In this document: positions 1-36,239 of the stretch, one piece after another
Layout: every line of letters starts with the position of its first letter
How positions within the stretch are numbered: position 1 is the stretch's first letter
NCBI GenBank assembly: GCA_021163105.1
Contig: JAGGXJ010000128.1
Coordinates: 1 to 36,239 of the forward strand
Length of the DNA stretch: 36,239 nt
Source of the DNA: Syntrophobacterales bacterium
GTDB lineage: Bacteria > Desulfobacterota > Syntrophia > Syntrophales > UBA2210
Direction: 5' to 3'
Translations under genes and position numbers: made by a program
The notes under the pieces: model-generated
What the model was told of the DNA's origin: nothing
What the model saw: only the letters and a program-made list of their open reading frames with translations
The model's database searches: none

Positions 1-129
1 GCGGTTGAAATTGAAATAAACAAGGACGCGGGGACAACTCAGCTTGCCTCCTCAGGGGGCAAGCATCTGGCCCCCCTATGGGGGGCAAAAGCAAAGCCAC
101 GTCCTTTGGGCGTGGATCTTTACTTATAA
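1..129 (+). CDS. C-terminal fragment of a probable TnpB-like (IS200/IS605 family) protein, truncated by the window edge
   Basis: Frame 1 is open from base 1 to TAA 127-129: AVEIEINKDAGTTQLASSGGKHLAPLWGAKAKPRPLGVDLYL*. The end overlaps the hairpin CCACG-TCCTTTGGG-CGTGG, which resembles IS605-type right ends. Confidence 0.4.
   Translation, partial: AVEIEINKDAGTTQLASSGGKHLAPLWGAKAKPRPLGVDLYL
77..120 (+). mobile_element. Probable right end / omegaRNA-like structured 3' end of an IS200/IS605-type element
   Basis: Two adjacent hairpins: GCCCCCC-TAT-GGGGGGC and CCACGTCCTTTGGGCGTGG. The second resembles the CCCACGTCCTTTAGGGCGTGGG type of IS605-family right ends. Confidence 0.35.
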
Positions 130-164
130 AAGGGTTCAAGGAGTCAAGGGAAAGCAAATCGTTG

Positions 165-193
165 AGTGGATTCGTTTTGCTTAATCCGCCCTA
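165..193. repeat. REP-like palindromic repeat (GTAGGGCGGATTAAGC...GAATCCAC type)
   Basis: The minus strand reads TGTAGGGCGGATTAAGCAAAACGAATCCAC, similar to the widespread intergenic GTAGGGCGGATTA...TAATCCGCC palindromes. Confidence 0.4.
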
Positions 194-408
194 CATTCTA
201 ATATTTATCAAAATAGTGGGAGGAGTGATTTCAGTCACCACCGTAGTGAAGTGAGGTAAAAGCCTCCCTTACCATACACAACATTTTCCAACAACTCTAC
301 TACACTGATAAGGGGGCAAGTTTCACTGGACATGCGGGGTGATATTCTGTTAGTACACCGACAATGTACAACCTGAACAAAGATAAAAGGGAAGAAAGGA
401 ACGGACCG

Positions 409-1368
409 ATGCCGAGCCAAATCAAGATCACAGAGGTTGACAGGGTCGAAATTCTAAGCCTCCAGGATAATTACATCGATGTCACCTCGCAGGACAACAG
501 TCATATAGTAAAGCGGGCCACACCGATGCTGGACGGCGAAATCAAGAACTCCATCCAGGCCGAGCACGGCTTCTCGGCCATTGTGAGGACCACGGCGGGG
601 AATTCAACAAGAACCATGCTCTTCGACTTTGGTTTTTCCCCAAACGGGGCGGCCTATAATGCGAGAGCCCTCGGAGTTTCCATGAAAGAAGTAGAGATCA
701 TGGTTCTTTCCCACGGTCACAGCGATCATTTCGGGGGCATTGCCGAGTTGACCCGTATGATCGGCAAGCCGGGGATTCAACTTGTCCTTCATCCCCGTGC
801 ATTTTCTTACCCCCGATATCTCAAACCCCTTCCTCGTTTCAAGATGTTTTTTCCGAGGTTGATCAGGGAGGATCTGGAAAAAGAGAGGATCAAAATAATT
901 GAAACAACTAGGCCATATTCTCTTCTTGACGGTCGTGTTCTGTTTTTGGGAGAGATAGAACGCACAACCGGCTTTGAGAAGGGCTTCCCCATTGCCTACC
1001 GCAAGCAAAACGGAAAAGAAGAATGGGATCCCATTGAGGATGATACCGCCATTGCGATGAACATAAAAGGGAAGGGACTTGTTGTCATTTCGGGATGTTC
1101 CCACTCGGGTATCATTAACACCGTAAACCATGCCAGAAAGGTGACGGGGATAGACAAGGTACACGCCGTTATGGGTGGTTTTCATCTTGCAGGACCGCTC
1201 TTTGAGCCGATCATCGAAGTGACAACGGAAGCGATGAAAAAGATTGATCCCGACTATATTATCCCCTGTCATTGTACGGGAAGAAAAGCTGTTATTCACA
1301 TGGAAAAAGAGATGCCGGACCGGTTCATCTTTAATATGAGCGGGACAAAGCTCACCTTTTCCGCCTGA
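409..1368 (+). CDS. MBL-fold metallo-hydrolase (dihydropterin / RFA-P synthase-like family)
   Basis: ORF 364..1368; ATG at 409 (MPSQIKITEVD) is a more likely start. Metallo-beta-lactamase motif LSHGHSDHFGG, later SGCSHSGIIN and GGFHL. Confidence 0.75.
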   Translation: MPSQIKITEVDRVEILSLQDNYIDVTSQDNSHIVKRATPMLDGEIKNSIQAEHGFSAIVRTTAGNSTRTMLFDFGFSPNGAAYNARALGVSMKEVEIMVLSHGHSDHFGGIAELTRMIGKPGIQLVLHPRAFSYPRYLKPLPRFKMFFPRLIREDLEKERIKIIETTRPYSLLDGRVLFLGEIERTTGFEKGFPIAYRKQNGKEEWDPIEDDTAIAMNIKGKGLVVISGCSHSGIINTVNHARKVTGIDKVHAVMGGFHLAGPLFEPIIEVTTEAMKKIDPDYIIPCHCTGRKAVIHMEKEMPDRFIFNMSGTKLTFSA

Positions 1369-1892
1369 TGCAAAGAGAGCATAGACCGGACATATTATGT
1401 ACTCCCGACAAAAATATTTCTTGACCTAATTAACGATATGAGATAGAGCCTGCGGTGAGCTTTGCAGGGGATTGTTTTTCCTGTGGCTTGCCGCAAGATT
1501 GCTGATGGTTTGTTCTAACTAATGCTTGGTTGCTTGCGGTGGAGTGGTTCATTTGGATTTGTGCTTAGGTCTCCTCAACGTAAAACGCTGCCAGATATTT
1601 TATCCAGTTCCGTTGTCAGAGCCGGCGATTTTTTTCGGTGGTGAGTGAAAGAGGACATCAAGGCCTGTATATAGTGAAGTGCGCCGGGGAGTGAAAGCTC
1701 CTTTAATATGCCGTTCTGGACGAGTATAACTTCGTGGAAGAGAATCCTGGAGCCTTGAGCGGAAAAATCAGCAGAATTGAGTGCAGGAAGAAGTTCCGGT
1801 GATGGAAGAGACCTTGTGACTCCAATTGCGCGGATACTCTGCGGTGCAAGAGATTTTTTAAGAACCAATAATTAAGAAGGAGGAAGAAAACT

Positions 1893-3035
1893 ATGGATTT
1901 TGAGTTAACTAGTGAACATCAGATGTTGCGCGACATGACGTACCGCTTTGCCAAGGACAAATTCCCCCCCCTGACGGAGGAGTGTGACCGGGAAGAGAAG
2001 TACACGCGGGATCTCGTCACGGAGGCTGCGGAAGTAGGCCTCGTCGGTGCGTGGATTCCCGAGGAGTACGGCGGAGCAGGGATGGGCAGTCTGGGAAACG
2101 CCCTCATCACCGAACAGATTTCCAGAGTGGACATGGCGATAGGCCACAATATCTGGTCTGCGAGTTTTGGCTGTGAGGACATTCTTCATTACGGTTCAGA
2201 AGAACAGAAAAAGACATATCTTCCAAAAGTATGTAAGGGCGAGTGGATATGCGCCGGGGCCTTTACGGAGCCCAACGCCGGTACGGACGTTGCCGGTTAT
2301 AAGACGAGAGCCGTCAAAGATGGGAACGATTTTGTGATCACCGGTAATAAAATATTCATCACCAACGCATCGAACAGCGACTTTATGCTGGTACAGTGCG
2401 TCACAAATCCCGATGCGAAGAGACATGACCAGTTCAGCCAGATCATTGTCCCGACTAACACGAAGGGAGTGACCACGAACCATATGACTGGGAAACTGGG
2501 ACTCCGCTCAAGTGATACGTCAGAGGTCGCCTTTGATGAAGTACGCGTTCCCCAGGCCAACCTTGTTGGAACGGAAGGAAATGGTTTCCGCCAGCTCATG
2601 AATCTCTTTGACACGACTCGCGTCTGGATTGCCGGTCAGTGTCTCGGCCTCTCTGAGGCCTGTCTTGAGGAAAGCGTCAAGTATGTCAAACAGCGAATGG
2701 CTTTTGGTAAACCGCTCGGCAGCTTCCAGATATCCCAGATGAAGCTCACGGAGATGGCGGTCAATATTGAAGCCCTCAGAGGCCTGGTTTACAAGGCTGG
2801 CTGGCTGATTGATAATGGGAGTCCTGATTTCACACTCTCGGCGATGGCGAAGTACTTCGGTGGAAAGACCGCTGTTTCCTCCGCTAACTACGCCGTGGAA
2901 CTCCACGGGAGCTATGGCTATTTCGAGGACTATCCGGTTCAGAAGTTCTACCGCGACGCCAAGATCCTCGAACTCTACGAGGGAACGAAGGAAGCGGAGA
3001 TTATGACCCTTGGGCGGCATGTCCAGAAAGATTAG
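1893..3035 (+). CDS. Acyl-CoA dehydrogenase
   Basis: 380 aa with acyl-CoA dehydrogenase signatures (GAFTEPNAGTD, ITGNKIFITNAS, C-terminal YRDAKILELYEGTKEAE). Strong RBS aaggaggaagaaaact ahead of ATG. Confidence 0.93.
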   Translation: MDFELTSEHQMLRDMTYRFAKDKFPPLTEECDREEKYTRDLVTEAAEVGLVGAWIPEEYGGAGMGSLGNALITEQISRVDMAIGHNIWSASFGCEDILHYGSEEQKKTYLPKVCKGEWICAGAFTEPNAGTDVAGYKTRAVKDGNDFVITGNKIFITNASNSDFMLVQCVTNPDAKRHDQFSQIIVPTNTKGVTTNHMTGKLGLRSSDTSEVAFDEVRVPQANLVGTEGNGFRQLMNLFDTTRVWIAGQCLGLSEACLEESVKYVKQRMAFGKPLGSFQISQMKLTEMAVNIEALRGLVYKAGWLIDNGSPDFTLSAMAKYFGGKTAVSSANYAVELHGSYGYFEDYPVQKFYRDAKILELYEGTKEAEIMTLGRHVQKD

Positions 3036-3077
3036 AATGCCATTAACATCATAGTTTTGTAATATGTGCTACGGAAT

Positions 3078-3116
3078 GGAGAAGATCCTCATATAAACCA
3101 GGTGAGGGTCCTCTCC
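3078..3116. other. 14-bp stem-loop in the ACAD/HBDH intergenic region (processing or attenuation structure?)
   Basis: ggagaagatcctca / tgagggtcctctcc, with one A-C mismatch and one G-U pair and an 11-nt loop. No strong U-tract. Confidence 0.35.
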
Positions 3117-3231
3117 AAGCATGTGATACGGAAGATGAGATAATCTGTCTGTGGATACCGCAGATTAGGTCGTTGGTTAAATTTTTTAAAGTTAACATGC
3201 TAACAATACAATTGGAAAGGAGTTCTGTATA

Positions 3232-4095
3232 ATGGAAATTAAAAAAGTTCTAATGATCGGCGCCGGTCAGATGGGGAACGGAATTACCCAGGTTATGGCC
3301 ATGTCCGGCCGCCAGGTGGCCATGTTTGATGTTAAGCAGGAGTTTGTTGACAAAGGTATCGCGACCATAGAAAAAAGCCTGAACAGAAGTGTTGAAAAGG
3401 GCAAAATGACGCAGAATGAAAAAGATGCCGTCATGGGTCGTATCACTACAGGAGTGGAATGGGGACCCGAGGACTGTGATGTGGATCTGGCCATGGAGGC
3501 AGTCGTCGAAGATATGGATCTCAAAAAATCTCTTTTCAAGAAGCTCGATGAATGGTGCCCCGAGCGAACTATCTTTGCCACCAACACATCCACGCTTCCT
3601 GTTACGGCTATGGGGAGCGTTACCAGTCGGCCTCACAAGATGATAGGCATGCATTTCTTCAGCCCTGTTCCCATCATGAAACTGATCGAAGGTGTCGTGG
3701 GACTGGCAACCGATGAGGATACCTACAAGAGCATTGAGGCTTTGGGAAACAGTCTTCCGAACAAAACGTTTATCAAGGTCGCGGATTCCCCCGGATTTGT
3801 GGGCAATCGTATTATGGTTCCCATGATGAATGAAGCCATCTATACCCTGTTTGAAGGTGTGGCCGAACCTGAGGTTATCGATAATGTAGCTCTTCTGGGA
3901 TTCAATCATCCCATCGGCCCGCTGCGTCTTTGCGATGCTATAGGTCTGGACACCATCCTGCATGTGATGGAGATTCTTTACGGAGAATACGGCGATACCA
4001 AATATCGTCCCTGTCCTCTGTTAAGAAAATATGTTGAAGCAGGCTGGCTTGGCAAAAAAGCAGGACGTGGTTTCTACAACGACTATAAAAAATAA
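3232..4095 (+). CDS. 3-hydroxyacyl-CoA (3-hydroxybutyryl-CoA) dehydrogenase
   Basis: N-terminal Rossmann motif VLMIGAGQMGNGITQV; FATNTSTLPVT; GMHFFSPVPIMKLIE; C-terminal GWLGKKAGRGFY. Confidence 0.93.
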   Translation: MEIKKVLMIGAGQMGNGITQVMAMSGRQVAMFDVKQEFVDKGIATIEKSLNRSVEKGKMTQNEKDAVMGRITTGVEWGPEDCDVDLAMEAVVEDMDLKKSLFKKLDEWCPERTIFATNTSTLPVTAMGSVTSRPHKMIGMHFFSPVPIMKLIEGVVGLATDEDTYKSIEALGNSLPNKTFIKVADSPGFVGNRIMVPMMNEAIYTLFEGVAEPEVIDNVALLGFNHPIGPLRLCDAIGLDTILHVMEILYGEYGDTKYRPCPLLRKYVEAGWLGKKAGRGFYNDYKK

Positions 4096-4115
4096 TAGAG
4101 AGAGGAGTAAATATC

Positions 4116-4898
4116 ATGGCAGAATATAAAAATTTGCTATTTGAAAATCAGGACGGTATAGGCATTTTGACCATGAACAGACCAAAGGCTCTGAATGCTC
4201 TGAACTCGGAAACCCTGAGCGAGCTTTCGTCACTGATAGATGAGATCGCTGCTGATGATGCCGTCAAGGTTGTCATTATAACCGGTGCGGAGAGATCCTT
4301 TGTAGCTGGCGCCGATATTGTTGAAATGCTGAATTTCACCGCCGCCGAAGGACGGACTTTCGGACAACTGGGACAGGCTACATTCTTCAAGATTGAGAAA
4401 ATGAACAAGCCTGTTATAGCTGCCATCAACGGGTTTGCCCTGGGGGGCGGCTGTGAGCTGTCCATGGCCTGTGACATCAGGATCGCTTCAGAAAAAGCCA
4501 AGTTTGGCCAGCCCGAGGTGGGCCTGGGGATAGTACCCGGTTTTGGCGGAACCCAGCGTCTACCGCGTCTGGTAGGCAAAGGCAAAGCCAAGGAGATTCT
4601 TTTCACAGGTGGTGTTTATGATGCTCAGGAAGCTTTAAGCGCTGGTCTGGTTCAGAAGGTTGTGGCTCCTGAGGAGCTGATGGAAGCGGCCAAGGCCATG
4701 GCTAAGAAGATAATGAAGAATGGTCCTTATGCTGTAAGGCTTTGCAAGGATGCGGTTAATATGGGTCTGGATATTGATCTGGCTTCCGGTCAGGAATATG
4801 AAGCAACACTCTTTGCCGTTACCTGTGCAACAAGTGACAAGAAAGAAGGCATGTCGGCTTTTGTGGACAAAAGGAAACCGGCCTTTTCCGGCAAGTAG
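4116..4898 (+). CDS. Enoyl-CoA hydratase / crotonase family protein
   Basis: 260 aa; motifs MNRPKALNALN, AERSFVAGADIVEM, NGFALGGGCELSMACDIRIASE, PEVGLGIVPGFGGTQRLPR. Confidence 0.93.
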   Translation: MAEYKNLLFENQDGIGILTMNRPKALNALNSETLSELSSLIDEIAADDAVKVVIITGAERSFVAGADIVEMLNFTAAEGRTFGQLGQATFFKIEKMNKPVIAAINGFALGGGCELSMACDIRIASEKAKFGQPEVGLGIVPGFGGTQRLPRLVGKGKAKEILFTGGVYDAQEALSAGLVQKVVAPEELMEAAKAMAKKIMKNGPYAVRLCKDAVNMGLDIDLASGQEYEATLFAVTCATSDKKEGMSAFVDKRKPAFSGK

Positions 4899-4930
4899 TT
4901 CATAACTAAAAAGATGTGCTAAGAGGTATA

Positions 4931-4970
4931 AAAAAGGCCCTCGATCAGATTATTGACCGGGGGCCTTTTT
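4931..4970. terminator. Bidirectional rho-independent terminator between convergent genes
   Basis: aaaaaggccctcgatca-gattat-tgaccgggggccttttt, with an A-tract on one side and a T-tract on the other, between the convergent crotonase and acyltransferase genes. Confidence 0.8.
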
Positions 4971-4991
4971 AGTGATTATCCGCTGATTTAC

Positions 4992-6005
4992 TTAGTATGG
5001 AGCCTTGATGTCCTTATTATAAAGACTTGGATCTTCCATAACCCGCAGCATGTTATCTATACCTTCCGGGTCCCTTACATTCAGGCAGAGCGTCTCGTTT
5101 TCCTTGCCCTTTGCAATACAGCATCTTTTGTTCACCTTTGTCAGAAAATTTCTCGATCCCAGTTCGATAAAGGTATTGATTCCCTGGTCCAGCATGGCGT
5201 ACATGGATGTCTCCCACCTCACCGGTTTATAAACGTGTGTCATAAGGAACAGTTTAACGCTGTCCGTTCCCGGTATAAAATAGCCTCCCGGAACATTATC
5301 AACATAGGGTATCTGTGGATCCTGTATGTCTATCTTGTCCAGTTCCACAAGGAGCTTTCTAGCCGCTGGAATGAGCAGGGAGGTGTGAAAAGGGGCGCTG
5401 ACAGGTATGAAGATAGCCTTGCCGCCCCTCTCAATCGCCAGTTTATGAGCGAGATCCATAGATGCATTATCTCCGGATATGATGCACTCGCCGGGGCAGC
5501 TGTAATTTGAGATTTGGATATGACCTGCCGGTTTACAGTCGAGGACGAGTTGGTCCACATCTTCTGCGTTTACGCCAAGCAGGGCGACCATCTTTCCGGT
5601 TCCCACGGGCACGGCAGTCTGCATAAAAAAGCCCCTGTACTTTACCACCTTTACCGACTGTTCAAATTTCAGGGCCTTGGCATAGACCAGGGCGCTGTAC
5701 TGCCCCAGGCTGTATCCTCCCGTGACTTCGGCTTTGAGACCGTATTGTTTTTCCAAGACCTGGAGAATAGCCAGACTGGTGGTATGGATAGATGGCTGAG
5801 CAAACTCCGTTAGTACCAGCTCTTCTTCAGGGCCTTCAAAGCACAGCTTGGAGATAGGAGCACCGGTGAGATCGTTGGCATATTCAAAGAACTCCATGGC
5901 TTCTTTGTGCGCATGGGCAATTTTCTTTCCCATGCCCGGGTAGTGGGTTGCCTGGCCGGGAAAAACAAAAGCGATCCTCTTCTTTGTAGATTTATCCATA
6001 AACAC
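4992..6005 (-). CDS. ACP S-malonyltransferase (FabD)-like acyltransferase
   Basis: IAFVFPGQATHYPGMG start, GYSLGQYSALV nucleophile elbow, YRGFFMQ, PVSAPFHTSLL. Confidence 0.85.
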   Translation of the reverse strand: MFMDKSTKKRIAFVFPGQATHYPGMGKKIAHAHKEAMEFFEYANDLTGAPISKLCFEGPEEELVLTEFAQPSIHTTSLAILQVLEKQYGLKAEVTGGYSLGQYSALVYAKALKFEQSVKVVKYRGFFMQTAVPVGTGKMVALLGVNAEDVDQLVLDCKPAGHIQISNYSCPGECIISGDNASMDLAHKLAIERGGKAIFIPVSAPFHTSLLIPAARKLLVELDKIDIQDPQIPYVDNVPGGYFIPGTDSVKLFLMTHVYKPVRWETSMYAMLDQGINTFIELGSRNFLTKVNKRCCIAKGKENETLCLNVRDPEGIDNMLRVMEDPSLYNKDIKAPY

Positions 6006-6087
6006 TCTCCTTGTTTTTAGTTTTTATAATTATGAGACAGATTATAACTACTCCTCTATTGACAAAGGCTTTTCACAAATTCCAAAC

Positions 6088-6116
6088 ATTGTAAGACAAA
6101 CAAAAATTATTGTCAA
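6088..6116 (-). promoter_or_regulatory. Sigma70-type promoter for the FabD-like gene
   Basis: Minus strand TTGACA-N17-TACAAT (TTGACA ataatttttgtttgtct TACAAT), about 80 bp upstream of the ATG at 6005. Confidence 0.65.
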
Positions 6117-6310
6117 GCCCAGTCTTCAGGAAAAATTACCTGTGTGACATCTTTGTCGGGTTCGCTTGAAAATATGGATTTAATCCGGTTGCCGGGGGGA
6201 GTCCATCACGCAGGCTGAGCACATTCATATCATTGAGAGGTTGTTGAGTCTCCCCTTGAACGGGAATTTTTCAATACTGTGTGTGAAAAAGATTGTAGGA
6301 GAAATAAAAT

Positions 6311-6345
6311 AAAAACTGGGCGAGGTTGCCCTCGCCCAGTTGCTG
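6311..6345 (-). terminator. Rho-independent terminator of the CoA-transferase operon
   Basis: Stem aactgggcgag / ctcgcccagtt; on the minus strand it is followed by TTTTATTTTATTTC. Confidence 0.8.
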
Positions 6346-6367
6346 TTGATATCAAGCAACAGCCGAT

Positions 6368-7438
6368 TTACTTGGCTTCGCTTTCTGTCTCGGCTTTAGC
6401 CCTGTTGGCTTCAGCCTCCTTCATCAGTTTCTCCACCTCAGAGTCACTCATGAACCACTCGCGGAAGGGATCCATAAGATATTTAGTGGAAGTGTCTTCC
6501 AGGTTCTCCATGTTGTCTTTGCCTATCATTTCCATGTATTCGTCATGGTCTTTGTAAGAGAAGCAGTAATCCTGGATGCACTCCTCAGCACCTTCCCTAG
6601 TTTTGCTTCGCTTCAGAGTTTCTCTCATGTGATCGAGATCCTCGTCATAGTGTCCGACTGAATTACAGGGCCAGGAGCCGCCGTACCATGGAATTACGGC
6701 ATCAACCGCAAACCCTGGTATCAGCGTAAGATTGGGGAAGCGCTTGCAGGCGGCGGTATCCACTATGCGATCAGCCACGACGATGATATGTTTCCTTGCC
6801 GCGAATGGTGTCCACTGGTCATAAGCCATCTGACCGACTACGATAGTGTTGCCATAGGGATCGGCGGCCTGGGCCATGATGACGGAAACATCGGGGTAGA
6901 GTCCCTGGATCAGGGCTGTGTCAACTTCTGAACCAAAAGGATCCTTCATTATAACGTCCTTGGGATAGTGGTGAACAGGAATGGTGCCATCTTCATTGTA
7001 CCTTCTACCGAAGCCAGGCTTCCTGAAATCTCCCCACCGGCCTGAGAGACAGGGCATAAAAGGCACATTTAAAGCGGAAGCTGCCAGCCCCAGATTCATG
7101 CTCAGATTACTGTAATCCTCTATCCTGATTCTGCGCGGGACACCTGTCTCAATGCTCCGGCGCAGACTGGGATTTGTCCCCGGCCTTTCCTGAGAGATGA
7201 ACACGGTGACGCAACTCTCAACCAGCCCGGCAGCTACCATATAGCCATTGGTTTCATCTCCCATTCCCGGGCTGATGATTTGAAGGTCCATCTTGTCATT
7301 AATATGCTGCCTTATGATTTCTCTCCAGAAGATCTGGGGTTTTCGCATCAACGGAAAACCAGAAGAGGCAATACTCGTTCTGGTGTGGATAAAGCGCTTC
7401 ACCGCATCTTCCACCCGCATTAATTTCAACTGTGCCAT
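6368..7438 (-). CDS. gctA: CoA-transferase subunit A (glutaconate CoA-transferase-like)
   Basis: 356 aa CoA-transferase family I alpha-like protein (MDLQIISPGMGDETNGYMVAAGLVE..., VIMAQAADPYGNTIVVG), directly paired with a B subunit. Confidence 0.7.
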   Translation of the reverse strand: MAQLKLMRVEDAVKRFIHTRTSIASSGFPLMRKPQIFWREIIRQHINDKMDLQIISPGMGDETNGYMVAAGLVESCVTVFISQERPGTNPSLRRSIETGVPRRIRIEDYSNLSMNLGLAASALNVPFMPCLSGRWGDFRKPGFGRRYNEDGTIPVHHYPKDVIMKDPFGSEVDTALIQGLYPDVSVIMAQAADPYGNTIVVGQMAYDQWTPFAARKHIIVVADRIVDTAACKRFPNLTLIPGFAVDAVIPWYGGSWPCNSVGHYDEDLDHMRETLKRSKTREGAEECIQDYCFSYKDHDEYMEMIGKDNMENLEDTSTKYLMDPFREWFMSDSEVEKLMKEAEANRAKAETESEAK

Positions 7439-7470
7439 TATCTACCTCCTAACTTATATAGTTGTCTGGT

Positions 7471-8331
7471 TTATTTATTTACCAGCTTGGTCCAGCCGGT
7501 ATTCAGGCCCTCTTTGTCAAGAACCTCCCTGAGCATCTTGGTCTCTTCTGCTGTTGGAGGCTCCACCTCTTTTACGTCGGGCGAAACCTTAAGATCCCAG
7601 GCGCAGTTCTCTACACACTCCTCTATAGTACTGTACGGCATCACGCCGGTGAGGATAAACTCATGTGTATCCGGGTCAGGGTAATATTCTCCCAGGTTTG
7701 TAACTATTACCATGGGGCCTTTCCCGGGATACCACATCCTCTCACGGAAATGGCCATCTTCCCCATAACCCAGCGTGGTTTTGTAGTCCAGCTTGTCCAC
7801 GAGGGATCTTCTGGTTTGCGGGCCCAGCAGGATGGGGTGAACAGCACCGGTACCCAGGTCATGAGCGCCCCCACTGCCGGGGAATCTGACATCAGGGTCA
7901 TAGTAATTGCCCATGCAGGTCGTATTAAGATTACCGAATTTGTCTACCTGGGCGAATCCCAGCAAGGTATGGGTACTCCTGCCGCTCATGGTGGCCCAGC
8001 CCAACACGTGAAGCACGTCGGTGATACAGGGCGTGTCTGCCTGAATGCAGGAGTCATCGATGCCCTCGGGCAACCTGTCCCCCACAACGGTGGCATCTAC
8101 AGAGCCACTCTCATACATGAAGACAGCGTCAGGCGAATAAACTCCCTTGGCCAGATTTGATGCAACCAGGCCTAATCCCACACCAATGTCCATGATGGCG
8201 TCATTGGGGATGTGCCTTGCGCTAGCGCAACACATCATTTCCGGTTGCGTAAACTTCTCTAACAGTTCCTTTTTGCCTCCTATCTTTGCCATGATTCCTC
8301 CTTTTTTGATAAGAATTTTCTTGTTCAACAA
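7471..8331 (-). CDS. gctB: CoA-transferase subunit B (glutaconate CoA-transferase-like)
   Basis: Contains the catalytic-type motif FMYESGSVD and GFAQVDKFGNLNTT / GSGGAHDLGTGA. Located immediately upstream of subunit A on the minus strand. The first ATG-like start in the ORF may be too long; an internal start at MAKIGGKKELL is possible. Confidence 0.72.
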   Translation of the reverse strand: MLNKKILIKKGGIMAKIGGKKELLEKFTQPEMMCCASARHIPNDAIMDIGVGLGLVASNLAKGVYSPDAVFMYESGSVDATVVGDRLPEGIDDSCIQADTPCITDVLHVLGWATMSGRSTHTLLGFAQVDKFGNLNTTCMGNYYDPDVRFPGSGGAHDLGTGAVHPILLGPQTRRSLVDKLDYKTTLGYGEDGHFRERMWYPGKGPMVIVTNLGEYYPDPDTHEFILTGVMPYSTIEECVENCAWDLKVSPDVKEVEPPTAEETKMLREVLDKEGLNTGWTKLVNK

Positions 8332-8337
8332 CTATGA

Positions 8338-8468
8338 ATTCGCAAAAAGTCAAAATCAGCGAATCCGTCATTTTAATCACAGAGAGAAATCTTGCATTTA
8401 CAACACATTATACGCACCAGATTTCTCGTTTCAATTGCAATGACATTTTGAGAAAACTTTTTACGAAC
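8338..8468. repeat. MITE-like element, copy C (degenerate)
   Basis: Outer inverted repeat ATTCGCAAAAAGT...ACTTTTTACGAAC; inner arms GTCATTTtaatcacaGAGAAATCTtg...cAGATTTCTCGTTTCaattgcAATGAC (8367..8444). Confidence 0.6.
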
Positions 8469-8489
8469 ACATCAATAATAAAAATCAGC

Positions 8490-8506
8490 AATTTCCGGTC
8501 AGGTTT
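8490..8506 (+). repeat. Left arm of a perfect 17-bp inverted repeat
   Basis: AATTTCCGGTCAGGTTT; its exact reverse complement lies at 8670..8686. Confidence 0.8.
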
Positions 8507-8669
8507 TCACACGTAAATAAATTATAGAATAAGTGCATTAAATTACTTCTCTACACAACACCTCGCTTACAGCGCAGGTGCAGCAACTGCTCATTCAGTT
8601 TCATAATAGATTTCAATGCGGAGATCCTGCAAAATTCCAAAAAACAGAATGCCTGATACTCTCATGTAG

Positions 8670-8686
8670 AAACCTGACCGGAAATT
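8670..8686 (-). repeat. Right arm of a perfect 17-bp inverted repeat
   Basis: AAACCTGACCGGAAATT = reverse complement of 8490..8506. Confidence 0.8.
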
Positions 8687-8784
8687 ACCTATAAAATGGA
8701 AATATAATATGAACAATCTTGTGTGTCAATAAAATAATGACCAAAACTCACCACCTGATCGTGCATGGCCTGGGTCCCCATATT

Positions 8785-11709
8785 TTAAAGCACCTTTAAG
8801 ATGTTCAGCGGTGGCAGTTTACTGCTGGCGGCTTCTGCAATAGCATTCTCTGACCCAAGCACTTTCACCAATCCGTTTTTTACTACCTCGTCTATCACAC
8901 CCGCAAACTTTCTGAAATCCTGAGCTGTTGTAGACAGAATTTCATCTCGCACACGCTGGATATCTTCCTCGGTATTACCGGTCAGATAATGAACCATTGA
9001 GGTATATCCTCTGGCATCAGGGAACATATATGCATCCATATCCCCTATGGCGCCGATAATTCCCTTTGCCAATTCGTCATCGCCCAGATCACAATCACGC
9101 AGGAATCCGGCTGTTTCGTCAAACGCCTCGAGGGTTTTTAGAAGATTTGGATCGCGGTACGACAGAAAGGTCAATACGCCGGAAAATTTATCAAAATTAC
9201 AAAACGCTCCGTAAGCGCCTCCACGCACGCGGATGCGATCCCACAGCCAGGAAGTTCTGAGATAGCGGGTAATAACTCTGATAGAACCGTGATATGTATA
9301 TCCGGAGCTGTAAATATTCGCTCCCTTTCCTACATAGTTTATCTGAGAAGGAACGACAAATCCCTCATACTCTGGTAGCTTCATGTCCGCCAGAAGATCT
9401 TCGGAAATGCCTGCCTCCGTGCCGCCCGCCGGTATTTTGCCTGCAAAGCCGGCAAGATGGGGTCTTACCTTTTTCCATCCTGTTTTATCAACGGTAACAT
9501 TGAATAACAGGTTCTCATGTCTGACAAGGATATGCCTCATCTCTTCGAGTATAGAGTGAACGGAAGACCAGTCATTATCTATTCTGCCGACAAGCTCACG
9601 CAGGAAGAAGAGATAGCTTACTCCGTTTAACTGTTCCGCCAGCCAGCCAGCTTCGCTGAAATGTGCCTTCAGACGCAGATTCACCGTCTGATGTCCGCCG
9701 GGTATCAACTGTTGCTCCTGCCTGGACTTTTCCTCCAGGACCATTTGTTTCAGACGCTCCCTGTTGTCCAGTCTGACATCCATAAGAAGATCCCTGATAA
9801 TATCGAAAAGATCCCCCACCTGTGGGAGCATGACCTTTCCGCAGAGAAAAAGCCTGGCCTCGGCCTCTTTTGTGTCCTTAGTCCCTGATATAAGCAGTGA
9901 TGGATGAATTCCCCCTGTCTTCCGGTCAATTCTACGGGAAATCTCAACATAATCTTCCTTTTTTGTACCCATTTCAAGAAGTGTTCTGCTGAACAGGGGA
10001 ATATACTGGATATATTTCCGGGGTAATGAGCGCAGATTCAGACCTGTTTCAACATACACGATACCGTTTGTGGATATGTCATGATACAAAACCGTGGCAC
10101 CCTTTTCATCCAGAACAGCGAGAGGTATTGTCCTGTTTTTCTTCTCCAGATCGGAAAGCTTCAGGTTTGGTATGGTTGCAAGGGCTTCAGGTGAGTCCGG
10201 AGCTTCCTGGATTTTTTTGAGCCGGTTTGCGGTTTTAAAGATATTTTCCAATTCCTTCGGGCTGGCAGATTCGCGCACATTATCGAGCCTCTGCCTCTCG
10301 GCCGTATCCATCTCATCCTTTAAACTCGCGTCCGGTTCCATAACAACAGTTGTGCGGTGTGGATTATCCAGGAAATATTTCCTTATCATATCTGCAAAGA
10401 ATGATTTCTCCGAAGCGATACGCGATTTAATCTCCGACATAAGGGATTCAAAAGGGAGTAACGTAAGGGGATCGCCATCATACAGCCAGGTCGTCATCGC
10501 CCGCAGCATCAGCACCAGTCCGCGGGGGTAACTGCCTGTATTGTTCTCACGCAGGCCGAATTCTATGATATTAACAGCCGCTTCCACTGCCTCAGGTTCA
10601 ATTCCATCGGCTGACAATTCTTCAAGGGTTTTTAATATCAGTGTTTCAATAACATCCGCTTTTCCATCATCAAATCCCTTCAATCCCACAGAGAAAAACA
10701 GCTGTTGCAATTCACCTTCCAAACCGCCTCCTGTAACATCCTCCCCAAGGCCGGATTCAATAAGCGCTTTGCGCAGGGGTGAACCCGGCGTACCTAAAAG
10801 GATATATCCAAGGATATGGAGCGCCATGTTTGTGACGGCATCTTTTGTCTCGCTAAACATCCAGTTTATCGTCATCATATTCCTGGATGAATCATCCTCT
10901 GCGGCAAAGGAACGCACGACCCGTCCGGGACCGTCAAATCGCGGCTGGAGATGTACCGCTGAATCTATTTCTATCTTTTCAAAGTCTTTCAGATAAGCAT
11001 CTACAAGGCGCAATCTTTCTTCCGGGTCATCATCACCGGAAAAGAAGATGCGCGCATTGGAAGGATGATAATATCTCCGGTGAAAATCCCTGAACTGTTC
11101 ATAGGTCAGATCGGGGATAACAGCGGGGTCTCCCCCGGAATCCAGCCCGTATGTCGTATCGGGAAACAGTGACTGCTGTGAATATTCGGCTAAAAGCCTG
11201 TCCGGAGATGAATTAGCGCCCTTCATCTCATTAAAAACCACGCCCCTGTACACAAGAGGCCCATCCAGTGCCTCCATTTCGTAGTGCCACCCTTCCTGCT
11301 GAAATATCTCTGGCGTGATACGCGGGTAGAAGACTGCGTCAAGATAAACATCTATCAAATTATAAAAATCCCGGGTGTTCTGACTTGCCACAGGGTAACA
11401 GGTCCTATCCGGATAGGTGAAGGCATTCAGAAAAGTCTGCAAAGATCCCTTTAATATTTCCACAAAGGGTTCCTTCACCGGATACTTGCGGGAACCGCAG
11501 AGGACGGAATGCTCCAGAATATGGGCTACGCCTGTTGAGTCGCGAGGCGGCGTCCGGAAAGTGATCCCGAACACCTTGTTCTCGTCATCATTTATTATCG
11601 ATAAAAGTTCGGCGCCTGTTTGAACATGTCTGTAAACCCTTGCATTTGTTTTCAGCTCATCGATATATTGTTCCCGTAAAAGCTTAAAACCATAAGAAAC
11701 TTTTGTCAT
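8785..11709 (-). CDS. M16C-family metallopeptidase (presequence protease/PreP-like)
   Basis: 974 aa; inverted zinc motif HILEHSVLCGSRKYPVKEPF and RGVVFNEMKGANSSPD, typical of M16C peptidases. Confidence 0.9.
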   Translation of the reverse strand: MTKVSYGFKLLREQYIDELKTNARVYRHVQTGAELLSIINDDENKVFGITFRTPPRDSTGVAHILEHSVLCGSRKYPVKEPFVEILKGSLQTFLNAFTYPDRTCYPVASQNTRDFYNLIDVYLDAVFYPRITPEIFQQEGWHYEMEALDGPLVYRGVVFNEMKGANSSPDRLLAEYSQQSLFPDTTYGLDSGGDPAVIPDLTYEQFRDFHRRYYHPSNARIFFSGDDDPEERLRLVDAYLKDFEKIEIDSAVHLQPRFDGPGRVVRSFAAEDDSSRNMMTINWMFSETKDAVTNMALHILGYILLGTPGSPLRKALIESGLGEDVTGGGLEGELQQLFFSVGLKGFDDGKADVIETLILKTLEELSADGIEPEAVEAAVNIIEFGLRENNTGSYPRGLVLMLRAMTTWLYDGDPLTLLPFESLMSEIKSRIASEKSFFADMIRKYFLDNPHRTTVVMEPDASLKDEMDTAERQRLDNVRESASPKELENIFKTANRLKKIQEAPDSPEALATIPNLKLSDLEKKNRTIPLAVLDEKGATVLYHDISTNGIVYVETGLNLRSLPRKYIQYIPLFSRTLLEMGTKKEDYVEISRRIDRKTGGIHPSLLISGTKDTKEAEARLFLCGKVMLPQVGDLFDIIRDLLMDVRLDNRERLKQMVLEEKSRQEQQLIPGGHQTVNLRLKAHFSEAGWLAEQLNGVSYLFFLRELVGRIDNDWSSVHSILEEMRHILVRHENLLFNVTVDKTGWKKVRPHLAGFAGKIPAGGTEAGISEDLLADMKLPEYEGFVVPSQINYVGKGANIYSSGYTYHGSIRVITRYLRTSWLWDRIRVRGGAYGAFCNFDKFSGVLTFLSYRDPNLLKTLEAFDETAGFLRDCDLGDDELAKGIIGAIGDMDAYMFPDARGYTSMVHYLTGNTEEDIQRVRDEILSTTAQDFRKFAGVIDEVVKNGLVKVLGSENAIAEAASSKLPPLNILKVL

Positions 11710-11914
11710 TTATTCCTCCATTTTTTTATTAGTCAAGTTCAAATTTAATGGTTTTATAAAAAGTCGATGGAAACCAGCCATCTTTTGGTTATCGTAAAAC
11801 AACTAAAAGAAATATAATAGCGAGGGTTGTTCTCTTCAAATCCAGAGAAGGGGATAAATAAATCCCGTCTCTATCTATTCTGTCTGTAGGGAAATCCAGC
11901 TTCCTGGAGAATCA

Positions 11915-12898
11915 TCACTTATCATCCAGAAAAAAAAGCAGCTTTTCTGCAGCGGCGGTTGGTGTGATTGTCCCTTCTTCCACCTCTTTCTCAATTTTCG
12001 GTACTATCTTTTTGGCATAAGGATTTTTGTAAAACCACTCGACGAGACCTTCTTTTACCAGAAACCACATCCAGTCAAGGGTCTGCTTTTCACGCTTCAT
12101 CTCCAGCTCTCCGGTAGACGACAGCTTTTTTCTGTGCTCCAGAACGGTATCCCATATCTCATGTATGCCGGTCAAATTCAAGGCACTGCATTTAAGAACA
12201 GGCGGAGACCAGTTGGGGGAAAGGGGGATTGAAAAATGGAGGGCTGCTTCGCACTGCTTTCTTGCAAAATCCGCTCTTTGAATATTATCGCCGTCCGCCT
12301 TGTTGATAGCAATGGCATCAACAAGTTCCAAAACGCCCTTTTTCATTCCCTGAAGCTCATCTCCTGCCCCGGATATCATCAGCATCAGGAAGAAATCAAC
12401 CATGGAAGCCACCGCCACCTCGGATTGACCGGAGCCCAGCGTTTCAACAATCACCACATCAAAGCCGGCTGCCTCACAGACGAGCATTGTTTCCCTGGTC
12501 TTGCTTGCAACGCCCCCTAAAGTGCCTCCTGAGGGAGAAGGCCGGATAAAGGCATTTTTCTCAACAGAGAGTTTTTCCATGCGGGTCTTGTCCGCCAGAA
12601 TACTTCCCCCGCTCCTTATGCTGCTCGGATCAACAGCAAGGACAGCCACGCTGTATCCCTTTTTCACCAGCAGCATGCCGAGTGCCTCTATGAAAGTGCT
12701 CTTTCCGGCGCCAGGCACCCCCGTTATCCCGAGACGTATTGCCTTTTCTGTATGAGGGAGCAGTTGATCGACAACAAGCCGCGCAGCCTTCTTGTGAGCA
12801 GGGAGTGCGCTTTCAATCAGAGTAATGGTCTTGGAGATCATACGCCTGTCATGCCTCAGCACACCTTCTATATAAGGCTGGATATCGCTTGATATCAT
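11915..12898 (-). CDS. meaB: Methylmalonyl-CoA mutase-associated GTPase MeaB
   Basis: P-loop [54 protein letters not shown]. Start overlaps the mutase stop (ATGA). Confidence 0.93.
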
Positions 12899-15024
12899 GT
12901 TCTCTGCTCCAGGATGTTGAGAGTCTTGTTTGCGGAATCCAGAATTGGTGTCCCTGGACCAAATACTGCCGCCACACCCGCACCATAGAGAAAGTCATAA
13001 TCGCTGTGGGGAATTACTCCACCTGCAACGACCTTGATATCTTCGCCACCCTCTTCCGTGAGGCTTTCTAAAAGCTGAGGGATAAGGGTCTTGTGACCGG
13101 CAGCCAGACTTGAGACACCGATGACATGAACATCGTTTTCTACAGCCATTCTGGCCGCTTCCCCGGGAGTCTGGAACATGGGACCGATATCCACGTCAAA
13201 CCCAAGATCCGCATAAGCTGTAGCGATCACCTTGCTTCCCCGGTCATGACCATCCTGACCCATCTTAACAACAAGTATCCGTGGCCGTCTGCCCTCTTTC
13301 TTCATAAAATCACTTGTTCTCTTTTTTACGGCGTTAAATATTTCACTGTCCATGTACTCAGAGGCGTAGGCTCCGGATATACACTGGGTTGTTGCCGTAT
13401 AGCGTCCGAAGACTTTCTCCATGGCGTTTGAAATTTCTCCAACCGTTGCTCTGGCCCGCGTGGCGGATATTGTCACTTCCAGAAGGTTTCCCCCGGATTC
13501 GGCACAGTTTGTTACGGCCTCCAGGGCCTTCCGCACGGTGGCAGAATTTCGTTTTGCCTTCAGATCCTTTAATCTCGCAACCTGCTCGTCCCGAACAGTC
13601 TCCGACACTTCACGAATATCATCAAGAGGTTCTTCCTCTATCTGATATTTGTTTACACCCACGATCACATCCAGCCCCTGGTCTATCCGGGCCTGCTTTC
13701 TGGCTGCCGATTCCTCTATTCGCATCTTTGGCATTCCGGTTTCGATGGCCCTGGCCATGCCGCCCAACTCCTCGATCTCATCAATAATCTTTCTCGCCTC
13801 CCGGATGATCCCATCTGTCAGGGCCTCGACATAATAGGAGCCGCCCAGTGGATCAATAGCGTGACAAATCTGGGATTCTTCCTTGACAATTATCTGAGTG
13901 TTCCTCGCGATCCTGGCGGAAAAATTCGAGGGTGTGGCCACAGCCTCATCGAATGAATTGGTATGGAGAGACTGTGTTCCGCCCAAAACCGCGGCCATGC
14001 ATTCAATGGTGGTGCGTATAATATTGTTATATGGATCCTGCTCGGTCAGACTCCAGCCGGATGTCTGGCAGTGGGTTCTGAGCATGGCGGATTTTGGGTT
14101 TTGAGGGTTGAACTTGCCAATTAATTCATGCCAGAGAAAACGGGCGGCCCTCAGCATGGCAATCTCCATAAAGAAATTCATCCCGATCCCGAAAAAAAAT
14201 GAGAGTCGTGGCGCAAACGCGTCTATGTCAAGCCCCGCGTCAATGGCCGCTTTCACGTACTGCACCCCGTCGGCCAGAGTAAATGCGGTTTGAAGCACGG
14301 AGTTTGCTCCGGCCTCCATCATATGGTAACCGCTGATACTAACGGTATTGTACATGGGCATATTCTTCGAACAGTACCCGATAATATCCGAAACAATTCT
14401 CATGGAAGGGCCGGGAGGATATATGTATGTATTTCTCGTGAGATACTCTTTGAGGATGTCGTTCTGTATGGTCCCCGAAAGCTTATCCTGAGCAACTCCC
14501 TGCTCTTCCGCGGCAACGATATACCCGGCCAGACAGGGAAGAACGGCGCCATTCATGGTCATGGAAACCGACATCTTGTCCAGCGGGATCTGATCGAAAA
14601 GAACTTTCATGTCCTCCACGGAATCTATTGCAACGCCCGCCTTTCCGATATCACCGATTACCCTGGGATGATCAGAGTCATAGCCCCTGTGAGTTGCAAG
14701 GTCAAAGGCCACGGAAAGGCCCTTTTGACCGGCGGCGAGATTTCTTCTGTAAAATTTATTTGAATCTTTTGCCGTGGAAAAACCGGCATACTGACGGATG
14801 GTCCATGGTCTCTGGGCATACATGGTGGCCTGAGGGCCCCTGATATAGGGAGCAAGTCCGGGAAGGGTGTTGACAAACTCCAAACCTTCAAGATCTTCGG
14901 CTGTGTACAGGGGTTTTACCTGGATTCCCTCCGGGGTTACCCAGTTCAGGGATTCAAGCGGGTTCCCGTTTAAGCTCTTTTCTGCGAGTTTTCTCCATTT
15001 TTCTGCATCCGGATGCTCTGCCAT
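12895..15024 (-). CDS. Methylmalonyl-CoA mutase, large subunit with C-terminal B12-binding domain
   Basis: 709 aa; [24 protein letters not shown]12-binding motif [29 protein letters not shown]. Confidence 0.95.
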
Positions 15025-15078
15025 GATATTATTCCTCCTAACCCGGACAAACCGGGATCAAACAACATATGATATTTC

Positions 15079-15156
15079 ATCACGAAAGCACGAAAAACAG
15101 GATTTGATTTTGTGCCTTCCTTTTTTTTGTGATCGTTCTTAATTCTTTTGCCATTT
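15079..15156. repeat. Dispersed intergenic repeat, copy 1 (ATCACGAAAGCACGAA ... AATTCTTTTGCCATTT)
   Basis: Shares ATCACGAAAGCACGAA and AATTCTTTTGCCATTT with 33545..33604. Confidence 0.5.
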
Positions 15157-15159
15157 GTG

Positions 15160-15182
15160 CCTGTCTGCGTGCAACAGACAGG
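15160..15182. repeat. Small palindrome CCTGTCTG-CGTGCAA-CAGACAGG
   Basis: 8-bp perfect inverted repeat followed by GCAGGCAGG. Confidence 0.5.
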
Positions 15183-15254
15183 CAGGCAGGTATAAACGTT
15201 ACAGATAGAGGACTAATAAATATTACTGATTATAACGTATAGATTTGCCTGATA

Positions 15255-16184
15255 CTATTTCTTATCCGTTTCCCTTCTCAGATAATCCTCCATTCCCTTG
15301 ATACTGTTAAAGGCAAAAAATTTTTCCCTGTTTTGCACATCCTCGGGGAGGGAATGATAATAAAACATGCCTTCATCGTTTTGTAGTATTTCATCAAAGA
15401 TATCCTTGCAGGGCAATTCATTGCCCGGACAATAATGCTTTTTTACGCTGGCGAGCCAGGTATCTGCCTGGCTGAAGGCGGCATTAAATACGTTCTCTGG
15501 ATCATGTCTGCATCCGTAGTGGGCAAAACATATATGGGAAACATCAAGAGAAGCAAGCTTTTTCAGGGAATTTCTGTAAGCCTCATACTTAAATACGGAA
15601 GGCGTTGCTATTCTGAGATAAAATCTGTTTTTCAATGGATAACTCACCCCTGCAGCCTCTCCGGTAAAAAGAATATCACCGGCACGATAGCAGAGGTGAT
15701 GGGGTGTATGCCCGGGTGTTTTGAGCGCACCTATTACGATTTCTCCAGCCTCGATAGAGTTTCTGTATCCAATATTCTTTACAGAAACAGGAACGATCTC
15801 CCCGTACATTTCTGCAAGCTTGCCCAGTGTTCTTCTGGATTCTTTCCACAGTTTTGCAGGATTGATCATATGACGAATCCCGTCAGGATGACAGATGACT
15901 TGCGCGTCCGGGTAGTGCTTCAGCAACAATCCGGCACCGCCTGCGTGGTCAATATGGATATGAGTCAGGAGAATGTAATCTATCTTCTTGACCCCACACG
16001 TTGTCAGGGCATTCAGAAGGATGGGAATAGAAGATCGGGGGCCGGGATCTATAACGACCGTACAATTACCGTTAATAAATATCCAGCTGCTGATAAAATT
16101 CCGGAATCCCTCTACTGGTTGATCCAGATCCACCAGGTAGAGATTCTCCATGGTTCGATGAACTATGTCATGTGTAATGTGCAT
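15255..16184 (-). CDS. MBL-fold metallo-hydrolase
   Basis: ORF 15255..16313 overlaps prpE; the internal ATG at 16184 (MHITHDIVHRTMENLYLVDL) removes the overlap. Motif LLTHIHIDHAGG, TPGHTPHH. Confidence 0.78.
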   Translation of the reverse strand: MHITHDIVHRTMENLYLVDLDQPVEGFRNFISSWIFINGNCTVVIDPGPRSSIPILLNALTTCGVKKIDYILLTHIHIDHAGGAGLLLKHYPDAQVICHPDGIRHMINPAKLWKESRRTLGKLAEMYGEIVPVSVKNIGYRNSIEAGEIVIGALKTPGHTPHHLCYRAGDILFTGEAAGVSYPLKNRFYLRIATPSVFKYEAYRNSLKKLASLDVSHICFAHYGCRHDPENVFNAAFSQADTWLASVKKHYCPGNELPCKDIFDEILQNDEGMFYYHSLPEDVQNREKFFAFNSIKGMEDYLRRETDKK

Positions 16185-16218
16185 GGGAAAACATTCCTGA
16201 TAATTATTAACTTTGAAT

Positions 16219-18111
16219 CTACTCCCCGCAACCCATCTCCTCCGCTGCTCTGGTAATATCGTCAAGTACCGATGCATCTTCGATGGTTGAAGGAATTGAA
16301 TAGTTTTCTCCATCTACTATCTTGCGCATGGTTCCTCTTAAAATTTTTCCTGAACGGGTCTTTGGCAGGGCATCTACAAACGCACATTTTCTGAAACAGG
16401 CAATGGCCCCGAGATCAGAGCGAACCATTTGCACCAGTTCCTCTGCCATTTTATCCTGATCGCGATTCACGCCGGCCTTTAAAACAGCAAAGCCGACAGG
16501 CACCTGACCTTTAAGCTGGTCGTTTGCTCCAAGAACGGCACACTCCGCCACATCTCTGTGCCTGGCAATAATTTCTTCCATGGCGCCGGTGGAGAGCCTG
16601 TGGCCTGCCACATTAATGACATCATCCACGCGACCCATGATAAAAAGATAATCGTCTTCGTCTATATAGCCGCCATCGCCTGTAACATAAAAGCCGGGTA
16701 TTTCCGTAACATACTCAAGAAAACGCTTGTCATCGTTCCATAGTGTAGGCAGGCATCCGGGAGGAAGGGGAAGCTTGATAACCACGTATCCTTCCTGTCC
16801 GCGCGGAAGCTCATTGCCCTCGGCATCCACAATCTGTACATTGTAACCTGGGATAGCCTTGGTGGGAGATCCCGCTTTAACGGGAAACGGTTCGAGCCCC
16901 ATACAGTTGCCGGCAATACCCCACCCGGTTTCCGTCTGCCACCAGTGATCGATAACGGGTATGCCCAGTAAACTGCTTGCCCAGTCATACGTATCGGGAT
17001 CAAGCCTTTCACCTGCCAGAAAAAGATATTTCAGCGATTTGATATTATATTTCTTTAGATAAACGCCTTCAAAATCTTCTTTCTTGATTGCCCGAAATGC
17101 CGTCGGCGCCGTAAAGAGAACAGAGACACCATGCTCGGAAATGACCCGCCAGAAGGCGCCCGGATCCGGTGTTCCAACAGGTTTCCCCTCATAAAGAACG
17201 GTTGTGCATCCCGTTAGCAGGGGCGCGTAGACGATATATGAATGACCGACAACCCAGCCGACATCCGATGCCGCCCAGTAAACTTCACCCGGTTTTATAT
17301 CGTAGAGATATTTCATGGACCATTTCAGGGCAACGGCATACCCCCCATTATCCCGCATGACCCCCTTTGGTTTTCCTGTTGTTCCGGATGTGTAGAGGAT
17401 ATAAAGCGGATCCGTCGCGGATACTGTGACGCAATCTGCGGGATGTGCCTTTTTTATTTCTTTTTCCCAGTCAAAATCACGGTTCGGAACCAGCGAAGAT
17501 TCAGCCTGTGGTCGCTGGAATATTATGCATTTTTCCGGCTTATGATCGGCAATCTGAATTGCCTCATCCAGAAGCGGCTTATAGGGAATAACCTTTTTCC
17601 CTTCAATGCCGCACGACGCTGAAACAATAAGCTTGGGTTTGGCATCATCGATGCGGATGGCCAGCTCATTCGGAGCAAATCCGCCGAATACAACCGAATG
17701 AACGGCGCCGAGTCTTGCGCAGGCAAGCATCGCAACCACCGCCTCCGGAATCATCGGCATATAAATAATTACGGTGTCTCCCTTTGTGACACCAAAACCG
17801 CTCAGCACACCGGCAAACCTTGATACCTTTTCCAGAAGTTCTCTATAGCTGATTTTCCTTATAGTTTTTGTCACCGGACTGTCATAGATAACTGCCGTTT
17901 GATCACCCCGGCCATTTTCGACATGATAATCCAGAGCATTATAGCAGGTGTTAAGCTCTCCTCCCGTAAACCATCGATAAAAAGGTTTACGGCTGTCATC
18001 CAGAACCCTGTCCCACTTCTTTACCCACTGAACTTTCTCCGCCGCCATCCCCCAGAAAATCTCCGGGTCATTAATGGATTGTTCATAAAACCCTGAATAC
18101 CTGTCTGACAT
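16219..18111 (-). CDS. prpE: Propionate--CoA ligase (AMP-forming acyl-CoA synthetase)
   Basis: 630 aa; YTSGTTGKPKGVMRDNGGYAVALKWSMKYLYDIKPGEVYWAASDVGWVVGHSYIVYAPLL; PKTRSGKILRGTMRKI. Confidence 0.88.
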   Translation of the reverse strand: MSDRYSGFYEQSINDPEIFWGMAAEKVQWVKKWDRVLDDSRKPFYRWFTGGELNTCYNALDYHVENGRGDQTAVIYDSPVTKTIRKISYRELLEKVSRFAGVLSGFGVTKGDTVIIYMPMIPEAVVAMLACARLGAVHSVVFGGFAPNELAIRIDDAKPKLIVSASCGIEGKKVIPYKPLLDEAIQIADHKPEKCIIFQRPQAESSLVPNRDFDWEKEIKKAHPADCVTVSATDPLYILYTSGTTGKPKGVMRDNGGYAVALKWSMKYLYDIKPGEVYWAASDVGWVVGHSYIVYAPLLTGCTTVLYEGKPVGTPDPGAFWRVISEHGVSVLFTAPTAFRAIKKEDFEGVYLKKYNIKSLKYLFLAGERLDPDTYDWASSLLGIPVIDHWWQTETGWGIAGNCMGLEPFPVKAGSPTKAIPGYNVQIVDAEGNELPRGQEGYVVIKLPLPPGCLPTLWNDDKRFLEYVTEIPGFYVTGDGGYIDEDDYLFIMGRVDDVINVAGHRLSTGAMEEIIARHRDVAECAVLGANDQLKGQVPVGFAVLKAGVNRDQDKMAEELVQMVRSDLGAIACFRKCAFVDALPKTRSGKILRGTMRKIVDGENYSIPSTIEDASVLDDITRAAEEMGCGE

Positions 18112-18255
18112 AAACTGATTACCTCCTGCCTGATTTTTTACGCCCTAAAACTGAGGGGAAGCGCTATTTACGGATGGAGCAATCTCGTTCAAGAACACGC
18201 GGGACACTGATATCAGTCACAGGGTCTGAAATGTTTTCCCCTGTTTTCTTAAGGC

Positions 18256-18660
18256 TCAGTCCCTCTGACACAATTCAAGGAGCACGCCTCCGGCAGCCCT
18301 GGGATGTATAAAAGCAATCTTTGTGCCACCCGCGCCGCGCCGGGGCGTTTCATCAATCAGTCCGACCCCTTTGTCCTTCAGTTCTTTAAGAGCAGCTTCA
18401 ATGTCATCAACTCTCAGCGCTATGTGTTGTATTCCCTCACCATTTTTAGATATATGCCTGGCGATCGGTCCATCCGGAACGGTCGATTCCAATATCTCAA
18501 TCTCGGATTCTCCAACCGGCAGGAAGGCGGTTCGTACCTTCTGCTCTGTCACCTCCTCGGTTCCAGCTAATTCCAGACCCAATATCTGTGTATAGAAATT
18601 TGCACTTTTATCCATATTGCTGGTCGCGATACCGATATGATCCACGCACAAAATCTTCAT
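18256..18660 (-). CDS. mce: Methylmalonyl-CoA epimerase
   Basis: Glyoxalase/VOC fold MKILCVDHIGIATSNMDKSANFYTQILGLE, GEGIQHIALRVDDIE. Start refined from 18723 to the ATG at 18660. Confidence 0.92.
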   Translation of the reverse strand: MKILCVDHIGIATSNMDKSANFYTQILGLELAGTEEVTEQKVRTAFLPVGESEIEILESTVPDGPIARHISKNGEGIQHIALRVDDIEAALKELKDKGVGLIDETPRRGAGGTKIAFIHPRAAGGVLLELCQRD

Positions 18661-18797
18661 ATAAAATCTCCTTAAAATAGAGTTGTCCCACGGGTCAAAC
18701 CACTTGATGCAACAAGCACTCATTCTACTTCCGTATTACTACCACAATGGATTTAACAGACAAAGCAATTTTTGTAATGAAAAAGGATATTTTTTGC

Positions 18798-18826
18798 TTG
18801 ACCTTACATAATGTATGGTAAGATAA
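18798..18826 (+). promoter_or_regulatory. Candidate promoter with embedded palindromic operator for the kor operon
   Basis: TTGACC-N17-AGATAA. The spacer carries TACATAATGTA and the flanking CTTAC...GTAAG inverted repeat (18803..18822). Confidence 0.45.
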
Positions 18827-18900
18827 CGATGTTGGAAGAGATAATGGAATAAACAAAAATAATAGTTGGCAAGACTTTTTAATTTGATAGAGAATACGTC

Positions 18901-19104
18901 ATGGATACGGAAACGGAAAATAGAAAATTGCCTGTTATCAAAAGAGACTGGTGCAAGGGTTGTGGAATTTGTGTTGAGTTTTGCCCACAGGATGCTTTGT
19001 CAATAGATGATATGGAAAAGGCCATACTTGAATATCCGGAAAAGTGTAATAGCTGTGGAATGTGCGAACTACGCTGCCCTGATCTTGCGATTGAGATGGA
19101 ATAG
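18901..19104 (+). CDS. korD: 2x[4Fe-4S] ferredoxin, 2-oxoacid:ferredoxin oxidoreductase delta subunit
   Basis: CKGCGICVEFCP and CNSCGMCELRCP motifs; first gene of the kor cluster. Confidence 0.88.
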   Translation: MDTETENRKLPVIKRDWCKGCGICVEFCPQDALSIDDMEKAILEYPEKCNSCGMCELRCPDLAIEME

Positions 19105-19199
19105 AAGATCCGGTTGATCTTTTTCTGATACCTGTATCCGGCTGAAAAGCAAGGCAAAGCTAAACCAGGCAACTGTTTAGTAAGGAGGCAATTTTCGAA

Positions 19200-20348
19200 G
19201 TGAAGAAAGATATCGTGTTTGTTCAAGGTAATGAAGCCTGTGTAAGGGGAGCTCTTTATGCCGGTCTTGATTTTTTTGCCGGTTACCCGATAACCCCTTC
19301 TACAGAGATTGCAGAGCTGCTCTCAGAGCATTTGCCTGCGAAGAAGGGAAAGTTTATTCAGATGGAGGACGAGATCTCCTCCATGTGTGCCATAATCGGC
19401 GCCTCACTTACAGGAAAAAAGGTTATGACCGCGACCTCGGGACCGGGGTTTTCCTTGAAGCAGGAGGCTCTCGGCTTTGCCGTGATGACTGAAACTCCAT
19501 GCGTTATAGTTGATGTTCAGAGGGGTGGTCCCTCAACAGGTCTTCCTACGAGTGGAAGTCAGGGAGATGTTATGCAGGCACGTTGGGGAATCCATGGAGA
19601 TCATGCTATTATCGTTCTAACCGCATCCAACGGCCAGGATGTTTTTGCAATGACGGTTGAGGCCTTTAATCTGGCGGAAATTTTCAGGACACCGGTTATT
19701 TTGCTTCTTGATGAAGTTGTTGGACATACAAGGGAAAGACTTGTGGAGCCGAAGGCAGGGGAGATCAATGTAGTAGAGAGGCTGAGAACGTCCGTACCGG
19801 AAGGAACTGATTATCACCCTTATCTGCCAAGGGAGGATGGTCGCCTTCCCATGTCTGATTTTGGAGGCACTCACCGACATAATATCACAGGTCTGGCGCA
19901 TGACATGTGGGGATTTCCTTCAAACAAGCCGGATGTTGTATACGGGCTGATGCATCATCTGGTGGACAAGATTGAGACTCATGTAAACGAAATCACAAGA
20001 ATAAAGGAATTCTTTGTTGAGGATGCGGAATGTCTTCTGGTTTCCTATGGGTCTGCTGCCAGAACGGCCCTTCACATTGTAAAAAACAGGAGAGCGCGGG
20101 GGGAAAAACTCGGATTATTAGAATTGCAGACCCTCTGGCCCTTTCCTGCCAGACTTGTCAGGGAGCGATGTTCTTCTGCGAATCACATAATTGTGGTAGA
20201 AATGAATATGGGCCAGATACTTGGTGAGGTAAAAAAGGCAGTCGAGAATCCTGAAAGGGTTTTCCTTGCCAACAAGATTGACGGTGGATTTATTACACCT
20301 ACCGATGTTTTGAATTTCATAAGAATCACCCAGGGAAAGGGAGTGTAA
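19200..20348 (+). CDS. korA: 2-oxoacid:ferredoxin oxidoreductase alpha subunit (GTG start)
   Basis: GYPITPSTEIAELLSEHLP, QMEDEISSMCAIIGASLTGKKVMTATSGPGFSLKQE. Confidence 0.92.
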   Translation: MKKDIVFVQGNEACVRGALYAGLDFFAGYPITPSTEIAELLSEHLPAKKGKFIQMEDEISSMCAIIGASLTGKKVMTATSGPGFSLKQEALGFAVMTETPCVIVDVQRGGPSTGLPTSGSQGDVMQARWGIHGDHAIIVLTASNGQDVFAMTVEAFNLAEIFRTPVILLLDEVVGHTRERLVEPKAGEINVVERLRTSVPEGTDYHPYLPREDGRLPMSDFGGTHRHNITGLAHDMWGFPSNKPDVVYGLMHHLVDKIETHVNEITRIKEFFVEDAECLLVSYGSAARTALHIVKNRRARGEKLGLLELQTLWPFPARLVRERCSSANHIIVVEMNMGQILGEVKKAVENPERVFLANKIDGGFITPTDVLNFIRITQGKGV

Positions 20349-20351
20349 AAA

Positions 20352-21155
20352 ATGGCAGTCAAAGACTATATCAGAAAGAGATTTTTCCCTCATCTGTGGT
20401 GCCCTGGTTGCGGTCATGGAACTATAATGACTGCCATTATTCGTGCAATTGAAAACCTCGATTTGAAAAAGAATAACATGGTTGTAGTGTCGGGTATTGG
20501 ATGTTCCGCCCGTATCAGTGGCTATCTTGATTTTCATACCATGCATACACTACATGGCCGGGCTCTTGCCTTTGCCACCGGTGTCAAACTGAGCAGGCCG
20601 GAACTTACCGTACTGGTCCCCATGGGAGACGGTGATGCCTGTGCTATTGGCGGGAATCATTTTATCCATGCGGCGAGACGTAATATTGATGTAACGGCCA
20701 TTATCATGAACAACAACATCTATGGTATGACAGGAGGCCAATATTCTCCCTTGACGGAATACGGAGACCTCGCCACGACCGCGCCCTATGGGAATATAGA
20801 TCATTCCTTTGATGTAGTTAAGCTTGCAACCGGTGCGGGGGCATCCTTTGTTGCCAGGACGACAACCTACCACGTTAATCCAATGATAAAGATATTGGAG
20901 AAGGCCATTATGCATAAGGGGTTTTCGGTTGTCGAAGTTTTGTCTCAGTGTCCAGAGCAGTTTGGCCGAAGAAACAATATTCCCAGTGCAGTGGATATGC
21001 TCAATAGTTATAAGACCAATACGACTCCCATAGGGAGTAAGGAAAAGGAGAAAAATCCCGATCTCATAGAACGAGGTATATTTGTCCAGGAAGAACGGCC
21101 AGAGTACTGTGCTGAATATGACAAGGTCATAGAAAGGGCTTCTAAAGGAAGGTAA
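20352..21155 (+). CDS. korB: 2-oxoacid:ferredoxin oxidoreductase beta subunit (TPP-binding)
   Basis: CPGCGHGTIM, GIGCSARISGY, GDGDACAIGGNHFIHAARRN. Confidence 0.93.
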   Translation: MAVKDYIRKRFFPHLWCPGCGHGTIMTAIIRAIENLDLKKNNMVVVSGIGCSARISGYLDFHTMHTLHGRALAFATGVKLSRPELTVLVPMGDGDACAIGGNHFIHAARRNIDVTAIIMNNNIYGMTGGQYSPLTEYGDLATTAPYGNIDHSFDVVKLATGAGASFVARTTTYHVNPMIKILEKAIMHKGFSVVEVLSQCPEQFGRRNNIPSAVDMLNSYKTNTTPIGSKEKEKNPDLIERGIFVQEERPEYCAEYDKVIERASKGR

Positions 21156-21158
21156 CTT

Positions 21159-21716
21159 ATGGAAAGACGTAGAATTATCCTCTCCGGTTCAGGCGGGCAG
21201 GGTGTAATTACAGCGGCCATAATACTGGCCGAGACAGCTATCCTTTATGAAGGGTTGAACGCAGTTCAATCCCAGGCATACGGCCCTGAAGCCAGAGGTG
21301 GAGCGAGTCGTTCGGATGTTATCATTTCCGATACGGATATACTGTTTCCCAAGGTTGTCCAGCCAAACATTCTGGTGTGTCTTACTCAGGAAGCATATGA
21401 TAAATTCTCCGGGCTTATCCGACCGGGGGGTTTTCTCCTGACCGATAGCCACTATGTCAAACAGAATGAAAAGATTGATGCGAGGCAGATAGAGCTTGAT
21501 ATGTACACAGAAGTTATGAATAAAATTGGAAAGCCGATTGTCTTCAACATATGTGTGCTCGGTGTCCTGATTACCTTTATCAAACTTGTTAACCCGAAGT
21601 CTATTATGAAGGTGCTGGAGACAAGGATCCCTCCCTCTTTTTTACAGTTTAACCGGGATGCCCTCGACCTGGGAATCAAAATGGCTGAAAATTATTCAGC
21701 AAAGGTGGCAGGATAA
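21159..21716 (+). CDS. korC: 2-oxoacid:ferredoxin oxidoreductase gamma subunit
   Basis: LSGSGGQGVITAAIILAETAI, QAYGPEARGGASRSDVIIS. Confidence 0.93.
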   Translation: MERRRIILSGSGGQGVITAAIILAETAILYEGLNAVQSQAYGPEARGGASRSDVIISDTDILFPKVVQPNILVCLTQEAYDKFSGLIRPGGFLLTDSHYVKQNEKIDARQIELDMYTEVMNKIGKPIVFNICVLGVLITFIKLVNPKSIMKVLETRIPPSFLQFNRDALDLGIKMAENYSAKVAG

Positions 21717-21741
21717 CGGACGTTATATTTCGCTCTTGGCG

Positions 21742-21790
21742 GGCGATTTGCCGGTAGTTTCTTTTACCGATAAATCGCCTTTCTTATTCT
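21742..21790 (+). terminator. Rho-independent terminator of the kor operon
   Basis: ggcgatttgccggta-gtttcttt-taccgataaatcgcc followed by tttcttattctt. Confidence 0.75.
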
Positions 21791-21805
21791 TGCCCATCCG
21801 GCATG

Positions 21806-21825
21806 TTCCGGAGATTGCTCCGGAA
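21806..21825. repeat. Perfect 8-bp stem / 4-nt loop palindrome upstream of an unknown membrane protein gene
   Basis: TTCCGGAG-ATTG-CTCCGGAA. Confidence 0.6.
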
Positions 21826-21893
21826 GGCTGTTCGTAAACAAATCTTTGTAATAATAATGGTGCGTTATCAGGCAGATTCCCGAATAAAAAGGG

Positions 21894-22526
21894 ATGATGA
21901 GAATTATGACCGGACAAATATTAAGAGAATTAAAAAATCACGCCCCTTTTACTCTCCTCGGTACAATTACCGGTATAGTAATTATGCTTCTCTTTCAGCA
22001 CGTACCCCACTCAACTGCTCTGAATATATTCTATGTTCTCCATCCGGCACACGTTGTTTTGAGTGCCCTTGTCACTGCATCCATGTACGAACTTTACAAA
22101 TGCGGAAAGGCCAAAGGTAAATGTAATATCTGGATTCTACTGGTTATTGGTTATGCGGGTTCCATAGGCATTGCCACAATAAGTGATTCTCTGATACCCT
22201 ATCTTGGTGAAGTTATGCTCAATATGCCTGACAGGGGCTTTCACATCGGCTTTATCGAAAAGTGGTGGCTGATAAATCCCCTGGCAATACTGGGAATAGC
22301 CGTAGCCTATTTCCGGCCGTCAACAAAGTTTCCCCATGCCGGACATGTTCTCCTAAGCACTTGGGCTTCACTCTTTCATATAATTATGGCTGTGGGTGAT
22401 ACATTGAGCTGGATGTCTTACATTGCAGTCTTTATATTCCTGTTTGTTGCCGTCCTGATACCCTGCTGTGTCAGTGACATTGTATTTCCACTATTGTTCA
22501 CGGGAAACTCAGAAAACAACAGTTAA
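21894..22526 (+). CDS. Polytopic membrane protein of unknown function
   Basis: 210 aa with about six hydrophobic segments and His/Cys in membrane-flanking segments (HPAHVV, FPHAGHVLLSTWASLFHI, PCCVSDIVFPLLF). Start could also be 21906 (MTGQ). Confidence 0.65.
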   Translation: MMRIMTGQILRELKNHAPFTLLGTITGIVIMLLFQHVPHSTALNIFYVLHPAHVVLSALVTASMYELYKCGKAKGKCNIWILLVIGYAGSIGIATISDSLIPYLGEVMLNMPDRGFHIGFIEKWWLINPLAILGIAVAYFRPSTKFPHAGHVLLSTWASLFHIIMAVGDTLSWMSYIAVFIFLFVAVLIPCCVSDIVFPLLFTGNSENNS

Positions 22527-22530
22527 AACA

Positions 22531-24345
22531 TTAAAAATAATACAGCATGGAAAGATAATCGTTCGCATTCTCGCCATCCTCCTGGAGCCTTTTAAAATAA
22601 TCATAAATGGATACATCCGTATAGAGGTAGTCCTTGGCTGTTGTAAGTTTTGTCTCCCATGAATAGAATCTGTATACCCTCCGGCCATCGGGCAGTATCA
22701 TTACGACTTCATGATCCTGCCACGCCCTCAGATGTGATTTTCCCAGCCTCGGCACATTGAAGACCGGTTCATCTGTTCTGACAAGACCGGGCAGAAGCCT
22801 TCCCTCCTCCTTGTTTTCCTGTAATATTCTTGCTATGGGAACCCTGAAATCCACGGTTTCATCCTTACCCTGACAGTTAAATGTATAATAGGGATCAATG
22901 CCGCAGACCTTGAGCGTCTTCCGCAGGAAGGCCGTTTCAAATTTTCTGCTGTTGTAATAGGTAAAGACCTGCTGATTATAGACATTGATTCCCAGTTTTC
23001 TTATCTTTTTCACGGCATCCAGGACTTCTGGACATATTTCGGTGGGGTGTTCGATATGTGTAACGAGAGCGATTTCTCTTTTTCCCCACTCGTGGTATTT
23101 CTCAAGGATTTTAAGCAGGCCGTTATCTATTCTCTGGGGCAGAGTTACAAGCGTTCTGGTCCCGATTCTTATCCTGTCTATATGGTCTATCGCCGCGAAT
23201 TCTCCTATCAGCCAGTCAAGATACTTGTTGTTGAGTGTAAAAGGGTCTCCACCGGTTATCAGAATTTCTGAGAGGTTCTTATCCTCTTTGGCCCAGTTTA
23301 TCATTTCTTCCACCTTTTCCCTGGGCATCATGGGATTGTCGTCAATATTTGTTATCTCCCAGTTTCTCTGGCAATAAACACATATCTGCGGGCATGAATT
23401 GAACGGTTTCACAATAATAATCTGAGGATACCTGCGCGTGACTCCATCTATGGGACTCGTCGCATGTTCACCCATGAAATCCATGTCTCTTCCCTCCCCC
23501 TGATTTGCGAGGACATTGGCGCAATACCTGGGGCTCTGGATAACCTGCGCGCGAACAGCGCGATCATGTAAAGTCATTCCGCCTTCATTAAAAAGGGACA
23601 GGTAATGAGGCGTTATTTCGAAAGGAATGTGATTTTCGGTTGCCAGCCTTAACCCTTTCATTTCATCATCATTCAGTTTGACAAGAGCAGACAGTGTCTC
23701 AATGTCTTTGATGATATGTTTCATATGCCAGAGGTAATTCCCCCAGTCTTTTTCTCCGGCCCCGAAATAGCTCAGTATCTTATCTTTCAGTCTCTTTCTC
23801 TTTCTTACCAGCTTAGGATCCAGCCCTGTTTTATATCTTTTGAAATATCTTCTTATCATCGCTCCGTAATCATCCAGCTGGTCAGATCGTTCAATGGCGG
23901 CGGCTCTTCCCTCTTTCTGCCTCAGCAGCTCGTGGTTTTGAGAATGTTTTCCATATTTCCCCCTGATACCCTCCAGCAAGGCAACGTATTCCATCAAAAA
24001 ACTTTCACTTACCTTTTCAAGGGCTTCTTCCTCATTATTTGCAAGGTCATACAAAAGTTCCAGAGGCGAGGCCTGTGTCAGATGTTCATTTTCTGTCCGC
24101 ATTGTATTTGCGAGCACCCGGATACATTCCCTGGCATTTCTTCTCTCTACAACATTCAAATCCGCAAAGAGTGTGTCGGCCTTCATGTTGTACAGATCTC
24201 TTCCGAAACGATCAAGGTAATCGAAAAACACGTACCGTGCTTCTTCCACATGTCTGGCATTGCGAAGAATATCCTTGAATTTGGGCTCAGCCTTCCATAT
24301 CCTTTCGAGAAGCTCTTCCCTTGACAAATCAATCAATCTTTTCAT
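22531..24345 (-). CDS. KamA (lysine 2,3-aminomutase)-family radical SAM protein with long N-terminal extension
   Basis: 604 aa; radical SAM CPQICVYCQRN (CxxxCxxC), GGDPF, PLP-lysine-like region FNVPRLGKSHL. Confidence 0.83.
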   Translation of the reverse strand: MKRLIDLSREELLERIWKAEPKFKDILRNARHVEEARYVFFDYLDRFGRDLYNMKADTLFADLNVVERRNARECIRVLANTMRTENEHLTQASPLELLYDLANNEEEALEKVSESFLMEYVALLEGIRGKYGKHSQNHELLRQKEGRAAAIERSDQLDDYGAMIRRYFKRYKTGLDPKLVRKRKRLKDKILSYFGAGEKDWGNYLWHMKHIIKDIETLSALVKLNDDEMKGLRLATENHIPFEITPHYLSLFNEGGMTLHDRAVRAQVIQSPRYCANVLANQGEGRDMDFMGEHATSPIDGVTRRYPQIIIVKPFNSCPQICVYCQRNWEITNIDDNPMMPREKVEEMINWAKEDKNLSEILITGGDPFTLNNKYLDWLIGEFAAIDHIDRIRIGTRTLVTLPQRIDNGLLKILEKYHEWGKREIALVTHIEHPTEICPEVLDAVKKIRKLGINVYNQQVFTYYNSRKFETAFLRKTLKVCGIDPYYTFNCQGKDETVDFRVPIARILQENKEEGRLLPGLVRTDEPVFNVPRLGKSHLRAWQDHEVVMILPDGRRVYRFYSWETKLTTAKDYLYTDVSIYDYFKRLQEDGENANDYLSMLYYF

Positions 24346-24464
24346 AAGATCGCCTCACTTGATGTTTTGTAACCGTTCACGGTTTATAGTTGTCAGTTTA
24401 CGGTTGAAAAAACAGAGAATTGAAATCAACATCCAAAATACTTCGATCGTTGCATACTTGACAA

Positions 24465-24595
24465 ACTCGTAAGAAGTCAAATTCAGATGATATGTCATTT
24501 CGACCGTAGGGAGAAATCTTATCTTTTCAATGGGTTGCGAAATAAAGATTTCTCGTTTCACTCGAAATGACAAGCCAAGGGGACTTTTTACAAAT
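24465..24595. repeat. MITE-like element, copy A
   Basis: Outer inverted repeat ACTCGTAAGAAGTC / GACTTTTTACAAAT; inner arms GTCATTTCGACCGTAGGGAGAAATCTT...AAGATTTCTCGTTTCACTCGAAATGAC (24494..24571). Confidence 0.75.
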
Positions 24596-24641
24596 GCTTC
24601 ATACTTTATTGGAAAACTGTGAACAGTTACGATGTTTTTAC

Positions 24642-25640
24642 CTACCAGATTGTTACTATGGGCAGGTCACGCATTGTGACCAGACCGGGCAGCGCCTCAA
24701 ATACACGGCGCACGGCATTGACCGCGATAGCTACCGTCGCGATGTCGCCATTGGTGCCTTTCAACCTGACCTCCAGATCAGGTTTCCCGGTAATCAGGAT
24801 GGTGTCTCCATCCTCTTTTTCATCCAGGGCGGCTATGAAGGTAAGGGTCATAAATTCGCCTTTACCGGTATAGCCACGGGCTACCTGCTTAAGGCCCCTC
24901 ACATGGCCGGGTTGTACCTCAAAGTAATCGGTTTTGACTGGTGAATCGGCTACTACCGGCTCGACGCCGGATTCGTATTTTACAAAATCTTTGCCTAATG
25001 TGGAAAAGACCATTCCCATTGATTCCGGAAGTCCGACATGTCCCATGCGACCCGTTTCCATCTTTGCCTTAAACTCTTCCACCGTCATTCCTGAACCTAT
25101 CTTTGCCTGAAAAGGTCCGCGTCTCAATGAGGCATTCATGAGACGTGTAACATCAATGCGGTCTACCCGCTGACAGATAGCCGTAAGATTAAGGGGCAGT
25201 GAATCCATAAGAAAGCCTGGATTGACGCCTGTGCCCAATACGGTTTTGCCTTCATGTCTTGCGGCGGCGTCTATCCTGGCGGCGGCATCCGGGTGTGCCA
25301 GCCAGGGAAACGAAAGTTCCTCGGATGTTGAGACAATATCCAGTCCGGCTTTCAGAATTTCCATAATCTGAGTCTCAAAAAGATCGAAGAAAGATCCGGT
25401 GGTGTGAAGCACCACATCCGCCGCTGTTCTCTCCAGCACCCGGGACAGGTCTTTCACTACAGGAAACCCCGCAGGGCTGCCGAGACCGATTACCTCGCCG
25501 ACATCCATGCCTGTTTTTGCCGGGTCAATATCCACCCCGCCTACCAGTTCCATCCCCTCCCGTTCCATAATATGGCGTGCAGTAGCGCTTCCGATAGGTC
25601 CCAATCCATATTGCACCACCCGTATTGTTTTACCGCTCAT
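24642..25640 (-). CDS. 2,4-diaminopentanoate dehydrogenase / dihydrodipicolinate reductase-like NAD(P)-binding protein
   Basis: IRVVQYGLGPIGSATARHIMEREGMELVGGVDIDPAKTGMDVGEVIG; GTGVNPGFLMDSLP. ATGA overlap with the TRAP permease stop. Confidence 0.8.
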   Translation of the reverse strand: MSGKTIRVVQYGLGPIGSATARHIMEREGMELVGGVDIDPAKTGMDVGEVIGLGSPAGFPVVKDLSRVLERTAADVVLHTTGSFFDLFETQIMEILKAGLDIVSTSEELSFPWLAHPDAAARIDAAARHEGKTVLGTGVNPGFLMDSLPLNLTAICQRVDRIDVTRLMNASLRRGPFQAKIGSGMTVEEFKAKMETGRMGHVGLPESMGMVFSTLGKDFVKYESGVEPVVADSPVKTDYFEVQPGHVRGLKQVARGYTGKGEFMTLTFIAALDEKEDGDTILITGKPDLEVRLKGTNGDIATVAIAVNAVRRVFEALPGLVTMRDLPIVTIW

Positions 25641-28363
25641 TTTGCTTCTCCTTCAGTTATTTTTTTATTTCTCATGCCTTGGACTATATAAAGAGCTGTC
25701 AATATAGCAATTCCTATAAGATCACTGTAAACCTCCGGGGAAAAAAGGCAAAGGGCCGCTACGCCTGTCAGTGCCCTTTCGAGGAGAGTTGAATTGTTTC
25801 TGAAATATCCTATCACTGTAGCACCAAGGGCCACGACGCCCATCATCAGCGTTATAAATATATGCGCGAACCTGAGATAATCAAATGAAGCTTCAGGATC
25901 GAGAAGCGTCGGCAGCCACAGGATTATAGGAGCGGACACAATAATAAAGGGAACAATAAACCCCGCGGAAGCCAGACCGAAGGCGGTAAGGCCCGTCTTG
26001 AACGGATTGGCGCCGGAAATCCCTGACGCCGCATAGGCAGCAAGGGCGACGGGTGGAGTTACATCGGCGAGGACGGCGTAAAACAACACAAACATGTGAG
26101 ATACCAGGGGGTGAATGCCCCATTGCATGAGCGCCGGAGCGGCTATCATAGACGCTATGATATACTGAGCCGTCGTGGGAATTCCCATGCCGAGGATAAA
26201 ACATGCCACGGCGGTAAGCACGAGAGTAAAGAACAGTGCGACAGAGTTCGCGCTCAGGAGATGGAGTATGTCAAGGTTCATAGCAACAGACGTTATCACT
26301 TGGGCAAGCTCAATAACCGCGGCCGCAAACTTGAGCCCCAGGCCGGTAAGGGTTGTCGCTCCCACTATAAAGCCTATGCAGGCAACCGCGGCTCCGATGG
26401 CGAGGGCATTTTTTGTTCCCAGCTCCAGGGTTTCCATTATATCCGGTATTCTCATTTTACTTTCCCTGTAACGGGTTCCCATCGCGATAACAGTTATTAT
26501 TGCCCAGAAGGAACATAGAGATGGCTCCAGCCCCCATGCAAGCAACACCACAAGAATAGAGGCAGGCAATAAACCCCAAAGCCAGGAAGACCTGTCAGTT
26601 TTCTTGAAGGCATAGATAAATCCGGCGACAAGCAGGGCAACCCATACGATCGAAAAGAGGGAAAAATGATCCAGGGGATTCGCCCTGACCAGGACAGATG
26701 GAATTGCCAGGAAGATCGTGATCAGCAGAGGATATGTCTTCCTGTGTATCTGGCCTGTAGCGACGGAAAAGAAGATTCCCCAGAAGGCCGCCAGAAAAGG
26801 GCTGCTTCCCGAGATCAGGAGATATATAATAATGACGAGGGGTGTCAACAGCAGCCACCCATCCTTTATTACCTTCCACAGGTTAGGCAGCGTTTCACGA
26901 GGGAGTCCCAGCAGGCCCTGTTTTTTGGCTTCCAGATGCACCATGGTGCCCACCGCAAAGAAATAGAGTATGGCGGGAACAACAGCGCACGCGGCAATCT
27001 TGATGTATGGTATGCCTAAAAATTCCGCCATGATAAATGCCGCAGCACCCATAATAGGAGGCATCAGCTGTCCACCCGTTGATGAAGCCGCCTCGACGGC
27101 CCCGGCAAACCGGGAAGGATAACCGACACGTTTCATGAGGGGGATTGTAAACGCCCCGGTAGTGACGGTATTTGCTATGGAGCTTCCGCTTATAGAACCC
27201 ATGAAACCACTGCTTATAACCGCAACCTTGGCTGGACCGCCGGCAGACCACCCGGCAATAGCCATCGCGCAATCCATAAAAAACTGTCCCAGGCCTGTTT
27301 TGGATATAAAGATTCCGAACAGCACAAAATGGAATACAAAGGTAGCGACAACCCCGAGCGGAATGCCATATATACCCTCCGTGCCAAGATACATGTGCTC
27401 GATGATCCGCTCAATGGAATATCCCCTGTGCGCGAAAAAACTGAGTCCGGGAATATCAAGAAAATATGGACCCAGATAGCAGTTTACCAGAACAAGAAAA
27501 GCGATAATAGGAAGAGGAGGCCCTATGCTGCGTCGCGCCCCCTCCAGCACCAGCAGAATGGCAAAGGCGCCCACAACAACATCCATTTTGAGAGGCAGCC
27601 CCGCGCGTATAACCAGGCTGTTAAATTCCAGAAATATATAAACAGAGATAAAAGACGCCAAGATTACAAAAAATACATCAAAGTATGGAATATCATCCTG
27701 CTTATATGTAAACTGCCCGCCTTTTATCATCGCAAACAGCGCTCTGGCCCACTGAACGACAAAGAGCAATATCATGCTGAAAAATACACCGAACAGGAAA
27801 ACGCTCCAGAAAAAGAGGGATATGTCGGAATTGTTAAATGCTTCCCCAAGGTGCATGTACTGAAAACCGATGTGCGCGCCATAGGCCAGCACCGCGATCA
27901 TTATGGTAAATATAACAAAATCCACATATATAAAGATCCGATTCGACAGAAACTCTCTGCGCTTGAAATAAAGGATAAACAAAAACACGGCTGCCGACAG
28001 GATAAAGGTGGCATATCCTGAAAGTTCCAGAATTTCTCGAAACATGGCACCTGTAATGGCGGCGCCGATAATACCATAGATAACATCATATACAAGATCT
28101 TTTCCGGATTCCGTTTTGTCTTTTCTTATCGTATAAAGAAAAAATACAAGCGGCAGGACAAAGGCCAGATGAAATGCCCGGTGTCTCCACTCCTGAAAAA
28201 CGCCGAAGCCGGCAGTATAGATATGAAATATCGAAAGAACCTGCGTCATAAAAAAGGCAAGCTTCAGTGTAATACCCGTGAGTTTGCGGAACCGAAACTC
28301 CGGATCGTATTTGGCAATTTCTTCTATGTCTTCAGAAATGGTTACTGTTTCCTGTAGTTCCAT
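25637..28363 (-). CDS. TRAP transporter fused small/large permease (DctQM-type, TAXI-associated)
   Basis: 908 aa, highly hydrophobic; GFMGSISGSSIANTVTTGAFTIPLMKRVGYPSRFAGAVEAASSTGGQLMPPIMGAAAFIMAEFLGIPY. Confidence 0.93.
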   Translation of the reverse strand: MELQETVTISEDIEEIAKYDPEFRFRKLTGITLKLAFFMTQVLSIFHIYTAGFGVFQEWRHRAFHLAFVLPLVFFLYTIRKDKTESGKDLVYDVIYGIIGAAITGAMFREILELSGYATFILSAAVFLFILYFKRREFLSNRIFIYVDFVIFTIMIAVLAYGAHIGFQYMHLGEAFNNSDISLFFWSVFLFGVFFSMILLFVVQWARALFAMIKGGQFTYKQDDIPYFDVFFVILASFISVYIFLEFNSLVIRAGLPLKMDVVVGAFAILLVLEGARRSIGPPLPIIAFLVLVNCYLGPYFLDIPGLSFFAHRGYSIERIIEHMYLGTEGIYGIPLGVVATFVFHFVLFGIFISKTGLGQFFMDCAMAIAGWSAGGPAKVAVISSGFMGSISGSSIANTVTTGAFTIPLMKRVGYPSRFAGAVEAASSTGGQLMPPIMGAAAFIMAEFLGIPYIKIAACAVVPAILYFFAVGTMVHLEAKKQGLLGLPRETLPNLWKVIKDGWLLLTPLVIIIYLLISGSSPFLAAFWGIFFSVATGQIHRKTYPLLITIFLAIPSVLVRANPLDHFSLFSIVWVALLVAGFIYAFKKTDRSSWLWGLLPASILVVLLAWGLEPSLCSFWAIITVIAMGTRYRESKMRIPDIMETLELGTKNALAIGAAVACIGFIVGATTLTGLGLKFAAAVIELAQVITSVAMNLDILHLLSANSVALFFTLVLTAVACFILGMGIPTTAQYIIASMIAAPALMQWGIHPLVSHMFVLFYAVLADVTPPVALAAYAASGISGANPFKTGLTAFGLASAGFIVPFIIVSAPIILWLPTLLDPEASFDYLRFAHIFITLMMGVVALGATVIGYFRNNSTLLERALTGVAALCLFSPEVYSDLIGIAILTALYIVQGMRNKKITEGEAK

Positions 28364-28375
28364 ATAAAAGGCCTC

Positions 28376-28882
28376 TTACACAAAAATTTTTGCCTTCAAA
28401 TACAAAAATTCGAGAAATGGCAATTTTTCTACGGCCACCCTCAGGAGAGTGTCTCCCGCCAGAGAGGGGAGTTCCAGTACTTCACCATCTCCCAGCGTCA
28501 GGGTGTTGTCATATTTTTTATTGACCCACAGATTGAGCTCCGGCAATACCCTGTGCATGTTGGAGATACGCAGGTGGGTTCCAACATTGTAAAATTTTTC
28601 ATCTCCGGAGAGGGTGGTTGGAAGGCCGGTATTACAGGAAGAAAAAGTTGTTTCATAAAGCACGACTCGGAAGTTTTTGTCTATCTTGAAATATTCCCGG
28701 ACAGGGCTTAGTTCAACCGAATGAATATATTCCGTTGAAAATCTGTAATCCGGCCGGATTATCTGAATAAAGACCGTTCGGTTTTTCCTTGCCGCCTCTA
28801 TCCTCAATATATGACAGGGAATAAGAGAAAAGAAAAAGAGGGCGGCAATAGAAGAGAGGATGATTATTCTTTTCTTGTCCAT
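28376..28882 (-). CDS. DUF1850-type TRAP-associated protein
   Basis: 168 aa, N-terminal TM segment, FSTEYIHSVELSPVREYFKID motif. Sits between the TAXI receptor and fused permease. Confidence 0.75.
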   Translation of the reverse strand: MDKKRIIILSSIAALFFFSLIPCHILRIEAARKNRTVFIQIIRPDYRFSTEYIHSVELSPVREYFKIDKNFRVVLYETTFSSCNTGLPTTLSGDEKFYNVGTHLRISNMHRVLPELNLWVNKKYDNTLTLGDGEVLELPSLAGDTLLRVAVEKLPFLEFLYLKAKIFV

Positions 28883-28949
28883 AAATACCGGGCACCGGAA
28901 AACCGGTGCCCGGATACCTCCTTAACAAACTTAACAAATCAACCCTTTG

Positions 28950-29975
28950 CTATTTAACCAGCCCCTTCTCCCTGTAAAATTTAGCTGCGCCCGGATGAAG
29001 GGGAATCGCCACGCCGTCAAGCGCCGTGGCGAGGGTAACATCTCTACCCTTGGCATGGGCCTTCGCCATAATTTCAGCTCCACTCGGCGCCGCGGCAGCC
29101 TTGCCGCCCTTTTTACGCAGGACAAAAGATCCCTTGTCCCACAGCGCCTTTGTAAGATTGTAAACCATCTCTTCCGGAACGGCAGCATCAACAACCCACT
29201 GAGCCATTGTGGTGATGGTGGGAGTATCTGTATCCACCCCTTTGTAAGTGCCCGCAGGGATAACAACCTTAGCGTAGAAGGGATGCGCTTTGATGATCTT
29301 TGCTATGGTTTTGTCATCCAGCGGAACAAGTGTGATATCTGATGTTGTGGCCAGCTCTGTAACGGCTGCTGTGGGCCATCCCGCTGTAATGAATGCTACA
29401 TCGGCCTGCCTGTCTTTCAGCCTCTGGGTGGCGCCGGAAAAGCTGAGCCAGTCCACACCGGCGAAATCATCATAGGTAAGACCGAGACCCGCGAGAGTCG
29501 CCAGGCAGTCCACTTCGGTTCCACTTCCCCTGTCACCCGGGACCAGCTTCTTTCCCTTCAGATCCCCCCCGCTTTTTATACCGGCCCCCTCTCTGGCAAT
29601 GATCTGGATTGTCTCAGGGTAAAGAGAGGCGATGGCCCTCAGGTTTTTAACGGGTTTTCCATCAAATTGCTCGACCCCGTTATACGCATAGTAAGCAACA
29701 TTGTTCTGTACGAACCCCGATTCGATTTGGTGTGTCTTTATGAGGTTGCAATTCGCAACAGATGCGTTACCCGACTGTGCGGTAACAATAACATTGGGAA
29801 GTTTGTTGGACAGTGCCTGTGCCAGGACTCCTCCCAGGGGATAGTAAGTGCCACCCGTGCCACCTGTGGCAATCGCGAAGAAACTTTTCTTCGCCGCAAA
29901 CGACGGGCTGATAAAGACCATTGACAAAGCCACAATCAGCACAACAAACAGTACAAGGTTTCTCTTCTTAAACAT
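28950..29975 (-). CDS. TAXI-family TRAP transporter solute-binding receptor
   Basis: Signal peptide MFKKRNLVLFVVLIVALSMVFISPSFAAKK, then ATGGTGGTYYPLGGVLAQALS and AQSGNASVANCNLI. Start refined to the ATG at 29975. Confidence 0.93.
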   Translation of the reverse strand: MFKKRNLVLFVVLIVALSMVFISPSFAAKKSFFAIATGGTGGTYYPLGGVLAQALSNKLPNVIVTAQSGNASVANCNLIKTHQIESGFVQNNVAYYAYNGVEQFDGKPVKNLRAIASLYPETIQIIAREGAGIKSGGDLKGKKLVPGDRGSGTEVDCLATLAGLGLTYDDFAGVDWLSFSGATQRLKDRQADVAFITAGWPTAAVTELATTSDITLVPLDDKTIAKIIKAHPFYAKVVIPAGTYKGVDTDTPTITTMAQWVVDAAVPEEMVYNLTKALWDKGSFVLRKKGGKAAAAPSGAEIMAKAHAKGRDVTLATALDGVAIPLHPGAAKFYREKGLVK

Positions 29976-30066
29976 AATGCCTCTCCTTTCAGATAGTTTT
30001 ATTGCCTGATGTTTTCTTCCAACAGGACGCATACTGTTTAAAGAATAAAATATCTAAAGGTCATTG

Positions 30067-31287
30067 TCAATGTTTTTCAGGCAACCAGCCCTTTAATCCC
30101 CACAACAGAGAACCCATCGCCAGAACACTGATAAAGGCAGAAACAGACCCGACAGCCCAGATGCCTCCGGCCATCCATACCGGCCCTCCGATCAGCGCCC
30201 CCGCCATACGTCCCAGGCCGGCCGCCGCCAGAACGCCGGACATCATCGTTGCGCGGGCGCCGGGCAGGACTTCGGTGCAAAGGGAGAGAAAGGAGACGAT
30301 GGAAAACTCGACGGCGATAAAAACGACAAACAACGTCACCATGGCCATACAAAAAGTATCTCCGAACAACGGGAGCGCCATATAACTTGCACCCGACAAT
30401 AACAGCCCGATAATCACGGAGCGTCGCAGGCCCAGCCGATCGGCCAGAAAAGCCGTCAGACCCTCTCCGGATAATTCAGCGATACCGATAACAATTGTCG
30501 TCATTCCCAGGGTTACAATGTCCAGGCTAAATGCATCCTCCAGCCATGCCCCGTACACAACAAAGAAATTGTCGTTGGCGGCGCTGATAAAAAACGCGAA
30601 ACCAAGTATCTTCAGTGCGGTCTTTTCATGTCCCAACTGCCGCAGCGCGGCCCAGTAATCGGTTTGTTTGCCGGCAGTTCCTGATTTACGCTGATCACCG
30701 GGGATAAGTATCGCGATGGCAGCCATCCCTGCCAGGCCCAGCCCCCCCAGCAGGAAGAAGGGTGAGCGCCATCCCAGATGCGCTATGATGAAGCCGGCGG
30801 CGGGAATTCCTATCAACGAACTGCCCGCCCAGGCGGTTTCCATGATCCCTATTACCATCCCCCGCCTGTGGAAGGGAACACGCTGTCCTACATATGCCTG
30901 TATTGCCGGATCGAAGATGGCCTTGCCGAGACCTGCCATAAGCAGGGCAACCAGCACAACGCCATAGAATGGCAGAAAACCGGCAACCAGCATTCCTCCC
31001 GCCAGCAACCCCATACCCGCCAGCAGCATACGTCTGTATCCCCATTTATCTCCGGCAGGTCCGAACAGGGGACTCAGTATGCCTGACAGCTGATTGACGG
31101 CGATCAGAGAAGTAACCGCCTCCAGTGGAACTCCCATGCCGCGTCCAAGCACGGGCGCGAAGGGATAGGGGAAACGCCTGGCAAGGTTCAGAAGGAGCCG
31201 GCATAAAGTGGCTGTTCCGATCCTCCAGGCCAGGCGGGGATTGTTGTTTTCAGGTGTGGCAAGCGCCGGTTTGGATATAAGACTCAC
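30067..31287 (-). CDS. MFS transporter
   Basis: 406 aa, about 12 hydrophobic segments, GPAGDKWGYRRML motif between TM2 and TM3. Confidence 0.88.
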   Translation of the reverse strand: MSLISKPALATPENNNPRLAWRIGTATLCRLLLNLARRFPYPFAPVLGRGMGVPLEAVTSLIAVNQLSGILSPLFGPAGDKWGYRRMLLAGMGLLAGGMLVAGFLPFYGVVLVALLMAGLGKAIFDPAIQAYVGQRVPFHRRGMVIGIMETAWAGSSLIGIPAAGFIIAHLGWRSPFFLLGGLGLAGMAAIAILIPGDQRKSGTAGKQTDYWAALRQLGHEKTALKILGFAFFISAANDNFFVVYGAWLEDAFSLDIVTLGMTTIVIGIAELSGEGLTAFLADRLGLRRSVIIGLLLSGASYMALPLFGDTFCMAMVTLFVVFIAVEFSIVSFLSLCTEVLPGARATMMSGVLAAAGLGRMAGALIGGPVWMAGGIWAVGSVSAFISVLAMGSLLWGLKGWLPEKH

Positions 31288-31315
31288 TGCTTTTTCAATT
31301 TACCCCCGGGGAACT

Positions 31316-32647
31316 TCACAACTTTTTCTCCAGAATCTGGGCTGCTGTATGAATCATATCCCATGCCCCGCTAAAGGATGGACTATAGGCGAGATCCATA
31401 TATCCTATCTCGTCGAGTTCCATACCCGACCACAGACACGCGGACAGAGTGTTGATACGGCTTACCGCCCCGCTCTGTCCAACCGCCTGAGCGCCCAGCA
31501 GTCTTCCCGAATCTCTGTCGGCGATCAGTTTAAGTCCAAGTTTTTGCCCTCTGTTCATGGAACGCGCTACGGGACTTCCCCAGATTATATTGCCTGCGGG
31601 AGAATATCCGCTTTTCTCCGCCTCCTTCTCATCGAGACCGGTCATGGCAACTTCCAGGCCAAACATTTTAAAGGATTGAGCGCCCACAATTCCGGGAAAT
31701 ACCATGGGATATCCGGCAATATTACGGCCGGCTACCCGTCCCTGTTTGTTCGCCATATCCCCCAGAGGGGTATACACCCATTTTTTGCTCATTCGGTTAT
31801 ATGATTCGCAGCAGTCTCCAACGGCAAATATCTCCTCGCGTGATGTATGCTGCGAAGAATCCACACTGATGGCGCCGGATTTGCCTGTCGTAAGACCCGC
31901 TTCACGCGCCAGCCGGGTATTTGGTTTTACACCCAGGGCGAATATGATAATGTCGGTTTCTATTTCCCCCTCGCTGGTAACCAGGCACAATCCCCTTGCG
32001 CCCTTCTCAACGGCAACGGGAGAGTTATGGGCGACAAAGGATACCCCGTTTCCCGTAAGCTCCTCCAGCACCACCCCGGAAAATACCGGGTCCCACTTCC
32101 TGACCGGAAGCTCGCCCCTGTACACGATACTCGTCTCAAGGCCGATATTTCTCAGTGCCTCGCTCATCTCCATCGCGATAAATCCGGCCCCGACTATCAC
32201 CGCCCTTCGGCAGCTGTTATCCTTTATATATTCCCTGATGTTGATGCCGTCACGCAGGTTCTTCAGGGTAAAAACTCCCTCCCGCGTCGTGCCCGGTATG
32301 TCGGGCAGGGTTGCCTCGGCGCCGGTTCCCATGACAAGGAGATCGTATGGCAGCCCTTCACCATTCGCCAGAAGAACCTCTCCCCTGTCGGCCTCAATGC
32401 CTTCAACGCGGGTATCAAGCCTCACTCTTATCCCTGTTTCCTCAAATTTTTCGGGGGTTCTCGCGATAAGCTTTTTCGGGTCTTTGATTACATCGCCGAT
32501 GTAATAGGGCATAGGTCAGGCGGCATATGAAACAAATTCACCTCTCTCCAGCATAGTCACATCCAGGGATGGATTTCTCCTCTTTGCCTCCGCGGCGGCG
32601 GAAGGTCCCCCCGCGCCGCCTCCGACCACTACCAGTTTTTTATTCAT
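31316..32647 (-). CDS. Selenocysteine-containing CoA-disulfide reductase / NADH oxidase-like FAD-dependent oxidoreductase (TGA at 32516..32518 read as Sec)
   Basis: MNKKLVVVGGGAGGPSAAAEAKRRNPSLDVTMLERGEFVSYAA-[TGA]-P-MPYYIGDVIKDPKK... The N-terminal FAD motif and the C-terminal 398-aa ORF are in the same frame, separated only by TGA where this family has its active-site Cys. GGAGA RBS upstream of the ATG at 32647. Confidence 0.87.
32487..32505 (-). promoter_or_regulatory. Candidate bacterial SECIS element
   Basis: ATTACATC-GGC-GATGTAAT, 8 bp perfect stem with GGC loop; the loop begins 19 nt after the UGA, within the geometry accepted for bacterial SECIS. Confidence 0.75.
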
Positions 32648-33477
32648 CTGTTTTCTCCATGTTCTTTTTTTACAAGCATAACAATAATACCGAAGATAAT
32701 CATCACGAGACAGAGTATCTGCCCCATACTGAGTATCCCGGTGACAAAACCCACCTGGGGATCCGGCTGTCTGAAAAATTCGATGCAAAAACGCACGGCT
32801 CCATAACCGATAAGATACAGGCACAACAGAAATCCGTCAAACCGGCTTTTTTTTCTGATACCCCACAGGAGCGCGAAGAGAAATATGCCCTCAAAAAAGG
32901 CCTCGTAAAGCTGTGACGGGTGCCGAAGCCGGAGAAGCGGATCCAGGGGAAAATACATTCCCCACCATACATCCGTTACGCGCCCGTACAGTTCACCGTT
33001 CAGAAAATTTCCGATCCTCCCGAACATATAACCGAGCGGTATCGCGGGGCAGAAAAGGTCCGCGAATTGCCAGAAATTTATCGCGCGCCTCCGGCAGAAC
33101 CAGACAGATGCCAGAACAATACCCGCAAGACCGCCATGGTACGACATGCCGCTGATTCCGATAAACCGGAACCCGGCTGAAATGTCAAATGGAAATATAA
33201 TATAAAGGGGATGCGCCGCGTAGTATTCAAGATTATAGAAGAGGACATATCCCAGCCGTGCCCCTGTCAGAAGCCCCACTATCGCCCATACAAAATAGTC
33301 CTGGATGGTTTCCTTCGACCAGCCGATACCCTCGTCATTTATTCTATAGATAACAAGGGAATAGATAATGAGGAAAGCTATAAGGTACATAAGCCCGTAG
33401 TAACGGATCTGAAATGAACCTATTTCCAGAAACGCCGGGTTGATATGTTCAGGAATATGCTGCCAGAAATCGACCAA
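32644..33477 (-). CDS. lgt: Prolipoprotein diacylglyceryl transferase
   Basis: Lgt family motifs YYGLMYLIAFL, SGMSYHGGLAG, GRIGNFLNGELYG. Probable TTG start at 33477 (LVDFWQHIPEHINPAFLEIG); stop overlaps the next gene's start (ATGA). Confidence 0.9.
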   Translation of the reverse strand: MVDFWQHIPEHINPAFLEIGSFQIRYYGLMYLIAFLIIYSLVIYRINDEGIGWSKETIQDYFVWAIVGLLTGARLGYVLFYNLEYYAAHPLYIIFPFDISAGFRFIGISGMSYHGGLAGIVLASVWFCRRRAINFWQFADLFCPAIPLGYMFGRIGNFLNGELYGRVTDVWWGMYFPLDPLLRLRHPSQLYEAFFEGIFLFALLWGIRKKSRFDGFLLCLYLIGYGAVRFCIEFFRQPDPQVGFVTGILSMGQILCLVMIIFGIIVMLVKKEHGENR

Positions 33478-33544
33478 AAATGTGCCCCCACTTTTTGATA
33501 TGTTGTTATCACAAAAACACGAAAAAAGATTATATAAAAGCTTT

Positions 33545-33604
33545 ATCACGAAAGCACGAAGATACGAAATCACGAGAGTAAAGCTTCTAATTCTTTTGCC
33601 ATTT
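33545..33604. repeat. Dispersed intergenic repeat, copy 2
   Basis: ATCACGAAAGCACGAA ... AATTCTTTTGCCATTT, shared with 15079..15156. Confidence 0.5.
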
Positions 33605-33630
33605 TTGCAAGAATTTTACAACTAAGACGT

Positions 33631-33762
33631 TGTCGTAAAAGGCTCTAACAGCTTGTCATTTCGAGTGAAACTAGAAATCTTTTCAGTGTAACATCTTGTA
33701 AATATAAGATTTCTCCCCGCGGTCGAAATGACAGATCCGCCGGGTTCTACTTTTTACGAATG
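33631..33762. repeat. MITE-like element, copy B
   Basis: Outer arms GTCGTAAAAGGCT / TACTTTTTACGAA; inner arms GTCATTTCGAGTGAAACTAGAAATCTT...TAAGATTTCTCCCCGCGGTCGAAATGAC (33655..33732). Confidence 0.75.
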
Positions 33763-33775
33763 CGCCAACATTGTC

Positions 33776-35392
33776 TTAAATGTTGTTTTCCAGCCTTTCA
33801 AGCAGCGGGGGAAGGGTTCCCGGGTCCAGCGCCGATATGGGGATCGCGTCGAATCTGCGGCACAGGTTGTCCAGGATATCCCTGTCGGGGAAGAGGTCCA
33901 CCTTGTTGAATACGCAGATGCACTTCTTTCTGCTCAGGTCAAGTTCCTCCAGTATCTTTTCCACCGACAGTATCTGTTCCTCAAAGCCCGGATTGCTCAC
34001 ATCTATGACATGGAGGAGCAGGTCGGCCTCATTCAGTTCCTCCAGCGTCGCGCGGAAGGCGGAGGCAAGCTCTTTCGGGAGATTCCTTATGAAGCCCACC
34101 GTGTCCGTGATGATCGCCTCCCTGTCGCGCGGGAAGCGGAGCCTTGAGCTCTTCGGATCGAGTGTGGCAAAGAGGAGATTTTCAGTCAGGACGCTGCTCT
34201 TTGTCAGCGCGTTCAGGAGTGTGGATTTTCCCGTGTTGGTATAGCCGATAATGGAGATGACGGGAAGCGCCCTCTTCTGCCTGAGCCGCCGCCGCTGGCT
34301 CCTTCCCTTCTGCACGTTTCTCAGTTCTCTCTTCAGGCGGCCGATCCTGTCCCTCGCCCGGCGCCGGTTAATTTCGAGCTTTGTCTCTCCCGGGCCGGTG
34401 CCGCCAATACCTCCGGTGAGACGGGACATAGCGGTGTTCTTTGTCGCGAGCCGGGGGAGGAGGTACTGCATCTGTGCAAGCTCCACCTGTATTTTCCCCT
34501 CGCGGCTGTGGGCGCGCCGGGCGAAGATGTCCAGTATCAATTGAGACCGGTCTATCACCTTCAGCTCGGTAAAATCGGTGATGGAGCGCACCTGGGCGGG
34601 GGAGAGTTCATGATCGAAGATCAGGAGGTTGGCGCCGATCTGAAGCGCCCTTATGACCAGGTCGGAAAGCCTGCCTCTTCCCATGAGGTACTTTGGATCG
34701 TATTTGTTCCGGTGCTGTATAACGGAGTCAAATACCTCGACGCCGGAGGATCTTGCTAATTCCCGTAACTCCTCTATGGATGCCTCGCTGTCGAACAGGG
34801 GATTTGTCTCGACGCGTATCAGGATGGCCCGTTCGGTGGAATCCACCCTTCTGGAGCTCTGTCTTCGCGCGAACTGTTCATCCAGGGCCTGTATGAATTT
34901 AAGGAAATTCAGGTCTGTTTCCAAGACAGGGACGGGGTCCATCAGGAGCCAGTATTCTCCCCCCGGATTTTCGGGGATCAGGTGCGCTGTGTGCATCATG
35001 CCGGGAAGTCCGTCCTCTCCGGCCTCGATGGCCGAGATCATGTCTAAGCGCAGGAGCGCGAGGTCGGTCAGGTCATCCCCGGTCAGCCTCTCTCCGTCAA
35101 GATGGGTATGGATGAGACGCAGGCCTTTCAGGCGCGCGGAGGATGATCTGAAACCCCCGAGATCAGGGATAACGATCTGCCTGTGGTCTCCGACGATCAC
35201 GTACAGAACTTCTCCCCGGCGGCTGACCAGGATGCCTGCCTGACGGTTTACGCGGCGCGAGATTGCGGCAAGACTCCTCGCTAACTCACGGGTGACAATC
35301 CGCTCCGGGGGTATCCTCCTCCGGTAAAACCGCTGGAGTTCCCTGATCTCACCCGCCTTCAGGCCGGTGGTGTTTCCGTGGAGTTTGTTTAT
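33776..35392 (-). CDS. hflX: GTPase HflX (probable ATA start at 35392; ORF-track start is GTG at 35200)
   Basis: G1 GYTNTGKSTLLNAL, DTVGFIRNLP, HflX motif GRGRLSDLVIRALQIGANLLIFDHELSPAQVR. HflX-like N-terminal sequence INKLHGNTTGLKAGEIRELQRFYRRRIPPERIVTRELARSLAAISRRVNRQAGILVSRRGEVLY continues in frame upstream of 35200. Confidence 0.92.
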   Translation of the reverse strand: MNKLHGNTTGLKAGEIRELQRFYRRRIPPERIVTRELARSLAAISRRVNRQAGILVSRRGEVLYVIVGDHRQIVIPDLGGFRSSSARLKGLRLIHTHLDGERLTGDDLTDLALLRLDMISAIEAGEDGLPGMMHTAHLIPENPGGEYWLLMDPVPVLETDLNFLKFIQALDEQFARRQSSRRVDSTERAILIRVETNPLFDSEASIEELRELARSSGVEVFDSVIQHRNKYDPKYLMGRGRLSDLVIRALQIGANLLIFDHELSPAQVRSITDFTELKVIDRSQLILDIFARRAHSREGKIQVELAQMQYLLPRLATKNTAMSRLTGGIGGTGPGETKLEINRRRARDRIGRLKRELRNVQKGRSQRRRLRQKRALPVISIIGYTNTGKSTLLNALTKSSVLTENLLFATLDPKSSRLRFPRDREAIITDTVGFIRNLPKELASAFRATLEELNEADLLLHVIDVSNPGFEEQILSVEKILEELDLSRKKCICVFNKVDLFPDRDILDNLCRRFDAIPISALDPGTLPPLLERLENNI

Positions 35393-35420
35393 GGTGTGGC
35401 TCCTTCTTCCCGGGTGGATG

Positions 35421-35457
35421 AAAAAAGGCCCCGGAGCAATATCCCCCGGGGCCTTTT
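35421..35457 (-). terminator. Rho-independent terminator downstream of the porin gene
   Basis: GGCCCCGG...CCGGGGCC stem; minus strand followed by TTTTTT. Confidence 0.8.
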
Positions 35458-35486
35458 CAGTTCAACTCAGTTAATGAGCGTCAGCC

Positions 35487-36239
35487 TTAGAATTTCAACG
35501 TCAGTTTGTTCACGACGAGATAGTTGTCGTCGATATCAGCATTCGAGTCGTTACCTTTGTAGTAGTCGCCTGTCCAGAGATAGCCGAAGCCGACCTGATA
35601 GGAGAGATTGTCATAGATCTTGTATATTCCCTCTATGTCAAACTCGAGACCGTAATCGTCATCGACGTAACCTGCCGGTTTTTCATCCGCCTTGGCATAG
35701 GTCAGAGATCCCCTGACGGTCAGCTTGTCCATCGTGGTTCCGGTGAATGCCTGGATCAGCATCGCGTTGGACATCGCGGAACCGGTGCCGCCACCAACAA
35801 CTGTTCCCATGTTCCCCATCCATTTGTGGAGATTGTAGTTCCAGAGGATCAGGCAGGGATCCCAGTCAGCGCCGCCGCTGGCTCCGGATTCATCCTCATC
35901 GTTAGTAGCAGGATCATTACCGGATACCCAGCCGAACTGGCCGCCGATATAGGCGCCGCCGAGGTTGTACTTGGCATAGAGATACGCGTTGTATCCCTTA
36001 TAGTCCATATTAGTCCCGGATCCATCATGCTCCTTCTCGCCCCAGGTGACATTCGCCTCACCCTCGAGGTAGAGGTCGCCGAAGGTCGCCTTGAAATAGG
36101 GTACCAGAGAGTTTTTCCAGTAAGTTTTCAAACTAGGATCACTCGCGATCCTAGCGTAACCGTCGAGAAGGCCGACCTGGCCCCAGTCGGTTTTATAGAT
36201 GGCGCCAAGATAGTAATAGTCGGTGTCCTGGTCGGTTAC
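35487..36239 (-). CDS. Outer-membrane beta-barrel porin-like protein, N-terminus beyond the window
   Basis: Open frame to the window edge (VTDQDTDYYYLGAIYKTDWGQVGLLDGYARIASDPSLKTYWKN...), alternating beta-strand pattern, C-terminal aromatic ...NKLTLKF. Confidence 0.7.
   Translation of the reverse strand, partial: VTDQDTDYYYLGAIYKTDWGQVGLLDGYARIASDPSLKTYWKNSLVPYFKATFGDLYLEGEANVTWGEKEHDGSGTNMDYKGYNAYLYAKYNLGGAYIGGQFGWVSGNDPATNDEDESGASGGADWDPCLILWNYNLHKWMGNMGTVVGGGTGSAMSNAMLIQAFTGTTMDKLTVRGSLTYAKADEKPAGYVDDDYGLEFDIEGIYKIYDNLSYQVGFGYLWTGDYYKGNDSNADIDDNYLVVNKLTLKF

Follow-up and report, generated by a model that had tools for sequence, protein, structure and literature searches.

Selenocysteine (Sec)-containing members of the CoA-disulfide reductase/NADH oxidase group have been known since 2006, when Geobacter metallireducens yielded a Sec "NADH oxidase" and a single Sec member was counted (PMC1794560). 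An ocean survey published in 2008 likewise recorded one Sec NADH oxidase-type sequence (PMC2398784), and reviews from 2022 and 2026 list an "FAD-dependent oxidoreductase (CoA-disulfide reductase)" selenoprotein (PMC9312934, PMC13188914), for which the later review gives the motif UGxP (PMC13188914). The same review describes a model of the bacterial SECIS element with GG in the first two loop positions, a spacing of 16-37 nt, a stem of 4-16 bp, a loop of 3-9 nt and an energy of -7.5 kcal/mol or below (PMC13188914). Here we describe a gene of this group from an uncultured, anaerobic Syntrophobacterales bacterium related to Syntrophus, found in a 36,239-nucleotide stretch of DNA that we refer to as the window. 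With the published protein of G. metallireducens (WP_011365774.1), it shares the family, the use of Sec in place of the redox Cys and an origin in the same broad group of anaerobes.

The gene occupies positions 31316..32647 on the minus strand of the window, with an ATG start at 32647..32645 and a TGA terminator at 31318..31316, and would encode a 443-residue FAD/NAD(P)H pyridine nucleotide-disulfide oxidoreductase of CoA-disulfide reductase/NADH oxidase-like type. Translation of 32647..31316 with TGA taken as a residue yields MNKKLVVVGGGAGG...GEFVSYAA-U-PMPYYIGDV..., in which U is residue 44 of 443. Codon 44 (32516..32518, minus strand), predicted to be read as Sec and aligned with the redox-active Cys of relatives, is the sole in-frame TGA in the 443-codon frame 32647..31319. 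Because the gene itself terminates with TGA, UGA would still function as a stop in this same Sec gene. The original prediction had proposed a single frame of normal family length interrupted at this TGA and broken apart by the ORF track. The minus-strand translation bears out the frame, the joined product matches CoA-disulfide reductase and NADH oxidase families over its full length, and the ORF list indeed contains a headless 398-aa ORF (31316..32512) and a 102-aa ORF (32516..32824) in place of the intact gene. The predicted sequence context, C-G-(L/M)-P-Y, was correct in placing the TGA at the Cys position but not in the residue that follows, which is Pro rather than Gly (U-P-M-P-Y).

To compare the codon at the redox site, we read 179 loci, namely that of the window and those of relatives in GTDB genomes; a few of these genomes entered twice by two routes. 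The site is covered in 176 of these, and its codon is TGA in 119, TGT in 31 and TGC in 26, with no other codon represented. U44 aligns with the redox Cys of the solved relatives 6ruz, 5l1n, 4fx9 and 3kd9. The expectation that Cys would stand opposite U44 therefore holds in all four structures and in 57 of the 176 loci, and a sense codon for a residue other than Cys in this column, which the prediction had named as grounds for discarding it, occurs in 0 of 176. The Sec genes among the loci read contain no further in-frame stops, and many encode proteins that are 58 to 91% identical. Once identical proteins were dropped, 102 Sec and 50 Cys genes remained. A survey of the order Syntrophales found a close copy in 116 of 155 genomes, with roughly 90 of the 121 matches reading through exactly one TGA, a count for which the codon position was confirmed for the fetched loci only. 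By parsimony, the 152-row tree requires 18 changes between Sec and Cys, of which supported branches force 13; at equal cost these resolve into 7 gains and 11 losses, a division that depends on the midpoint rooting and the chosen cost. The predicted Sec form is dominant in the order to which the window's genome belongs, and on this tree Sec and Cys have switched many times. The residue after Sec varies among relatives (UP, UE, UD, US, UL, UA and UG), with the UE, UD, US, UL and UA forms lying in sister branches. One genome (G016, contig C1; loci L148 and L197) has both a Sec copy and a Cys copy (TGT) with the hairpin described below still intact, and this Cys copy looks like a recent Sec-to-Cys change.

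Directly 3' of the UGA, at 32487..32505 on the minus strand, the sequence can form a SECIS-like hairpin, AUUACAUC-GGC-GAUGUAAU, with an 8-bp stem, a 3-nt GGN loop and 18 nt between UGA and loop; in relatives, it takes the form AUUACAUC-GGN-GAUGUAAU. The hairpin resembles the bacterial SECIS consensus in its place 3' of the UGA, and its GGC loop, 8-bp stem and 18-nt spacing all lie within the ranges of the published model (PMC13188914). Its minimum free energy, however, is -5.7 kcal/mol in 45 nt and -6.2 kcal/mol in 61 nt, weaker than the -7.5 kcal/mol limit of that model, and folding in the 61-nt context revealed no unusual stability. We consequently dropped single-sequence folding energy, weak in the wider context, as proof of a SECIS element and relied on conservation statistics instead. 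Within the clade sharing more than 50% identity, at least 8 paired bases are present in 68 of 68 non-identical Sec genes versus 3 of 25 Cys genes (Fisher p 1.9e-18, uncorrected for relatedness). When the comparison is restricted to 9 phylogenetically independent Sec/Cys pairs, the hairpin accompanies Sec in an average of 7.6 and runs counter to it in 0 (p ~0.008). Codons 48, 49, 50, 52 and 53, which form the stem, account for five of the six least variable silent sites in the Sec genes, with an entropy of 0 to 0.11 against a median of 0.87 over 130 conserved sites; in the Cys genes, codons 48, 49, 52 and 53 are ordinary, with codon 50 the exception. The stem also displays compensatory changes, from T-A to C-G at pair 14:30 in 6 genes and from C-G to T-A at pair 17:27 in 1 gene, and pair 16:28 changes from A-T to G-T in 1 gene. 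We conclude from stem conservation and covariation that the hairpin is probably real despite its weak energy; the RNA 3' of the UGA behaves as a selected RNA, under selection that is, by these comparisons, tied to the TGA. Among the amino-acid columns, the sharpest distinction between Sec and Cys genes is at residue 53, whose codon lies in the stem, and the hairpin RNA appears to constrain the protein at this position.

The window's genome encodes a tRNA-Sec (77 bits, anticodon TCA), selA (602 bits) and selB (350 bits), together with a second Sec gene, a Sec-type formate dehydrogenase with the motif CARLUHSV. The fourth component that the original prediction had called for, selD, was not found in the window's metagenome-assembled genome (MAG; 97.5% complete, 154 contigs). 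Of 25 genomes searched across the order, 21 have a selD that scores above its family cut-off and itself carries a TGA; it is also missing from one genome of the same genus (G005), and other genomes of the genus have it in full. In those genomes, selD is flanked by LysR and thrC (threonine synthase) genes, which are present in the window's genome with other genes at the place of selD. By eye, the ORFs beside LysR-thrC on its contig C46 (L233) are aminotransferase-like and transporter-like. The simplest reading is that the absence of selD is a gap in a 154-contig MAG, a reading tempered by its absence from G005 as well. In 13 other genomes of the order with a TGA copy, no tRNA-Sec scored above 52 bits; most of the MAGs compared here are incomplete. 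We had considered the presence of tRNA-Sec as a discriminating test and set it aside as uninformative, because it occurs in 127 of the order's 155 genomes, generally including those with only a Cys form. Beyond this gene, the window has further frames broken by TGA; nearly all are antisense shadows of coding genes, and none was retained as a second selenoprotein candidate.

Taken together, the alignment with Cys, the SECIS-like hairpin, the presence of tRNA-Sec, selA and selB and the second Sec gene back the proposal that this UGA is read as Sec, and we consider it very probable that Sec occupies residue 44 at the redox site. The missing selD, the 13 genomes with a TGA copy but no tRNA-Sec above 52 bits and the weak folding energy of the hairpin weigh on the other side. 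The two fragments given by standard ORF calling could also be expected if the gene were a pseudogene, if the TGA were a sequencing error or if UGA had been generally reassigned, but we reject all three as practically negligible: the same TGA recurs at 119 loci, among them genes for many divergent proteins without a second in-frame stop, and the gene terminates with TGA. Alternatively, read-through of the UGA could place Cys or another residue at this site, for instance when selenium is limiting or where selenophosphate is not synthesized. The missing selD in the window's MAG and in G005 would be compatible with such misincorporation, and the Cys relatives indicate that Cys works at this site. 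Still, with selA, selB and tRNA-Sec intact, a second Sec gene retained, full selD in other genomes of the genus and an assembly of 154 contigs in which a single gene can be missed, we regard this alternative as highly improbable. Sequence evidence supports the fold family, the decoding machinery, the hairpin and the Sec site itself; the insertion of selenium rather than another residue in the cell, the substrate and the kinetics are what we infer.

We also compared the joined protein with known enzymes. It comprises Pyr_redox_2 and Pyr_redox_dim domains, corresponding to Rossmann folds for FAD and for NAD(P) and to a dimerisation domain. The best family models are those for CoA-disulfide reductase, NF007123 (379.4 bits, cut-off 458) and TIGR03385 (371.9 bits, cut-off 578.8), and the model for H2O-forming NADH oxidase is further off (222 bits, cut-off 600). 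The CoA-disulfide reductases of P. horikoshii (3kd9/5l1n) and S. aureus (1yqz) share with it the full-length fold, the single redox position near the FAD, the Arg residues and the dimer-domain Tyr; they differ in having Cys at that position, no Pro next to it and an aromatic "YYPG" loop, and the present gene scores below the equivalog cut-offs of that family. The best solved match, the NADH oxidase 6ruz from Thermus, aligns over the whole length with 302 bits and with its Cys opposite Sec44, but its Cys is followed by Gly and it keeps the "YYPG" loop. We take Arg23, Arg63, Tyr421 and the "YYPG" loop (residues about 363 to 366) to be the elements with roles in CoA binding. The three residues are conserved in the clade as they are in relatives, but the loop is replaced, residue 364 being non-aromatic in 91 of 93 clade members, Sec and Cys alike, versus an aromatic retained in 39 of 40 distant relatives and lost in 1 of 40. 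Given this replacement, CoA disulfide should not be assumed to be the substrate. Residue 12, presumably the N-terminal position of the active-site His in classical NADH peroxidases and oxidases, is Ala in 151 of 152 relatives. The earlier label of a CoA-disulfide reductase/NADH oxidase-like enzyme stands for the fold family, matched over its full length; the exact activity may be on CoA disulfide, O2 or another substrate, and the sub-branch is missing one part of the active site of CoA-disulfide reductases.

Some kind of small-molecule disulfide or persulfide reduction is probably its activity, although the missing aromatic loop makes CoA disulfide a less sure substrate. That the enzyme is a canonical CoA-disulfide reductase with Sec at the redox site, maintaining CoA in its reduced form, is plausible though doubtful. 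This reading would account for the best family models, the conserved Arg23, Arg63 and Tyr421, the full-length alignment with the P. horikoshii enzyme and the Ala at the presumed position of the NADH peroxidase His; the loss of the loop aromatic and the Pro in place of Gly after the redox residue argue against it, as do the scores under the cut-offs, a point tempered by the UGxP and Cys relatives tested, typical UGxP members included, which also fall below them. A role as a Sec-containing NADH oxidase or peroxidase that scavenges trace O2 or peroxide for a strictly anaerobic cell is unlikely: the closest solved relative by E-value is the Thermus enzyme and the Sec member published first was given the name NADH oxidase (PMC1794560), but the corresponding family model scores far below its cut-off. 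Ala at what is presumably the classical active-site His position may also speak against that role. We tentatively suggest another possibility, that the UPxP branch constitutes a selenoenzyme separate from CoA-disulfide reductase, having lost its CoA-side loop and acting on another small oxidised sulfur or selenium substrate. It would then be a redox enzyme common in Syntrophales anaerobes that normally carries Sec, with Cys often arising as a secondary reversal.

A mechanism for the disulfide or persulfide reduction that we favor can be proposed. With the hairpin immediately downstream of the UGA as a guide, tRNA-Sec and SelB would insert Sec at residue 44, which would serve as the single redox-active position of a one-cysteine-type flavoprotein disulfide reductase. 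NAD(P)H would reduce the FAD, as expected from the family, and a small oxidised thiol, persulfide or oxidant would form a mixed selenyl-sulfide (or a persulfide or selenenic acid) at Sec44. The FAD would then reduce this adduct, releasing the thiol or sulfide product and restoring the selenolate.

The start of the Sec gene is overlapped by 4 bases by lgt (prolipoprotein diacylglyceryl transferase; 32644..33573, minus strand), and lgt is immediately upstream in 60 of 152 relatives' loci. A thioredoxin reductase gene (trxB) lies ~1 kb upstream in 42 loci, and lgt, trxB, TerC and an rRNA methylase are recurrent neighbors of the Sec/Cys gene. We considered this conserved neighborhood as a clue to the substrate and set it aside, as it indicates a thiol-redox setting but names no substrate. 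In 7 loci (L078, L083, L144, L170, L076, L191 and L200), the gene directly upstream encodes a member of the C-GCAxxG-C-C family (TIGR01909), which itself includes selenoproteins. Downstream of the Sec gene in the window (25637-30032), we recognized by eye a TAXI-type TRAP transporter, consisting of a binding protein and a fused permease, and the same genes come after the Sec gene among the nearest relatives (neighbor clusters 11, 13 and 14). Elsewhere in the window (11915-18723 and 19200-21716), the ORF list, again read by eye, includes methylmalonyl-CoA mutase, a MeaB-type GTPase, an epimerase, an acyl-CoA synthetase and a 2-oxoacid:ferredoxin oxidoreductase, a set that, as expected, fits a propionate- or amino-acid-degrading syntroph.

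The Sec form as such has already been published (PMC1794560, PMC9312934, PMC13188914), so the high novelty initially attached to this gene does not hold. Compared with the published UGxP family, the predicted sub-branch described here differs in its UPxP motif (UPMP), in the altered loop, from which "YYPG" is missing, and in an abundance beyond published counts, with 119 TGA loci against one each in 2006 and 2008. Our comparison with the literature covered the main texts of open-licence papers, and the UPxP branch may already be present in the supplements of the survey papers. The Sec family is likely undercounted, because ordinary ORF calling breaks the gene in two. With 102 non-identical Sec genes, 50 Cys genes, numerous switches from one state to the other and a hairpin that comes and goes with Sec, it would offer a good natural test system for what Sec adds relative to Cys in a flavoenzyme site of a single residue and for how SECIS elements are lost.
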